Positions 1 through 64,000 of a stretch of 64,000 nucleotides of DNA are shown piece by piece; positions within the stretch are counted from its first letter, which is position 1, and every line of letters starts with the position of its first letter. Origin of the DNA: Gemmatimonadota bacterium (GTDB taxonomy: Bacteria > Gemmatimonadota > Gemmatimonadetes > Longimicrobiales > Gaopeijiaceae); contig JABDLS010000080.1 of NCBI GenBank assembly GCA_013002885.1, forward strand, positions 1 through 64,000, written 5' to 3'. The translations under genes were made by a program, and so were the position numbers. The notes under the pieces were generated by a model. It saw only the letters and a program-made list of their open reading frames with translations. It searched no databases and was not told the origin of the DNA.

Positions 1-233
1 AGCACCTTATCGACGGCGAGGTCCACGTGCGCCTCTTCAAGGGCAACGTGATATGCCGGGGGCGTTGGTCCGATTCCTCTCTCTACGACCAGGAGCTCTC
101 TTCCATGGACGTGGCGGGTGGGTACGACCAAGAAGACGCACGTGGCTTCATCCGCATCAACGCACTGCGTCTGAGAGCCCACAAGCTGATCCTCGGCAAG
201 ACCGGCGAAGACGAGGGCGCGACGGGCGACTGA
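1..233 (+). CDS. argG: Argininosuccinate synthase, C-terminal fragment
   Basis: Only the last 77 codons or so are in the window; the reading frame is open from base 3 and the gene begins upstream. ArgG joins citrulline and aspartate with ATP in arginine biosynthesis, in the cytoplasm. The family's conserved C-terminal pattern is visible: a beta segment RLFKGNV, then SLYDQEL, then GYDQEDARGFIRINALRLR. The short acidic tail after LILGK is variable in the family. It is convergent with the minus-strand gene that follows. A GTG at 27 is internal, not a start. The rest of the arginine pathway is not in view. Confidence 0.85.
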   Translation, partial: HLIDGEVHVRLFKGNVICRGRWSDSSLYDQELSSMDVAGGYDQEDARGFIRINALRLRAHKLILGKTGEDEGATGD

Positions 234-306
234 CGGTCAGCCGCCAGGTCCATATCCGCCCCGAAGGTGGTCTGGTGGCCCCCTCGGGTCGGGTGAAGAT
301 GCCCGC

Positions 307-570
307 TCAGATGAGCTTCTTGAGTCTATCGAAGCCTTCTTTGATCTCCTCGGCGACGACGTCCAACGCGGCGCCGACGTCGCCGGAAGCGTCCTTGGCT
401 TCATCGCCCACGACCTTCATACGTCCACGGAGGCCTTCCATCTTCTTCTCGAGCTGCTGCCACTCCTCCCGGGCCTCCAACTTGGCGAGTCCGAACTTCA
501 CCTTGAGCTCGTCTCGTTCCTGCTCCAGTTGTTGCATGAGCTGCTGCAGTCGCTCCTTACCGCGTTCCAT
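307..570 (-). CDS. Small coiled-coil hypothetical protein (87 aa)
   Basis: An 87-residue charged protein beginning MERGKERLQQ. Almost the whole length is predicted by eye as amphipathic helix: Gln/Glu/Leu heptads in residues 1-45 and a second helix near the C-terminus ending FDRLKKLI. There is no Cys, no signal peptide and no membrane segment. The open frame runs on upstream to 672, but the ATG at 570 has a GGAG five bases ahead and the upstream part is low-complexity, so the short form is chosen. It is the last gene of the minus-strand run from 7715. No function is recognised; a structural or scaffolding helix protein is a guess. Confidence 0.6.
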   Translation of the reverse strand: MERGKERLQQLMQQLEQERDELKVKFGLAKLEAREEWQQLEKKMEGLRGRMKVVGDEAKDASGDVGAALDVVAEEIKEGFDRLKKLI

Positions 571-677
571 GAATGCTCCGTGGTTTGAGTTCGTATCGAC
601 GGTCGATGGGTGCCCTGAAGCTATCGTTGCGGACTCAGGGATGCAGGGATGTCCCCCGCGAGAGACGAACACCCGAA

Positions 678-1850
678 TCAGAGGCAGGCACCCTCGAGCA
701 GGTCGCGATCGAAGAGCTCGAGCTCCCGATCGGCCGCTGCCTCGTGGTCATCACCGCTGTCGAAGACAGCCGACCCCGAGGCCCTCCTTTCCAGGCGAAG
801 TCGCACGCGCTGGACGTGACTGGCGAGGAACTGGCGTTTGACGTTCCTGAACCCGAAGAAGCGGTCCTCCCCGAGTGTGAGTTCGGTGGCGTCGAACTCG
901 ATAGCCAGGGTCTGAAGAATCCGGTCGACCTTCCGACGGCTCACGCGAAGGCCGGTCCTCGACTTCAGGTACGCTACCGCGCGACTCAGGGAAACGACGC
1001 CCTTACCGCGAAGGGCGGTCTCGAAGACGTATCCGAGGAGGTAGCGTCGCAGCGTTTCCGCACGACGGACTCGAACCCAGGGGAGGCCGCGAACCACTCG
1101 TGCGGCCGCGTCGACTGCGACGAAGGCGGCGCCAGCGGAGATGCCTGCCACAGCAGCGAGGAGCAGGACTCTGCCGGCGGCTTCGGGTGGGGCACTGGCG
1201 AACCATGCCAGACCCATGGCGGCGAACGCCAAGGTCACGGCACGACCGGTTCTGCCGCCGCCGTCGCGGTCGCTCATGGGCTCCTCGCACCTTACCCAGG
1301 CCGGTCTCGGCTCGCGCACCCTCAAGTCGCCGTGGGCGCTCGCCACCATCTCTGGGAACGCATACACGATGTGGCCGTCCCACGACGGATGTGCCTCGCC
1401 TCCATAGAGCTTCACCAGGCGTTCCGCTTCGCGTTCGGCCGCCTTCACCGTGAGGCCCGTGTGCTCGACCAGCTCCGCGATGCTGATCACGCCTTCCCGG
1501 GCTCGAATGAGGCGCAGTGTCTTCCGGTCGAAGGGCACCGCGATGTCTCGCCGCCGGTGAGACGGGACCGGTCCCAGGTTCCACCCCCGACGGGTGGACG
1601 GTGGGGCAGTCGGAGCGTCGGCGCCCTCGGCTGCCGAGCCGAGACGGTAGACGAGCACAGCCGTCTCGGTCACCGTCACTTCGACCCGTCCGTCGGCCAT
1701 CAGCGAGTGGAGCGCAGAATCGACCGATTCCAGCGGGTAGCCGGTGGCCAGGACCAGGTCACCTCGCGTTCCCCGGCCGCCTAGTGCGCGCAGAGCTCTG
1801 TACAGGTCGGCTTCGAGGACCGCGCTGCCAGGTGGTCCTTGTCGGTTCAT
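678..1850 (-). CDS. Membrane protein with winged-helix-like N- and C-terminal regions, unknown function
   Basis: A 390-residue protein I do not recognise. Residues 13-65 look like a winged helix (LYRALRALGG, then GYPLESVDSALHSLMADGRVEV). A second such unit lies around residues 108-165 (LRLIRAREGVISIAELVEHTGLTV in outline). Two hydrophobic stretches follow near residues 203-245, and the C-terminal part again carries basic helices (RTGLRVSRRKVDRIL). The start codon directly abuts the TAG of the serine hydrolase upstream (TAGATG), which suggests translational coupling. The layout would suit a membrane-bound regulator of the operon, but this is inference from architecture only. Confidence 0.6.
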   Translation of the reverse strand: MNRQGPPGSAVLEADLYRALRALGGRGTRGDLVLATGYPLESVDSALHSLMADGRVEVTVTETAVLVYRLGSAAEGADAPTAPPSTRRGWNLGPVPSHRRRDIAVPFDRKTLRLIRAREGVISIAELVEHTGLTVKAAEREAERLVKLYGGEAHPSWDGHIVYAFPEMVASAHGDLRVREPRPAWVRCEEPMSDRDGGGRTGRAVTLAFAAMGLAWFASAPPEAAGRVLLLAAVAGISAGAAFVAVDAAARVVRGLPWVRVRRAETLRRYLLGYVFETALRGKGVVSLSRAVAYLKSRTGLRVSRRKVDRILQTLAIEFDATELTLGEDRFFGFRNVKRQFLASHVQRVRLRLERRASGSAVFDSGDDHEAAADRELELFDRDLLEGACL

Positions 1851-3419
1851 CTACGGTGCTCGCCCTGCCGGGTCCGCGATTCTCGGACTGTGGTTTCCGT
1901 GCTGGCTGTAGCTCTCCACATCGCCGGCCGCGCTTCGATGGAAGATTACGTCGTGCCCCCGCTCTCCATCGGAGCGGATGACGTAGAAGACGTCGCCCTC
2001 GTCGTGTCCCAGGCGGGTGAGGGCCTGCGTCGGGTCGCCGGTCGGCAGAGAAAGCAGAGCCAATCCGCCCTTCCACCGGACGGCGGCCGACTCCGAGCCC
2101 CAAGGCTGCGCCGAATACGTACCGAGATAGGGTGTCAGGTCGGGTTCGTCGTGGCTGGGCCCGAATGCGAGTTCCGTCTCCTGGCCATCCCCGTGGTGCT
2201 CGCCATCCGCAGCGGCGCTCTTGATTGCGTCGGCCACCAGTTCGTAGAGACCGCTGGTATACGTACCGGCGCTGACCATGGCGTTGGCCATGAAGACCGT
2301 GGCGATTTTGTCGTCGGTCTGCATCTGCAACTGGCTTCGAAAACCCGGACAACTGCCACCGTGTCCCACGAAGGTCTCGCCGTCAGAGCGACGCACGCTG
2401 AATCCGAGACCCCAGAAGGTGTTGAAAGACGGATCCACGTAGTGGACCCGATGCATCTCGTCGAGGGTGTGGGCGTGCAGGACCTCCTCACGGTCGCCGG
2501 TGAGGCGGAACTGCCAGGAAGCGAAACGAGCCAGGTCCTCCGACGTCGACGCGAAGCCGGCGGCGGGCGCGATCCCCTTCGCCTGGAACAACGCGACCGC
2601 CTCCCGCTCGCCCGCTCTGGTAGGGGCGCTGTAGCCCGTCGCGAGGCGCTTGCCCCGCTGCTCCAACGGGATCTCGGGGTAGGTGTTCGATAGGCTGAGG
2701 GGGTCGAGGATGTTCTGACGGACGTATTCGTCGTACTCCATGCCCGACAACTCCTCGATGATCTCACCGGCAAGCGTCAGTCCAAGATTCGAGTACTGGA
2801 AGTACCGACGAGCGGGGTAAAGTGTCTCCTGCTCGCGCAGCCCGGCTATCACCTCGTCTTCGGTAGGGAAGGGGAAGTCAGGACCGGTCCAGTAGGGGTG
2901 GTTCGACTCTCTCGGAAGTCCCGACGAGTGGGTGAGTAGACCTTCGATGGTCACGGGAGGCGACCCCTCCCATCTCTGTTCGACGGCGTACCAGGGAAGG
3001 TGCTTCTCCAGCGGATCGCGGAGCGTCAGTCTGCCTCGATCGCGGAGCTGCATGACGGCGATGGCCGTGAAGAGCTTCGAAATGGAGCAGATGCTGTACA
3101 GCGTTTCCGTGGTCGCCGGGACACCGGAATCCGGGTGAGCCAGCCCCATGGCAGCGCTCCACACCAACTCCTGGTCGTGGACGATGGCCGCGGAGGCCCC
3201 GGGAATCTGCTCGTAGGCCATCTGCGCGTCGAGCCAGACCCGAGCCACCTCCAGCGCCTCGGCGACGGCCTCATCGTCCGCGACCTGCGCGGCGGCGGGT
3301 CCGGCTGCCACCAGGAGGCCCGCCCAAAGGAGGAGCGCTGCCAGCGCGGATGGGCGTTCGCGGGCGCGCCCTGGGCCTGCCGATTCGTCACGGTGGCAAA
3401 ACGAAGGGCGGGAGGTCAT
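1851..3419 (-). CDS. Exported beta-lactamase-fold serine hydrolase
   Basis: A class C beta-lactamase/PBP4-like family protein (522 aa). Such proteins are typically esterases, D-aminopeptidases or DD-peptidases in the periplasm. A signal peptide lies near residues 24-46, ending AAAQ. The SxxK nucleophile motif is SISK in the stretch YSICSISKLF, the second motif is YSN (QYSNLGLTL), and the HxG motif is HGG. The C-terminal 100 residues are an extra domain common in this family. The frame is open to a TTG at 3449, but the ATG at 3419 with GGAG eight bases upstream is preferred. It lies between an ABC exporter and the HTH/membrane gene. The substrate is unknown; true beta-lactamase activity is not implied. 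Confidence 0.85.
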   Translation of the reverse strand: MTSRPSFCHRDESAGPGRARERPSALAALLLWAGLLVAAGPAAAQVADDEAVAEALEVARVWLDAQMAYEQIPGASAAIVHDQELVWSAAMGLAHPDSGVPATTETLYSICSISKLFTAIAVMQLRDRGRLTLRDPLEKHLPWYAVEQRWEGSPPVTIEGLLTHSSGLPRESNHPYWTGPDFPFPTEDEVIAGLREQETLYPARRYFQYSNLGLTLAGEIIEELSGMEYDEYVRQNILDPLSLSNTYPEIPLEQRGKRLATGYSAPTRAGEREAVALFQAKGIAPAAGFASTSEDLARFASWQFRLTGDREEVLHAHTLDEMHRVHYVDPSFNTFWGLGFSVRRSDGETFVGHGGSCPGFRSQLQMQTDDKIATVFMANAMVSAGTYTSGLYELVADAIKSAAADGEHHGDGQETELAFGPSHDEPDLTPYLGTYSAQPWGSESAAVRWKGGLALLSLPTGDPTQALTRLGHDEGDVFYVIRSDGERGHDVIFHRSAAGDVESYSQHGNHSPRIADPAGRAP

Positions 3420-3460
3420 GACGGCTCTCCGGGCGACGGAACGAGACAACGTCGCTCATT

Positions 3461-5311
3461 CTACGGTGCGCCCTTCCGCGCCGCACCCTCCCCGAACTGC
3501 GCGCCATGCAGCTCGGCGAAGCGTCCACCGAGTGCGACGAGCTCATCCCATGTGCCTTCCTCGACAATACGCCCGTCCACCAGCACCAGGATCTTGTCGG
3601 CGTCCCGGATGGTCGAGAGGCGGTGCGCGATGACGATGAGCGTACGTCCCTCGGCACGGGCCAGGATGGCCTTCGCCACACGCTGCTCGATGACACTGTC
3701 GAGGGCGGACGTCGCCTCGTCGAGGATGAGGATGTCCGGGTCCCGTAGAAGCGCCCGGGCGAGCGCTACCCGCTGCCGTTGGCCTCCGGAGAGCTGCACA
3801 CCGCGGTCGCCGATCTCGGTGTCGAGACCCTGTCGTAGCCCTTCCACGAAACGCCCGAGCTCGACGTCGTGGAGGGCATCCATGAGTTCGTCCTGGTCGG
3901 CGGGCCGATCGAGGCCGAAGGTCAGGTTCTGGCGGAGGGTCCCGTTCAGGAGCCATACGTCCTGGCTGACGATCGCCATGGTCGCGTGGAGGGATGAAAG
4001 GGAGTAGTCCCGGATGTCGACGCCGTCGAGGCGAATGGTATCGGGATCCACGTCGTAGAAGCGCGCGATGAGGTCGACAAAAGTGGTCTTCCCCGCTCCC
4101 GTGGGCCCCACGATGGCCGTGACCTTGCCCGCCTCCAGCGTCACGCTGATGTCACGCAGGGTGTCCACACCGTCCTGGTATCGGAAGTCGAGCCCCTGGA
4201 CCTCGATCGCCTCCTCGAGCTGGTCGAATCGCCGGGGCCCGGAGGGAACGATGAACTTGCCCTCGTCGACGAAGAGCCCGGCGACGGCCTCCAGCCGGGG
4301 GATCTCCTCGGACACCTTGAGGCTGAACTCGCTCACGTACTTGTAGTCCCTCAGCGACTGCTGGAGGATGAGCAGGAACGCGCCGAAGGCTGCGAGATCG
4401 CCGGGTCGGAAGTCCCCTACCCAGAAGATCACGGCGCCCTGAACGACGAGCATGACCAGGAGAATCACGACTTCCTCCACTGGGTAGCGGAGGCTGATGA
4501 CCCGCCCTCGCCGGACGGCGATGTCTTCCGCCTCACGGAGCACGTCGGCGTAGGCGGCCGCCGTCGCTCGCTCCTGTGAGTACGCCTTCACCAGGGGAAT
4601 GGAGCCCAGGATGTCCACGATCCGGGAGCGGAGGCGACGGTCGACTTCCACCCCTTCCCGGGCGATGCGCTCCACCGTCCGGTTGATGGTGTTCATGAAC
4701 CAATGGACGAAGGGTAGGGAGAGTATGAAGGCGATGGAGAGCGGAAGGGAGATCCCGACCATGACCCCACCTTTCACCAGGAGTCCGATGGCATTCTGGA
4801 AGAGCCCCTCGGCGGCGGTAAGGAGCCCCAGGACCGAGCTCGACCACCCGATCTCAGCGTCGACCCGCCCGACGGCGTTCCGGTCGAAATACTGGCGCCC
4901 GAAGCCGAGTACCCGGGCGAAGGTCTCCTCGCCCACCTCAACCCGATACCGCTCGTTCCGCTGGACGACGAAGAGCTTGCTGACGTACTCGAGGACCAGC
5001 TTTCCTATGCGTCCGGCGATGACCAGCCCGACGACGACGACGACCAGGTACGCGTCACGGGCGTCCGAAGCTTCCACAGTGTCGGGGACCAGCGCCAGGA
5101 TCCAACCGAACCAACGGGAGTCCTCGAGGAAGTCGAAGGAGTTCTGTGAGACCGCGTCGGTGAGGGGAATGAGGAGGGAATACGAGACCGCCTCGAACGC
5201 TGCAGCGGCAAGGACCAGCGCGATGGGGATGGCGAGATGCCACCAACGTCCGCCTACCACACCCCAGTAGTGGCGGAGAACGCCGCGAGCGGTCGGTGTG
5301 AAGGAACTCAC
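3461..5311 (-). CDS. ABC exporter, fused membrane and ATPase domains
   Basis: A 616-residue half-transporter of the MsbA/multidrug exporter type that should work as a homodimer in the inner membrane. About 330 residues of transmembrane domain with the usual six hydrophobic segments come first, then the ATPase: Walker A GPTGAGKTT, Q-loop SQD, signature LSGGQRQR, Walker B ILILDEATS and H-loop IAHRLS. The frame extends upstream, but the GTG at 5311 overlaps the TGA of the peptidase gene by the classic GTGA arrangement and gives a normal N-terminus. Coupling to an anchored C69-family peptidase and a secreted serine hydrolase suggests export linked to peptide or amide processing. Lipid or drug export remains possible. 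Confidence 0.9.
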   Translation of the reverse strand: MSSFTPTARGVLRHYWGVVGGRWWHLAIPIALVLAAAAFEAVSYSLLIPLTDAVSQNSFDFLEDSRWFGWILALVPDTVEASDARDAYLVVVVVGLVIAGRIGKLVLEYVSKLFVVQRNERYRVEVGEETFARVLGFGRQYFDRNAVGRVDAEIGWSSSVLGLLTAAEGLFQNAIGLLVKGGVMVGISLPLSIAFILSLPFVHWFMNTINRTVERIAREGVEVDRRLRSRIVDILGSIPLVKAYSQERATAAAYADVLREAEDIAVRRGRVISLRYPVEEVVILLVMLVVQGAVIFWVGDFRPGDLAAFGAFLLILQQSLRDYKYVSEFSLKVSEEIPRLEAVAGLFVDEGKFIVPSGPRRFDQLEEAIEVQGLDFRYQDGVDTLRDISVTLEAGKVTAIVGPTGAGKTTFVDLIARFYDVDPDTIRLDGVDIRDYSLSSLHATMAIVSQDVWLLNGTLRQNLTFGLDRPADQDELMDALHDVELGRFVEGLRQGLDTEIGDRGVQLSGGQRQRVALARALLRDPDILILDEATSALDSVIEQRVAKAILARAEGRTLIVIAHRLSTIRDADKILVLVDGRIVEEGTWDELVALGGRFAELHGAQFGEGAARKGAP

Positions 5312-7107
5312 TCTGCGCGCTGGCTTCGGGCCAGGAATATGCCGAAGCCGACACCGAGGAGGAGGCCGACGATGCCGCCAGCCAACCACGGGCCGACGTC
5401 GGTACCCGTCGCCCCCCCGCCTCGCTGTCGCAGTTCGGAGGCGTCCACGTCGGAGAGCACGGTTGCCTGTTCGGCGTAACTCCCGTGACGCCGGGGGTAG
5501 TCATCGAGTCCTTCGACCCAACAGCGGTGGTAGGTGCGACCTGGACGCAACGTCATGGGCTCGCTCTCGGGTCGCCACGAGGCCCCCTCGGGCACGTCGA
5601 CCGTGGGCATCCGGATCCCGGACTGAGCGCGGGTCTCCACCTCCACCCCCACGACCAGTCGTTCGCCCAGGTCGAGTGCGTCCAGGAGGTGCTGCTCTAC
5701 CTGGTCGGTGAGGATTCCGGGGATCATCTGACTCCGGTTTTCGTTCACCAATTGGCGGGCCCGTCGCTCGGTCTCGAAGTGGGCGTCGATGACGTCGGCC
5801 TCGAACGCCTCGAGGGCTGCCGTCACGGGCTTCAGAAGCGAGCGGGGGTCCTCGCAGGTGTGGTAGAGGAGTCGCTTGTGGACACGGTACGCCGAGGTGG
5901 TGCCTTCAAGGGGGGCGAAGTCGGCGTCGATGAAGTCGGTGTCCGAATCGGACGTGAGGTAGCGATGCTGCTTGTACTCCGGTGGGACACCCTCCGCGCC
6001 CAGGGGCACGGCCACGAAGGGACTCGCCACCGCTCCCGTGATGGACATCCAGAGGGTGGCGAGCTCAGGGCGGACGCCCGACCGCAGGTGCGCCACTTGC
6101 CCGTATCCGGCGCCGTCGTTGGACCAACGAGGGTCTCGCACCAACGCCATCATGTCGGCGAGGCTCATCGTCCCGAGAGCCGCGATCTCCGCTTCGAGGT
6201 CCGGCGGGTACCGAAAGAGGGTGTGTGGGTCATCCTGGCCGGGGGCGCTCGGGAAGGGCACGCCGTAGACGCGGTGCAGATCGAAGGGCTCGCCGGACTC
6301 GGGGTCCCACCACCCCTGCGAGACCGCGAAATCCACGATGTTGGCCGACGCCATGAAGTCGGGGTCGTCCTGGAAGTCCAGCGGAAAGTCGCGAATGTAG
6401 CCAGGGTAGCTGACCCGGACCTCGTCGGACCCGAGTCGCTCGGCCGCCCAGAGCCCCTGGCCACCGGCGTAGTCGATGAGAACCCACCCTTCGTTGGGAT
6501 CCGCGAAGAGGTGTGAGTTCCCGCCGTAGGTGGCGTAGCCGTGTTCGTCGATGAGCGCGCCCACGATCTCCACGGCTTCCCGAGCCGTCGTCGCGCGCTC
6601 CATGACCAGGCGGGAGAGATCGCTGTAGCTGAGGCCCGTCTGAGGGTCCGGCGTCATGGCCCGAAGCTCGGGCCTGGAAGGAGACCATACGTCGCGGGCC
6701 GCCACCATGCGTTCGTTCAGGCCTCCGTTGGTGAGCGGAGGCGGGAAACCCGCGAACTCCGAGTAGTTGGTGGTCACATAGCGCAGTGTCTCCTCGATTT
6801 GTGGAATGCGCATCCGTTGCCCCGGAAAGCGGGCTTCGTCCGTGACGCCCACTTCGACCGTAGTGCCCGGAGGGAAGGCGCGGGCCGGGGTGATTTCATA
6901 CCAGTGACTCGACGGTTCGTGGCCGAAGCCACCCAGAAGCACCGACCCGTCATCGGTAAGATCCCGGCCCACGTAGATGGCGATACTCTTCGCCGGAGGG
7001 GGGGCGGTGGCGACGATCTGCGCGTGCCCGGGACTCGCGCCGAAGGGGGAGAGCACGAGGAGCGAAAGCGTCACGAGGAAGAGCGATGGCGCGGTGGTGA
7101 AGAGCAT
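5308..7107 (-). CDS. C69-family (PepD-like) peptidase homologue with C-terminal membrane anchor; nucleophile Cys replaced by Ser
   Basis: A 599-residue protein related to peptidase family C69, N-terminal-nucleophile dipeptidases. A signal peptide (residues 1-29, ending GHAQ) is followed by the family's first strand. Where C69 enzymes read C-T-T-x-x-V-G this protein reads S-I-A-I-Y-V-G, then DDGS, so the expected Cys nucleophile is Ser. Downstream family patterns such as YGGNSHLFAD and the VRVSYPGYI region remain. The C-terminus has a single hydrophobic anchor (WLAGGIVGLLLGVGFGIFLA) with a short basic tail, so the enzyme should face the periplasm. The ATG at 7107 is chosen; about 150 codons of open frame upstream overlap another gene. 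Activity with Ser as nucleophile is uncertain. Confidence 0.8.
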   Translation of the reverse strand: MLFTTAPSLFLVTLSLLVLSPFGASPGHAQIVATAPPPAKSIAIYVGRDLTDDGSVLLGGFGHEPSSHWYEITPARAFPPGTTVEVGVTDEARFPGQRMRIPQIEETLRYVTTNYSEFAGFPPPLTNGGLNERMVAARDVWSPSRPELRAMTPDPQTGLSYSDLSRLVMERATTAREAVEIVGALIDEHGYATYGGNSHLFADPNEGWVLIDYAGGQGLWAAERLGSDEVRVSYPGYIRDFPLDFQDDPDFMASANIVDFAVSQGWWDPESGEPFDLHRVYGVPFPSAPGQDDPHTLFRYPPDLEAEIAALGTMSLADMMALVRDPRWSNDGAGYGQVAHLRSGVRPELATLWMSITGAVASPFVAVPLGAEGVPPEYKQHRYLTSDSDTDFIDADFAPLEGTTSAYRVHKRLLYHTCEDPRSLLKPVTAALEAFEADVIDAHFETERRARQLVNENRSQMIPGILTDQVEQHLLDALDLGERLVVGVEVETRAQSGIRMPTVDVPEGASWRPESEPMTLRPGRTYHRCWVEGLDDYPRRHGSYAEQATVLSDVDASELRQRGGGATGTDVGPWLAGGIVGLLLGVGFGIFLARSQRAE

Positions 7108-7172
7108 GCCCCGGAGCACCGACAGTTCGGGCGCGAGAGGTACGGGTCCCGTCGGGAGGCGAAGTCGGGGTG

Positions 7173-7715
7173 TCACGAAGAGCGAAGACCTGACATCGGG
7201 TCCGGCCGGGAATCTGGCGTCGTCGAGCCCCGCGGAGCGGCTGGAGCGGCCGGCGTGCATAGAACCAGGAAGTTGAAGAGCGCTTCCCCCGTGGCCAGCG
7301 GGACGGCGTCGCTCACGACGAGTTCGGCCTCGGTCGCGAGCGTGGTCGTGTTGTCGTAGAAGTTGAAAAGGCAGTCGGCGCCCGACCTCCGGTAGCGGAG
7401 CGACGCCTCTGCAGGGGCATCCCTCGGGTCCGGCGTGCGCGTCCAACCCTCGATCTCGACCTGGGCGTAGAAGCCCTCGACGATCTGTGAAGAGGGCAGC
7501 CGACTTCCTCCCGCGGCGGTGACCCGGCAGCCCGGGACCATCTTCCGGGTTCGCCAATCGTCGATGGTGTCAGGCTCGGACAGAGCAGTCATTCCCATGA
7601 CGTCCCGCATGAACTGCTCGGCTTCAAGACACAGCTCCACCTGAGCGGTGGCCGGCGTCGGGAGTAGAAGAAGTGCCAGGACGACCGGAAGTGTCCAGCA
7701 GGGGCGTGCTCTCAT
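7173..7715 (-). CDS. Small secreted hypothetical protein
   Basis: A 180-residue protein with a clear signal peptide (MRARPCWTLPVVLALLLLPTPATAQ). The mature part has one Cys pair candidate (VELCLEAE and MVPGCRV) plus later Cys in ADCLFNF and FLVLCTP, and alternates short strands, so a small disulfide-bonded periplasmic domain is plausible. The tail is Pro/Ala/Ser-rich. It is first in the minus-strand run, 65 bp ahead of the C69-family gene. I do not recognise the family. A substrate-binding or chaperone partner for the exporter and peptidase would fit the context but is not shown by the sequence. Confidence 0.65.
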   Translation of the reverse strand: MRARPCWTLPVVLALLLLPTPATAQVELCLEAEQFMRDVMGMTALSEPDTIDDWRTRKMVPGCRVTAAGGSRLPSSQIVEGFYAQVEIEGWTRTPDPRDAPAEASLRYRRSGADCLFNFYDNTTTLATEAELVVSDAVPLATGEALFNFLVLCTPAAPAAPRGSTTPDSRPDPMSGLRSS

Positions 7716-7763
7716 GAGGATCTCGAGTGCGTGGTAGGTCAGGCGAGTCGGCTTTCCTACTAC

Positions 7764-9038
7764 CTACCTCCGCCCCGTCGGTTCGAGGCGCAGAATGGGC
7801 GTAGGGTCTCCGTCGAAGCCTCGGGCGTCACCGTCGACAGCCAGGTAGATGAAACCGTCCGGTCCCTCACGGACCTCGCGCAGCCTACCCTCGGTCTGGA
7901 GAAGTACCTCTTCACGGACCACCTCCTGCCCATCCAACTCCAGGCGTATCAGTTTCCGGCCGCCGAGCCCGACGACGAGCATGTCGCCGCGCCACTCACG
8001 GAAGGGGCTTCCCGTATAGAAGAGCATTCCCGACACCCCGATGGATGGGACCCAAACGTGGACGGGAGGCTCCATGCCGTCGCGGTGCGTTCCTTCGTGG
8101 ATCGCCGACCCGGTACTGTAGTTCACGCCGTAGCCCACCACCGGCCACCCGTAGTTGCGACCGGGCAGCAACAGGTTGAGCTCATCTCCGCCCTGGGGCC
8201 CGTGTTCGTTGAGCCAGACATCCCCCGTTTCCGGGTGGACGCCGAGTCCCTGGGCGTTCCGGTGTCCCCACGTCCAGACCTCCGGTCGGACACCTTCCTG
8301 GCCGACGAACGGATTGTCATCGGGTACACGCCCGTCGTCGTGAAGTCGGATCGTCGTTCCGTTGTGGTTGGTCAGGTCCTGGGCGGGGTGGGCTTCCAGG
8401 TCCCCTGCCGAGGGCCACTGACGATCGCCGAGGGTCACGAACAGGTAGCCGTCGTGGTCGAACGCCATGCGGCCGCCCCACTGCGAGCTCCGATCGCTCC
8501 CGTTGCCGAACGCATCCGCGTGGAAGATCTCCTCCACGTCGCGGAGCTGATCGTCTTCGAAGCGGCCGCGAGCCACGGCGATGTTGCCCAAGGAGTCGGC
8601 CCCGGGCTTCGTGTAGCTCAGGTAGAGGAGCTGGTTCGAAGCGAAATCAGGGTGGAGGACCACGTCGCGCATCCCGGCTTGCTCCCGACCGTTCATGCTC
8701 TTGGCGCCGCTACCCAGATAGAGGATGTCGGGGACGCCCTCCACAGGATCCGGCATGAGCGCGCCATCGCGCACGATCCGCAGACGCCCCGGTCTCTCGG
8801 TCACGAGGAGGTCGCCTCCCGGTGTGAAGGCCATGGAGAACGGGTGGACCAGACCGTCCACGACCTCGACGACGCGGAAGTCGTGGAAAGCCGAGCGGAC
8901 GACATCTGGATCCACAACCGATTCGCTGGCCTCGTCCCCCGGGGTACATCCCGAAAGCAGGGCCGCGACTGGGATGAGGAGGGCGACCAGGGTCGAGGCC
9001 TTCGGGGTGGCTGAGCAGCAGCGTGAATTGCGGATCAT
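7764..9038 (-). CDS. PQQ-dependent sugar dehydrogenase family lipoprotein
   Basis: A 424-residue soluble aldose dehydrogenase-type (YliI/GdhB-like) six-bladed propeller that would oxidise sugars in the periplasm with PQQ. The N-terminus is a lipoprotein signal with lipobox LLSGC. Typical segments are present: HPFSMAFTPGGDLLVTERPG in outline, GMRDVVLHPDF, WTWGHRNAQGLG and NEHGPQGGDELN, followed by GRNYGWP. The start at 9038 is the ATG that begins the lipoprotein signal, with AGAAG just upstream; the longer open frame lacks coding character. It is divergent from the amidohydrolase gene. Family members often lack proven PQQ dependence, so the substrate is open. Confidence 0.85.
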   Translation of the reverse strand: MIRNSRCCSATPKASTLVALLIPVAALLSGCTPGDEASESVVDPDVVRSAFHDFRVVEVVDGLVHPFSMAFTPGGDLLVTERPGRLRIVRDGALMPDPVEGVPDILYLGSGAKSMNGREQAGMRDVVLHPDFASNQLLYLSYTKPGADSLGNIAVARGRFEDDQLRDVEEIFHADAFGNGSDRSSQWGGRMAFDHDGYLFVTLGDRQWPSAGDLEAHPAQDLTNHNGTTIRLHDDGRVPDDNPFVGQEGVRPEVWTWGHRNAQGLGVHPETGDVWLNEHGPQGGDELNLLLPGRNYGWPVVGYGVNYSTGSAIHEGTHRDGMEPPVHVWVPSIGVSGMLFYTGSPFREWRGDMLVVGLGGRKLIRLELDGQEVVREEVLLQTEGRLREVREGPDGFIYLAVDGDARGFDGDPTPILRLEPTGRR

Positions 9039-9220
9039 CTTCTGATCATAGGCGGCGCCGGTCGTCCGCGCAGGGGCGAGGACGTGGGTTGCGCCGGCGA
9101 CCCACTGTGCGGAATCTGTGCCTCTTGGCTCGCGCGCGAATGGTGTCGGAGCGAGCCACTCGCTCACAAAGCTGGAAGCGGCGGCTTCATGCCGACCTTT
9201 CCAATGAACCGGAGGCTCCC

Positions 9221-10477
9221 ATGCGTCGACACGCTCTACTCCTTCTCGGTCTTGTTGCGGCGGCATGTGCAGGCCCCGACGCCGACAATCAGGATGGTGC
9301 TGTCGTCACCGTCTTCGAAGGTGCCCGGCTCCTCACCGGCGACGGGCAGGTCATCGACGACGCGGTCTTCATCGTCACGGACGATCGCTTTTTGGCGGTG
9401 GGTACTGCAGGTCAGGTGGAACTCCCCGACGGTGCCACCCGGGTGGACCTCTCCGGCAGGACCGTCATGCCCGCGCTGGTCAACGCGCATATCCACCTTT
9501 CCACGGACCGGGAGGAACGCGCCGAGCAGCTACGGCACATGGCCTACTACGGAGCTGGGACGGTGGTCAGCTTGGGCCATGACGAAGGCGACGCGGCCTT
9601 CGCCATGAGGGGTGTCTCGGTGCCCGACGGAGCCCGCAGCTACACGGCCGGCCGGGGCATCACCACCCCGGAGCCCGGACGCTCGGAAGTTCCGTTCTGG
9701 GTGACTTCCCCCGACGAGGCGCGCGAAGCAGTGCGTGAACTCGCCACGCAGGAGGTCGACATCGTGAAGATCTGGGTGGACGACCGGGGTGGGCAGTACG
9801 AGCGATTGGGGCCAGAGCTCTACGAAGCGGTCATCGATGAAGCCCACCAGCACGATCTCAAAGTCACGGCGCACATCTTCCGTCTCGAAGACGCCAACGG
9901 GCTGATCCGTGCTGGCATCGATGCCTTCGCCCACGGCATCCGTGACCAGGACGTCGACGACGAGCTCGTGGATCTGTGGCTCGAGAATCCCGATGTCGTC
10001 CTCGTGCCGAACCTGCCCGGGCCCGGCGTGCCCGTGGACCTCGCGTGGATCACGACCGTCCCGGACGCCGAGCTCTCGGCCATGCGCGGGCAGCAACAGG
10101 AAAACGAGCGAGCTCAGGAGGCGTTTGGCATCCAGGCACGTAACCTGAACCGACTCGACGAGGCCGGGGTTGACATCGCCTTCGGCACCGACGGGAGCAC
10201 ACCCTGGGCGGTCCACCTGGAGATGGAGGACATGGTTCGATCGGGCATGGAGCCAGGGGACGTCATCGTCGCCGCGACCTCCACGTCGGCCCGGCTCATG
10301 GAGCTCGACGACGTAGGTCTCGTCGCAACGGGGATGAGCGCCGACTTCGTGGTGCTGGAGGCCGACCCGACGGAAGACATCACGAACACGCGAGCCATCG
10401 AGGCCGTCTACCTGCGAGGCGAGGCCATCGACCGGCAGGCGATGGCATCGCGGTGGAGGAACGGGCAGGGCGGGTAG
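9221..10477 (+). CDS. Amidohydrolase-family lipoprotein (imidazolonepropionase-like)
   Basis: A 418-residue metal-dependent hydrolase of the amidohydrolase superfamily, exported as a lipoprotein (lipobox-like LVAAAC). Metal ligands are visible in order: HxH in NAHIHLS, the Lys in DIVKIWVDD that is usually carboxylated, His in VTAHIF, His in FAHGI and Asp in AFGTDG. GGAGG five bases before the ATG at 9221 fixes the start; the open frame upstream has no coding sense. Proteins of this group hydrolyse cyclic amides, Xaa-Pro dipeptides or similar. The specific substrate cannot be read from the sequence. It is followed by convergent kinase genes. Confidence 0.88.
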   Translation: MRRHALLLLGLVAAACAGPDADNQDGAVVTVFEGARLLTGDGQVIDDAVFIVTDDRFLAVGTAGQVELPDGATRVDLSGRTVMPALVNAHIHLSTDREERAEQLRHMAYYGAGTVVSLGHDEGDAAFAMRGVSVPDGARSYTAGRGITTPEPGRSEVPFWVTSPDEAREAVRELATQEVDIVKIWVDDRGGQYERLGPELYEAVIDEAHQHDLKVTAHIFRLEDANGLIRAGIDAFAHGIRDQDVDDELVDLWLENPDVVLVPNLPGPGVPVDLAWITTVPDAELSAMRGQQQENERAQEAFGIQARNLNRLDEAGVDIAFGTDGSTPWAVHLEMEDMVRSGMEPGDVIVAATSTSARLMELDDVGLVATGMSADFVVLEADPTEDITNTRAIEAVYLRGEAIDRQAMASRWRNGQGG

Positions 10478-10513
10478 GGGGCTTACGCCGACAAGTCGGG
10501 CCCGGGGCGCAGC

Positions 10514-10548
10514 GGGGGCCATGACAGACGTTTGGGGTCTCGGCCCCC
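10514..10548. terminator. Possible terminator hairpin between convergent genes
   Basis: GGGGGCC and GGCCCCC form a 7-bp stem around a 21-base loop, directly before the stop of the minus-strand kinase gene and after the plus-strand amidohydrolase. The plus side is followed by only two Ts, so this is weak as an intrinsic terminator. Confidence 0.3.
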
Positions 10549-13227
10549 TTATCGTCCGCCACTCAGGCGCGTTTTCAACTCCTGATGGAAGTTGTTGACC
10601 AGGACGGCCGTCGGCTCGCCTTCTGCCTCTTCGCCACCGGGTCGAGGAGCCTCTCGGGCGATGAGAAAACTCTGGTCGTCGGCACTGACCTCGAAGCGCA
10701 GACCCGAGATGTCCCCCCAGATCCATCCTGGCTCGCTCTGAAAGAGCTCGCGGGGCTCGGACGCTCGAAATCCAGACGATGCGTCCACGTTCACAACCAT
10801 CATTTCGAGGTTGGGCCCCTGGAAGAAGATCTCACGTCCGCTGTTCGCCCAGCGCGGCTGCCGGCCGCCGTTGACGGAAACCTGCCACCGTCCTCCGCGC
10901 ACGTCGGGGAAGGGACGGACGTAGATTTCGCTGCGATCCGTCTCCGTCGTCTGATACGCGATCCAGCGACCGTCGGGTGAGATATCCGGGTACATCTCGT
11001 CATATCCCTCATCGGCCAGCAAGGGGGTCGGTACGCTGTCCACCCCTGGGCGAAAGAGGTAGATGTCCCGGTTCGCCTCGACGCTTCGCGGTCCGACTGT
11101 GCGGATGAGCATGGACTGGAAATCCGGACTCCACTCCACCGTCGCGACGCTTTCCTCGAAGTCCAGGAGTCGTCGCGGCTCGCCCGTGCCGTCGGCAGCT
11201 TTCGACCAGACGTCGAGATTGCCATCGCGGTCCGAGAGGAACGTTACTTCGCCGGGCTCGGGGCCCCAGACGGGCATACGCTCCTGGTCGGGCCCGAACG
11301 TGAGGCGGGACCTGGGTCCGGTATCCAACTGCTTGATCCAGATGTCGTTACCGTCGGTGGTGCGCTCCCGGATCGCCAATTGTGTCCCATCCGGCGACAG
11401 GCTCCATCCGATGTCCGGCCCTCCCTGCACGAAGGTCCAGTCGGGATCCACGGGCCGCGCCTGGCCTGCTCGGTCTACCCACATGAGCTGGATGAGACGC
11501 TCCACCGTGCCTCCGAGGCTGGTCCCGATGGTGTAGAAGAGCTTTCCGTTTTCGGAGACCGAGTACGAGGCCAAGCCGTCGAGCACGGCAACAGGCTGTC
11601 CCAGGAGTTCGAGGTCGTCGGGATCGAAGCGGGCCGCCATGAGCACGCCGTCCACGACGAAGAGGAGATGGCCGGAGGGTAGGTAGCTGGGCACCAGACC
11701 GTTGGCGATGAGCTTCGACTCGCCTTTGGCCGGATCGAACCCACGGATCTCGAAGGCGTTGAAGTCGTCGACGGGTGCGACGTAGATCAGCTTGTCGCTC
11801 GGCAGCACGGCGTACGGACGATGCCCGTCGTCCGGTCCCGAGAGGACGGTCACGACTTCCACCGGGCCGCCTTCGGCTCGGACTCGAACGGTGCCCGAGT
11901 CTGCTCGGGCGTACACGTATCCGTCGCGACCCCAGACCGGATTGAATCCGGGGCTGACCAAGGTGCGAACGGGTCCCCCGGCCAAGGCCAGCACCTTGAC
12001 CTCGTCTCCCTGCTCGAAGGCCAACTCCAATCCGTCTGGCGAGAGGGCCGGGTTGCTAGCTCCCTCCGTCTCCCGAATCGGGGTAGCCCTCAGGTCGTCC
12101 CAGCGGCGCGCCACCAAGATCTGCCGGCCATCGTCTACGTACCGGTAGACCAGCATCTGGCCGTCCGGCGATAGCTTGTATCCGGCTTCGCCGGTGAATT
12201 CCAGCTCCTGGCCCGGGAGGAAGGGCATGGCGAAGCGCTCAACCGAGAGCTCGGGCTCAGGTTGCGTCATCTCGCTGACCAGTGCCGCAGACAGCCCGAG
12301 CGAGGCCACGACAGCCGCTGCCGCCACCCACTTCCAGGGGCCTGCGCCTGCTGCCGCGCCGGCAGCTCCCCGCGCCTCGCCGTGCCGAAACGCCGGATCC
12401 TGCAGAGCCGTCGCGAAGTCCTGAGCCCCCTTGAACCGGTCGGCGGGCAGCTTCTCCAGCCCCTTTCGGATGGCGGCGTCGACGTGGGCCGGCACGGAGG
12501 TTCGCATGGCGGTGGCCGACACCGGCACACCCTGGATGATTCGCCCCAGCACCGCCTGGGCGGTGGTACCCGTGTAGGGCGGCTCGCCGGTGAGCATCTC
12601 ATAGAGCACAGCGGCCAGGGCATACGTGTCGCTGGCCGGCCCAACGCCCATGTCGCCGGTGGCCTGTTCGGGGCTCATGTAGAAAGGCGTCCCCACCGAC
12701 AGTCCCGTCTCGGTGAGCCGCGCGCCGCCTGCCGAACCCACGGCCAAGGCGATGCCGAAATCCCCCACCACGGGCTGACCGTCCTGGATGAGGATGTTGC
12801 CCGGCTTGATGTCGCGGTGGACGACGCCATGGCGGTGGGCGTAGTCCAACGCGTTGCCAACGGCGACGGCGATGCGGACGGCGTCCTCCACCGGGAGCTG
12901 CTTTTCACGGTCGATGCGGTCCCGAAGCGTCTCGCCCTGCACGTACGGCATCACATAGTACAGGAAGGAGTCGGCCTCCCCCGAGTCGTACAGCGGCAGT
13001 ATGTGCGGGTGCTGCAGATTGGCCGTCGTCTTGATCTCTGCCAGGAAGCGGTCGCCGCCCACCACAGCGGCGAGTTCGGGCTTGAGCACCTTGAGGGCGA
13101 CCTGACGCTCGTGCTTCACGTCGTCGGTGAGGTAGACCGTGGCCATGCCCCCCTCGCCCAGCTTGCGCTCGATCCGGTACCGGCCCGTCAGGGCTCGGTT
13201 GAGGCGGTCTTTGTCGATGTCGCTCAT
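10549..13227 (-). CDS. Ser/Thr protein kinase with C-terminal PD40/TolB-like propeller (copy A)
   Basis: An 892-residue Hanks-type kinase. The cytoplasmic kinase domain spans about residues 17-275: Gly-loop GEGGMATV (24-31), Lys46 in ALKVLK, catalytic HRD (137-139), DFG (156-158), and GTPFYMSPEQ in the activation segment. One membrane helix (about 299-317) links it to an extracytoplasmic region of beta-propeller repeats carrying LSPDG, VWGRDG and DISPDGRW-type signatures. The C-terminus, FLIAREAPRP...VLVNNFHQEL, is shared with the other copies. It lies 232 bp downstream of copy B, so it may have its own promoter. The ligand sensed and the kinase targets are unknown. Confidence 0.92.
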   Translation of the reverse strand: MSDIDKDRLNRALTGRYRIERKLGEGGMATVYLTDDVKHERQVALKVLKPELAAVVGGDRFLAEIKTTANLQHPHILPLYDSGEADSFLYYVMPYVQGETLRDRIDREKQLPVEDAVRIAVAVGNALDYAHRHGVVHRDIKPGNILIQDGQPVVGDFGIALAVGSAGGARLTETGLSVGTPFYMSPEQATGDMGVGPASDTYALAAVLYEMLTGEPPYTGTTAQAVLGRIIQGVPVSATAMRTSVPAHVDAAIRKGLEKLPADRFKGAQDFATALQDPAFRHGEARGAAGAAAGAGPWKWVAAAAVVASLGLSAALVSEMTQPEPELSVERFAMPFLPGQELEFTGEAGYKLSPDGQMLVYRYVDDGRQILVARRWDDLRATPIRETEGASNPALSPDGLELAFEQGDEVKVLALAGGPVRTLVSPGFNPVWGRDGYVYARADSGTVRVRAEGGPVEVVTVLSGPDDGHRPYAVLPSDKLIYVAPVDDFNAFEIRGFDPAKGESKLIANGLVPSYLPSGHLLFVVDGVLMAARFDPDDLELLGQPVAVLDGLASYSVSENGKLFYTIGTSLGGTVERLIQLMWVDRAGQARPVDPDWTFVQGGPDIGWSLSPDGTQLAIRERTTDGNDIWIKQLDTGPRSRLTFGPDQERMPVWGPEPGEVTFLSDRDGNLDVWSKAADGTGEPRRLLDFEESVATVEWSPDFQSMLIRTVGPRSVEANRDIYLFRPGVDSVPTPLLADEGYDEMYPDISPDGRWIAYQTTETDRSEIYVRPFPDVRGGRWQVSVNGGRQPRWANSGREIFFQGPNLEMMVVNVDASSGFRASEPRELFQSEPGWIWGDISGLRFEVSADDQSFLIAREAPRPGGEEAEGEPTAVLVNNFHQELKTRLSGGR

Positions 13228-13459
13228 ACGTTGCAGGGGGGGCTGACGGGTGGGGGAGGAGTACTTGCCAATGTGGGGCGGGGCCCCGGCGATGGCGAGA
13301 GTTCCCGCCCTGTCCCCGTGAGTAGCTTACCGCGTCCTGTGTCGAGGCCTCAGCCCGTTGAAATGCGGCGGGCTCCGTAGGCGCGACTGAGGATGTACGC
13401 GGTCGCTCAGGGACTCCGGTGCGGAGGTAGAGCAGACGCTGGATCCCGGCGCAGCTTCG

Positions 13460-16107
<2,648 letters not shown>

Positions 16108-16111
<4 letters not shown>

Positions 16112-18795
16112 CGCGGCAGCCGCTCCTCGACCTCGCGAAGCCAGTTCTGGACGAGAATGAACTCGTTGACGAACTGCGCGTCCGCCCCGGCTCCGAACTG
16201 GACCATCAGGAAGTGTTGGTCGTCCAGATCCACGTCCCACCCCGCGTAGTTGGCTCGCGCGTCCAGGCCGCGCTCGTTGACGTTGAACAACGCTTGCCGA
16301 TCGACCACCTGAAATCCGTTGTCGAAGTCCAACGTGGCGACGGTCATGTCGCGGCCCTGTGAGATGTAAAAGATCTCGTTTCCACTCCGGGCCCACCGCG
16401 GGTTGATGGCGCCTTGCGTCGAGACCTGCCACTTACCGTCGTTCACGTTCGGATAGGGTCGGATATAGATCTCGTCCCTGCCGGTCTCTGTGGATTCGTA
16501 CGCCAGCCACCGTCCATCGGGTGACAGCGCGGCCGCCTTCTCGTCGTAGGGCTCGGCCGCCAGCGGATAGGTAAGCGTATCTCCTACGGCCATTCCCACG
16601 AGGTCGCGGAGACCTCCGGCGGATGCGTTGCTGCTGCCGCCCTGACGGAGGATCCATCCCGTACCCTCACGATCAAGGATCGCCTCAGCGATGTGGCCAT
16701 CGAAGTCCAATACCAACTCCGGCGGACTCGTGCCGTCCCATCGCCGCCGGAAGAGGTCGAGGTCGGGAGTGTCCTCGTCCTCCGGCCCGCGATAGGAGAT
16801 GAAGTAGAGCCACTCACCATCGGCCGACCATCGCGGACGCCAGTCCTCAGCCGGGTCGAAGGTCACTCGGGACAGCGGGCCGTCCGGGAGTTCCTTGACC
16901 CAGATGTCGTCGCCCTCGGGGCCGTTCACTTTCACCGCGAGACGGCGGCCGTCTGGCGAGAGCGCGACGGAGCTTTCAGGCGGGTTCGGATTGTAGAACC
17001 AGTCCGGGTCGATGGGCGTGGTCTGCCCCGACCGGCTCACACGCACCACACGGCCGTCGGAACCCGAGGTCGAGGCGCCGGTCCAGTACGCCAGGTCTCC
17101 GTTGCGGGCCATGGAATAGAAAGGCCAGTTGTCGCCATCGACGCGAACGCCTTCGACGAGAGGCACGGCTGGTCCCGCGAGCGCCATCGCCTTGGCATCG
17201 AAACGCGCGGCGAGGAGCTGACCCGTCAGGGCACCGAAGACGAGGTGCCCTTCGTCGGTGAAGTATGGCTTCACCCCGGCCGAGACCGTCGTTCGCTCAC
17301 CGCTTTCGAGGTCGACCGCGTCGATTCGGGCTGGGCCTCCCCACACCGTGAGCAGGGCGACGTCGCCGTCCGGGTGGATCTCGAAATCGCCGAGAGGCCC
17401 GTCGGTGCCGTCGGCTGCCTGGGCGAGAATCAGCTCGCTCTCTCCTCCCGTCGCCGAGACCCGTCGGATGTTGCGATCGTTGTCGGAGTAGTAGAGGTAT
17501 CCGTCGTCGTGCCACCGATTGCAGCAGAATGCCGAGTCGGTGAGGGTCCGGACCACTCCACCCGCGAGAGGCGCGACCTTGAGCTGACCGTTCTGAATGA
17601 ACGAGACCTCGGTGCCCGATGGGCCGATGATGGGGTTGGTTCCTTGATCGGTGCTGGGGATCTGGACCGGATCGATGCTCCCCAGGCGTCGGATCTGGAG
17701 GTGCGGGACGCCACCATCGACCACCGTGTACACGATGGACGTACCGTCATCCGAGATGTCGAACTCGTAGCTCGTCAGCTGACCGTCGACCGGCAAGAGT
17801 GAGAACCGCTCCACGGGAGCCGGCGGGTCCGACCTCAGCATCGAAGCACTCGAGATGCCCGCGAAGACCAACGCGACCAACGATGCCGCGATCGCCGCGT
17901 TTCTCCAACGCGTGCCCGATGCGCCGATGGCGTCGCGCTCGTCGGCGCCGTGCCGAAAGCTCGGGTCGGCGAGAGCCCTGGCGAAGTCCTGCGCGGTGGA
18001 GAAGCGATCGGCTGGAATCTTCTCGAGCGCCTTCCGGATGGCGGCGTCGACGTTGAGCGGAATCGACTTCCTGATGCCGGTCGCCGACACCGGAGCGCCC
18101 TGGATGATCTTGCCGAGGACGGCCTGCGCGGTCGTACCCGGGTAGGGCGGCTCGCCCACAAGCATTTCGTAGAGGACGCACGCGAGCGCGAACGTATCGC
18201 TGGCCGCCCCCACCACCTGATCGCCCGTCGCCTGTTCGGGGCTCATGTAGTAAGGAGTGCCCACGGAGAGGCCGGTTTCGGTGAGTCGATTGCCTCCTGC
18301 CGCGCCGACCGCGAGCGCGATGCCGAAGTCGGCGACCAGCGGCTCGCCGCGGCTCAGCAGAATGTTGCCGGGCTTGATGTCGCGATGAACGATGCCCGCT
18401 TCGTGCGCCGTGTGGAGCGCGCTGGCCACGGCCGTCGCGATGCCGAGGGCCTCGTCCACGGGAAGCTGCTTCTCCCGGTCGATCTTGTCCCGGAGCGTCT
18501 CGCCCTCGATGTAGGGCATGACGTAGAAGAGGAAGCTGTCGGCTTCTCCCGAATCGAAGAGCGGGAGGATGTGAGGGTGCTGAAGGTTCGCCGTCGTCTT
18601 GATCTCGGTGAGGAAGCGGTCTCCGCCGACCACGGCTGCGAGCTCGGGCTTGAGAACCTTGAGCGCCACCTTCCGCTCGTGGCGGAGATCGTCGGCCAGG
18701 TAGACGACGGCCATGCCGCCCTCACCGAGTTCCGACTCGATTCGGTAGCGTCCCTCGAGGGCCTCGTTGATGCGCTGGACGGTGTCGGTGCTCAT
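16108..18795 (-). CDS. Ser/Thr protein kinase with PD40 propeller (copy C)
   Basis: An 895-residue paralogue, first in the kinase operon. The kinase domain lies at about 17-275 with GEGGMAVV, Lys46, HRD at 137-139 and DFG, followed by GTPYYMSPEQATGD. A membrane helix at about 296-318 (IAASLVALVFAGISSASML) precedes the propeller, whose blades show ISDDGTS, ALSPDGRR, RWSADGEW and ALSPDGRW. The C-terminus differs from copies A and B (FILVQNWLREVEERLP). GAGG lies eight bases before the ATG. Its stop overlaps the start of copy B, so the two are probably co-translated. A TATGAT hexamer at 18958-18963 on this strand could be a -10 box, but no good -35 is visible. Confidence 0.92.
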
Positions 18796-19078
18796 CAGGG
18801 CGCCTCAGCGATTCGTGGGCCGCGGCATGAGAAGGACCTGGGGTTCAGAGCGTTCACACGCTGGTGAAGTCGTGGGGGGAAGTCGTGGGTCACCCAGCTA
18901 GCTCCTGGTACTCGATCGAACGTGAAGACCCCTCCACCCATCCCCGAACCGCGGCCCATCATACGTTGGCCGGGCACGGTGCGCATTGGAAAGTTACCGA
19001 TTCCCGTAGGCCATCCCCAGCTTCCGATCACCGGCGGAGAATCCGCAGCCTGGGCGCCGCGACTTCCCCCCCTCAGCC
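18796..19078. other. Intergenic leader of the kinase operon
   Basis: A 283-bp stretch between the first kinase gene and the kinase remnant. Short open frames here have no coding character. A possible -10 (TATGAT, minus strand, 18958-18963) is the only regulatory hint. Confidence 0.35.
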
Positions 19079-19216
19079 TCAGTTCGGCACCCGCTCCCGC
19101 AGCAGCGGGTCGAAGTTGTTGATCAGCACGAACTCGGGCAGCCCTTCCGCGTCGGGATCCTTCACGATGCGGGCCATCAGGAAGCGCTGACCATCCGGCG
19201 TCACGTGGTACGGCAG
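19079..19216 (-). pseudogene. 3' remnant of a fourth PD40 kinase gene
   Basis: About 45 codons that match the extreme C-terminus of the neighbouring kinases: LPYHVTPDGQRFLMARIVKD, then LPEFVLINNF, ending LLRERVPN and a stop. Copy B ends DISPDGQRFMMARIVRD, LPDFVLVNNF, VLRERVPN, so the match is residue by residue with frame intact. Upstream of this block the similarity vanishes, and no kinase domain or propeller exists before recQ. This is therefore the leftover of a deleted tandem copy, not a functional gene. The stop codon and the conserved tail are undamaged, which points to a fairly recent or recombination-driven deletion. Confidence 0.75.
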
Positions 19217-19336
19217 GGCGAAGCCTCCGCCGCATAGCATGCCCACATCAGGCCGAGCGCAACGGCTCAAGTTCGCCGCCTAGCATACAGCGCGCGGTGG
19301 TGACGCGCAGCGAACACTCCGAGCGGCTGGACGCTC

Positions 19337-20863
19337 CTACCGAGCCGCCCGCACCAACTCCATGAACGCATCCCCGTACTTCTCGAGCTTCGCCGGACCC
19401 ACGCCCGAGATGTCCAGCATCTGACCGTCAGTGGTGGGCCGGGACCGAGCCATCTCGACGAGCACCTTGTCGCTGAAGACGATGTAGGCGGGCAGCCCCT
19501 GACCGTCGGCGAGCTGCTTGCGGAGGGAGCGCAGTTGCTGGAAGAGCTCCTCGTCTTCGTCGGCGAGGGGGGCGGTCGAGGTGACGTGCTTCGCCTTCCG
19601 AGTCCGTGCGCCTTTAACCGGGCTCATGGAGGCCATCGTCTCCGCCGCGAGATCGGCGGGTGAAACGCCGGTGCAGACGTCGCACGAGGTACCGCACGGC
19701 GCCATGATCTCGTCGAAGTGCGCCAGGATGAGCTGGTGGCGACAGCGCGTCGCTTCGACCATGCGGAAGAGATCGACGGTCCGCTGCCGCTTCTGTCGCC
19801 AGAGCTCGGGGTCGTCGATGTCGTCGAGGAAGCGCTCGTGCATCTTCACATCGGCCCAGGAATAGAAGAGGAAGCAGTCGCTGGGCAGACCGTCCCGGCC
19901 GGCCCGTCCGATCTCCTGGTACCACGACTCCACGTCCTTGGGCATGTCCCGGTGGATGACGAAGCGGACGTTGGATTTGTCGATGCCCATACCGAAGGCG
20001 ATGGTGGCGACGACGACGTCGACCTCGTCGCGCTGGAACGCCTCCTGATTGCGCTGGCGCTCGGCGGCGTCGAGGCCGGCATGGTAGGGGGCGGCGTTGA
20101 CCCCGTTGGCCCGCAGGAAGCGGCACGTCTGCTCCACCGTCTTCCGACTGAGGCAGTACACGATGCCCGACTCGCCCTGGCGGCGCCGAACCAGCGCCAG
20201 GATCTCCTTCTTGGTGTCGCCGCCCTTGCCTTTCTTGCGACACCCGACCTCGAGGTTCGATCGGAAGAAGGAGCCCTTATAGCCGGCGGGCTTGGACATG
20301 CCGAGCTGCCTGAGGATGTCGCGCGCGACGGGTCGGGTGGCGGTTGCGGTGAGAGCCAGCACGGGCACGTCGAGCTCGTTCTTCAGACCTCGCAGCCGCC
20401 GATAGGATGGACGGAAATCGTGACCCCACTGAGAGATGCAGTGGGCTTCATCGACGACCATGAGGGAGATGGGGCACCCCTCGACGAAGTCCCGAAGGCG
20501 CCCGTCGAGCGCCTCCGGCGCGAGGTAGACGAGCTCGTAGCGTCCCTGCCGGAGACCTTCGAGCCTGAACTGTCGCTCCTCCCAGCCGAGGGTCGAGTTG
20601 ATCTCGACGGCGTCGAAGCCGAGCTCGCGAAGGGCATCCACCTGATCCTTCATGAGGCTGATGAGGGGCGACACCACCAGGACGGTGCCGTCGAGGATCC
20701 TGGCAGGGAGCTGGTACGTGAGGGATTTTCCCGCCCCGGTAGGCATCACGGCAATGCAATCGCGCCCGTCGAGGACGGCGTCGATGACCTCCCGTTGACC
20801 AGGACGGAACGCGTCGAAGCCGAAGGTCTCTCGAAGGACGAGATGGGGGTCGCTAGGGGTCAC
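19337..20863 (-). CDS. recQ: RecQ-family ATP-dependent DNA helicase, short form
   Basis: A 508-residue 3'-5' superfamily 2 helicase for recombination and fork repair. Visible motifs: Q-motif region [14 protein letters not shown], motif I PTGAGKS, motif II DEAH, the RecQ-specific loop [14 protein letters not shown], motif III ALTATAT, motif [16 protein letters not shown] in outline, and motif [12 protein letters not shown]. The four zinc-site cysteines are present ([16 protein letters not shown]). A linker then leads straight to an HRDC domain (about 430-508), so the winged-helix RQC domain of E. coli RecQ (609 aa) is missing. The start is a GTG; the family N-terminus follows directly. It is divergent from the AsmA-like gene. 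Confidence 0.92.
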
Positions 20864-21056
20864 GGAGAGGCGTTGGATGGGTGTTTGAGGCGGGGCGTCG
20901 GCACAAACTACTCAAGTCATACGAGGCGCGGGGATGGCCCCCCGGGCCGGAACGACGGTTTGCCTCGACAAGCCGTGCCTGGGCTGGAATGGCACCCGCT
21001 TTGCATCCCTCGTGGCCGGTGAAGGTCTTCGTGACCGATGGAATCATGGGGGGATC

Positions 21057-23522
21057 ATGGCACCGAGCACCGAGAAATCGAGCTTCGAAAGGCAATGGCT
21101 GAAGGGAGGCTTGCTGGCCGGGCTCGTCTTGATCCTCGCCTTGCCGGTCCTGGCGACCGTGGTCATCGAGCTCTTCGTCGACGGCGAAGAGGTCTCTGCG
21201 TGGCTCGAGCCCAAGCTCTCGGCTGCAATGAACCGCACAGTGACCGTCGGAGACGCTTCCGTGGTCCTCGTCCCCCGTCCGGGGGTTCGTCTGACCGACG
21301 TCCGCGTAGGAGGAGGAGGCACGTCAGAAGTGCCATCGATCGTCACCGTGGAGGACGTTCACCTTCAGGCGGCCTTTCTGCCGCTGCTCACGGGCCGTGT
21401 CCATACCCGCCAGCTGCGCCTCCGGGGGCTCGACGTTCACCTCGCCGTCGACGACGGCGGTGTCTCGAACTTCGGGGACCTCGTACCCGAGTCGTCTCTG
21501 GTCGAGATCCCCCGAAACGGGCCCGTCCACTTCGGCATCGAGCACGTCGAGATCGACGACGCCAGCCTGACCTGGTTCGACGGGCCGCGGCAGCGATCGC
21601 TGGCTTTGTCCGGCGCCTCGGGTCGTCTGGAGCTGGGCGGTCGGTCAGACGGCCGTTGGGTGGCGTATCTTGACGCTGACGCCGACTCGCTGCTGATGAG
21701 AGTGCCCGCCCTGGCCGACGACATCGTCCGCACCGACGCTCCGAGTATCGAGCTCACGGCGCTGGGAGACGGGTCGTTCGACTGGATCGAGATCGAAGAG
21801 GGTCTCCTGACCCATTGGGGCGAGACCTTGGCCATCCGAGGGCGGGTGGAGGCGCTATCCGACGTCGATCCACGTGTTGACCTGCGCCTCGAGAACCGCG
21901 CCCTGGATCTGTCGCCCTTCGTGCGGTTGGTACCGCCCGACGTACGTGCTCGAGTCGTCCCGGCGCTGGAGGGCAAGGTCGACCTGCGCCTGGCCCTCCG
22001 TGGCAGCCTTCGTCAGGACAACTCTCCGAACCTCTCCGGCTCTGTTGGGCTCGTCAGCGCCGGTCTCCGGCTCGGCGGCGATCCGGTCCTCACCGACGTT
22101 TCAGGGCGTCTCGGGGTCCGGCCGACCACACTGGCGCTGGACTCGATCATGGGGACGTTCGCCGACGGGCCCTTCCTCGTGGATGGTGTTGTCGAGCGTC
22201 TGTCGAGTCAGGTCACCCTGAACGTGGTGGCGTCGCCGAAGCTCGAGACGTTCGAGCGCCTCGGGCTTGCGCCGTTCGGATCGAAGCTGGCCGGGAGTGC
22301 CGACCTGCGCGCGGCCGTGGAGGGGCCTTACCGCGTGTTGGACAGCCTTCGGATCGACGGCGCTGTTCGGGCTTCGGGTGTGCAGATGGAGCACGCGCAG
22401 GTCGGTGTGCCGGTCTACGCCCCCTCCTTGACGCTCGACATCGACGACTCGGTGATTCGGTGGGCAGACGTGGAGATCCTGGTCGGGACGGAGCCGACCA
22501 CCACTTCGGGACGCTTGGCGAGTTGGCTCCCACCGGTGGTGACCGGCGAAGGCGTCCCATCCGTCGAGGCGGCGCTCAGAGGAGAGACCCTCGACATGGG
22601 CGCGGTGGCTACGCCGCCGGAGCTTCCGTCCGAGGTAACCTATTCCCGCATTGCCCTCGCTCACCTCGGGGGACGCGAGATCGATGGTCGTCGCCCCGAC
22701 GAGCTCGTGGAGCTGGCGGAGTACCGGCGGCCGACGTCCCTTCCGCTCCGTGGCCGCGTCGACGTGCAACTCGGCCGACTCCTCTATGGGTCCCACGACC
22801 TCGCCGACGTCTCCGTCAGACTCGTCCTCGCCGACAGCGCGCTCTACGTGAGGGACGCCGAATTCGCGGCGTGGGACGGAGCGTTTGCGGCGGACCTCAT
22901 GGTCGGCGTGGGAGACCGTCTGGACGAGCCGTTCGAACTTCGCCTGACAGCGACGGACGCCGGGGCACTCGGGATGCTCCTGCAGACGACGCCCGCAAGC
23001 GAGTCCATCGCGGGCAGACTCGACGTGGACCTCTCCGTGGACGGAAGCCTCGATCGGTCCTTGATGCCCGTCTCGGCCTCTCTCCGAGGTGGAGGAACCG
23101 TTCGGGTGAGGGAGGGCGCCGTCACCGGGACCGGATTGACTCTCGCTCTGGCCGACTTCCTCGCCGAGGAGCGCTGGCGGAGCCTTCCGTTCGACGAATG
23201 GACGACGGAGCTGGTGCTCGAGGAGGGCATTCTCCAGGTGATGCGCTCGGAGCTGAGGGGGGACCGCGCCATGGCGACGCTGTCGGGTGCCGTGGGGTTG
23301 GGAGGAGCGGTGGATCTCGCCATGGCACTGTCTATTCCGGCGAGCCAGCTGGAAGCGGTCTCCCTACGTAGAACCGGTGTGGCGCAGACGGTCCTCGATC
23401 AGCTCCGAGCGTCGGGAAGCGCCCTCGATCTCGGCATCAGGATCAGCGGGACCCTCGAGGGACCGACGCTGGAGCCCGACGCTCTGGCGGCGGCGGAGCA
23501 GATTGCCTCGACGCCGAGGTAG
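21057..23522 (+). CDS. AsmA-family protein
   Basis: An 821-residue protein of the AsmA/TamB-like superfamily of bridge-type lipid transfer proteins at the cell envelope. An N-terminal membrane anchor lies at about residues 15-38, followed by the typical AsmA start, with a strand pair and the PGVRLTDVRVGG region. Long stretches of beta repeats with layered substructure follow (VPALEGKVDLRLALRG, LDVDLSVDGSLD). The C-terminal part (MRSELRGDRAMATLSG, LDLGIRISGTLEGPTL) matches the AsmA C-terminal region. The ATG at 21057 follows a G-rich stretch; the longer frame from 20934 is not coding-like. It is a single gene, convergent with the DUF1295 gene 15 bp away. Confidence 0.8.
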   Translation: MAPSTEKSSFERQWLKGGLLAGLVLILALPVLATVVIELFVDGEEVSAWLEPKLSAAMNRTVTVGDASVVLVPRPGVRLTDVRVGGGGTSEVPSIVTVEDVHLQAAFLPLLTGRVHTRQLRLRGLDVHLAVDDGGVSNFGDLVPESSLVEIPRNGPVHFGIEHVEIDDASLTWFDGPRQRSLALSGASGRLELGGRSDGRWVAYLDADADSLLMRVPALADDIVRTDAPSIELTALGDGSFDWIEIEEGLLTHWGETLAIRGRVEALSDVDPRVDLRLENRALDLSPFVRLVPPDVRARVVPALEGKVDLRLALRGSLRQDNSPNLSGSVGLVSAGLRLGGDPVLTDVSGRLGVRPTTLALDSIMGTFADGPFLVDGVVERLSSQVTLNVVASPKLETFERLGLAPFGSKLAGSADLRAAVEGPYRVLDSLRIDGAVRASGVQMEHAQVGVPVYAPSLTLDIDDSVIRWADVEILVGTEPTTTSGRLASWLPPVVTGEGVPSVEAALRGETLDMGAVATPPELPSEVTYSRIALAHLGGREIDGRRPDELVELAEYRRPTSLPLRGRVDVQLGRLLYGSHDLADVSVRLVLADSALYVRDAEFAAWDGAFAADLMVGVGDRLDEPFELRLTATDAGALGMLLQTTPASESIAGRLDVDLSVDGSLDRSLMPVSASLRGGGTVRVREGAVTGTGLTLALADFLAEERWRSLPFDEWTTELVLEEGILQVMRSELRGDRAMATLSGAVGLGGAVDLAMALSIPASQLEAVSLRRTGVAQTVLDQLRASGSALDLGIRISGTLEGPTLEPDALAAAEQIASTPR

Positions 23523-23537
23523 CGGGAGGAAGACTGA

Positions 23538-24329
23538 CTAGTCCCCTTTCGGCGGCCAGGGAATGAACGCGCTGGTTCTCCTCACATACTCCTCGTAGCC
23601 CGGGCGAGAGCTCTTCAAGTTGTCTTCGAGCATGGTCACCCCCGAGACCTTGAGGAGGAGGAAGGAGATGAGTACCGGCCCCACCACCGTCCAATACTGT
23701 TCGGCGCCGACCGCGAAGAGGTAGAAGCCCCACCAGAGGACCGCTTCGCCGAAGTAGTTGGGGTGACGGCTGTATCGCCACAGCCCCGTGTCCAGGACCT
23801 TCCCCTTGTTGGCAGGGTGGGCCTTGAAGCGCGCTAGCTGACTGTCGGCAACGGCTTCGAACGAGAGCCCCACGGCAAAGAGAAGAGCGGCAGCGACGTC
23901 CCAGGGACCCAGGGGCGCTCCGCTCACGATGGAGCCGAAGAGCGGCGCAGAGATGACCCAGAGCAAGCCGGCCTGGAGCCAGAAGATGCTGTACAGGCTC
24001 TGCCACCAGAAGGCGTCGCCTCGGCCCTCCCGCATCTGCTGGTACCGCTTGTCCTCACCCTCCTTCCGGTTCCTGACGAGGAGGTGGTAGCCCAGCCGTA
24101 CCGCCCAGATGGCGACGAGCGCGACCACCACCCGTCCTCGCACCGGGTAGCCCCCGTCCACCACGAGATAGGTGAGCGCTGCGATGAGGAAGCCCGGCCC
24201 CCAGAAGGGGTCGACGATGCTCGCGTCTTCGAGTTTGACGCTCGCGGCCCACAGGACCGTGAACGCGACGACGACGACGCCGAGTCCGACGAAAGCGACG
24301 TCCCACAATACGCTCGTCCCCAAGGGCAT
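23538..24329 (-). CDS. DUF1295 family membrane protein (steroid 5-alpha-reductase-like)
   Basis: A 263-residue inner-membrane protein with about six to seven hydrophobic helices. The C-terminal signature of the family is clear: GLWRYSRHPNYFGEAVLWWG and, near the end, SRPGYEEYVRRTSAFIPWPP. Residues such as SIVDPFWGPGF in the N-terminal third are also typical. Members resemble steroid 5-alpha reductases and isoprenylcysteine methyltransferases in topology, but substrates are mostly unknown. The ATG at 24329 sits 4 bp after the stop of the sulfurtransferase gene and has GAGAAG upstream, so the two are probably co-transcribed. The longer open frame is a shadow of that gene. Confidence 0.85.
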   Translation of the reverse strand: MPLGTSVLWDVAFVGLGVVVVAFTVLWAASVKLEDASIVDPFWGPGFLIAALTYLVVDGGYPVRGRVVVALVAIWAVRLGYHLLVRNRKEGEDKRYQQMREGRGDAFWWQSLYSIFWLQAGLLWVISAPLFGSIVSGAPLGPWDVAAALLFAVGLSFEAVADSQLARFKAHPANKGKVLDTGLWRYSRHPNYFGEAVLWWGFYLFAVGAEQYWTVVGPVLISFLLLKVSGVTMLEDNLKSSRPGYEEYVRRTSAFIPWPPKGD

Positions 24330-24333
24330 CGAT

Positions 24334-25209
24334 CTACTTCTCGATGGGCACGCCGACGAGGTTGCCCCACTCCGTCCACGAGCCGTCGTAGTTGCGGACG
24401 TTGGGGAAGCCCAGGAGATGGTGGAGCACGAACCAGGTGTGGCTGGAGCGCTCACCGATGCGGCAGTAGGCGATGATGTCCTCGTCGGAACTCAGGCCCT
24501 GCTCGTCCACGTAGATGCTCTCGAGCTCATCGACATTGCGGAAGGTGCCGTCGTCGTTGGCGGCCCGCTTCCAGGGTACGTTGGCGGCGCCGGGAATGTG
24601 GCCACCTCGAAGAGCGCCTTCCTGGGGGTAGTCGGGCATGTGAAGGAGCTCACCGTTGTATTCCTGAGGTGAACGCACGTCCACGAGGGAGCCGTCGGAA
24701 TCGATGTGGCTGTGGACGTCGCTGCGGAAGGCGCGGATCTTCGCGTCGTCGCGCGCCACGACGGGGTAGTCGGTCTTCGGCCTCTCGGGTGTCTCGGTGG
24801 TCATGGGACGACCTTCGTCGGCCCACTTCTTCCGTCCGCCGTCCAGGAGGCGCACGTCCGGGTGCTCGAAGAGGGTGAAGACCCAGAGGGCGTAGGCCGC
24901 CCACCAGTTGAAGTTGTCGCCATAGAAGACGACGGTGGTGTCGCGGCCGATGCCCTTTTGGGACATGAGGTCGGCGAACTTCTCCCCGTCGAGGTAGTCC
25001 CGGGTCAGCGGGTCGTTGAGGTCCATGTGCCAGTCGACCTTGATGGCACCGGGAATGTGACCCGTGTCGTAGAGGAGCACGTCCTCGTCGGATTCGACAA
25101 TGACGACGTCAGGGTCGTCGAGGTGGTCAGCGAGCCAATCGGTGGAAACGAGCTGTTCACCGTGGGCGTACTGGTCGAACTTCGGATTCGAGTCGTTGGG
25201 GACGGACAT
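24334..25209 (-). CDS. Thiosulfate sulfurtransferase, tandem rhodanese (CysA type)
   Basis: A 291-residue two-domain rhodanese that moves sulfane sulfur from thiosulfate or a similar donor. The inactive N-terminal domain covers about 15-140, and the catalytic domain about 165-285 carries the active-site loop [11 protein letters not shown], the form found in actinobacterial CysA sulfurtransferases. Other landmarks are [27 protein letters not shown] and [16 protein letters not shown] just before the ATG at 25209 fixes the start. It is divergent, with a 184-bp gap, from sufE-nadB, so sulfur supply to Fe-S assembly is a reasonable inference. Confidence 0.9.
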
Positions 25210-25393
25210 GGGGCCTCCATTCGATGCCTTCGGGACGGACCCGCGGCCAGGCGCGGGCCGTGAAGCTACCCTCAGAATCCCCGCGGGTTCGGTCCGGTTC
25301 GCCGGCCTCGGCTCGCGGTGCCACTCGCGGTCCGGTTGACTCGTCGGAGCGAACTCCCTGGAAACGGCGTTCTCGGTGGTGTAGGCTGCACGC

Positions 25394-25828
25394 ATGAGCA
25401 TTCCGCCATCGCTGGACAAGGTCGTTCGACGTTTCGCGCAGGCACCCAAGGATCTCCGTGTTCAGGCGCTCCTGCAGTACGCCCGCAAGGTCCCGCCGCT
25501 GCCCCCGCACCTCGCAGAGGATCGGTCGGCGCTGGAGCAGGTGCACGAGTGCCAGACTCCCTTCTTCCTCGCTACGTCGGTGCAGGACGACGGGACCGTG
25601 CATCTGTACTTCGACGCGCCGGTGGAGAGCCCTACGGTTCGAGGCTTTGCCGGGATCCTCTACGAAGGGCTGGAAGGGGCCTCGGTCGATGAGGTCCTGG
25701 CCGTACCGAATGACTTCTACTCTCCCATGGGCCTCGGCGAGGTGGTCTCGCCCCTTCGTCTCCGAGGCATGGGCGCCATTCTCGCGCGGATGAAGCGACA
25801 GGTCGCCGAGGCGGCCGGATCGTCGTGA
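25394..25828 (+). CDS. sufE: SufE-family Fe-S assembly sulfur acceptor
   Basis: A 144-residue cytoplasmic protein. SufE takes persulfide from a cysteine desulfurase and stimulates Fe-S cluster building. The family pattern is intact: [10 protein letters not shown] near the N-terminus, the active Cys in [10 protein letters not shown] (residue 53), and the later stretch [14 protein letters not shown] with [26 protein letters not shown] in outline. No SufS or SufBCD gene is in the window. The TGA overlaps the GTG start of nadB, which is unusual company for sufE and suggests a link to NAD synthesis, where NadA needs a 4Fe-4S cluster. Confidence 0.88.
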
Positions 25829-27420
25829 GCTCGGCGGTAGACGTCGTCGACCTCCTGGTCATCGGCGGAGGCATCGCCGGGGGTAGCTGTGCTCTCCGCG
25901 CCGCCGACTGCGGCCTCGACGTCCTCACCGTGGTCAAGTCCGCCGACCCGCGAAACACAGCCACCGAGTGGGCTCAGGGAGGAATCGTCGCCGAAGGTGA
26001 CGAAGATCCGCCCGAGCTTCTGGTCGAAGATATCCTGGAGGCCGGCGATCACATCGGGTGGCCGGAAGCGGCGGAGCAACTCGCCGACATGGGCCCGGAT
26101 CTGGTCATGGAGCTTCTCGTCGACCGGCTGGGCGTTCCCTTCGATCGAGAGCCCAATGGAGACATGGCGAAAGGGGTGGAAGCGGCACACTCCCGGAGTC
26201 GCATCCTCCACGTGGGCGACGCTACCGGATACGCCATTCAGCAGAAGTTGACGGAGGCGCTGGAGGCCCACGAGGGCATCGACGTGGTGTCGGCCCACAT
26301 GGCCGTGGACCTCATCACCCGCTCCCACCACGATCCCCATCCGTCCCGAGCGTATTCGCCGGACCGGGTCCTGGGCGCCTACATCCTCGACGAGGACACC
26401 GGCGAGGTGAAGACGGTCCTGGCCCGCTGTACCATCCTCGCCACGGGAGGCCTGGGCCACATCTTCCTCCACACCACCAACCCACCTTCGGCTACGGGCG
26501 ACGGCGTGGCCATGGCGTTTCGGGCGGGCCTACCCATTCGAAACCTCGAGTACGTGCAGTTCCACCCCTCGGCGTTCTTCTCCGCCCAGGGCGACCGGTT
26601 CCTCATCTCGGAAGCGGTTCGGGGTGAGGGGGCCTGGCTCCTGAACTCGAGGGGAGAGCGTTTCATGGAGCGCTACGCCCCCGACAAGCTCGAGCTCGCC
26701 CCCCGTGACGAACTGGCCCGAGCGATCCACGAGGAGATGGCGGCGACGGGCCACCCCTGTGTCTATCTCGACCTGGCCAACCATCACCGGGAAGGGCTCG
26801 ACATCGAGGGGCGCTTTCCTCAGATCCATGCGTTCCTGCGAAGCCGGAACCTGGATCTCGCCTCGGATCCCATACCGGTGGTCCCGGCGGCACACTATTC
26901 GTGCGGGGGCGTGCTCGTCGATCTCGACGGAAAGGTGCCGGACGTCCCTGGACTATATGCCGTGGGTGAGGTGAGCTGTACCGGGCTTCACGGAGCCAAC
27001 CGACTCGCGTCCACTTCCCTACTGGAGGGATTGGTGTGGGGTTGGAAAGCGGGTGCCGCCTGCGTGCAGGATGTGGAGGCGGGGGCCTCCAGCGAGTTGG
27101 ATCCGGTGTACGCGCGGATCCCCCCCTGGGACTCGGCCGGCTGCGAGGACGAGGTGGACCCCGTCCTCTTCCAACAAGACTGGAACTCCATTCGATCCAC
27201 CATGTGGAACTACGCCGGAATCGTGAGGACGCAGAGGCGTTTGAAGAGAGCGTGCAACGACCTCGGCTATCTCGGCCACCGCATCGAACGGTTCTACCGT
27301 TCGACACGTCTGAGCCGAGAGCTCCTCGAGCTCCGCAATGGCATCGTCACGGCTCGCAGTGTCGCCGAAGCTGCCCGTCGGAACACCGTCAGTCGTGGCT
27401 GCCACTACCTCCGGGAGTAG
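25825..27420 (+). CDS. nadB: L-aspartate oxidase
   Basis: A 531-residue FAD enzyme that oxidises aspartate to iminoaspartate, the first step of de novo NAD synthesis with NadA. The FAD-binding motif is GGGIAGGSCALRAA near residue 14, followed by TATEWAQGGIVAE-type residues (here NTATEWAQGGI), HSRSRILHVGDATG in outline, ATGGLGHIF, EYVQFHPSAF and the FAD-capping GEVSCTGLHGANRLASTSLLEG region. The C-terminal helical domain (NYAGIVRTQRRL) is complete. The GTG start lies inside the sufE stop (GTGA), so translation is probably coupled. The fumarate reductase family is the alternative, but these motifs and the length suit NadB. No nadA or nadC is seen nearby. Confidence 0.92.
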   Translation: MSSAVDVVDLLVIGGGIAGGSCALRAADCGLDVLTVVKSADPRNTATEWAQGGIVAEGDEDPPELLVEDILEAGDHIGWPEAAEQLADMGPDLVMELLVDRLGVPFDREPNGDMAKGVEAAHSRSRILHVGDATGYAIQQKLTEALEAHEGIDVVSAHMAVDLITRSHHDPHPSRAYSPDRVLGAYILDEDTGEVKTVLARCTILATGGLGHIFLHTTNPPSATGDGVAMAFRAGLPIRNLEYVQFHPSAFFSAQGDRFLISEAVRGEGAWLLNSRGERFMERYAPDKLELAPRDELARAIHEEMAATGHPCVYLDLANHHREGLDIEGRFPQIHAFLRSRNLDLASDPIPVVPAAHYSCGGVLVDLDGKVPDVPGLYAVGEVSCTGLHGANRLASTSLLEGLVWGWKAGAACVQDVEAGASSELDPVYARIPPWDSAGCEDEVDPVLFQQDWNSIRSTMWNYAGIVRTQRRLKRACNDLGYLGHRIERFYRSTRLSRELLELRNGIVTARSVAEAARRNTVSRGCHYLRE

Positions 27421-27451
27421 TTGGCGCTCCTGAGCCGTCTGCGAGTCTTTT

Positions 27452-27489
27452 CGCTTAGGGACGGATCTCTCGCTCAGGGACGGATCTCC
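27452..27489. repeat. 19-bp tandem duplication at the 3' end of the RidA gene
   Basis: Two adjacent 19-base units, 27452-27470 and 27471-27489, read CGCTTAGGGACGGATCTCT and CGCTCAGGGACGGATCTCC, differing at two positions. The second unit contains the last codons and TGA stop of the RidA gene on the minus strand; the first would supply the same tail with a TAA. It does not alter the protein. Confidence 0.8.
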
Positions 27490-28097
27490 CAGAAGGTCTC
27501 GATCTCCACGGCCATCCCGCCGGGCAGTGACCCCATCCCGACCGCGGCACGGGTGCCCTTGCCCGCCTCTTCTCCGAAGACCTGCACCATGAGGTCGCTG
27601 AAGCCGTTGATGACCTGAGGCTGCTCGGTGAAGTCCGGTGTCGCGTTGACCATGCCGAAGGTCCGAACGAGACGGACGACCCGATTCAGGGAGCCGAGGT
27701 TGGCCCGGACCGTGGCGAGGATGCGCGTGCCCACATACTCCGCTGCTTCACGACCCTCCTCCAGGGTGAAGTCGTCGCCGACCTTGCCACGGTATCGCGC
27801 CGAACCGTCGGGCATCCGGGGGGTGTGGCCCGCGACGTACAGGACGTTGCCCACGGCGACCGTGGGGACATACGTGGCCACTGGGGCCGTTGCCGGAGCG
27901 AGCTCGATCCCCAACTCCTGAAGGCGTGCCTCGGGACTGACCTGGGGGCCTGCCGGGGGCGCGGCCGAAAGGGCGGCGAGGTGGTCCGGGGACGAGAGCG
28001 CTACCGCGGCTCCCCCAAGGGCCGCTGCTGCGGCGCCACCAACGGCCACCCGAGCCGCCCCGCCGAAAAAGTCCCTTCTGGTGGTGTTGTCGTTCAT
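27474..28097 (-). CDS. RidA/YjgF-family protein with Tat signal
   Basis: A 207-residue protein. The first 40 or so residues form a twin-arginine signal (TRRDFFGGAARVAVGG and a long Ala/Gly hydrophobic stretch). The RidA domain occupies the rest, at about 55-207, with VGNVLYVAGHTP, NLGSLNRVVRLVRTFGMV in outline and the C-terminal GTRAAVGMGSLPGGMAVEIE; the Arg of GTRAAVG corresponds to the imine-binding Arg of the family. RidA deaminates reactive enamines and imines, normally in the cytoplasm, so export is unusual. AGAGGAGA precedes the ATG. It is convergent with nadB, whose product is an imine, but the compartments differ. Confidence 0.85.
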   Translation of the reverse strand: MNDNTTRRDFFGGAARVAVGGAAAAALGGAAVALSSPDHLAALSAAPPAGPQVSPEARLQELGIELAPATAPVATYVPTVAVGNVLYVAGHTPRMPDGSARYRGKVGDDFTLEEGREAAEYVGTRILATVRANLGSLNRVVRLVRTFGMVNATPDFTEQPQVINGFSDLMVQVFGEEAGKGTRAAVGMGSLPGGMAVEIETFWEIRP

Positions 28098-28193
28098 TGT
28101 CTCTCCTCTGGGTTCCGGGTTCGTCCGCCGATAGTACCGTTCCAGTTCGGTCCGTGCAGCGTACGCAAACGGGCTGATTCTCTGCGCAGCCTG

Positions 28194-29024
28194 CTAGAGT
28201 CCCGGCAGAACCTCCTCCTCCTCCAGGAATCGCAGCACCTGGTCACGAATGTCCGGCCAGATCCGCCCACAGTCGTTGTGGCCACAATCGATGCGGGTCA
28301 CCCCGAGCCCCTCCCGTGCCGCGGCGATGCGCTCGGCGTGCCGGTACGGCAGAACCTCGTCGTCGAGGCCGTGCATCAGGAGCACCGGCCCCGGGTAGCT
28401 GCGGACAGCGGCGACGTTGTCGAAGCGGTCGCGGATCAGGAAGCCCGGCACGAACATCGAGCGGGCCACGTCCGCGATGGAGCTGAACGTGGACTGAAGC
28501 ACCAGGGCGGCCACCCGTCGGTCCCGGGTCAGATCGGTAGCGGCGCCTCCCCCCATGGAGCGGCCGTAGGCGACGATGCGGCTCCCGTCCACCTCGGGAC
28601 GCGAAGCCAGGGTATCATAGGCCGTGCTGAACGTGGTGCGAATCGTCGTTCTGCTCGGTTTACCGTCCGAGAAGCCGTAGCCGGGGAACTCCACCGCCAA
28701 CGCACTCACGCCACCCCGAGCCAGATCCTGCATCTCCACCGCCCAGTGGTCGATGAGTTCGCCATTGCCGTGGGCATAGAGGGCGGCGGGATGAGGTCCA
28801 GGGCCAGGGGCGGCGAAGAGCCACGCCTCCACTCGTCCGAAGTCGGTCTCGATCCAGAGCTGCTCCCCTCCTTCCGGGGGCGTCGGGCCGCTCCTCGGGG
28901 CGGTGGCGAGAGCGCCTGGAAAGGCGATCCAACGCTGAACGAAGAAGACGAGCGCGCCAAAGCCCACGGCGGCGAGTGCAAGAACACGGACAATGGGCAC
29001 GAGTCGGGTGAGCCACGGCTCCAT
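28194..29024 (-). CDS. Alpha/beta hydrolase with N-terminal membrane anchor
   Basis: A 276-residue serine hydrolase of the BEM46/YfhR-like group. One hydrophobic helix (about residues 12-32) anchors it, with the catalytic domain outside. The oxyanion region is YAHGNGE, the nucleophile elbow GRSMGG and the acid region LLMHGLDDEVLPY; the terminal His is probably in RIDCGHNDCGRI. The ATG at 29024 has GGGAGG six bases ahead, so it is preferred to the ATG at 29051. The substrate is unknown; a lysophospholipid or ester is likely for the family. It lies just downstream of a hairpin that ends the gene before it. Confidence 0.82.
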   Translation of the reverse strand: MEPWLTRLVPIVRVLALAAVGFGALVFFVQRWIAFPGALATAPRSGPTPPEGGEQLWIETDFGRVEAWLFAAPGPGPHPAALYAHGNGELIDHWAVEMQDLARGGVSALAVEFPGYGFSDGKPSRTTIRTTFSTAYDTLASRPEVDGSRIVAYGRSMGGGAATDLTRDRRVAALVLQSTFSSIADVARSMFVPGFLIRDRFDNVAAVRSYPGPVLLMHGLDDEVLPYRHAERIAAAREGLGVTRIDCGHNDCGRIWPDIRDQVLRFLEEEEVLPGL

Positions 29025-29058
29025 GGGATCCTCCCGTTGGATGCCCTCCATGTACGAC

Positions 29059-29092
29059 GAAGCCCCTGCCGGAGCAAACCGGCAGGGGCTTC
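29059..29092 (-). terminator. Strong hairpin terminator
   Basis: GAAGCCCCTGCCGG and CCGGCAGGGGCTTC form a perfect 14-bp stem with a 6-base loop, 41 bp after the stop of the gene ending at 29133. The T-tract after it is poor on either strand, so it may act with Rho or as a 3'-end stabiliser. Confidence 0.65.
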
Positions 29093-29132
29093 CTTCGGCG
29101 CGTCCGGACCTACTCGGGTCCGGCGGCTTTCA

Positions 29133-29546
29133 TCAGGACGCGGCTGCCGTAGCGAGCTGAGGCTCGGCTGCCTCGGCCACCTCGTCCTCCGTTGCGGTCT
29201 CGGCAGCGGTCGCCGTCTCCGCTTCGGTCTCAGCTTCGGCCGGGCCCTCGGCGCTCACCGCTGGGTCGACGACGGGTGTCGCCTTCTGCCACTTCTTCCG
29301 GTTGGTCGCCGTAGTGTCGGCGCCGTGGGGAATCGCTGGCTTGATGAAGCGCTTGCCCATGACTTCCAGTTGGGCGAGCTCGAGCTCTCCCAACTGTGGG
29401 TACCGGTGGGCCATGAAATCCATTGTATCTGCCAGCCATTCCGCCCGGTCGTCCATGTGGGCTTCGAGGACGTCACAGCGGATGACGTGGCTGAAGAGCT
29501 CATCACGAGCTCGGTCGAGTAGTGTGGTCTGGTGCTTGGAACCCAT
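29133..29546 (-). CDS. Small hypothetical protein with Ala/Glu-rich tail
   Basis: A 137-residue cytoplasmic protein of unknown family. Residues 1-75 are well structured by eye: a helix with RARDELFSHVIRCDVLEAH, a second one with WLADTMDFMAHRYPQL, then LEVMGKRFIKPAIPHG. From about residue 95 the tail is almost pure Ala, Glu, Thr and Val (AETEAETATAAETATEDE in outline), probably disordered. It is one of few genes here with both a near-consensus promoter (29598-29625) and a strong hairpin after it, plus AAGGAG five bases before the ATG, so it is likely a well-expressed single-gene unit. No function can be proposed. Confidence 0.7.
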   Translation of the reverse strand: MGSKHQTTLLDRARDELFSHVIRCDVLEAHMDDRAEWLADTMDFMAHRYPQLGELELAQLEVMGKRFIKPAIPHGADTTATNRKKWQKATPVVDPAVSAEGPAEAETEAETATAAETATEDEVAEAAEPQLATAAAS

Positions 29547-29597
29547 ACGTCTCCTTGGGTGGGGAAAAGGATGCTCGAGGCCGTCGAAGCCCCTCGT

Positions 29598-29625
29598 ATT
29601 ATCGCGGATGTTGTGAAACTGTAAA
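29598..29625 (-). promoter_or_regulatory. Sigma-70-like promoter
   Basis: On the minus strand TTTACA (29625-29620) and GATAAT (29603-29598) are 16 bp apart, each one mismatch from consensus, in a locally A+T-rich patch. Transcription would start near 29590, leaving a leader of about 45 bases before the ATG at 29546. Confidence 0.65.
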
Positions 29626-29655
29626 GGGTTACGCGATCGAACAGGGGGGCGTCGC

Positions 29656-30168
29656 TCAGAAACGGAGTCCGGCGGTGACGGAGACTACTACCCACGTGTA
29701 CGTCATGTCGGCCGTGAAGGGCCCGACCCGGGCATAGAGAACCGGCTGCGCGAAGGCCAGGACGGGCGACGCCTCGGCGACCCAGCCGAGTCGCTCGTCG
29801 TATCCGTACACGAGCCCCGCACGAAAGCCCACCATACCCATGACGGGAGCTTCGTCGGTGCTGGCCCACGTCCGTTCGACGCCCAGTGAGTACGCTCGGG
29901 GACCATGAGTGGTCTTGAACGTGGCACCGTAGAGACCTCGGTAGATCAAACCGAGTGCTCGGTCGTTCTGCCAGCCGTCCCCTTCGCGGTTGAGGTGGGT
30001 CGTCCACATGCCCCAGACTACTCGGTGCTGCGAGGACGGGAGCGAACCCAGGTTGTACCATTGCCGCGAACCCGGACCCTGGGGTTCATCCCCCTGGGCG
30101 GCCGCGGCCTCGGGGAAGGTCCCCACCACGAGCGCGATGGTGGTGAAGATGAGGGAGATGCCGTTCAT
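29656..30168 (-). CDS. Small outer-membrane beta-barrel-like protein
   Basis: A 170-residue exported protein. The signal peptide is MNGISLIFTTIALVVGTF...AAAAQ. The mature part alternates polar and hydrophobic residues in six or so short strands (ALGLIYRGLYGATFKTT, AYSLGVERTW, VGFRAGLVYGY, VLYARVGPF, TYTWVVVSVTAGLRF in outline) and ends in Phe, as outer-membrane barrel proteins do. The ATG at 30168 starts the signal peptide; the longer frame overlaps the divergent dehydrogenase gene and is rejected. No family name is offered. It may be a small OmpW- or OmpA-like barrel. Confidence 0.65.
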   Translation of the reverse strand: MNGISLIFTTIALVVGTFPEAAAAQGDEPQGPGSRQWYNLGSLPSSQHRVVWGMWTTHLNREGDGWQNDRALGLIYRGLYGATFKTTHGPRAYSLGVERTWASTDEAPVMGMVGFRAGLVYGYDERLGWVAEASPVLAFAQPVLYARVGPFTADMTYTWVVVSVTAGLRF

Positions 30169-30261
30169 GGTCGTCAGTACCAGCGGGCAGGCTGCCTGGG
30201 TCCATCGGGATCCGGGAGTCCGTACTTTTCTCGGAACCCGCGGGTTTCCGAGGAGCGATCG

Positions 30262-31281
30262 ATGCGCGTCTGGCAACTGGTGAAGACAGGAGGGCCCGAT
30301 GTTCTGAGTCTCGATGACGTGGCGGATCCAGAGCCTGGGCCGGGCCAGGTCTCGGTGCGCGTGGGTGCGATCGGCATCAACTATGCCGAGGTCCTCTCGA
30401 GGAAGGGGCTTTACGGGTGGGCGCCTCGACGCCCGTACGTGCCGGGGATGGAGGCGGCGGGAGTCATCGACGCCGTGGGTGACGGAGTCGATCCTGGGCG
30501 GGTGGGCGAGGAGGTGTTGTCCGGAATGAAGTTCGGAGCCTATGCCGAGAGGGTCGTGGTTCCGGCAGCCCGAGCGCTCCCGGCGCTGCCGGGGTACTCC
30601 CTGGAGGAGTGCGCTGCGTACGGCGTGAACTTCATGACCGCCTGGGTCTCTCTGACGGAGATGGCCCGTCTTCGGCCCCACGACCGGGTGGGTATCACGG
30701 CCGCAGCTGGAGGAGTCGGTACTGCGGCGGTCCAGATCGCCAGCGCCTATGGCTGTCGCGTGGTGGCGATGGCAGGGAGTGACGAGAAGCTCGCGAGGGT
30801 TCGTCCACTCGGGGCCCACGCAACGGTCAACTATCGGGTCCCGGACTTCCCGCGGCGTCTCCGGGAGGCCGCTCCTGGAGGAGGTCTGGACGTGGTACTC
30901 GAGGTCGTCGGCGGCGAGGTGTTCCGAGGGTGCGTGGCCAGTCTGGACAACTTCGGTCGGGTGGTGGTGGCCGGGTACGCGGAACTCGACTATTCGTGGT
31001 GGAATCCCTGGTCATGGTGGACGGCTTGGAGAGATGCTCCACGGCTCTCGGTGACGAAAGCAGCCGAGGGGTCCATCGGGCTTCTGGCGACCCACATCGG
31101 GTATCTCCTACCCGACGAGCAGAGGCTTCTCGACATCTGGGGAGCCCTCACGGCGTTCACGGAGGAACACGACCTTCGTCCGGTCGTCGGTCGGACCTTC
31201 GCTTTCGAGGAGCTTCCCGACGCTCATCGCTTCATGGAGTCCCGCCGCAGCGTAGGCAAGCTGGTCGTGCGCGTCGAATAA
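30262..31281 (+). CDS. MDR-superfamily oxidoreductase (quinone oxidoreductase-like)
   Basis: A 339-residue NAD(P)H-dependent medium-chain reductase. The catalytic domain comes first (INYAEVLSRKGLY, YVPGMEAAGVIDAVG). The Rossmann domain carries AAAGGVGTAAVQIA, the nucleotide-binding motif of the zeta-crystallin/VAT-1 group, which lacks catalytic zinc; the Cys and His ligands of alcohol dehydrogenases are absent. The C-terminus has the standard LPDAHRFMESRRSVGKLVV. GAGGAG precedes the ATG at 30262. It is convergent with the PI-PLC-like gene. The substrate is unknown; quinones or enones are usual. Confidence 0.88.
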   Translation: MRVWQLVKTGGPDVLSLDDVADPEPGPGQVSVRVGAIGINYAEVLSRKGLYGWAPRRPYVPGMEAAGVIDAVGDGVDPGRVGEEVLSGMKFGAYAERVVVPAARALPALPGYSLEECAAYGVNFMTAWVSLTEMARLRPHDRVGITAAAGGVGTAAVQIASAYGCRVVAMAGSDEKLARVRPLGAHATVNYRVPDFPRRLREAAPGGGLDVVLEVVGGEVFRGCVASLDNFGRVVVAGYAELDYSWWNPWSWWTAWRDAPRLSVTKAAEGSIGLLATHIGYLLPDEQRLLDIWGALTAFTEEHDLRPVVGRTFAFEELPDAHRFMESRRSVGKLVVRVE

Positions 31282-31319
31282 GGGGTCGATCAGGCCGGGC
31301 GGGCCCTGTACCCGTCGCT

Positions 31320-32144
31320 TCAGGGACCTGCGGCGGCGTACCCCTCTCCACCCAGGAACAAGTCCGTGCTGTCCAGGACGTCGCCCGAAAGCACGTTGGC
31401 TCTACCCGCGACGCTGTCGTCCCAACTGCGCCGGTGGACGATGTTGTAGCCTCGGGCCATGAAGCCGGTCTGCCTCTTCACCCGGGCCAGGTTACCCCGA
31501 TAGCCGTGAGCGTCGACGAACAGGTTCGCGAAAACCCGATGGCCTCGCCGAGGAGCGCCACGAGAGCCCGGGTAGTCGGCGAAACAGACGCGAGTGGTGG
31601 CGTTCCGCCTGGCGTAGCGCAGCTTACGTTCGCCCCTTCCGGACAGGCAGATCACCATCCGGCCGCGGAGCTGTCCGAACGTCGGCCAGCCCCCGGCCCT
31701 GGCTCCCCGCACCAGGTCCTCGTGATCGCCCATGACCTCGCCGGGGGTGCAGAGGCGGGAAGCGCCGAACGACTTGGTCAGGAGTGCGTCGATGGCGCTG
31801 GCAAAACTCTCGTGGGTCAGCGGAGCGTTCTTCAGATCCAGATGGAGGGTCAGGACGGGGTGGTTGGCGTTGGACGACCGGTCGGCCCACGAGCGCACGA
31901 CCTCGAGGACATCGGGTAAGCCCGGCCCGTCGTCGTTGACGCCGTGTTTCACCGTCCACCGGAAGCGATGAGACTCCTGGACCAGATCCAGCTCGAGAGC
32001 CCGGCACGGTTCGGAGAGGCCGCCGGTGCCGGAGAGTTGGTGCTCGATGCGTTCGGCCCACGGCAGGTGTCCGAGCCGATCGATGGAGTTGTGGGACCCC
32101 TTGAAGGCGACCTCGTCGTAGCGAAAGCGGTCGATGTCCGGCAC
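31320..32144 (-). CDS. PI-PLC-like phosphodiesterase (Ca2+-dependent PI-PLC-C1 family)
   Basis: About 274 residues in the TIM-barrel PLC-like phosphodiesterase superfamily. Seen: FKGSHNSID close to the N-terminus (the first catalytic His), RALELDLVQE (metal-binding Glu/Asp), the strand HPVLTLHLDLKN, and FGQLRGRMVICLSG. These match the PI-PLC-C1 type found in bacteria. The start is uncertain: GTG at 32144 with a GGGGGG stretch ahead is preferred because longer versions (to 32252) overlap the divergent sulfatase start. No signal peptide is visible with this start. Whether the substrate is a phosphoinositide or another glycerophosphodiester cannot be told. Confidence 0.7.
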   Translation of the reverse strand: MPDIDRFRYDEVAFKGSHNSIDRLGHLPWAERIEHQLSGTGGLSEPCRALELDLVQESHRFRWTVKHGVNDDGPGLPDVLEVVRSWADRSSNANHPVLTLHLDLKNAPLTHESFASAIDALLTKSFGASRLCTPGEVMGDHEDLVRGARAGGWPTFGQLRGRMVICLSGRGERKLRYARRNATTRVCFADYPGSRGAPRRGHRVFANLFVDAHGYRGNLARVKRQTGFMARGYNIVHRRSWDDSVAGRANVLSGDVLDSTDLFLGGEGYAAAGP

Positions 32145-32207
32145 GCGTTGCCCCCCTGTCGCACGCGTCGTAAGGTGCGGCTCGTCACCCGCCACGGAGA
32201 GATGGAC

Positions 32208-33947
32208 ATGCCCCCGCCCCTCGGTCACCCGACCGTGCTCTCGTCGGACCACCCCCGACCCGCGCCGCGCCGCAGTGTTCGCGCGTCAGCTGCGGGGGCG
32301 CTGCGCCTGTCTCTGGCCGCCGCATGTCTCACTCTGGCCGCCTGCGACGAGCGTGGCGACGGGACCGAAGAAGATCTCGGTCCCAACATCCTCCTCCTCG
32401 TCGCCGACGACCTGGCGTATGCCGATCTCGGAAGCTACGGCGGGGACGTCCACACGCCCAACATCGACGCCCTGGCCGCCCGCGGGGTCCGCTTCTCCCA
32501 GTTCCATACCGCGCCCATGTGTGCGCCGACTCGGGCGATGCTCCTCAGCGGCAACGACAACCACGTGGCCGGTATGGGATGGCAGGGTGGCGCTCCTGCA
32601 GAACTCGCTTCGAACCCGGGCTACGAGAGCCACCTTTCGGACCGTATCGTCCCGTTTCCGCAGTTGCTTCAGGACGCTGGCTACCGCACCTACTCCGTGG
32701 GCAAGTGGCACCTGGGCACGGCGGCGGACCATACGCCTACCGCCGCAGGATTCGAGCGGTCGTTTCAACTCCTTCAGGGGGCCGGCGACCACTACAGCAG
32801 CGTGGCCCTCGAGCCCCAGGACAGCGTCTCGACGTACTGGGCCGACGGCGACTTCACGACGTGGCCCGAAGGGAGCTATTCCACCGAGGTCTACACGGAT
32901 CGGTTGCTGGAATTCATCGAGGAGGACCGAGGCGACGGGCGCCCCTTTTTTGCCTTCGCGGCATACACCTCTCCCCACTGGCCTCTCCAGGTGCCCGACG
33001 ACTACCTCGACCTGTATCGGGGTCAGTACGACATGGGGTACGACCGGCTGAGGGAACTGCGGTTCGAGTCCCTTCAGGAGGCGGGCATCGTGTCGGCCGA
33101 CCACGAGCTTCCCCCACGGCTGGACTGGATCAAGCCGTGGGAGGATCTGTCGGCCGAGCAGCAGCGCATCGAGTCGCGGAAGATGGAGCTCTACGCGGCG
33201 ATGGTACAGAACCTCGACGAGCACGTCGGACGGTTGATCGGCGCGCTGGAGGCTGTCGGTGAGCTCGAAAACACCGTTGTCGTGTTCATGTCCGACAACG
33301 GCGCCGCCGCCGAGGACTTCTACAACGCCGGTGCCTTTGCGGAGTGGCTGCAGGGGCGCTACGTCGATGACTTCGAATTCATGGGCACGCCTCAGTCCTA
33401 CGTTTCGTACGGGCCCCAGTGGGCCGAGGCCGGCTCCGCCCCCTACAGGGGCCACAAGACCTACGCCCACGAGGGCGGCATCATCGCTCCGCTGATCGTG
33501 GCCGGCCCCGGCGTAGACCGCGAGCCGAACGAGAGCGATTTCGGCCGCATCGAGCGAGCCTGGGTCGGCGTCGCCGACATCGCTCCCACGATCCTCGAGT
33601 TGGCGGGTGTCGGGTATCCCGGTTCTCGGGGCACGACGGACACCCAGCCCATGAGCGGCACCAGCATGCTGCCTTTGCTCGAGGGGAGCGCGGACCGTAT
33701 CCATCCGCCCGACGAGCTCCTGGCGCTCTCCCACCGGATGCACGCCTACGTCAGGCTCGGTGATTGGAAGCTGGTCTCCTCGGACCAGTACCAGGGTACG
33801 GGCACCTTCGAGCTCTTCGACCTGGCCAGCGACCCGGGCGAGACTGTCGACGTGTCGGAACGCTTCCCCGAAAAGCGGACCGAGTTAATGGATTCGCTGG
33901 AGGCGTTCCGTGCGCGGGTAGGCGTCGTGATTCCCGAGGGCGGCTGA
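32208..33947 (+). CDS. Arylsulfatase-type sulfatase lipoprotein
   Basis: A 579-residue type I sulfatase. The lipoprotein signal ends in a LTLAAC lipobox. The N-terminal sulfatase signature is complete: PNILLLVADD (metal Asp pair), then the formylglycine motif CAPTR in HTAPMCAPTRAMLLSG, then GKWHLG and the MSDNGA stretch that supplies the other metal ligands. The Cys means an FGE enzyme must activate it; no FGE gene is seen here. Sequence style (GNDNHVAGMG) is that of arylsulfatase A/AtsA enzymes. ATG at 32202 is an equally possible start. It is divergent from the PI-PLC-like gene. Confidence 0.9.
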   Translation: MPPPLGHPTVLSSDHPRPAPRRSVRASAAGALRLSLAAACLTLAACDERGDGTEEDLGPNILLLVADDLAYADLGSYGGDVHTPNIDALAARGVRFSQFHTAPMCAPTRAMLLSGNDNHVAGMGWQGGAPAELASNPGYESHLSDRIVPFPQLLQDAGYRTYSVGKWHLGTAADHTPTAAGFERSFQLLQGAGDHYSSVALEPQDSVSTYWADGDFTTWPEGSYSTEVYTDRLLEFIEEDRGDGRPFFAFAAYTSPHWPLQVPDDYLDLYRGQYDMGYDRLRELRFESLQEAGIVSADHELPPRLDWIKPWEDLSAEQQRIESRKMELYAAMVQNLDEHVGRLIGALEAVGELENTVVVFMSDNGAAAEDFYNAGAFAEWLQGRYVDDFEFMGTPQSYVSYGPQWAEAGSAPYRGHKTYAHEGGIIAPLIVAGPGVDREPNESDFGRIERAWVGVADIAPTILELAGVGYPGSRGTTDTQPMSGTSMLPLLEGSADRIHPPDELLALSHRMHAYVRLGDWKLVSSDQYQGTGTFELFDLASDPGETVDVSERFPEKRTELMDSLEAFRARVGVVIPEGG

Positions 33948-34097
33948 GGCGCCGACCGCATGACATGACAGGCCCGCCGCACAAAAGGTCCGCGCGACGG
34001 TTGTCGCTTCCGAGGCCCTTGCCCCCCGAAACCCCCCTCGCCGCCCGGCCGTAGGGCCCGCCATCGACGTCGACATACTTGGATGGGGCTGGGGCGG

Positions 34098-36530
34098 ATG
34101 GATTCTTTTGTCACTGATCTGAAGTACGCGGGGCGTGGACTCATGCAGAGCCCCGGCGTTGCCGGGATCGCCGTCGTCGCTCTCGCCCTGGGCATCGGCC
34201 TCACCACCATGATGTTCTCCATCGTCTACGGCGCGCTGCACCGCGGTCTGCCGTTCGAGGACGGCGATCGGATCATGCACCTCAGTCGGGCCAACCCGAC
34301 GGAGGGCATTCAGTCGATGAGCGTCAGCATCCACGACTTCAGAGACTGGCGGGAGCGGCAGCGGTCGTTCGAGGACCTGGGCGCCATGTACCAGGGCACG
34401 GTGAACATCCGGGGAACCGAGCGTGCCGAGCGCTACGACGGCGGCTTCATGACCGCCAATTCGTTCGGCATTCTCGGCGTCACCCCCATCCTCGGGCGCA
34501 CCTTCACCGAGGAGGAGGAGCGAGACGGAGCTCCAGCCGTGGTTCTCCTCGGCCATCGTGTCTGGCAGAACCGCTACGGCGGGTCACCCGACGTGCTCGG
34601 TCAGACGGTCACCGTAAACGGCGAGCTCGGAGAGATCATCGGGGTCATGCCCGAAGGCTTCGAGTTTCCGTACCTCCAGGAGGTCTGGGTACCGCTGCGA
34701 CTCGATCACCTCACGCTTCCGCGTGGGGAGGGGACGGGTCTCGACGTCTTCGGGGTCCTCGACGAGGGGCTCACCATCGACGACGCCATGGTCGAGTTCG
34801 ACGGCATCGCCGCCCAGCTCGCGGGCGAAAACCCCGAGACCAACGAAGGCGTGACGGCATTCATCGCGCCGTACACCGATGAGTACATCGGTGAGGAGCC
34901 GCGCACCCTCCTCTATACCATGCTCTTCACGGTGATCCTCGTTCTGGTCATCGCATGTGCAAACGTGGCCAACCTCCTTCTGGCCCGGGCGGCGGTCCGC
35001 ACACGCGACTTGGCCATCCGAAGCGCCATGGGAGCCGATCGCTGGCGGGTAATCCGGCAGATGCTCTCCGAGGCGGCGGTGCTGGCCATCGTCGGCGCCA
35101 TCCTGGGCACGGCCATCGCCCAGGTAGGCGTCACCCTTTTCGAGCGAGCTGTCCGGCCTACGGATCCACCCTTCTGGCTGGAGTTCGGCCTCGATCTGCC
35201 CATCCTGGCCTTCGTCCTCGCCATCACGATGCTGGCGGCGGTGGTGGCGGGCATCATCCCCGCCGTGAAGGCGTCGGGAGCCGATTTGAACGCCGTACTG
35301 AAGGACGAGTCCCGAGGCTCGTCGGGGATGCGCATCGGCCGGCTGAGTCGGGGTCTCGTCATGGGTGAGATCGCCATGTCCATGGCGCTCCTCGTGGCGT
35401 CGGGTCTCATGCTCAAGAGCATCGTCACCTTGAACAACGAGGAGCACGCGATCCCCTCGGAGAACGTTTTCACCGCTCGGGTGGCGGCTTTCGAGCAGCG
35501 ATATCCTGATGCAGAGTCACGCCTGAGGTTCTGGGAGGACGTGGAGGAGCGGGTCACTCAGCTCCCGGGTGTTCGCACCGCCTCGCTAACGACCAACCTG
35601 CCCCTCACCGGATCCGGCTTCAGCCGCTTCTCCGTCGACGGGGAGAGTTACGAGGGAGACCGGGATCTGCCTTTTGGCCGGTTCTCGGCGGTGACGCCGT
35701 CGTTCCGGGGGACCTTCGAGGTCGACGTCGTCCAGGGGCGTTGGTTCGAGGATACCGACGGGCTCGACGCTCCGCCGGTGGTGGTGGTGAACGAGGAGTT
35801 CGTGGAGCGCTATTTTCCCGATGGAAGCGCTCTCGGACGACGGATCCGGATGGGCGGACTCGAGTCCGAGGGTGATTGGCGCGAGATCGTAGGCGTGGTG
35901 CCCAACCACCGAATGGAAGGACTCGGCAACAACGACCCCACCGACCGCGAGGCTCCTGGCTTCTATCTACCGCTGGCCCAATGGGACGTCCGCTTCGTCT
36001 CCATCGCCGCTCGCGTGGACACAGATCCGCTGATGCTCTCCACTGCGGTACGTGATGCCGTGGCTGCTGCCGATGCCGATACGCCCATCTACTTCGTGCA
36101 GACGCTCGAAGAGGCCATGGCCGAGAACACGTGGTTCTACAGGATCTTCGGCAACCTCTTCATGGTGTTCGGACTCGCTGCCCTCTTTCTGGCCTCCGTG
36201 GGCCTCTATGGCGTCATGTCGTTCAGCGTGAGCCACCGCATCGGGGAGATGGGCGTCCGGATGGCGCTCGGTGCCCAGGCGAGACAGGTCGTGGGCCTTG
36301 TTCTCCGGCAGGGCCTGGGCCAAATCGCCATCGGCCTCCTCTTCGGGACGGGCATCGCGTTCCTACTGGCCCGCATGATGACCCTGGTCCTGTACCAGGT
36401 CGAACCGTGGGATCCCGTGACGTTCATCAGCGTTCTCGTACTGCTGTTGATCACGGGAGTCGCGGCGTCGGCGGTGCCTGCCCTCCGCGCGACGAGGGTG
36501 GATCCCATGGTGGCGCTCCACTCGGACTGA
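34098..36530 (+). CDS. ADOP-type ABC permease (MacB/FtsX duplicated permease)
   Basis: An 810-residue inner-membrane protein of the duplicated orphan permease family. It contains two MacB-type units: N-terminal helix (VVALALGIGLTTMMFSIVYG), periplasmic MacB core domain (FRDWRERQRSF, FGILGVTPILGRTFTEEE), three helices (ILVLVIACANVANLLLARA in outline), and then the same order again (second core at about 455-660, ending LRQGLGQIAIGLLFGTGIAF and PALRATRVDPMVALHSD). No ATP-binding gene is nearby. ATG at 34098 gives the usual DLKYAGRGLMQSPG family start; ATG at 34083 is an alternative. The substrate is unknown. Confidence 0.9.
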   Translation: MDSFVTDLKYAGRGLMQSPGVAGIAVVALALGIGLTTMMFSIVYGALHRGLPFEDGDRIMHLSRANPTEGIQSMSVSIHDFRDWRERQRSFEDLGAMYQGTVNIRGTERAERYDGGFMTANSFGILGVTPILGRTFTEEEERDGAPAVVLLGHRVWQNRYGGSPDVLGQTVTVNGELGEIIGVMPEGFEFPYLQEVWVPLRLDHLTLPRGEGTGLDVFGVLDEGLTIDDAMVEFDGIAAQLAGENPETNEGVTAFIAPYTDEYIGEEPRTLLYTMLFTVILVLVIACANVANLLLARAAVRTRDLAIRSAMGADRWRVIRQMLSEAAVLAIVGAILGTAIAQVGVTLFERAVRPTDPPFWLEFGLDLPILAFVLAITMLAAVVAGIIPAVKASGADLNAVLKDESRGSSGMRIGRLSRGLVMGEIAMSMALLVASGLMLKSIVTLNNEEHAIPSENVFTARVAAFEQRYPDAESRLRFWEDVEERVTQLPGVRTASLTTNLPLTGSGFSRFSVDGESYEGDRDLPFGRFSAVTPSFRGTFEVDVVQGRWFEDTDGLDAPPVVVVNEEFVERYFPDGSALGRRIRMGGLESEGDWREIVGVVPNHRMEGLGNNDPTDREAPGFYLPLAQWDVRFVSIAARVDTDPLMLSTAVRDAVAAADADTPIYFVQTLEEAMAENTWFYRIFGNLFMVFGLAALFLASVGLYGVMSFSVSHRIGEMGVRMALGAQARQVVGLVLRQGLGQIAIGLLFGTGIAFLLARMMTLVLYQVEPWDPVTFISVLVLLLITGVAASAVPALRATRVDPMVALHSD

Positions 36531-36600
36531 GCGAACTCCGGTCGGACTCGGTCGAGGGCTAGCGGCGTGGTCGACAGCCGCGGCCTGTCGCGGCGCGAGT

Positions 36601-37944
36601 TCAGCTCGCTTGAGTGACGCCTACCTGGGACAGCACCACCAGCATGACCCGTTGAACTCCGGTAGGACCGTCTTCGTTGCGAAACCACTCGTCCAGGGAG
36701 TGTGCACCGAACCCCTGACCGCCGCCTCCGATGGTGATGGCGGGGATATCCATGGAGATGGGAATGTTGGAGTCGGTGGACGAACGGCCGAACGATGGCT
36801 CCATGCCAAGGGCGCGCGTCACCGCTGCCGCACGCTGCACGAACGGGTGGTCCTCGGCGATCTCCCCGGAGGGCCGGTCGCCGATCATGTCCACGTCCAC
36901 CGTGAGCGGCTCCCCGCGGGTGCGGATGTCGTTCTCCTCGGCCACGGCGCGCCGGATCGCCCCCTGTAAGATGGCATCGACATCGTTGAGGGTTTCCACG
37001 CCCTCGGAGCGCATGTCGATCTCCATCCACGACTCGAAGGGCACCGAGTTCACCGACGTCCCGCCGCCGATGCGGCCGACGTTGTAGCTGGTGCGGAAGG
37101 GCGCATTGCGCACGTAGGGGTCGGCGCCGTCCTGGAAGTAGCGGATGGCGCGGCCCATGGCATGCGCGGGGTTGGGGAGGCCGAATGCACCCCAGGAGTG
37201 GCCGCCGGGGCCGATGAAGGTGACCCTGTAACGATGGGAGCCGAGCCCCATGTGGGTGATGCCCGACGAGGAGGTGCCGTCTACGGAGATGAAGGTGTCG
37301 ATGCGTGGTCCACCTTCGCGGAAGAGGTGCTTCACTCCCCGAAGGTCCCCGAGGCCTTCCTCTCCCACATTGCCGATGAACAGCACGTCGCCATCCGTCC
37401 GTACGTTGGCCTCGTTCATGGCGCGGAGCACGGCGAGGATGGTGGCCAGGCCACGGGTGTCGTCGGCGATACCGGGCGCGAACAGGGTGTCGCCGCTCTC
37501 ACGAATCGTAACGTCTGTCTCCGGCGGGAAGACCGTGTCCAGATGCCCTGCGAGGGCCAGGACCTCGCCGTCGCCGGTGCCGCGGCGCAGGCCTATGACG
37601 TTGCCCACTTCGTCGACCCACGCGCTGTCCACGCCGATCTCCTGGAGCTTTGCCAGAAAGGCCCGACCCCGTTCTTCCTCCATGAATGGGGGCGCGGGGA
37701 TCTGGGTGAGCTCGCGGAGGTCGGCCATGGTTTGGTCGTCGGTCTCCTCGATGTGCTCCATGGCCGCCCGAACGGCGGGGTGGTTCATGAGCTGCCGAAT
37801 CTGCGTGTCGTACTCGGCCTGGGTTTGAGCCGAGGCCGGGGAGGCGGACGCGGCAAGGGCCACGGTGAGGGCCATCACGCCGGTGGGGACCACGGCCCCG
37901 GTGCGGACGGCGGCGGAGATCGAACGGCGGAGAATCTGGATCAT
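36601..37944 (-). CDS. Exported M20-family metallopeptidase
   Basis: A 447-residue secreted zinc peptidase of the M20/PepT-like group. The signal peptide covers about residues 1-39 (MALTVALAASASPASAQ). Metal and catalytic motifs in order: GHLDTVFP (His and Asp), GIADDTRGLA (bridging Asp), GNVGEEGLGDLRG (Glu base and ligand), then SVDG and a C-terminal His in GAHSLDEW. The dimerisation lid domain lies between (GPGGHSWGAFG). It probably cleaves small peptides or acyl amino acids in the periplasm. ATG at 37944 starts the signal peptide. It is divergent from the second M20 gene, sharing a 185-bp control region. Confidence 0.88.
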   Translation of the reverse strand: MIQILRRSISAAVRTGAVVPTGVMALTVALAASASPASAQTQAEYDTQIRQLMNHPAVRAAMEHIEETDDQTMADLRELTQIPAPPFMEEERGRAFLAKLQEIGVDSAWVDEVGNVIGLRRGTGDGEVLALAGHLDTVFPPETDVTIRESGDTLFAPGIADDTRGLATILAVLRAMNEANVRTDGDVLFIGNVGEEGLGDLRGVKHLFREGGPRIDTFISVDGTSSSGITHMGLGSHRYRVTFIGPGGHSWGAFGLPNPAHAMGRAIRYFQDGADPYVRNAPFRTSYNVGRIGGGTSVNSVPFESWMEIDMRSEGVETLNDVDAILQGAIRRAVAEENDIRTRGEPLTVDVDMIGDRPSGEIAEDHPFVQRAAAVTRALGMEPSFGRSSTDSNIPISMDIPAITIGGGGQGFGAHSLDEWFRNEDGPTGVQRVMLVVLSQVGVTQAS

Positions 37945-38129
37945 CGATGCGGTATCGGTAGGAGTTGGGGCCGTGGCCTCAGGACGGTCAGCGCTGAGTC
38001 CTACCCCGGCCGAAGAGGAATCTAGGGGCGCGCCGTCGTCTTGTCGTCGCGCTGCCCGGCTTCTACCCTCCGGGTCCCGCATTGCGTGGCGGCGCGCCAG
38101 CCGCCTTCGTTGTACGAAAGGAGCGAATC

Positions 38130-39695
38130 ATGGCCAGATCCGAGTTCGACAATTCTCAGGCAGCCCGCACCCGAGCCGCCAGGTGGTCGGGGCGTCGTTC
38201 CCTCGCTGCGGTACCCCTCTCCCTCGCTCTGGTGGGTCCATTCCTCGCGGTGGTGGGCGGGCTCCTCGTCTTGCTCCTCGCGGCCTCCCCGGTCCTCGGC
38301 CAGAGCGCCAAGGGGCAGATGGCCGCGTACATCGACCAGAACGCCACCGACTACGGTCAGCTCGCCCAGGACATCTGGGACCTCGCCGAAGTCGGGTACA
38401 TGGAGCACGAGTCCTCGGAGATGCTCCAGACCGCGCTTCGCGACGAGGGCTTCGAGATCGCGTCGGGCGTGGCGGGAATGCCCACCGGGTTCGTTGCGTC
38501 GTGGGGCGGTGGAGGCCCGGTCGTGGGCATCCTCGCCGAGTTCGATGCGCTTCCCGGTATCAACCAGAGCCGCTCCCCCGAGCGCGATCCGATTCCGGGG
38601 AAGATCGCCGGGCACGCGTGCGGACATCATCTCTTCGGGGCGGGGTCCGTCGCTGCGGCCATCGCCGTGAAGCACTGGCTCGAGGCGTCTGGGCAGCAGG
38701 GGACGATACGCCTCTATGGCACACCCGCGGAGGAAGGCGGGGCAGGAAAGGTCTACATGGTACGGGCGGGGCTCATCGACGACGTGGACGTAATGCTCCA
38801 CTGGCACGCCGGCTCGTCCAACAACGCCAGCGCCACCTCTTCTCTGGCCAACAAGTCGGCCATGTTCCGCTTCTACGGTCAGTCCTCTCACGCGGCCGGC
38901 GCGCCGTGGCGCGGTCGCTCGGCACTCGATGGCGTGGAGGCCATGAACGACATGGTGAACATGTTGCGGGAACACGCGCTGCCGGCGTCGCGCATCCACT
39001 ACGTCATCACCAGCGGTGGGTCGGCGCCCAACGTCGTTCCCGACTTCGCGGAGGTCTACTACTACGTCCGCCATCCGGATTCCGAGGAGGCCCGGGCACT
39101 CTTCGACCGTGTGGTGAAGACCGCCGAGGGCGCGGCCATCGGGACCGAAACGCGGATGGAGTTCGAGGTGATCCACGGGATCTACGCGCTGCTTCCCAAC
39201 GAGGCCCTAGCTCGGGCCATGCACGCGAACCTCACCGAGGTGGGTGGCGTGGAGTACAACGAAGAAGAGCGGCGCTTTGCCGAAATGATCCAGAGTACGT
39301 TCGAGGGTGATATACCGCCCATCCAAAGCGCCCGGGAAATCGAGCCCTTCTACGTTCAGGAAGTGGGCTCCGGTGGATCCACCGACGTAGGCGACGTGAG
39401 CTGGGTGGTGCCAACGGCCGGCCTGAACACTGCGACCTGGGTGCCCGGTACGTCGGCCCACTCATGGCAGGCGGTGGCGGCGGGTGGGACCGATATCGGG
39501 ACCAAAGGAATGATCAATGCGGCGAAGGTGCTGGCGTATACGGCCCACGACCTCTTCACACAGCCGGGGCTGGTGGAGGCGGTGCAGCAGGAGTTCGCCG
39601 AGCGCCGCGGGCCTGACTACGAATACGAGCCGCTCCTCGGCGACCGGGACCCGCCGCTGGATTACCGGGCAAGCGTGGTGGGCGGCAACCGCTGA
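38130..39695 (+). CDS. Exported M20D amidohydrolase (AbgB-like)
   Basis: A 521-residue secreted member of the peptidase M20 amidohydrolase group related to p-aminobenzoyl-glutamate hydrolase subunit B. The signal/anchor runs from about 36 to 60. Metal-site motifs: GILAEFDALPG, GHACGHHLFG, YGTPAEEGGAGK, and the late WVPGTSAHSWQAVAAGG. AAAGGAG six bases ahead of the ATG at 38130 fixes the start. AbgB-type enzymes remove acyl or aryl groups from amino acids. No partner AbgA subunit is present; the other M20 gene is too different to be one. Its stop overlaps the SDR start. Confidence 0.88.
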   Translation: MARSEFDNSQAARTRAARWSGRRSLAAVPLSLALVGPFLAVVGGLLVLLLAASPVLGQSAKGQMAAYIDQNATDYGQLAQDIWDLAEVGYMEHESSEMLQTALRDEGFEIASGVAGMPTGFVASWGGGGPVVGILAEFDALPGINQSRSPERDPIPGKIAGHACGHHLFGAGSVAAAIAVKHWLEASGQQGTIRLYGTPAEEGGAGKVYMVRAGLIDDVDVMLHWHAGSSNNASATSSLANKSAMFRFYGQSSHAAGAPWRGRSALDGVEAMNDMVNMLREHALPASRIHYVITSGGSAPNVVPDFAEVYYYVRHPDSEEARALFDRVVKTAEGAAIGTETRMEFEVIHGIYALLPNEALARAMHANLTEVGGVEYNEEERRFAEMIQSTFEGDIPPIQSAREIEPFYVQEVGSGGSTDVGDVSWVVPTAGLNTATWVPGTSAHSWQAVAAGGTDIGTKGMINAAKVLAYTAHDLFTQPGLVEAVQQEFAERRGPDYEYEPLLGDRDPPLDYRASVVGGNR

Positions 39696-40306
39696 GGATC
39701 CTCCAGGTAGGGGCCTCGGGCCTCATCGGCGGGGCCGTGGCCTCCGCCCTGGAGGCAGGGGGCCACGACGTGGTGCGTGTGGGGCGATCGTCCGGAGCCC
39801 ATACCGTAGACCTCGCCGACAAGGCGGCCATCGAGGCCCTCTATGACGCCGTCGGTGACGTCGGTGCAGTCGTCTGCACCGCCGGCGTCGCCGTGTTCGG
39901 CTCCGTGGAAGACCTCGATGACGAGGCGTACGCCACGAGCATCGGCAACAAGCTCATGGGTCAGGTGAACCTTGTACGCCTCGGCCTGGGCCGCGTCTCC
40001 GAGGGCGGCTCGTTCACCCTCACCACGGGCACGCTCACGACGGCACCGGGGCCGGGGACCGCGGCTGTCGCCATGGTAGGCGGCGGCGTCGAGGCCTTCG
40101 TCCGGGCAGCGGCCATCGACCTCGACGGGAAGTACCGTCTGAACGCCGTGAGCCCCGGCTGGGTGGCCGAGTCCAGGCAGGCGGCCGGGCTCCCGCCGGA
40201 GCCGGGCATCTGGGCGGCGGACCTCGCCGAGTACTACGTGGGTTTCGTCGAGGGAAACGAGACGGGCACCGTCGCCGAGGCCGAGTCCGCTCTGACGGAC
40301 AGGTAG
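39692..40306 (+). CDS. Atypical short-chain dehydrogenase, CTG start
   Basis: A 204-residue Rossmann protein. The full nucleotide-binding strand-loop (RILQVGASGLIGGAVASALEAGG) is only obtained if translation begins at the CTG at 39692, which overlaps the TGA of the preceding gene (CTGA). A GTG at 39737 would delete the Gly-rich loop. Further family features are AAVVCTAGVAVFG-like residues (VVCTAGVAVFG), NKLMGQVNLVR, GGSFTLTTGTL and RLNAVSPGWV. The catalytic Tyr-x-x-x-Lys is missing at its usual place (here AVAMVGGGVEAF), as in a small SDR subgroup of unknown activity. It may bind NADP(H) without being a classical dehydrogenase. Confidence 0.75.
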   Translation: MRILQVGASGLIGGAVASALEAGGHDVVRVGRSSGAHTVDLADKAAIEALYDAVGDVGAVVCTAGVAVFGSVEDLDDEAYATSIGNKLMGQVNLVRLGLGRVSEGGSFTLTTGTLTTAPGPGTAAVAMVGGGVEAFVRAAAIDLDGKYRLNAVSPGWVAESRQAAGLPPEPGIWAADLAEYYVGFVEGNETGTVAEAESALTDR

Positions 40307-40407
40307 GCCCCGAGAGGCCCGTCCGGGCTCGCGGATCTGCGGTCAGCATCTGAGGGGTGTCGTACGTCACCCTTGCGCTCAACGAATCGAACCGCTTCTT
40401 TGTTAAT

Positions 40408-40426
40408 AGAATTGTTGAACAATTCT
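40408..40426. promoter_or_regulatory. 19-bp palindrome, candidate operator
   Basis: AGAATTGTT, a central G, then AACAATTCT: perfect 9-bp half-sites, in an A+T-rich island 21 bp before the DUF5916 start. The site and setting suit a repressor operator. No regulator gene adjoins it. Confidence 0.5.
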
Positions 40427-40446
40427 TAAACACACAATCGGATCGC

Positions 40447-42825
40447 ATGTTGAAATCAGCGCTTATGTTCGCCACGGCTCTTCAGTTGTTTTCTGCCGGA
40501 GAGCCCGGTCCCGACACGACGCGGGGGACCCGACCGGCCCCGGTCGCCGCCCTCGATGAGTACGATGGCTCGGCTCGACAGCTCGACGTCACCGCACCCG
40601 TTCTGTCCGACCCCGGGATCCGAATCGATGGGCGTTTGGATGATGCGGCCTGGGATGACGCAGCCCTCCTCACGGGCTTCACCCAGTACGATCCGGTCGA
40701 GGGGGCTCCCGCCTCGGAGCACACCGAAGTACGTATGCTCCAAACCGCGGAGGCTTTCTACTTCGCCATCCGCGCCGACGATGGCAGCGGTGGCGTACGG
40801 GCCACCATGACGGAGCGGGACGGGTTCGGCCGATCAGACGACTACGTCCGCATCATTCTCGACACGTTCGACGATCAGCGCCGGGCATACGTTTTCACCG
40901 TGAATCCCTTTGGCATCCAGGGCGACGGTCTCTGGTCCGAAGGCGGCGGTCGCGGCTTCGGCGATCCCATCGACTGGAGCCCCGACTTCCTCTGGCAATC
41001 CAATGGACAGATGGACGAGGCCGGCTATTCGGTCGAGGTTCGGATTCCCATCAAGTCGCTGCGCTTCCCCGAGCTCGAGTCACAGGATTGGGGTCTTCAG
41101 ATCCAGCGGAGCATTCGTCGGACCGGGTATTCGCAGTCATGGGCGCCGATCACAGGAGATCAGGCGAATCGGCTGGCGCAGTCGGGGAAGGTTCGTGGGC
41201 TGACGAATCTTGACCCGGGCATGTTTCTGGAGATCAATCCGACAGTCGTGGGCTCGGTGTCCGGCACCTTCGACCCCGACCGCGAACGTCTGGCCTACGG
41301 TTCGGCGAATTCGGAGATGGGTCTGAACGTGACGTACGGCCTCACGTCAAACCTCACCCTCGACGGTACGGTCAACCCCGACTTCAGCCAGATCGAAGCC
41401 GATGCGGGTCAGATCGCGGTGAATGAGCGGTTCGCCCTCTTCCTCCGTGAGCAGCGCCCCTTCTTCCTCGAAGGCGCCGACGTCTTCAACATGCCGAAGC
41501 GTCTCGTCTACACCCGCTCCATCGTGAATCCCGTCGGGGCGGCAAAGATTTCGGGCAAGGTCGGCAGCTTCAACGTGGCTTATCTCGGTGCGGTGGACGA
41601 CGTGTCCAGCACCGGCGAGAACCCCATCGTCAACCTCCTCCGCGTCAAGCGGGACGTGGGAGCGAGCTCCTCCCTCGGCATGGTGTACACCGATCGGACC
41701 CAACCCGGTGAGGGATTCAACCGGGTCGTGGGTGCTGACGCTCGGCTCGTTCTCGGTGGGCGCTACACGGTCGAGATGCTGGCCGCCGGGAGCGCCGACG
41801 GTGTCAACGGCATCGGAACCGACTACGGCTCGCTCTTGAGCGCGTCGGTGCGTCGTTCGAGCCGTTCGCTCTCCATGAGCGCTTCCTTCGAAGACGTCAT
41901 GGACAGCTTTCAGGCCGGCAGCGGGTTCATCCGCCGCACCGGCGTCACCCAGGTCGAAGGCCGCAGCAGCTACACCTTCCGCGGAAAGCGCGGTGCGCTG
42001 GTGGAGAGCTGGGGGCCGTCGATCGAAGCTGAGTCGTTCTGGCAGCGTTCGGACTTCTGGGCCGGCAACGGACCCCTCGAGACCGAGGTCGAAGTGGGGA
42101 TGCGAGCCTTTTTCCGGGGCAACATCGGAGCGTTTCTCGACTATCGTAGGTCTAGCTTCAACTTTGGCGAGGATTACTACGGCGACTATTTCGCTGGGCT
42201 GGACGACGCATCCCTCGCTCCGCTCACCGTCGATCCCAGCCTCTTCGGGGGGCTCCAGCAGGTCAGTCTGAGGTCCTGGATCAGCACCTGGGAGCGGGTG
42301 CGGGGCTCCCTCGGCGCATCGTGGGGGGAGACGCCCATCTTCGCTGGTGGCATTCCCGTGGACGTCGGCCAGAGCTGGGGTGGGGATGTGGGGCTGACCT
42401 TCGTTCCCACCGGTGCCTTCCAGGCAGAGGTGGGTGTCCGTCACTCACGCATCTATCGGTCGCGTGACGGCTCCGAGTACTCGTCGGCGACCATCCCGCG
42501 CATTCAGGGACGCTACCAGATCTCCCGCTCTCTTTTCGTCCGCGGCATCGGCGAGTACTCCAGTCAAGTTCGGGGTGACGTCCTCGATCCGGTCACCGGC
42601 GAGCAGGTCTACACCTGCGGAGGCGACAGCTGTCGTGCGCGCAACGGGTCGGACCGCCACGACTTCCGGCTCGAGGGACTGCTCGCGTATGAGCCGTCGC
42701 CCGGCACCGTCGTCTTCTTCGGGTACACGCGGGAGTTCGAGGACACGTCGGGCTTCGGATTCCGGGACGTGAGGCCGACCGCCGACGGGCTCTTCCTCAA
42801 GCTGAGCTACCGGTTCCGAATGTGA
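40447..42825 (+). CDS. DUF5916 protein: CBM9-like domain plus outer-membrane barrel
   Basis: A 792-residue exported protein. A short signal (MLKSALMFATALQLFSAGE) precedes a CBM9-like/DOMON-like domain at about 45-220 (IRIDGRLDDAAWDDA, FYFAIRADDG, AYVFTVNPFGIQGDG in outline). A DUF5916 region follows, with IRRTGYSQSWAPI, TVNPDFSQIEADAGQIAVNERF in outline and EQRPFFLEGADVF. The rest is alternating beta strands ending in YRFRM, consistent with an outer-membrane barrel. Such proteins are widespread in Gemmatimonadota, Acidobacteriota and Bacteroidota and may handle carbohydrates or peptides; no activity is established. ATG at 40447 starts the signal; the upstream 30 codons cross the operator. Confidence 0.85.
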   Translation: MLKSALMFATALQLFSAGEPGPDTTRGTRPAPVAALDEYDGSARQLDVTAPVLSDPGIRIDGRLDDAAWDDAALLTGFTQYDPVEGAPASEHTEVRMLQTAEAFYFAIRADDGSGGVRATMTERDGFGRSDDYVRIILDTFDDQRRAYVFTVNPFGIQGDGLWSEGGGRGFGDPIDWSPDFLWQSNGQMDEAGYSVEVRIPIKSLRFPELESQDWGLQIQRSIRRTGYSQSWAPITGDQANRLAQSGKVRGLTNLDPGMFLEINPTVVGSVSGTFDPDRERLAYGSANSEMGLNVTYGLTSNLTLDGTVNPDFSQIEADAGQIAVNERFALFLREQRPFFLEGADVFNMPKRLVYTRSIVNPVGAAKISGKVGSFNVAYLGAVDDVSSTGENPIVNLLRVKRDVGASSSLGMVYTDRTQPGEGFNRVVGADARLVLGGRYTVEMLAAGSADGVNGIGTDYGSLLSASVRRSSRSLSMSASFEDVMDSFQAGSGFIRRTGVTQVEGRSSYTFRGKRGALVESWGPSIEAESFWQRSDFWAGNGPLETEVEVGMRAFFRGNIGAFLDYRRSSFNFGEDYYGDYFAGLDDASLAPLTVDPSLFGGLQQVSLRSWISTWERVRGSLGASWGETPIFAGGIPVDVGQSWGGDVGLTFVPTGAFQAEVGVRHSRIYRSRDGSEYSSATIPRIQGRYQISRSLFVRGIGEYSSQVRGDVLDPVTGEQVYTCGGDSCRARNGSDRHDFRLEGLLAYEPSPGTVVFFGYTREFEDTSGFGFRDVRPTADGLFLKLSYRFRM

Positions 42826-42834
42826 GGGCGGGAG

Positions 42835-43386
42835 CTACTGCTTCCACTCCTCGCGAAGGATCGAGTGCCAGGCCTCGTCGAAGGCCTCGCCCCTCTCGAC
42901 CCGGAACTTGCGGAGCACTCCCTCCTTCGTCATTCCGGTCTTCTGCATCACTCGCTGAGAACTCGTGTTGTTCTCGTCGGCCCGAGCATGGACACGGATC
43001 AGGTCCTCGTGGGTCCGAAAGGCCGCGTCGATGACGGCCCGGGCCGCTTCGGTGCAGTAGCCATTGCCCCATTCGGACCGGGCGATGGAGTAGCCGAGCT
43101 CGGCGTGGCGGTTCTCGAAGTTGAAGCGGAGCCCGATACCGCCGACGACGCGATCCTTCAGGACAGCCGCCCAGGCGACGTGTTCGATCCAGTCCAGTAG
43201 GGTCTGGCGTGCGATGAACTGCTCGGCGTGAATCCGGTCGTACGGTCGGGGTAGCACCCGCAGGAACCTGGACCATTCCGGGTCCTTCGCGTACGCGTAT
43301 ACGTCGTCCACGTCACCGAACTGGAAGGGCCGCAGGAGCAGCCGCTCGGTCCGGAGGGTCTTGGGGAGGGAGGGGCGATCGGCCAC
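42835..43386 (-). CDS. GNAT acetyltransferase, RimJ/RimL type
   Basis: A 183-residue acetyl-CoA-dependent N-acetyltransferase. The RimJ/RimL pattern is plain: TERLLLRPFQFGDVDDVYAY at the N-terminus, WAAVLKDRVVGGIGLRF in the middle, the acetyl-CoA loop in ELGYSIARSEWGNGYCTEAARAV (outline) and the final ENNTSSQRVMQKTGMTKEGVLR block. The start is a GTG. It ends 9 bp from the stop of the convergent DUF5916 gene. Targets may be a ribosomal protein N-terminus or a small amine. Confidence 0.88.
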   Translation of the reverse strand: MADRPSLPKTLRTERLLLRPFQFGDVDDVYAYAKDPEWSRFLRVLPRPYDRIHAEQFIARQTLLDWIEHVAWAAVLKDRVVGGIGLRFNFENRHAELGYSIARSEWGNGYCTEAARAVIDAAFRTHEDLIRVHARADENNTSSQRVMQKTGMTKEGVLRKFRVERGEAFDEAWHSILREEWKQ

Positions 43387-43520
43387 GCTCGATGACCCCT
43401 ACCTCACGGTTTGGTGCACGAGGAGCACTCCCGCCGCGATGATCCCTGTCCGTCGCTTCGTGCCTAACGAGCTCAGTAGGCCGCGAACGGCCCCCTTCAC
43501 CCCGCTATTCAGCATCGAGC

Positions 43521-44687
43521 TCAGTTGCAATTCCGGTAGTTGCACACCGGCGTCAGGTTCGCCCCAGTGAGCCCCTGAGGCTCCTCCTCTGCCACCACCG
43601 GGTGCGTCAGCGTCCCGATGCCCTCGATGGTCGCCGAGATGACCTCGCCGGCCTGGAGGAATCGCTGCTCCCCGCGTACGGCGGTGCCCATACCTGTGCC
43701 TCCGGACGTACCGTTGTTGACCACGTCGCCCGGGTAGAGGGTGATGATGGACGAGCCGTACTCGATGAGCTCCCAGAGGGTGTGGATCATGTCGCCCGCG
43801 GTGGCTTCCTGCATGCGCTCGTCCCCGACGTCGAGGCTCTGGCGGAGGATCTCCATAGGATTGCCGTAGAACTCCTTGGGAACGATCCACGGACCTTGGG
43901 GCGCGAAGGTGTCGTGGCCCTTCCCGACGAACCAGTCGGAGGTGAGCGGGTTGCCCCCGGGAGGACGGCCGCCCCGGTCGGAGATGTCCATGGTCACCAT
44001 GTAACCGAAGACGTGGTTCTCGGCGGCGTTGGCCGAGATGTACTTCCCGGCCCGACCGATGACGGCTCCGAGCTCAACTTCCCAATCGATGCGCGTCCGC
44101 CCCCACGGCAGGACGATGGGCGATCCGTTCCCCACGACCGCGCCGCGACTCGGCTTGAGAAAGAGATACGGCACGCCACGATTCTCCGTCCGCTGGCGGC
44201 GGGCCTCGGCGCGCTCCTCGTCGCTCCCCGTCTCGTTGACGTGGCTGTAGAAGTTCACGGCGGCGTTGAGGATCTTCCCCGGATACATGATGGGGGGAAG
44301 GGTGCGAACGTCGTCGAGATCGTGGACGTAGTCCGGTCGGTCGGCGCCGAGCATGCCCCCGTCGACCATCCAGTTGACCATCTCATACAGCCGGTGCTTC
44401 ATGCCGTATTCGTATCGAGCGATGAGGTCGATCATGTCCTCGGGCGCGGGCACAGTCGGGTACATGTCGTTGCGTTCCAGGTCTCGATTGGCCCGGGCGA
44501 TGTCCACGACGTGTCGGTCGCGGAGTACCAGGGAGACTGTGGGGACGCCGTCGATCTCGAAGGTGCCCACCTTGAAGGGCTCTACGATGGTCTGTGCATT
44601 GACGCTCGAGGGCGCCGTGGCAGCGAGCGCCAGAACGGCGACGATGACCAGGCAGAAGGAGAGCGGGCGAGTCGCGGGGCTACGCAT
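43521..44687 (-). CDS. Fumarylacetoacetate hydrolase family protein with signal peptide
   Basis: A 388-residue protein of the FAH superfamily, metal-dependent hydrolases or decarboxylases of beta-keto acids. The FAH core begins at about 130: PGKILNAAVNFYSHV, then YLFLKPSRGAVVGNG, the metal-binding WEVELGAVIG (Glu-x-Glu), VFGYMVTMDISDR (the third acidic ligand) and TLYPGDVVNNGTSGGTG near the end. The N-terminal 30 residues are a Sec signal (FCLVIVAVLALAATAPSSVNAQ), so the protein is exported, unlike the well-studied cytoplasmic enzymes. GAGG six bases ahead of the ATG supports the start. It ends with two Cys (CNYRNCN). Substrate unknown. Confidence 0.85.
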   Translation of the reverse strand: MRSPATRPLSFCLVIVAVLALAATAPSSVNAQTIVEPFKVGTFEIDGVPTVSLVLRDRHVVDIARANRDLERNDMYPTVPAPEDMIDLIARYEYGMKHRLYEMVNWMVDGGMLGADRPDYVHDLDDVRTLPPIMYPGKILNAAVNFYSHVNETGSDEERAEARRQRTENRGVPYLFLKPSRGAVVGNGSPIVLPWGRTRIDWEVELGAVIGRAGKYISANAAENHVFGYMVTMDISDRGGRPPGGNPLTSDWFVGKGHDTFAPQGPWIVPKEFYGNPMEILRQSLDVGDERMQEATAGDMIHTLWELIEYGSSIITLYPGDVVNNGTSGGTGMGTAVRGEQRFLQAGEVISATIEGIGTLTHPVVAEEEPQGLTGANLTPVCNYRNCN

Positions 44688-44849
44688 GTCGGACCTCGTG
44701 CTTGGGGACGCTACGGGGAGAGAGTGTGTGGGTCGATGTGGCTGGGTGTCAATCGCAGGCGGGCGGGCGCTTTTCCGGGGGCGCTCCGACCCCTACAGTG
44801 ACGGCCTCGCGTCCGACGAACCTTCCGCCGCTCCAACATCGGAGTTCCA

Positions 44850-47800
44850 ATGGCCCGGTCGCCCCGCACAGCCGCCTCGACTCTCGCCCCGACCGCCTCG
44901 GCTCTCGGGACCGCTCTCATGCCTGCCGTCCTCGGAGCCGTCGGCGTGCTTCTGGCCACCGCCGTGGCGGTCGAGGCCCAGGCGGCAGACGACCGCCGTA
45001 CCAGGTTCCTGCGCCAACCCTCGGTGAGCGCCACCGAGATCACCTTCGTCCACGCCAACGACATCTGGATCGTGGGGCGCGATGGAGGAGAGGCTCGACG
45101 CCTCACGAGTGGGGAGGGCTCGGAGACCGATCCGGCCTTCAGCTTCGACGGTCGCTGGGTTGCCTTCACGGGAGAGTATGCCGGCGACCAGGACGTGTAT
45201 GTGGTGTCGGTCGATGGTGGACAGCCCCGTCGGCTGACCTGGCATCCGGGAGGGGACGTGGTACAGGGGTGGACGCCGGAGGGTGACGTCCTCTTCCGGT
45301 CGGACCGCACAGGTGTGCCCACGCGTCTTTGGACGTTCTACACGGTCCCGCCTGAAGGGGGTCTACCCGAAGCCCTCCCCATCCACCAGGCGTATCAAGG
45401 CGAGATGAGCGACGACGGATCACGGCTGGCGTATCAGGAGATTGGTCTCTGGGATCCCGAATGGCGGAACTACCGGGGCGGTCAGGCCCAGCCGGTGCGG
45501 GTGGTCTCACTGCCCTCTCTCGAACTGGACACGCCGCCGTGGGAAGGTGAGCGGCACCTCGACCCCACCTGGATGGACGGCGTCGTCTACTTCATGTCCG
45601 AGCGGGACTGGGCGAGCAACGTCTGGTCGTACGATCCGGCCACAGGTCAGGAGGAGCAGAAGACGTTCCACGTCGACTTCGACGTGAAGAGCCTTGATGC
45701 CGGCCACGGGGTCGTCGTCTACGAGCAGGGCGGCTACCTCCACGAACTCGATCCGGCGGCCGGAACCACGCGCCAGCTCGACATATTCGCCCGGGGCGAC
45801 CAGAACTGGGCGAGGGCACGTTGGGAGGAGGTCCCGGGCAACCAGCTACAAAACGCCCGCCTGTCCCCCACGGGCCAGCGGGCCCTCTTCGAGCATCGCG
45901 GGGAGATTTTCACGGTCCCGGTGGACGAGGGAAGCTGGCGCAACATCACCAACAGCCCGGGCGTCGCCGATCGACACCCCGTGTGGTCCCCTGACGGAAG
46001 TCACATCGCCTGGTTCAGCGACGAGGGGGGCGAGTATGGCCTGGTCATCGCCGATCAGCTCGGCCGCAATCCGCGGCGCATCGACATCGACGAGCCGTCC
46101 TTCTACTTCGTGCCCACCTGGTCTCCGGACGGATCGAAGGTCGCCTTTACCGATACTCACTACCGGGTCCTCGTCCTGGATGTGGCCTCCGGCGACGTGA
46201 CCCACGCAGACACCGACCGGTACGCCCATCCGGAGCGGACGATGAACCCGGTCTGGTCGCCGGACTCGCGCTACTTGGCCTACGCTCGCCGTCTCGACAC
46301 GCAGCTACGCGTCATCGTCGCCTACGACACGGAGACGGGTGAGCGCCACGAGCTCACCGATGGGATGGCCGACGCCATCGACCCGGTGTGGGATGCGTCG
46401 GGCGACTACCTCTACTTCCTGGCGTCGACGAATTACGGGTTGAACACCGGGTGGCTCGACATGACGTCGTACGACCGGCCGGTGACCCGCGCTCTGTACG
46501 TGGCGATTCTCGACGCCGATGGAACATCGCCCTTCGCGCCCCGCAGTGACGAGGAGGAGGGAGATGACAGCGTCGCGGAGAGAGGGCCTCAGGGTGGCGG
46601 AGGTGCGGCTTCCCGTGCTGGCGAGGGTGGGGGTGCCGGGGCCGACCAGGCCACGCCGCCCGACGTCCCGCTCGACGCCGCCGGCATGGCACAACGTATC
46701 GTGGCGGCCCCGGGCCTTCCTCTGCGTGACTACACCGGTCTCGTGGCCGGCCCCGAGGGCTACGTCTTCGTCCTGGAGAACGCTCCGGGTTCTCCAGGCT
46801 CCACCGTCCACCGATACGACTTCGATGAACAGGAGGCGTCGGAGTACGCGTCCGGCGTTACCAACGTGACCGTGTCCGAGGACCGTGGCTCACTCCTGCA
46901 TCGCTCAGGCTCCAGTTGGTCCGTTACGCCCACGTCCCAGGCTTCAGCTAGTGGTAGCGGCTCGGGAGACGGCGAGGGTCGCCTGAACGTCGGGAGTATG
47001 CGGGTGCGGGTCGAGCCCACCGCCGAATGGGCCCAGATGCTGCGTGACGGATGGCGGTTCATGCGGGACTTCCTCTACGTGGACAACCAGCATGGCGCGC
47101 CCTGGAGCGACGTCTGGTCGTGGTACTCGGCCTGGCTTCCCGACGTGGAGCATCGGTCCGACTTCAACCACCTGCTGGACATGATGTCCGGGGAGATCGC
47201 TGTTGGGCACTCCTACGTGCGAGGCGGGGACTACCCCGACCTCACCGACCCCCGGACGGGTCTCCTCGGTGCCGATCTGTCGGTGGTGGACGGCTGGTAC
47301 CGTATCGACCGGATCTACACGGGTGAGAGCTGGAATCCCGGACTTCGAGGTCCCCTGTCCCATCCGGGCATGGACGTCGACGAAGGGGATTGGCTGGTGG
47401 CCATCGATGGACAGGAGTTGAGGGCGCCGACCAACGTCTTCCAGCTCCTGGAGGGGGCGGCCGGCCGCGCCGTCACGGTGAGCGTCAACGACCGCCCGAG
47501 CCTGGACGGTGCACGCGACGTCGTCGTCGAGCCGGCGGGCAGTGAGGGGCAGCTCCGGAACTGGGCCTGGATCGAGGAGAATCGGCGCAAGGTCGATGAG
47601 ATGAGCGGCGGCCGCCTGGCCTACGTCTACGTGCCCAACACCGGCCAGGGTGGCTACACCTACTTCAACCGCATGTACTTCGCCCAGCAAGACAGGCAGG
47701 GAGCCGTCATCGATGAGCGCAACAACGGCGGCGGATCGGCTGCAGACTATATCGTCGACGTTCTGAACCGTGAGCTCACGGGGTACTTCAATTCACGAGC

Positions 47801-48239
47801 GGGTGATCGGAAGCCCTGGACGCAGCCCATGGCTGGGCTCTGGGGCCCGAAGGTCATGATCATCAACGAGCGAGCGGGGTCGGGTGGCGATCTCATGCCC
47901 TACCTCTTCCGCTTTCATGAGGTGGGTCCCCTGGTCGGCACACGTACCTGGGGTGGCCTCGTCGGGACATGGGACACGCCTCCCCTCCTCGACGGCGGCC
48001 GCTTCGTCGCGCCGCGCGGGGGCTTCATCGACGTCAATGGCGAGTGGGCGGTGGAGGCCGAGGGCGTGGCTCCCGACATTGAAGTCATGAACACGCCGAG
48101 GGCGGTAGCGGATGGCAGGGACCCGCAGCTCGAGGCCGCTGTGGCCGAGGCTTTGAGGCTTCTGGAAACTCGAGCAGTGGAGCTTCTTCCCGAGCCGGCC
48201 CCTCCAGTCCGGTACAGGAGGCCAGGCGGGGGTCGCTGA
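44850..48239 (+). CDS. Secreted tricorn-like protease (S41 family)
   Basis: A 1129-residue protein with the full tricorn plan: signal peptide (ends VEAQAAD, about residue 47), beta-propeller region to about 560 (blades with FSFDGRW, LSPTGQR, WSPDGSH, WSPDGSK), an acidic then Gly/Ala-rich linker near 560-600, a helical C1 region (WAQMLRDGWRFMRDF), GHSYVRGG with the catalytic His, a PDZ domain (VVDGWYRIDRIY to VAIDGQEL), and the S41 core with FNRMYFAQQD, DERNNGGGSAADYI and nucleophile Ser in INERAGSGGDLMPY. Tricorn degrades oligopeptides from larger proteases. Archaeal tricorn is cytoplasmic, whereas this one is exported. GGAG sits five bases before the ATG. Confidence 0.92.
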   Translation: MARSPRTAASTLAPTASALGTALMPAVLGAVGVLLATAVAVEAQAADDRRTRFLRQPSVSATEITFVHANDIWIVGRDGGEARRLTSGEGSETDPAFSFDGRWVAFTGEYAGDQDVYVVSVDGGQPRRLTWHPGGDVVQGWTPEGDVLFRSDRTGVPTRLWTFYTVPPEGGLPEALPIHQAYQGEMSDDGSRLAYQEIGLWDPEWRNYRGGQAQPVRVVSLPSLELDTPPWEGERHLDPTWMDGVVYFMSERDWASNVWSYDPATGQEEQKTFHVDFDVKSLDAGHGVVVYEQGGYLHELDPAAGTTRQLDIFARGDQNWARARWEEVPGNQLQNARLSPTGQRALFEHRGEIFTVPVDEGSWRNITNSPGVADRHPVWSPDGSHIAWFSDEGGEYGLVIADQLGRNPRRIDIDEPSFYFVPTWSPDGSKVAFTDTHYRVLVLDVASGDVTHADTDRYAHPERTMNPVWSPDSRYLAYARRLDTQLRVIVAYDTETGERHELTDGMADAIDPVWDASGDYLYFLASTNYGLNTGWLDMTSYDRPVTRALYVAILDADGTSPFAPRSDEEEGDDSVAERGPQGGGGAASRAGEGGGAGADQATPPDVPLDAAGMAQRIVAAPGLPLRDYTGLVAGPEGYVFVLENAPGSPGSTVHRYDFDEQEASEYASGVTNVTVSEDRGSLLHRSGSSWSVTPTSQASASGSGSGDGEGRLNVGSMRVRVEPTAEWAQMLRDGWRFMRDFLYVDNQHGAPWSDVWSWYSAWLPDVEHRSDFNHLLDMMSGEIAVGHSYVRGGDYPDLTDPRTGLLGADLSVVDGWYRIDRIYTGESWNPGLRGPLSHPGMDVDEGDWLVAIDGQELRAPTNVFQLLEGAAGRAVTVSVNDRPSLDGARDVVVEPAGSEGQLRNWAWIEENRRKVDEMSGGRLAYVYVPNTGQGGYTYFNRMYFAQQDRQGAVIDERNNGGGSAADYIVDVLNRELTGYFNSRAGDRKPWTQPMAGLWGPKVMIINERAGSGGDLMPYLFRFHEVGPLVGTRTWGGLVGTWDTPPLLDGGRFVAPRGGFIDVNGEWAVEAEGVAPDIEVMNTPRAVADGRDPQLEAAVAEALRLLETRAVELLPEPAPPVRYRRPGGGR

Positions 48240-48271
48240 GGGGTGCCTCGAGTCGATCCCGAGCCTTCGAT

Positions 48272-48910
48272 CTAGCGGGCTGGCGCTACCCAGCTCAGGC
48301 CGACGGAGAGGGTCCACACGTCTCGCTCGGGGAAGCAGACCCCATCCGCGAGGCAGTCGCCTTGGAAGATCCGGTCGTATCGTGCTGAGAAGGCGGGTCT
48401 GAGAGGCCCGATGAAGGGTCGCAGACGCAGATCGAGGGCGCCGCCGAGGGTCGTCTCCTCGCCGCCTCCGGAGTCGAACTTCTCGCCGGACGTCATGTTC
48501 TCCAGGTGCTCGGTCTGCTGGGTGCGTCCCAGGTTCACCGCCAGATTCAGGTAGACGTCGGTGGGGTTGGGGAAGTCGTAGGACAGGCCGACGAACGCCA
48601 GCCGCATGGAGAACGACTGATCGAAGGGCCCGGGCGTGCACGTCGCGAAGTTGCAGTGCTGCGCGAGTTCGGCGCCGTCCTCGTAGAGTTGGCGCACTCC
48701 AGCGTGGATTCCAATGCGCCCCACCATGTTGGTCCGACCCATGGTCACGGAGAAGCCAACCGGGGAAGGCAGCGGATCGTCGGCGAAGCCCTGGTTCAGC
48801 GAGGCGTCGACGAAGAAGGCCTGGGCGGATGCCTCTTCCGGGCAGAGTGCGGGGAACACGGCGAGGAAGAGCACCACCATGGGGGCGGGCAGGGAGACAC
48901 GCGTCTGCAT
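48272..48910 (-). CDS. Outer-membrane beta-barrel-like hypothetical protein
   Basis: A 212-residue exported protein. The signal peptide is MQTRVSLPAPMVVLFLAVFPALC...ASAQ. The mature chain is made of alternating strands (FFVDASLNQGF, VGFSVTMGRTN, GRIGIHAGVRQLY, FSMRLAFVGLSYDF, VYLNLAVNLGRTQQT in outline) with a final aromatic-rich strand VWTLSVGLSWV, typical of an eight-stranded barrel. Two Cys pairs sit in loops (CNFATC and CLADGVC). No family is recognised. It stands between the tricorn-like gene (convergent) and the YncE-like gene (same strand). Confidence 0.65.
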   Translation of the reverse strand: MQTRVSLPAPMVVLFLAVFPALCPEEASAQAFFVDASLNQGFADDPLPSPVGFSVTMGRTNMVGRIGIHAGVRQLYEDGAELAQHCNFATCTPGPFDQSFSMRLAFVGLSYDFPNPTDVYLNLAVNLGRTQQTEHLENMTSGEKFDSGGGEETTLGGALDLRLRPFIGPLRPAFSARYDRIFQGDCLADGVCFPERDVWTLSVGLSWVAPAR

Positions 48911-49000
48911 GGGCGGGGTGTAAGGCTGTTACGAACAATTGTGCGACGGAACCTGTGTCTTACAACGATCGCGCTCCCGTGTTCGTGACGGCCACCTCGT

Positions 49001-50185
49001 CTAGGCCCCGGGTGTCTCCATCTTCCACACGTCGAGTCCGCCCGGCTGGTAGTGAAGCGCGGTACTGGCGGCCAGTTTCCCAGTGGCGAGGTCGATGACA
49101 TCGACCGTCCCCCGGGTGGCTCCGACGGCTTCGTTGGTCACAAATGCGTATCGCCCGTCCGGCGTCACCGCCACACCGTGGGTCACCGACTGGGTCGTCT
49201 CCACGACGTCGTGGTCACCCGTCGTCAGGTCGATGATGGCCACCGACGCTGCGCCCTTCCGGGTGACGACGAGGGTCGACCCGTCGGGAGTGATGTCGGC
49301 GTTGTACGGCGCACCGCCGACGTCGAATCGGCGGAGGACTTCCATGGACCCGGCGTCGATCTCCAGGACGTCACCGCGGCCGTTGCACGGCACGTAGATG
49401 CGGGTGTCGTCGGGGGAGAGGACGACCCATGTCGGCTTGCAGATGCCGGGGCTGGACATGTCCATGCTCGTGCGGCCCGGAGTGTCCATGGCGCCGTCGG
49501 AGCCCCTAGCGTCAGCAGCGCCCCCGGCCGCCCCCATGGCATGGCCGGCGTGCTCCATGGCCATAGGCCCTTCGTGCCCGGCAGTGAGCATCATGCGCCG
49601 CTCCACCCGGAAGCCCGACACGCTGGCCTCCACGAGCTGGTCGGACATCATGCACGTCGAGTAGTGACGGGTGCCGTCGGCGCTCACGCGACTCCCATGG
49701 GGCATGACGCACGTCTCGATCTGACTCACCTCCGACATGAACGGCGTGAAGACTGCCGAGACCGAACTCGGAATCGGATCGCCATGGAGGTTGAAGTTGA
49801 CCACGAAGAGCGACGCGCCGTCGGGCGTCGTGGCCATGGTGGCGGGGAAGAGCCCCACCATCGCCGTGTCCACCAGCTGATCGCTGCCGGTCTGCATCTT
49901 CCACACCTGGCCGTACGGCTGACCGTGGGCGATGGACACGTACCAGTGCTGCCCCGTGGGCGAGACGCGGATGCCGTGGGCGCCGTCCAGATCGGCCGGG
50001 TGAAAGCCCACGTCGATGGCCTTCTCCTCCACCACCGTCTCGCCGTCGAAGCGGATCAGCGAGACGATGTCTGACGACTCGTTGGCCACATAGGCCCAGT
50101 AGGTAGCCTGGGCTTCGGCTGTGGAGGGCGTGGCGGCGAGGGCAGCGGCGAGCGCCACCCCGGCCACCGAGCGTCGCGCGGTCAT
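49001..50185 (-). CDS. YncE-like (YVTN) beta-propeller with Met/His-rich insert
   Basis: A 394-residue periplasmic seven-bladed propeller. The signal peptide ends AEAQ (residue 26). Blades show the YVTN pattern: WAYVANESSDIVSL, FVVNFNLHG, IYVPCNGRGDVLEID, GGAPYNADITPDG and YAFVTNEAVG. Between blades, residues 198-249 form an insert rich in Met and His (HEGPMAMEHAGHAMG, then SMDMSSPGIC), of a kind that binds copper or silver in periplasmic proteins; Cys159, Cys178 and Cys249 could add ligands or disulfides. The ATG shares a base with the TGA of the LVIVD gene (TGATG), so both are made together. Function unknown; a metal-dependent partner role is inference. Confidence 0.82.
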   Translation of the reverse strand: MTARRSVAGVALAAALAATPSTAEAQATYWAYVANESSDIVSLIRFDGETVVEEKAIDVGFHPADLDGAHGIRVSPTGQHWYVSIAHGQPYGQVWKMQTGSDQLVDTAMVGLFPATMATTPDGASLFVVNFNLHGDPIPSSVSAVFTPFMSEVSQIETCVMPHGSRVSADGTRHYSTCMMSDQLVEASVSGFRVERRMMLTAGHEGPMAMEHAGHAMGAAGGAADARGSDGAMDTPGRTSMDMSSPGICKPTWVVLSPDDTRIYVPCNGRGDVLEIDAGSMEVLRRFDVGGAPYNADITPDGSTLVVTRKGAASVAIIDLTTGDHDVVETTQSVTHGVAVTPDGRYAFVTNEAVGATRGTVDVIDLATGKLAASTALHYQPGGLDVWKMETPGA

Positions 50186-52203
50186 CAGGTGATGGGCCTC
50201 GGCTTCACGTGCTTCAGCACCCAGAGCCCACTCGTCATGTCGCTCACGAAGAGGTTGCCCTTGAAGACCTGGGGGCCCCAGGCGTTGGCCGAGTTCGCCG
50301 CCAGCCCTTCGCCCTCGCCTGCCTCGGTACGGAAGAAGCCGATCTCGCGACCCTGCCGGTACAGGTCGCCGCGGAGCGTGCCGCTCACGTCGACGATGCG
50401 CAGACCGCCCTGGTAGTAGGCGATGTAGAGAACGTCGTCCTCGATCCAGACGTTGTGTGCGCCCGCTTCGGGGAGCTCGTACTTCGCAACTTCCTTCGGC
50501 TCGTCGATGTCGCTCACGTCGATGACGTGGATGTAACCGCGCATGCCGTCGGCCGTCCCGATCTCGTCACCCAGGAAGACGTAGTCCCGGTTGCGCCACG
50601 CCACGTGCGTGTTGCCCGCCGGGTAGCTGATGCTCGATACGAAGGCCGGGTTCGTCGGTGTGCCGCCGTGCGTGCCTGCGCCGACGTCGACGATGACCAG
50701 GCCGTCATCCCAGTACGAGAGGTAGGCGTATCCGTCCTCCGCCCAGACGTCGTGCAGCGACTTGTCCGTCTCGCCCGGGCGGATCTCGAAGCGGCCGGCG
50801 TGCTGCGGATTCGCCGGGTCGCTCATGTCGATGATGTTCATGGCGCTCGTGCCGTCGTTCACCGCGTACACGATGTCGCCCATGATCCAGACGTTGTGGA
50901 TGCCCGCCGTGAGCGAGTCGGTCAGCTCCGCCATGATCGTCGGGTGCGCCGGATCGGCCAGGTCCAGCACCACGATCCCGTTGCGCCGGCTGCTGGCGCC
51001 TTCGCGGGTGATGATGGCCCAGGTCGCGTCCTCGCTCACCTTCACGTCGTTCACCACGCGGGCGTCCACCACCACCGAATCCATCAGCTGGATGTTCTCG
51101 GGATCGGTGACCCTCCAGGCGAACATGCGCTCGCCGCCGCCCTGGGCGTGCGTGCCGGTGTAGGCGTAGTCCTCGCCGTCCACGCCCTCGAAGACCCAGA
51201 GGTCACTCGTCGCGACCTCGGAGCGGACGCCGTGGTCCAGCAGCTCGACGGGCTGCGGGTCCGGCCGATCCGTCACCTCGACGATGGCCGCCGCCGACGC
51301 CGTCCCCGAGCTCGCGATCACCCGGTACGGCCCCGTCTCCTCGGCGACGAACGTGCCGTCCTCGAAGACGAAGCCGCCTGTGCTCTCCATCCCCGACACC
51401 GCCAGGTCCAGCGCGATGTCGTCGATGACGCGGCCGCCTGCGTCGCGGGCCTGGATGTCGAAGGCCACCACGTCGCCCCGGCGGGTCTCCGTCGTCTCTG
51501 GCGACATGCTGATGGAGGTCACCGGGTTGGCGACCACCGACAGGGAGTGCTCGGCTCGCACGCCGTCCTGCGTCTCCGCGATCACCGTCACGCTGCCCGG
51601 CCGCATGCCTGTCACGATGCCGCCCCGTGTCACCATCGCTGTCGACGGGTTGGACGAACTCCATCGGATCGTCGCCGTCTCGTGCTCCGTTCCCTCCGTC
51701 GTGAGCACTTCGCCTTCCATCTGGATCGAGGTCCCCGTGTACGCTGTGTAGCCCGGCGCCGCGATGTCGATCGACGCCACAGGGTAGTCCAGCACCGTCA
51801 CGCTCAACTGACCCACCGGGCGGGCGCCGGCCACGCCGAAGACACCGGTCTCGTCTTCCGGGACCATGACGATGCCCATGGCCATCCCGTTGCCCGGGTT
51901 CATCCCGCGCAGTTCGACCGTCGGTCCTTCGATGGCCGAGAACGTCGGCCCCACGCCGCCCTGGGCGAAGACGAGGGCCACCGCGCCTTCCACGCGGTTA
52001 CCGTCCGCGTCGAAGAGCTCGGCGCCGATGGTGGCGGTCTCACCCCGCGGGATGGTCAGCTCTTCGGTGCCGAAGCGGACCTCGGTCACGCGGGCGCCGG
52101 CTTCGCGCTGCTCGGGTGTGGCGGGTGGGAACTGGGCCTGGAGGTCATGCGTGCCCAGGAGGGTCAGAGCGAGGAGGGCGAGGATGGGCGTGAGGTGGGT
52201 CAT
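50185..52203 (-). CDS. LVIVD-repeat propeller with Ig-like (BIG2) domains
   Basis: A 672-residue secreted protein. The signal peptide is MTHLTPILALLALTLLGTHDLQA. Residues of about 25-290 contain Ig-like modules: an N-terminal one (ETATIGAELFDADGNRV), a BIG2-like one (IQMEGEVLTTEGTEHETATIRWSSSNPSTAMV in outline), and a third (VAFDIQARDAGGRVID). From about 310 the chain is an LVIVD-type propeller: IVVLDLADPAHPTI, AMNIIDMSDPANPQ, GLVIVDVGAG, IHVIDVSDIDEPK, GLRIVDVSG and LWVLKHVKP. Such proteins are surface or periplasmic and often unstudied. The 178 codons of open frame before 52203 are not coding-like. It is coupled to the YncE-like gene. Confidence 0.82.
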   Translation of the reverse strand: MTHLTPILALLALTLLGTHDLQAQFPPATPEQREAGARVTEVRFGTEELTIPRGETATIGAELFDADGNRVEGAVALVFAQGGVGPTFSAIEGPTVELRGMNPGNGMAMGIVMVPEDETGVFGVAGARPVGQLSVTVLDYPVASIDIAAPGYTAYTGTSIQMEGEVLTTEGTEHETATIRWSSSNPSTAMVTRGGIVTGMRPGSVTVIAETQDGVRAEHSLSVVANPVTSISMSPETTETRRGDVVAFDIQARDAGGRVIDDIALDLAVSGMESTGGFVFEDGTFVAEETGPYRVIASSGTASAAAIVEVTDRPDPQPVELLDHGVRSEVATSDLWVFEGVDGEDYAYTGTHAQGGGERMFAWRVTDPENIQLMDSVVVDARVVNDVKVSEDATWAIITREGASSRRNGIVVLDLADPAHPTIMAELTDSLTAGIHNVWIMGDIVYAVNDGTSAMNIIDMSDPANPQHAGRFEIRPGETDKSLHDVWAEDGYAYLSYWDDGLVIVDVGAGTHGGTPTNPAFVSSISYPAGNTHVAWRNRDYVFLGDEIGTADGMRGYIHVIDVSDIDEPKEVAKYELPEAGAHNVWIEDDVLYIAYYQGGLRIVDVSGTLRGDLYRQGREIGFFRTEAGEGEGLAANSANAWGPQVFKGNLFVSDMTSGLWVLKHVKPRPIT

Positions 52204-53058
52204 GGGGCTGTCCGGGGTTCCTTCACGGGTGCAGGTGAGGCTGCGTCGATGCATCAAGAATCCAGGCGCGAAAGGTAGGGTGGAGAGGTAGGTGGGGCGA
52301 GGACCTGGGGCCTGGTTGCGGTAGTTCGACGCGCCCTCCAACATGCCGCTGCCTTCGAGGGTGCGCTCGCTCCTTCGGCGCCCGGCCCGCATGTTGTCCG
52401 CACGGTCGACATCTCGGCGGCATCCAAACCTCGAACGAGGAGAAACGGAAGCGCGGCGATAACGCCCGCGGTGCGCACGAGCGAGCACCACGTTGGCCAT
52501 CAGATGGTCGAGACGGGGGCCGAGCAATGGATCCTGATCTCCAACTACACCAGCAGCGCCGCGGCGGATGCGGCGAGAGGAATGGTGCGTGAACTCGTGG
52601 CTGGCATGAGCGAGAACTTTGGAATGAAGCTCGACGTCTTGGGTCAGGGCGAGGTCAGTCGGCAGGTCACATAGTCGGGAGGTCGTGGCCGCTCTACTCC
52701 TCGGTATCGCGCCGATCAGTGCCCCCACTTCCTCCACGCCGAGCAGCTCGTTAAGTGGATGTCAGGACGGGCCCGTGAGGATAAGGCGAGTGTGCAGTGT
52801 CCGCACGAGGGCCCTCGCGGGTGGGTGCGATGTCATGTTGGCGCGTGGGGACGGTGCCGCCATCGATCATGGAGCGGGTCTGTCGGGCGCTGGCCATCGC
52901 GGTCGGCTGCGAACGAAAGTAGGAGTCGGAACCTCCGCACCTCGGGCCAGCGCGCTGTGAGCCAGATGTTGGAACCCCCAACGGAAGCCTTGCCCCGTGC
53001 CCGCAACCTCCGGAGACTTCCACTCCGCGCGGACACCGACTCGCCCAGGAGATCATGA
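52204..53058. other. Gene-poor intergenic region
   Basis: About 855 bases without a convincing gene. The region must hold the promoters of the divergent LVIVD and transporter genes. An open frame at 52471-52674 on the plus strand is listed separately. I see no tRNA-like T-loop, no strong hairpin and no repeat; base composition is like the neighbours. Confidence 0.5.
52471..52674 (+). CDS. Possible small protein (67 aa), uncertain
   Basis: A short frame in the otherwise empty region. Its middle (GAEQWILISNYTSSAAADAARGMVRE in outline) looks like a strand followed by an amphipathic helix, which is more protein-like than the other open frames here, and it ends in a polar strand. There is no good ribosome binding site and no known family. 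It could also be the tail of a decayed gene. Confidence 0.2.
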   Translation: MRTSEHHVGHQMVETGAEQWILISNYTSSAAADAARGMVRELVAGMSENFGMKLDVLGQGEVSRQVT

Positions 53059-54294
53059 ATGACCGATGAGCAGGACGAAGGCACTGACGGATTGCTGAGC
53101 GACAAGCCCTCGGAGGTCCCGGGTACGGCCGCGTGGGAGGCTCCGAGCGGAGCCCCCTCCGACGCCTCCAGGGGCTCCCGCGGGAAAGGGCGTCCCCCCC
53201 GGATGCCCTCGGGCCCTCAAGTGCAGTTGGGCTTCCTGCTCATGGTCGTCATCGGCATCAGCCTGCTCTTCCTGGCGATGATCGGAAACTTCATCCTCAC
53301 TCTCATCCTTGCGGGCATTTTCGCCGGTATGGCTCGGCCCACCCACCTGTGGCTGGAGGACAAGCTCGGTCAGAAGCCGAGGATGGCCGCCATGTTTACC
53401 GTCTTCGCCCTGCTTCTGCTCATCCTGATCCCTCTGGCTGGGTTCCTCGCTCTCGTCTTGTCGCAGGCGGTCGACGTCAGCGACCAGGCCGGCCCGTGGA
53501 TCAGTGAGCAACTCAGCCGTTCGCCGGAGCTCTTTGCGTGGCTTCAGGCCCTGCCCCTGGTGGGGCCGATGGTGCCCGAGCAGAGCGAGTTGGTCGGTCG
53601 TGCGAGTGAACTCGTGACCCGGGCCGGCTCCTTCGTCATCAACAACCTCGGAGCCGCCACCACCGGAACCGTCGCGGTGTTCCTGCAGCTCTTCGTGATG
53701 TTGTACGCGATCTACTACTTCCTCATCGATGGCAAGGCGATCCTCGGCCGGATTCTCTACTACACGCCCCTCAAGGAAGAGGACGAGGAAAAGCTCGTCG
53801 AGCAGTTCGTATCGGTGACGCGGGCCACCATCAAAGGCTCCATTCTCGTGGGCCTGATCCAGGGTGGGCTGGCGGGGTCGGCCTTCTTCCTCCTCGGGCT
53901 GCCGGGCGCCGCCTTCTGGTCCACCGTCATGGCGGTCCTCTCCATCATCCCGGTCCTCGGCTCCGGCATCGTGTGGGCTCCGGCCTCCGTGATTCTGGTC
54001 CTGACGGGCCGCGCCGGCGCCGGCTTGTTCCTTGCCATCTGGGGACTCGTCGTCGTGGGCCTGGTCGACAACGTGCTCCGACCGCGGTTCGTGGGACGGG
54101 ACACCAAGATGCACGATCTTCTCGTGCTCCTTTCGACCTTCGGCGGCCTGGCCATGTTCGGCGTGGTGGGCTTCATGATCGGGCCCGTTGTCGGCGCCCT
54201 GTTTCTCACGGCCTGGAAGCTTTACGGGACCGCGTTCCAAGGGATGCTGCCTTCGGCGCCAGACTGGGCCGAGGAGGTCGTCGAGGAGGCGTAG
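53059..54294 (+). CDS. AI-2E family (PerM-type) membrane transporter
   Basis: A 411-residue inner-membrane protein. A 50-residue polar, disordered N-terminus is followed by about eight hydrophobic helices in the arrangement of the AI-2E/TqsA family: two helices at 56-90, two-part helix at 108-135, a soluble segment (WISEQLSRSPELFAW), then the conserved block VFLQLFVMLYAIYYFLIDG, VTRATIKGSILVGLIQGGLAG, AAFWSTVMAVLSIIPVLGS and DNVLRPRFVG. The family includes autoinducer-2 exporters and Na+/H+ antiporters, so the substrate cannot be named. AGGAG is upstream of the ATG at 53059; an ATG four bases earlier stops at once. It is convergent with the esterase gene. Confidence 0.88.
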   Translation: MTDEQDEGTDGLLSDKPSEVPGTAAWEAPSGAPSDASRGSRGKGRPPRMPSGPQVQLGFLLMVVIGISLLFLAMIGNFILTLILAGIFAGMARPTHLWLEDKLGQKPRMAAMFTVFALLLLILIPLAGFLALVLSQAVDVSDQAGPWISEQLSRSPELFAWLQALPLVGPMVPEQSELVGRASELVTRAGSFVINNLGAATTGTVAVFLQLFVMLYAIYYFLIDGKAILGRILYYTPLKEEDEEKLVEQFVSVTRATIKGSILVGLIQGGLAGSAFFLLGLPGAAFWSTVMAVLSIIPVLGSGIVWAPASVILVLTGRAGAGLFLAIWGLVVVGLVDNVLRPRFVGRDTKMHDLLVLLSTFGGLAMFGVVGFMIGPVVGALFLTAWKLYGTAFQGMLPSAPDWAEEVVEEA

Positions 54295-54315
54295 CGGACG
54301 GCGCGCCCGCGCCGA

Positions 54316-55845
54316 TCAGCGTTCGAATCGTTCCAGGCGAAAGTGCACCGTCGGTAGGGGGCTGCCGTCAGGCAGGCGGAAAACGACGCCACGAAGCAAG
54401 AAGCTTCCCTCGAAGACGTCACCCGAGATCTTTCCTTCGTACATGAGCATGCCGCGGGGGCGCATCCCGTTCATGTTGCCGACGTGGACCTGGCTGCCGT
54501 CGACGGCGAGGTACTCGATAGCGCGGGCCGGCGCTCCGCCGGCTGCGATCTCGCCGCCGGCCCCATCACCCTCTTCACGGATGGTGATCACGAGGGGCGT
54601 CCGACTGCTCGAGCCTTCCTGCTGCGTGTATCCCTCCCAGCGGCCGAACGCCTCCCTGGCTTCATCTGCCGATGCCATGGGCGTCTCGCGAAGCACCTCG
54701 ATGGGTGGGCCCTCCAAATCGTCGGGGTCGGCGCGTTCGATGGCGGCCTGGAGCCTCGTCGCCTCCGCCGAGTCCCCGTATGCGTTTCTTAGCCGCCCCA
54801 GTGCTTCCTGTGCCCCCTCGAGTTCGCGCGCTTCGACCAGGTCCTGCACCGCCTGCCTCAACAGAAACTCCGGCGGTGGAGCCGTCGGCCCGAACGGCTG
54901 CGACGCGTCGAAATGGGCTAGTCGAGTCGCGGCGGACTCGGCCGTCGAGGTCGTGGGGGAGTATTCGGCGAAGAGTTGACGGAGCCCGTCGTACGCACCG
55001 GGCCAGACGATGGACTGGTGCGTCTCACCATCCATCGAGGCACGATAGAGCTGCCATCGTGCCGGGGCGGACGCGGTGAACCGGGTCCACAGTTCCGAGG
55101 GCCAGCCGAAACGAGCCTCGAGGCTCACGATGCGGAGCCGCCCTTCCCTTCCGCCCTCGAGCAGCTCGGCCGCGAGGGCTCCGCCCCCGAGGTGCATGGG
55201 CGCGTCGAGGGAGACGACGTTGCCGAAGAGGGCCGGTCTGCGCGCTGCGGCATAGTGGGCGAACAAGGCTCCCGCCGAGTGGCCGACGATGACCACCGGC
55301 CCGGAGGCGCGGAAGGTCGCCTCGAGGGCGGGGCGCAGCTCGAGCTCGAGGAAGTCCGAAAATAGATCGGCCCTGCCTGTGCCGTCGTTGCCGCTGACGG
55401 CGAGACCGGGAGGCGAGAAGTCCCGCACACGGTCGGTGTTCTCGATGCCGACCATCACGGCCTCGGGCATGTGCCCGGCTGTCACGAGGGCGCGTGCGGC
55501 ACGCACCACAGGATCGTGGAGGGACTCACCGTCGAGCACCACGACGAGTGGATAGCCCCGGTTCGTGCGCTCGTGCGACTCGGGAAGCGTGACCCGTATG
55601 CGTCGGTCCTCGCCGAGCGCGGCCGACTCGATGGTGAAGGCCTCGATGACCGGCTGTGGGGCCTCCTCCACCCCGTCGGGAGTGAGGGCCGGCGCCTGCT
55701 GTGCGGACAGGGGACCGGTGTTGACGCCCAACGCGACCGCAACGAGCGTGGCGACCCCCGCGAGGCGGGGCGCCAGGCCTGCGCGGCGGGCGACAGAGGC
55801 CTCTGGGTGTTCCGTCATGCCCCGTTTGACGTATCCCCGGCCCAT
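54316..55845 (-). CDS. Exported esterase (EstD/IroE-like alpha/beta hydrolase)
   Basis: A 509-residue secreted hydrolase. A hydrophobic signal lies near residues 28-48 (LAGVATLVAVALGVNTGPLSAQ). The putative-esterase domain covers about 65-300: YPLVVVLDGES, AVMVGIENTDRVRDF, nucleophile GHSAGA, and a late His in GETHQSIVWPGAYDGL. The remaining 200 residues are a C-terminal domain of helical repeats and a final beta region (FEGSFLLRGVVFRL). GGGAGG lies eight bases ahead of the ATG at 55845; ATG at 55818 is an alternative. It directly follows the M28 peptidase gene (14-bp gap) and is probably co-transcribed with it. Confidence 0.82.
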   Translation of the reverse strand: MGRGYVKRGMTEHPEASVARRAGLAPRLAGVATLVAVALGVNTGPLSAQQAPALTPDGVEEAPQPVIEAFTIESAALGEDRRIRVTLPESHERTNRGYPLVVVLDGESLHDPVVRAARALVTAGHMPEAVMVGIENTDRVRDFSPPGLAVSGNDGTGRADLFSDFLELELRPALEATFRASGPVVIVGHSAGALFAHYAAARRPALFGNVVSLDAPMHLGGGALAAELLEGGREGRLRIVSLEARFGWPSELWTRFTASAPARWQLYRASMDGETHQSIVWPGAYDGLRQLFAEYSPTTSTAESAATRLAHFDASQPFGPTAPPPEFLLRQAVQDLVEARELEGAQEALGRLRNAYGDSAEATRLQAAIERADPDDLEGPPIEVLRETPMASADEAREAFGRWEGYTQQEGSSSRTPLVITIREEGDGAGGEIAAGGAPARAIEYLAVDGSQVHVGNMNGMRPRGMLMYEGKISGDVFEGSFLLRGVVFRLPDGSPLPTVHFRLERFER

Positions 55846-55859
55846 CCCCGTTGCCTCCC

Positions 55860-57530
55860 TCAGCCTCCCCCGAACAGCCCCCCGAAGAAGTCGCCCTCAT
55901 TCCACGCCGGCCGCGCTTCCGTCTCGGCAATGAGGTACCCCGTGAGGAAGTTGATTCGCGCGTGGTCCGCTCCGGCCTCGTAGTCGAAGCCCTGCTCGAC
56001 CTCGTCGAAGGGCGTGTGGTACCTCTCCTGGCGGAAGCCCGTGTTGATGGCGCCACCGTCGAGGGCCGGGTCACCGGTCTCGAAGCCGCTCTTGATGAAG
56101 AGGGCGGGGATGCCCTGGCGGATGAAGGCGAAGTGGTCGCTGCGAATGAAGAGGACCTGCTCGGGGATGGGATCGGGGCCGATACCCAAGCCCATGTGGG
56201 CCGCCGCCACCGCCACGGACTGTCCCATGCTGGAGTGATCCGCTCCGTACGGCACGATGTCGAGGAGGGGATGGAAAAGGAACGGCATGTCGAGGGAGAA
56301 GTTGGCGACGATGCTCGACTGAGGAACGGTGGGGTTGTGGACGAAGTAGTCGGTGCCCAGCAGCCCCCACTCCTCTGCGGTGACGAATAGGAAGAGGATG
56401 GAGCGGTCGGGCGCCGCGGGCATGGACGCATACGCCTCGGCGATCTCGAGGACGATGGCGGCCCCGGACGCGTTGTCGTGGGCCCCATTGTAGATGGAGT
56501 CGCCATCCACGGTGACGCCGACGCCGAAGTGGTCGATATGGGCGACGTAGGTCACGTGCTCGGCGGAGAGCGTCGGGTCGCTGCCCTCCAGCTTCGCGAG
56601 GACGTTCCACGAGTCGACGCCTTCGTGGACGGTGGTGGTGGTCACGGTTACCGCAGCCGGCAGGTTGAAGGCCTGGGCCTCGCTTCGAGCTGCCCGAGCC
56701 ACGGCGCTGTCCACGGGCGTCGGTGACGCCGCGAACAGGGCCGCCACCGCCGAGTGGTTCAAGGATGCGGATACGCGCATCTGCTCCTCGCCTCGATTGG
56801 GCGTTCCGTTCCCATCGAGCCACGCGAAGCTGCCCCGCTTGGCCCGGGCCGCGTTCACGTCCCACCGGAGCCGGGGATCGTCGGGCGCCCAGAAGGTCAT
56901 GGTGCCGACCGCTCCTCGAGCGAGGGCTTCGGCTCCCTTGGTGGCGCCCGACGAGTAGTACGCGCGCTCATTGCTGGGGAAGGCCGAGGGGGCACCGCTG
57001 AGGAAGAGGACGACTCTGCCGTCGACGTCGATGTCTGCGTAGTCGTCGTAGCCCAGGTCGGGTGCGCTTACACCGAAGCCGACGAAGACTACCCCCGCGC
57101 TGGAGACGTCCACGGTCTCCCGCATGGGATCGGCGCCGAGGTAGAAGTCGGCGTCGTAGGTGAGGGGTGTGGTCGCTACGGGCGTCTCCACCGTCATCGC
57201 GCTCGCCGACTCCACGACGGTGGCCCTCCGAAGCGGGACCGGTTGGCGGTACGTGCCGTCGACGCCGGCGGGTTGCAGCCCCATGGCCCGCACTCTCTCT
57301 TCGACGTACCGAGCCGCGCCGGCGAAGCCGGCCGTCCCCGGGGCCCGACCCTTCAGAGAGTCGTGAGCCAGGACGCCGATATGGTGCTCGACGGTCTGGG
57401 CCTCGATGCTGGCGAGGGCGGCGGCGACCTCCGGGGCATCGAGGTCGACATCGCCTTGTGGGGTGGAGCAGGCGGCGATGGTGACGAGGGCGAGGACCGG
57501 TGCGACGCGACGAGCGAGATCAGGAGTCAT
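55860..57530 (-). CDS. M28-family peptidase lipoprotein with PA domain
   Basis: A 556-residue zinc aminopeptidase, exported as a lipoprotein (lipobox-like TIAAC). The N-terminal region (ALASIEAQTVEHHIGVLAHDSLKGRAPGTAG in outline) and a PA-type insert (VDVDGRVVLFLSG) precede the M28 core at about 300-550. Zinc ligands: AHIDHFG (His/Asp), GAHDNASGA (bridging Asp), TAEEWGLLG (Glu base and ligand), NFSLDM (Asp) and RYHTPFDE (His). The substrate is likely N-terminal residues of peptides in the periplasm. The C-terminus is Gly/Phe-rich (FFGGLFGGG). It is divergent from the EEP-family gene 44 bp away. Confidence 0.9.
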   Translation of the reverse strand: MTPDLARRVAPVLALVTIAACSTPQGDVDLDAPEVAAALASIEAQTVEHHIGVLAHDSLKGRAPGTAGFAGAARYVEERVRAMGLQPAGVDGTYRQPVPLRRATVVESASAMTVETPVATTPLTYDADFYLGADPMRETVDVSSAGVVFVGFGVSAPDLGYDDYADIDVDGRVVLFLSGAPSAFPSNERAYYSSGATKGAEALARGAVGTMTFWAPDDPRLRWDVNAARAKRGSFAWLDGNGTPNRGEEQMRVSASLNHSAVAALFAASPTPVDSAVARAARSEAQAFNLPAAVTVTTTTVHEGVDSWNVLAKLEGSDPTLSAEHVTYVAHIDHFGVGVTVDGDSIYNGAHDNASGAAIVLEIAEAYASMPAAPDRSILFLFVTAEEWGLLGTDYFVHNPTVPQSSIVANFSLDMPFLFHPLLDIVPYGADHSSMGQSVAVAAAHMGLGIGPDPIPEQVLFIRSDHFAFIRQGIPALFIKSGFETGDPALDGGAINTGFRQERYHTPFDEVEQGFDYEAGADHARINFLTGYLIAETEARPAWNEGDFFGGLFGGG

Positions 57531-57574
57531 GGAGTGGCGCGACCAGGCAGGTGGATCGGTAGGAGGGCAGGCCG

Positions 57575-58459
57575 ATGAGGATGCGGCCTGGTGCCACGTC
57601 GGGCAAACCTCTGAGCTCTGTCCCGTCGATCCGGGGTGCTTTCGCGGCGCTCCTTCTCGGTGCGCTGGCCTGCACTGCGGGGCCTCGGGGGAGCGGGAGC
57701 GAGACCGGCGCGGATGCGGTCGCTCTTCGCGTCGTCGCCTACAACATCAAACACGGCCGGGGTATGGACGACGTCGTGGACCTCGTTAGGATCGCCGACG
57801 TCCTCCGCTCGTTGAACGCCGACGTCATCGCCCTCCAGGAGGTCGACGACCGCACGGACCGCACCGGCGGGGTGGATCAGGTTGGCGTCCTCGGCGAGCT
57901 CCTCGGCTACCGCGGCGTCCACGGACCGCACCGACCCTATCAGGGCGGGCACTACGGGAACGCCGTCCTCACCCGGCTGCCCATCGGCACGACCATCACG
58001 CATGCCATCCCCTCTGCTTCGGGAAGCGCCCTCGCCGTCCTCGAGGTGGAGGTCGTGACGGAGCGAGGGCCGGTGTCGGTGGTGTCTGTCCACCTGGCCG
58101 GCTCCCCCGATGAACGCATGGCCCAGGCCGACGTCATCACGGAGCTCTTCGCCGGGCGGTCGAAGCCGGTGGTCCTGGCCGGAGACTTCAACGGCCGGCC
58201 CGACGACGCCGTGGTCGAAGCCCTTCGTAGCCGCTGGATGGTCCTCGAGAAGTCGGGCGCGCGCCTCACCTATCCTGCCGACGAGCCCGATCGGGAGATC
58301 GACTTCGTGATGATTCAACGAGACGCCCTCCTTCAGCCGATGCGCCACGTCGTCGCGCCTGAAGCCGTCGCCTCCGACCACCGCCCCCTCATTGCCGATT
58401 TCCGCTTCGGCACCTCATCCCCGAGCCCCGCCCCACGCCATGAAGCTCCTCCTGTGTAG
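57575..58459 (+). CDS. Endonuclease/exonuclease/phosphatase-family lipoprotein
   Basis: A 294-residue EEP-fold phosphodiesterase or phosphatase, probably a lipoprotein (LGALAC lipobox). Catalytic landmarks: AYNIKHG (Asn), IALQEVDDR (Glu), YGNAVLTRLPI, SVHLAGS, AGDFNGRP (Asp/Asn) and the final DFVMIQ and ASDHRPLIADF (Asp-His). This is the form common in secreted nucleases and sphingomyelinase-like enzymes, so the substrate is open. AGGAGG eight bases before the ATG at 57575 gives the start. Its last 20 bases overlap the metallophosphoesterase gene, so the two are likely one operon. Confidence 0.87.
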   Translation: MRMRPGATSGKPLSSVPSIRGAFAALLLGALACTAGPRGSGSETGADAVALRVVAYNIKHGRGMDDVVDLVRIADVLRSLNADVIALQEVDDRTDRTGGVDQVGVLGELLGYRGVHGPHRPYQGGHYGNAVLTRLPIGTTITHAIPSASGSALAVLEVEVVTERGPVSVVSVHLAGSPDERMAQADVITELFAGRSKPVVLAGDFNGRPDDAVVEALRSRWMVLEKSGARLTYPADEPDREIDFVMIQRDALLQPMRHVVAPEAVASDHRPLIADFRFGTSSPSPAPRHEAPPV

Positions 58460-59039
58460 TGACATCCACCGAGATCACGCCGCCGCCCGCTCCCTCGTCG
58501 AACGAAGTGGCGACGCCGACGTCATCGTCTGCGCAGGCGACCTGGCGGTGATGCGCGAAGGGCTCCAGCCGGTTGTGGACCTTCTGTCTGCGGCTCGCTG
58601 TCCGGTCGTTCTCGTGCCCGGCAACGGGGAGTCGTACGAGGAACTGGCCGCCGCGTGTGAGGCGTGGGACGATGCCTACGTGCTCCACGGCACCGGGTGT
58701 GAAATCGAAGGCACCCCGTTCTGGGGTCTCGGCGGGGCTGTGCCGGTGACGCCCTTCGGTTCGTGGAGCTACGACTTCACCGAGGAGGAGGCCCGCTCCC
58801 TTCTCGCCGACTGCCCGGAGAGGGCCGTCCTCGTCACGCATTCGCCGCCCCTCGGTCACGTCGACACCGCGGGTGGGGGCGAGCATCTGGGTAGTCGAGC
58901 CGTGCTGGAGACCATCGAGTCGATGGAGCCTCGCCTCGTCGTGTGCGGCCACATCCACGCATGCTGGGAGGAGGAGTCGGCGGTCGGTCCGACCCGGATC
59001 GTGAACGCCGGCCCCCGGGGGGTATGGGTCGAGCTTTGA
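58440..59039 (+). CDS. Metallophosphoesterase
   Basis: A 199-residue cytoplasmic calcineurin-like phosphoesterase. Motifs in order: CSDIHRD (Asp and His), VCAGDLAV, VPGNGES (the usual GNHE has Gly for His), VTHSPPLGH and VCGHIHACW. Both metal sites appear complete apart from the GNGE change, which is common in this small subfamily. ATG at 58440 begins the family strand directly; the upstream part of the frame is inside the EEP gene. It could act on phosphodiesters such as cyclic nucleotides; no specific substrate is indicated. Confidence 0.85.
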   Translation: MKLLLCSDIHRDHAAARSLVERSGDADVIVCAGDLAVMREGLQPVVDLLSAARCPVVLVPGNGESYEELAAACEAWDDAYVLHGTGCEIEGTPFWGLGGAVPVTPFGSWSYDFTEEEARSLLADCPERAVLVTHSPPLGHVDTAGGGEHLGSRAVLETIESMEPRLVVCGHIHACWEEESAVGPTRIVNAGPRGVWVEL

Positions 59040-59069
59040 TCACCACCTCTTGCCGAGGTCTGCTCAGTT

Positions 59070-59093
59070 AAACAATGTTTCAAAACACTGTTT
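59070..59093. promoter_or_regulatory. Tandem AAACAnTGTTT palindromes, candidate PadR operator
   Basis: AAACAATGTTT, two bases, then AAACACTGTTT: two 11-bp palindromes of the same sequence class in an A+T-rich patch, 67 bp ahead of the padR start. The position suits autoregulation by the PadR-family protein; that link is inference. Confidence 0.55.
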
Positions 59094-59159
59094 CAGTCGG
59101 GACGGGGTGGATGGTTGTCCGTTTCGGTGGCCCATGGATCCGTGACGTGAGGAGGAGTG

Positions 59160-59492
59160 ATGGGCGGACGTGACTATCTGGGTGAGTTCGAGTTGGTGGT
59201 CCTGCTGGCGCTGGCCCGCCTGGGGCCGGGGGCGTACGGCGCATCGATCCATGCCGAAATCCTCGACCGGACGGGGCGCGACGTCTCCATTCCCTCGGTT
59301 TACGTGACGCTGAAGCGCATGGAGAAGAAGGGACTCGTGGTTTCGTCGATGGGTCACTCGGACGCCGACGTCGCTCGCCCCACCCGGAACTACCATCTCA
59401 CCGATGAAGGACGGGACGCTGTCGAGCGTTCCCGTGCGCTCTTCGAGCGCCTCTGGGACGGTGTCTCCCTGACCGAAGGGGCCGGATCGTGA
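59160..59492 (+). CDS. PadR-family transcriptional regulator
   Basis: A 110-residue winged-helix repressor. The family fold is evident: GEFELVVLLALARLGPGAYGASIHAEI, the recognition part DVSIPSVYVTLKRMEKKGLV and the wing VARPTRNYHLTDEGRDAV (outline). A short C-terminal helix is present, so it is a minimal PadR. GGAGGAG stands just before GTG-ATG at 59157/59160; ATG is chosen. Its TGA overlaps the GTG of the ADOP permease, the usual PadR-ADOP arrangement. The ligand is unknown. It probably controls its own operon through the palindromes upstream. Confidence 0.92.
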   Translation: MGGRDYLGEFELVVLLALARLGPGAYGASIHAEILDRTGRDVSIPSVYVTLKRMEKKGLVVSSMGHSDADVARPTRNYHLTDEGRDAVERSRALFERLWDGVSLTEGAGS

Positions 59493-62098
59493 CGCGCCGT
59501 CCTCCGAGCGACGCCCTCCCATCCGCTCTCGCCCGATTCGTGGCCGGCATTGGTGTCCATCGCGACGACCGGCCCGCCGCCCTCGCCGATCTGGAGGAGC
59601 GCTTCCGCTTGGTCGCGTCGGAAGAGGGGCAGGGAGCGGCCCGTCGCTGGTACTGGTGGCAGGCACTTCGAGGCATCGCTCATCGAATGCGGCCCGACCT
59701 CGACGTCCTGAGCCAGAGGAGTTGGGCAGGCATCCTGGGCGACATCCGCCTACGTGGACGCGTGCTCGTGCGTCGACCGGTGTACTCCATCGGCGTGATG
59801 GGTACGCTGGCCCTCGGATTGGCATCGGCGACCCTGGTGGGAGCACTGGCGTGGACGGTGTGGCTGTCGCCGCTCCCCTTTCCGGACCCCGACAGAGTGG
59901 TACGCCTTCTCGAGGTCGAGCCTCTCGATCCCGAGGCCGGACCCGACGCGGAAGCGACGCGGTGGCGGCTCGCACCGCCCCTCCTCGAGGATCTGCGTGA
60001 CCGGGAGTGGACCACCGTCGCGGCGGTGGCGGGCGTCGCGCGCAACGTCTTCGACTGGCAGCGAGAGGGGGAGTTGAGCCGGCTCACCGGGATCGCGGTC
60101 TCACCGGAGTTCTTCGAGATCACGGGAGTGCGGCCCCTCCACGGTCGCACGATCAGCGACGATCCCGACGCCCTCGAGGTCGTGCTCACCGATGCGCTCT
60201 GGACCCGGGCGTACGGTGCCGATCCGTCGGTAGTGGGCCGAGAGACGATGGTACTCAACGGCGAGTCGTACTCGGTTGTCGGCGTGGTGGTTCTGCCGTC
60301 ACCCTACCCCGGCTCGGGCGACGTGCTACTTCCCCTGTCTTGGTCGGAAGAACAGATGAGTACGGGCATGCGAGGCGCGCGCTATCTGGATGTCATTGCT
60401 CGGGTGAGGCCGACCTTCGCAGTAGCCGACGCGGCGGACGAGATGGCCTTGGCCGTCGCGGAGGCGGGACGGATGCACCCGAATCACGCCGGGTGGAGCG
60501 GCGACGCGGCGATCCTGAGTAGCGAACTCATGGAGCCGTATCGAGGCGTCCTGGCCATGCTCCTCGCCGCCGGTGTCACCTTCCTCCTCCTTGCCGTGGT
60601 GAACGTGGCAGGGCTGGTCACGGCACGGAGCGTGGACGCCGACGTGGATCGCGGTGTGCGACTCGCCGTCGGGGCATCCCACGGCAGGCTCATGCGTGAG
60701 AGTATCATCGAGAGCACTCTGCTGAGCGTCTCCGCCGGGCTCGCCGCCGTCGCCCTCGCCTTCTGGCTGCTCCCGGTGGTGAGACGACTGGTCCCCGCCG
60801 ACGTCCCGCGCGTCGAGCTGGTCGAGCTGTCATGGCCCGATGCCCTCGGCGTCCTGGCGGTCGCCCTTGTCGCAGGCGTCGTCATTGGCGGCGTATCCCA
60901 CGCTGTCGCGCGACGGACACCGGTGAGCGCTCGGCGGAGCAGGGGCGGGACGGCGCGCGCCGGGGGGCGCAACGCGGTCGTCGCAGGGCAGGTGGCGCTC
61001 ACCGTTCTTCTCGCCAGCGCCGGGGCGGGCGTGCTGGCCACATCCGTTCGCCTGCAAAACGTCGACATCGGCTTCGAGCCCACCGGCGTGTCGTCGACTC
61101 AGGTCATGCTGACCTCCGACCGATATCCCGACAGGGACGCCCGGCGACTCTTCTGGAGGAATCTCCTGGACGAAGTCGATGGACGGGGCCTGACGGCCGC
61201 GTTCGGAACCAGTCCTCCCATGGCAGGCGTGAACATGCCGTGGGGGTATCGGGCCGATCCCACCGACGATCAGTCGTTCGCCCAGTACCACATCGTCAGT
61301 CCCGGCTACTTCTCCGTCCTGGGGATCGAGACCCTGGAGGGACGGACCTTCACCCCGGCCGACGATGAGAACTCACCCGGCGTCGTGGTGGTGAACGAGG
61401 AGCTGGCCCGTGAGCACTTTCCCGACGGCGATGCCCTGGGCCGACGCATCGAGGTTGTGGCTGTCGAGAAGATCATCGTCGGCGTGGTGGAGGGAGTCCG
61501 TCATTTCGGGCCGGACCGGGATGTGCCGCCGGAGATCTACGCGCCGTACGCCCAAGATCCCTGGCCCCACGCCCAGATCATCGTTCCCGGCGATCCTTCC
61601 GACTTCGCCGGAGCCGTGGCGTCCATCGCCGATGCCGTCGATCCGAATCTTGGACTGCCACCCCTCGCCGCCTACGACCGTTTCGTGACCGAGTGGTTCG
61701 CCGGACTCCACCTCCAACTCGTCATCGTAGGCATCCTCTCGACCGTGGGCACCCTGCTGGCGACCCTCGGACTGTACGCCCTCGTGGCGTATCGGGTGAG
61801 CGCCCGGCGGCGGGAGATCGGCGTTCGGCTGGCCCTGGGAGCGACGGCCTCACGGGTCTTCGTCGGCGTCGTCCGCCACGGTCTCTCCGTCGCCTTGGCG
61901 GGCCTGGCGGTCGGGCTCGCCATCTGGTACGCCACTAGCCCGCTCACCCGAGAATGGCTGGGTGATGGTCAGCCCCAGAGCGGGTGGATTCCCCTGCTCG
62001 TCGCGGTAGCGGTCGCGGCGACCTGTGCCCTTGCGACGGCCCTGCCCGCCCGCGTCTCCGTCCGTGTGGACCCCGCTCAGACGTTGAGAGAAGAGTAG
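59489..62098 (+). CDS. ADOP permease with N-terminal permease-prefix domain
   Basis: An 869-residue inner-membrane permease. Residues of about 12-75 are the permease prefix domain common in PadR-linked ADOPs (DDRPAALADLEERFRLVA, then AARRWYWWQALRGI). Two MacB/FtsX units follow, the first with TLALGLASATLVGALAWTV, core domain (FFEITGVRPLHGRTI) and LLLAVVNVAGLVTARSVDAD, the second with core YFSVLGIETLEGRTFTPAD and a final helix triplet ending LPARVSVRVDPAQTL. GTG start overlaps padR (GTGA). No ATPase is nearby, so this is another orphan. The N-terminal basic segment is cytoplasmic. Confidence 0.9.
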   Translation: MTRRPPSDALPSALARFVAGIGVHRDDRPAALADLEERFRLVASEEGQGAARRWYWWQALRGIAHRMRPDLDVLSQRSWAGILGDIRLRGRVLVRRPVYSIGVMGTLALGLASATLVGALAWTVWLSPLPFPDPDRVVRLLEVEPLDPEAGPDAEATRWRLAPPLLEDLRDREWTTVAAVAGVARNVFDWQREGELSRLTGIAVSPEFFEITGVRPLHGRTISDDPDALEVVLTDALWTRAYGADPSVVGRETMVLNGESYSVVGVVVLPSPYPGSGDVLLPLSWSEEQMSTGMRGARYLDVIARVRPTFAVADAADEMALAVAEAGRMHPNHAGWSGDAAILSSELMEPYRGVLAMLLAAGVTFLLLAVVNVAGLVTARSVDADVDRGVRLAVGASHGRLMRESIIESTLLSVSAGLAAVALAFWLLPVVRRLVPADVPRVELVELSWPDALGVLAVALVAGVVIGGVSHAVARRTPVSARRSRGGTARAGGRNAVVAGQVALTVLLASAGAGVLATSVRLQNVDIGFEPTGVSSTQVMLTSDRYPDRDARRLFWRNLLDEVDGRGLTAAFGTSPPMAGVNMPWGYRADPTDDQSFAQYHIVSPGYFSVLGIETLEGRTFTPADDENSPGVVVVNEELAREHFPDGDALGRRIEVVAVEKIIVGVVEGVRHFGPDRDVPPEIYAPYAQDPWPHAQIIVPGDPSDFAGAVASIADAVDPNLGLPPLAAYDRFVTEWFAGLHLQLVIVGILSTVGTLLATLGLYALVAYRVSARRREIGVRLALGATASRVFVGVVRHGLSVALAGLAVGLAIWYATSPLTREWLGDGQPQSGWIPLLVAVAVAATCALATALPARVSVRVDPAQTLREE

Positions 62099-62200
62099 TG
62101 CCATGAAACAGCGGGGCGTATCTTCGCGTAGGACCCATCGGACGACGCGCCAGACGGTGCGAGAGACATCCGGGTATCTGGCGGAGACAGGGAGACGACA

Positions 62201-62425
62201 ATGATGAGGTTTGCGGCGGGGCTCACAGCTACCGGAATCATCGGCTTTCTCCTGCTCGAAGCCCTCAAGATCCTCATGGTGCCCATCACGGCCTGGGTCA
62301 TGGGACTTCTCGCCATGGCGCTGAAGGTTCTCCTCGTCGGGCTTGTGGTCGCAGCGGCTGTTGGCGCGGTGGGATTGGGGGTCTACGTCTACCGGCGCAC
62401 GCAGAGAGCCGGCGTCGACGCCTGA
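62201..62425 (+). CDS. Small two-helix membrane protein (74 aa)
   Basis: A short protein with two hydrophobic helices, about 5-32 (LTATGIIGFLLLEALKILMV) and 36-64 (GLLAMALKVLLVGLVVAAAVGAVG in outline), and a basic C-terminus (YRRTQRAGVDA). GGAGACGACA precedes the ATG. It lies 102 bp after the ADOP gene. Such small proteins are often partners of membrane complexes; none is named here. Confidence 0.65.
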   Translation: MMRFAAGLTATGIIGFLLLEALKILMVPITAWVMGLLAMALKVLLVGLVVAAAVGAVGLGVYVYRRTQRAGVDA

Positions 62426-62526
62426 CCGCTCCCTGGGCCTTCTCCTGCCCAGCTGAATGCACAACGTTTAAGGGTTCGCGGTTGTCCGTGTAGTTGTCGG
62501 GTCAGCCCGACTCGTCCAGCCTCCCG

Positions 62527-63237
62527 ATGTGGAGGCTTCTTTCCGTCCCCCCGGCTCCGATCTTGGATACTTCTCCTCGGCGACTCTCGCCTGCGGCCCG
62601 CGTGCTCCTGGCACTGGCGGCCACCTGGCCACTCCTGCACGCCGGCGCCCTGTCCGGCCAGGAATCGGTGCGCCTCTCCGCAGGTGACTCGATACGGGTC
62701 GACGGCGAGATCGTGGGCCGCATCCTGTCCATCACCGGGCCCAACATGACCCTGGTGAGTCGGGAAGCTCCACGGTGTCGGGCCGGCGAGATGCACGGCG
62801 ACCGTCCCATCTGTGATCCGGCGCCTCTCATTCGGCACTCCATGGATCTCGGCGACGTCGTCATCGAGCGTCGCGCGGAGAAGTCTCACCTCATGCTCCG
62901 GACTCTTGCAGGGGGTGTCCTCGGTGCAGGTGCTTTTGGAGCGGCGGGCTATTTCATCGGGCCCAGCGTAGGATTTGGTCGGGTGGAAGGCTGCCTCCTC
63001 AACGACTCCAACATCACGTGCAAGACGGGCGAACAGCGGTACACGCAGGAGGAAATCGATCGCCGGCAAGAGGCTTCCGACCACAAGTGGGGCGCCATCT
63101 TCTTCGGCGTCATCGGGGGCACCGCCACCGGCATCCTCGTCAACAAGCTTTCGGTCGGCTGGGTGCGGATTCAGCCTATTCTCTCTGCTGGTGAGGAAGA
63201 CCCGTGGGGATTGAGCGTGACCATCCCCTCACGCTGA
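62527..63237 (+). CDS. Exported or membrane-associated hypothetical protein
   Basis: A 236-residue protein. A long basic N-terminus leads to a signal-like helix (RVLLALAATWPLLHAGALSGQ). The mature part has a small beta domain with Cys in APRCRAGEM and PICDPA, another hydrophobic Gly-rich segment (LAGGVLGAGAFGAAGYFIG), a Cys-containing loop (GCLLNDSNITCKTGE), and a second Gly-rich helix (FGVIGGTATGILVN). The last strands (WVRIQPIL, GLSVTIPS) look beta-like. A TTG start at 62494 is an alternative. The stop overlaps the next gene by 34 bases. No family recognised. Confidence 0.6.
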   Translation: MWRLLSVPPAPILDTSPRRLSPAARVLLALAATWPLLHAGALSGQESVRLSAGDSIRVDGEIVGRILSITGPNMTLVSREAPRCRAGEMHGDRPICDPAPLIRHSMDLGDVVIERRAEKSHLMLRTLAGGVLGAGAFGAAGYFIGPSVGFGRVEGCLLNDSNITCKTGEQRYTQEEIDRRQEASDHKWGAIFFGVIGGTATGILVNKLSVGWVRIQPILSAGEEDPWGLSVTIPSR

Positions 63238-64000
63238 GGTCCCTCCTTCTGCTGGCCGGGCTGCTGCCCGTTCAGGCCCAGATCGAGGCGCAGCCCCCGC
63301 CACAGGTCGGCGGGTCGTCAAGCAGGCCGGTGGAGATCACATTCGTCGACGCCGGGCAGGGTGACGCCGTCGTCATCCAGGGCCCTACCGGGGAGGCGAT
63401 CATGGTCGATGCCGGATCCGCGAGCCCCCTCCAGGCCCTGTCCCGGCTGGGCGTCGACTCCCTGGGCCTCCTCGTCGCCAGCCGCCCCCACCGCGATCAT
63501 ATCGGTGGTATGGATGCGGTGCTCACGGCCCGCCCCGTCGCCCGGTACCTCGATTCGGGTGCACCTACGGAGTCGCCTGTCCACGAGCGACTCCATGCCA
63601 CGCTCGAGCGCCTCCCGGCCGTCGAGCGGCTCTCCCCCGCCGACACCGCGTTTCGCGTCGGCGCACTCACCATCGAGGTCCTGGCGCCAGGCGACCCCCA
63701 CGCGGGATCGGTGGGCCTCGTCGTGCGGCACGGAGCGTTCTCGGTGCTCCTCCCCGGCGACGCGGAGCGGGAGGAGCTGGCGACGTGGCTCCGCCGAGGG
63801 TTGGTGCCCGACGTGACCGTCCTGAAAGCGTCGGACCACGGTAGTCGGGGCGGCTTCACCCATGCCTTCGTCGACGCGGCTTCACCCGAAGTGGTCGTGA
63901 TCTCCGTGGGCGGCGAGAACATCAGGGGACTCCCCCGACCCGAAGCGCTGTCGGCGTATCGGCAGCACGCCGGCCACGTGCTTCGGACCGACCTGGACGG
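63204..64000 (+). CDS. ComEC-like MBL-fold protein, exported, 3' end outside the window
   Basis: An open frame from GTG 63204 to the end of the window (265 codons seen). A signal peptide (LRSLLLLAGLLPVQAQ) precedes a metallo-beta-lactamase fold like the soluble domain of ComEC: VEITFVDAGQGDAVVIQ, IMVDAGS, SRPHRDHIGG, FSVLLPGDAE, VTVLKASDHGS and VVVISVGGEN. In ComEC-type proteins the metal motif normally starts with His (HxHxDH); here that place is Arg (CGC), while the rest is present. GAGGAAG is upstream of the GTG. Stand-alone secreted versions may be nucleases; no ComEC membrane domain is visible in the part seen. Confidence 0.75.
   Translation, partial: MGIERDHPLTLRSLLLLAGLLPVQAQIEAQPPPQVGGSSSRPVEITFVDAGQGDAVVIQGPTGEAIMVDAGSASPLQALSRLGVDSLGLLVASRPHRDHIGGMDAVLTARPVARYLDSGAPTESPVHERLHATLERLPAVERLSPADTAFRVGALTIEVLAPGDPHAGSVGLVVRHGAFSVLLPGDAEREELATWLRRGLVPDVTVLKASDHGSRGGFTHAFVDAASPEVVVISVGGENIRGLPRPEALSAYRQHAGHVLRTDLD

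Follow-up and report, generated by a model that had tools for sequence, protein, structure and literature searches.

Two linked propeller genes in Gemmatimonadota, one encoding a Met/His-rich loop

Two overlapping genes in a 64,000-nucleotide stretch of Gemmatimonadota DNA (contig JABDLS010000080.1 of assembly GCA_013002885.1, referred to below as the window) raise the question of what two propeller proteins encoded side by side might do together, and whether a metal is involved. A sequence-only reading of the locus had named the proteins an LVIVD propeller (L) and a YncE-like propeller (Y) with a Met/His-rich insert, and had proposed that they are made in equal amount and could form one undescribed, metal-linked complex.

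Two propellers encoded by overlapping genes

Both open reading frames and their overlap were borne out on the minus strand. The L gene (50185..52203) encodes 672 amino acids counted from an ATG, with the mechanical open reading frame extending upstream to a GTG at 52737, and the Y gene (49001..50185) encodes 394 amino acids from an ATG start. At the junction, TGATG (50183..50187, read 50187-50183 on the minus strand), the stop codon of L and the start codon of Y have one base in common; the same in-frame overlap is present in 13 of 30 other same-strand L/Y pairs. Production in equal amount is not implied by a one-base overlap.

L is a probably secreted LVIVD/choice-of-anchor-B propeller with N-terminal Ig-like domains. 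Its LVIVD label proved correct (PF08309, 57.1 bits against a cut-off of 20.2; TIGR04312, 102.6 bits against a cut-off of 100), and a Big_2 Ig-like domain was found at residues 142-215 (51559..51780, minus strand; PF02368, 31.7 bits). From the AF2 model (mean pLDDT 88.2) and the alignment, the propeller covers about residues 316-668 (50200..51258, minus strand). The portions of the literature cited here describe LVIVD propellers as surface proteins and state no function for them (PMC2447325; PMC6315138).

Y is a probably secreted seven-bladed propeller of the YVTN/lactonase type, modeled by AF2 at a mean pLDDT of 87.8 and with the propeller reaching residue 390 of 394. It matches the lactonase superfamily PF10282 at 32.7 bits against a gathering cut-off of 21.7, with no single stretch passing alone. 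The term YncE-like holds for the fold and not for the family, since Y reached 19.4 of the 27.1 bits needed for PF21783 and 14.8 of 400 for NF052280. A probable signal peptide was read from the sequence at about residues 1-26 (50108..50185, minus strand), and 17 of 45 homologous N-termini fit a crude lipobox pattern instead. From N-termini read by eye and this pattern, L and Y are probably exported or secreted.

Several named propeller families were considered for Y and rejected. The match to the hydrazine synthase beta subunit (NF052340) reached 72.9 of 560 bits, that to L-NosZ (clade III nitrous oxide reductase) reached 41.2 of 700 bits, and those to PQQ-associated propellers fell far below cut-offs. 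L-NosZ matches at E 1e-30 were obtained in 42 of 121 genomes of the phylum, none of them above the cut-off, and the window genome gave no match at that threshold. Nor does Y fit nitrous oxide reductase in general: where CuZ has seven His ligands, the 45 aligned rows show four His that never vary and one that rarely does, and Y is without the C-terminal CuA cupredoxin domain, the Pfam scan returning no cupredoxin family.

Linkage and neighborhood of the pair

The possibility that the genes are unlinked elsewhere, which would have weakened the proposal, is contradicted by the loci compared. At 56 of 69 distinct Y loci an L gene is present within 1.5 kb (widest gap, 1403 bases), a count that does not describe a random sample because part of these loci were picked for having no L listed nearby. 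The remaining 13 lack L, and 4 of them have a flank shorter than 3 kb on one side. The 69 include L042, which belongs to a record titled Acidimicrobiia and not to Gemmatimonadota. In a presumed second phylum, L lies within 4 kb of Y in 10/10 loci, drawn from 9 of 11 matching genomes; of the remaining two, one is the centre genome (L042) and one gave a partial match. Loci L135 and L137 come from one genome and are nearly the same, L137 containing unread bases. Chance linkage would amount to a few per cent, as estimated from the 13 L matches in the window's own 4.0-Mb genome; genomes near the window hold between 0 and 21 such matches. When paralogues were matched, the best-matching Y and L agreed in 131 of 176 comparisons, where 77.2 agreements were expected. 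For Y itself, 123 of the phylum's 298 genomes gave no match at E 1e-40.

Flanking open reading frames were compared all against all at 16 loci, comprising the window and 15 others, and no larger common operon emerged: apart from overlapping antisense frames, nothing but L and Y occurred in more than 5 of the 16, while some flanking gene families recurred in 5 close relatives. Nothing in the neighborhood of these 16 loci points to a metal; in VIA-align, a missing family was given no evidential weight. No common substitute partner appeared at the 13 Y loci without L, where ten recurrent open reading frames were scanned; six had no Pfam match and the others were signal peptidase II (L054), QRPTase_N (L048 and L055), and a beta-lactamase-family protein (L062). 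Simple scans found no promoter, terminator, or inverted repeat next to the pair, and no open reading frame of the scanned loci matched both profiles as an L-Y fusion would. That L and Y may form one complex is suggested by their co-inheritance.

The loop and the conserved face of Y

The Met/His-rich disordered loop of Y spans residues 206-248 (49442..49570, minus strand), connecting strand d to strand a between two well-predicted blades, with pLDDT below 50 at residues 218-239 of the model. The two segments singled out by the sequence-only reading, HEGPMAMEHAGHAMG and SMDMSSPGIC, are residues 204-218 and 240-249. The richness is real and beyond chance: His and Met make up 18.6% of the loop, a level reached by 0 of 164 linker-like control segments, whose genes were chosen by length and GC content by codon position rather than by annotation. 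Among 62 distinct homologous loops, 51 lie above the 95th percentile of the controls for H+M. H+M make up 16.7% of the Y loops but 5.4% of the protein cores, and close spacing of these residues is more frequent than in shuffled loops (199 versus 146, sd 7). The set of 62 excludes 14 duplicates and 8 rows in which the anchor was missing, and L085, at a contig end, belongs to neither set. The 8 anchorless rows were re-examined; three were mis-anchored and hence read by eye. Among seven distinct loops outside the anchor pattern, all read by eye, L068, L073, and L080 are rich and L026, L039, L059, and L066 are not.

Richness is widespread but not universal. At 60% identity, 14 of 18 clusters have a median H+M fraction above 0.111 (three single-row clusters being mis-anchored), and the loops of L133 to L137, from the presumed second phylum, again read as rich. 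Eleven of the 62 loops, together with four of the seven missed ones, do not exceed the control threshold, and two of the 62, plus L066, contain no His or Met at all. Loop length ranges from 14 to 78 residues, and both sequence and length drift. Absence of the insert from most orthologues, which would have counted against the proposal, is thus not seen across the family, where 48 of 62 loops have at least 25 residues; in the window's own close cluster, however, only 4 of 14 loops are that long, although 10 of 14 are H/M rich. The loop is missing from L138, L139, and six remote paralogues, every one of which adjoins an L gene. We infer that the loop is an accessory element of which the composition, and not the sequence, is retained. 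That it is an ordinary flexible linker in which Met and His do nothing for metal (the sequence being relaxed, or Met serving as an oxidant sink), the genes being linked for expression only, would suit the unconserved sequence and length and the members without a loop or without His or Met, but is unlikely given that richness persists across most clusters and, by reading, in the presumed second phylum, while linker-like segments of other genes at the same loci average 4.8% H+M.

In the 45-row alignment A1, five His residues of Y stand out: H70 (49976..49978), H87 (49925..49927), H163 (49697..49699), and H336 (49178..49180) are present in 45/45 rows and H134 (49784..49786) in 44/45, all coordinates being on the minus strand. 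Four Cys are likewise found in 45/45 rows and would form two disulfides in consecutive blades, C159 with C178 (49652..49711, minus strand) and C249 with C267 (49385..49441, minus strand). In the model, invariant positions are concentrated on the top face (38/166, versus 7/154 on the bottom face; p 1.5e-6), a test that rests on the predicted model and on an inner strand, residues 250-256, assigned manually where the model has no more than short bridges. All 11 His, Cys, and Met positions conserved in at least 90% of rows lie on this top face, as does the loop.

The Cys behave as pairs in distant relatives. In the six remote paralogues, C159 and C178 are kept in 6/6 and C249 and C267 are both absent in 6/6, counts that are not frequencies because these pairs were picked for having neighboring matches in both searches. 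In L133 to L139 all four Cys are replaced (C249 is unread in L137), whereas H70 and H163 are retained throughout both groups. These joint losses suggest two structural disulfides among the four Cys and leave the histidines as the candidate metal site; a role of the Cys in that site was dropped since they are lost pairwise.

Candidate roles and known systems

L and Y constitute a co-inherited, conserved two-propeller module that probably handles metal. No such pair was found in the open-licence literature, where papers on Gemmatimonadota propellers and on YncE, copper, or methionine-rich propellers yielded nothing on one, in agreement with its earlier description as undescribed. The proposed link to metal is supported by the composition of the loop, the placement of the loop and the conserved His on one face of the predicted model, and the analogy to copper propellers; loopless members still paired with L count against it. 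The reading we tentatively prefer is that of an exported pair in which the five His of Y would make up a ligand site where the central channel opens, its most likely occupant being a transition metal (copper ahead of zinc). The loop would be a flexible Met/His hook that gathers metal and passes it to this site or protects the site. L would be the physical partner of Y and may add a second center, hydrolase-like or ligand binding, as it carries a His4/Glu3/Asp constellation of its own and its nearest solved relative is a propeller of the metallohydrolase type. Such a reading turns an anonymous LVIVD family into a concrete metal-protein hypothesis through a conserved partner, two residue constellations, and a compositionally conserved loop, and the natural loopless Y members offer built-in controls. 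A bolder form of it is improbable: that L and Y are one exported heteromeric metalloenzyme of ancient origin, retained in Gemmatimonadota and in one or more further phyla. Its two His-lined propellers would face each other; Y would hold a copper or other metal center, loaded by the evolving loop, with ligands of a kind unlike those of nitrous oxide reductase and thiocyanate dehydrogenase, and L would hold a second metal center.

The constellation in L comprises H436, H484, H533, H583, E401, E547, E620, N385, and D386, each present in 55 to 56 of 57 paired rows with gaps in the remainder, and by reading of the model the four His lie on successive inner strands. Most of nine L proteins that do not adjoin a close Y homologue have the same set, which is therefore not specific to the pair. 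One of the nine, L147, turned out to adjoin a remote Y-like gene; the three from the window's own genome, which has a single Y match, are the only ones known to be without a Y partner. These residues would also suit an arrangement in which L is an enzyme of the Sphingobium phosphotriesterase kind, Y its structural or chaperone partner, and the loop a means of delivering metal to L. The two entries 5hrm and 5ioj of the haloalkylphosphorus hydrolase of Sphingobium sp. TCM1 are the sole relatives of the L propeller among PDB sequences at E 1, and by structure 5hrm ranks first (Z 34.5, rmsd 2.6, 332 aligned residues, 18% identity). Yet the sequence match is fragmentary and at the level of the LVIVD repeat (E 7.9e-5), WD40 proteins reach a Z of 33.8, level with rank 1, and we regard this arrangement as doubtful. 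A Foldseek search with the whole L model gave many matches to Ig-like and other multidomain proteins. To our knowledge, the Sphingobium hydrolase has no Y-like partner. Its binuclear metal center in a seven-bladed propeller is described in a title cited in PMC11656708.

It is also rather unlikely that the two proteins are a surface capture pair, Y keeping a small ligand, such as a corrinoid or another metal complex, inside its central cavity before passing it on in the manner of the Bacteroides surface lipoproteins BtuG (BtuG2 and BT2095), L serving as co-receptor or adhesin and the loop doing no more than tune capture. For BtuG we know of no LVIVD propeller partner. Foldseek placed BT2095 with cyanocobalamin (8okv) at rank 18 for Y, and the lipobox-like N-termini of Y homologues would fit a surface location. 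According to the section cited, BtuG2, like Y a seven-bladed propeller, binds corrinoids within its central cavity, and it cooperates with a TonB-dependent transporter (PMC10404256). The sequence similarity of Y to BtuG-type chains is weak, however (8okv_B, E 0.028), and with no gene besides L recurring in more than 5 of 16 loci no conserved transporter is seen, although in the window an AI-2E family transporter (53059-54294) lies divergent to the pair.

Returning to the preferred reading of Y as a metal-binding propeller, its best PDB match, by structure and by sequence, is 1l0q, an archaeal surface-layer YVTN propeller (Z 41.8, rmsd 1.8, 295 aligned residues, 27% identity). Unlike Y, it has no His at the positions of H70, H163, and H336 in the aligned segments, and no Met/His loop was seen in it. 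Among the best matches after it is the nitrous oxide reductase 1qni (Z 36.7, rmsd 3.1, 315 aligned residues), with Z scores of this kind tied with those of propellers such as 6-phosphogluconolactonase (37.6); thiocyanate dehydrogenase 8q9x gave a Z of 35.3 (rmsd 5.3, 338 aligned residues, 12% identity). In the portion of the source cited, nitrous oxide reductase (1qni, 9f8x) is a seven-bladed propeller whose hub metal is held by His, with seven His ligands from six blades, and carries a CuA cupredoxin domain (PMC11573801), whereas Y offers five near-invariant His and has no further domain after the propeller. Thiocyanate dehydrogenase (8q9x, 5f75), described in the cited part of its source as a seven-bladed propeller with three copper ions in a central tunnel (PMC9456337), resembles Y by fold and by a weak profile match (E 0.003 to 0.013) but is larger, at about 470 residues. 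A Deinococcus Cu/Zn-SOD-propeller fusion was set aside as a parallel, its propeller being six-bladed and calcium binding in the passage cited (PMC12362111). With the copper enzymes Y has the fold in common and probably not the ligand set. Flexible Met- or His-rich copper-binding segments near a metal site, to which the loop of Y would compare, occur in CueO and SilE, whose folds are unrelated.

An overlapping pair of propeller genes

Two minus-strand genes fill positions 49001-52203 of the window. The first (50185-52203) encodes a 672-aa protein, here referred to as L, with Ig-like domains (Big_2) and an LVIVD propeller, and the second (49001-50185) encodes Y, a 394-aa lactonase/YVTN-type propeller. 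The two genes meet in a TGATG at 50187-50183. The sequence-only reading had described both genes, this junction, and two peptides from a Met/His-rich insert, and all of these facts were borne out on re-reading, with the peptides corresponding to Y residues 204-218 and 240-249. Judging from signals read by eye, both proteins are probably exported. A gene on the strand of Y, 90 nt farther downstream (48272-48910, minus), encodes a 212-aa protein with a signal-like N terminus; this protein had no Pfam or NCBIfam match and was absent from the families recurring across the other compared loci. By eye, it reads like a small outer-membrane barrel. A Tricorn-type protease (44850-48239, plus; PD40, Tricorn_C1, PDZ_Tricorn, and Peptidase_S41) is also encoded near the pair.

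Linkage of Y to L across genomes

The window corresponds to contig C42 of a 4.0-Mb draft genome that is 89% complete. A pattern scan of an 84,980-species collection returned close relatives of Y at 15 loci (14 in Gemmatimonadota-type records and 1 in an Acidimicrobiia-titled record), and among 298 genomes belonging to the window's phylum, a family profile (E 1e-40) detected Y in 175 and not in the other 123. We assessed linkage by profile search of fetched loci, with flanks of about 6 kb (shorter at contig ends and 1.5 kb in some loci). With the window excluded, there were 69 distinct Y genes, one of them at the Acidimicrobiia-titled locus L042; 56 had an LVIVD gene beside them, and the largest gap between L and Y domains among the linked loci was 1403 bases. 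Because the window's genome contains at least 13 L matches in 4.0 Mb (among 20 of 31 candidates scored), we estimate that chance adjacency would account for a few per cent. LVIVD proteins are numerous in these genomes, ranging from 0 to at least 21 per genome in relatives, compared with at least 13 in the window's genome (E 0.001; scored candidates up to 20 per genome).

When same-strand gaps of zero or below were scored as L upstream, 29 of the 56 linked loci had L just upstream of Y and 1 had it downstream, in each case with both genes on one strand; the genes were divergent in 13 loci and convergent in 13. An in-frame TGATG was common to 13 of the 30 same-strand pairs. For nine genomes that each carry at least two pairs, we identified the most similar Y and the most similar L in another genome; these came from a single pair in 131 of 176 comparisons, which are not independent of one another, versus 77.2 expected. 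L and Y therefore tend to be duplicated and inherited together. The remaining 13 Y loci lacked L, and in 4 of these one flank was shorter than 3 kb. Six of the 13 (L049, L050, L051, L054, L055, and L057) have one neighbor family in common, signal peptidase II in L054, as if Y had stayed put once it was separated from L.

Y was also present (E 1e-40) in 11 of 99 sampled genomes of the phylum around the Acidimicrobiia-titled genome, which we take to be a different phylum because these genomes share none with the window's phylum set. All 10 loci obtained from 9 of these 11 genomes have an L gene near Y. In seven (L133-L139), L immediately precedes Y in the same orientation (in L135, L is a 67-bit fragment where the contig begins); in the other three, it lies 1.2 to 4.0 kb away. 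Six remote, loop-less Y-like paralogues (L147 and L149-L153; scores of 102-128 bits against the Y profile) also lie directly downstream of an L gene, which suggests that LVIVD-propeller pairing is a broader recurring module.

Composition of the Met/His-rich loop

Across 62 distinct Y proteins, the segment leading up to a conserved C-x-P-T-W ranged from 14 to 78 residues (at least 25 in 48), could hardly be aligned, and contained 16.7% His plus Met, versus 5.4% in the protein core. As a control, we drew 164 linker-like segments of 36 residues from 351 other genes in these loci; their His plus Met content averaged 4.8%, with a 95th percentile of 11.1% and a maximum of 16.7%. This 95th percentile was exceeded by 51 of the 62 loops. 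Met was dominant in 31 loops and His in 26 (5 were tied), and these residues were spaced more closely than in shuffles (199 versus 146; sd, 7). The anchor pattern missed eight Y rows, seven of them distinct, of which three were rich by reading and four were not. Within the window's own cluster (n = 14), His plus Met was above 0.111 in 10 loops and only 4 were at least 25 residues long; five close relatives have a 19-residue loop retaining MDM. As judged from these protein sequences, the composition of the loop is conserved and its sequence and length are not. The loop is missing in L138, L139, and the six remote paralogues, each with an adjacent L, so it is an add-on that cannot be essential to pairing.

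Conserved residues and a proposed role

AlphaFold2 modeling of Y (45 rows) predicted a seven-bladed propeller with confidence (mean pLDDT, 87.8); pLDDT was below 50 at loop residues 218-239. When residues were assigned to the two faces from the strands of this model, invariant positions were concentrated on one side: the d-a/b-c face had 38 among 166 positions and the opposite face 7 among 154 (Fisher p 1.5e-6, with alignment columns taken as independent). All 11 His, Cys, and Met residues kept in at least 90% of rows (H70, H87, H134, H163, H336, C159, C178, C249, C267, M161, and M179) sit on the d-a/b-c face, where the loop is also inserted. In the second phylum, all four cysteines were retained in L130-L132 and replaced in L133-L139 (C249 of L137 was unread); the six remote paralogues had C159 and C178 in 6/6 and C249 and C267 in 0/6. 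Such pairwise loss is the pattern that two disulfides would show, and we infer putative C159/C178 and C249/C267 bonds; with the cysteines read in this way, the histidines become the candidate functional site. H70, H87, H163, and H336 were found in 10/10 second-phylum proteins and H134 in 9/10, and the remote paralogues had H70 and H163 in 6/6, H87 and H336 in 5/6, and H134 in 0/6.

In the L propeller, H436, H484, H533, H583, E401, E547, E620, N385, and D386 were present in 55 or 56 of 57 paired rows (the rest being gaps) and in 10/10 second-phylum rows. Each was also present in 8 or 9 of nine L proteins with no close Y homologue beside them, one of which adjoins a remote Y-like gene. This residue set is a family-wide site rather than a pair-specific one. 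The sole PDB sequence relatives of the L propeller at E 1 were two haloalkylphosphorus hydrolase entries, and this enzyme was also the top structural match (Z 34.5, with WD40 proteins within 1). An LVIVD-repeat family is named in a table note about Methanosarcina barkeri genes whose expression rose twofold or more in direct interspecies electron transfer (PMC6315138), a mention that is a possible lead to the function of such propellers.

Separately, Gemmatimonadota proteins from locus L116 (G070:C1:695448-696407) and 41 further genomes match the L-NosZ profile far under its cut-off (best score, 173.7 of 700 bits) and may belong to a so far unnamed group related to lactonase-type nitrous oxide reductase.

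The linkage, the gene overlap, the loop composition, and, in the model, the concentration of conserved residues on one face are observations. Most likely, L and Y are exported and associate physically as a module; Y would hold a metal or metal complex at its His face and the loop would help collect it. Export, the disulfides, metal binding by Y, the L-Y complex, and a role for L are all putative. Open-licence literature on LVIVD, choice-of-anchor B, Gemmatimonadota propellers, and YncE, copper, or methionine-rich propellers yielded no paper on the pair.

The best structural match of the Y model was 1l0q (Z 41.8), followed by 6-phosphogluconolactonase-type proteins and a designed propeller (Z 37.5-37.6); nitrous oxide reductases matched with Z 34.9-36.8 at rmsd 2.5-3.3, and thiocyanate dehydrogenases with Z 33.9-35.3 at rmsd 2.8-5.4. 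Equally scoring propellers include some that, to our knowledge, are not metal proteins, and the likeness of Y to the copper enzymes is therefore an analogy. Passages in two papers describe copper held at the propeller hub of nitrous oxide reductase (PMC11573801) and thiocyanate dehydrogenase (PMC9456337). From two considerations only, this fold analogy and the Met and His composition, copper would be the candidate metal of Y.
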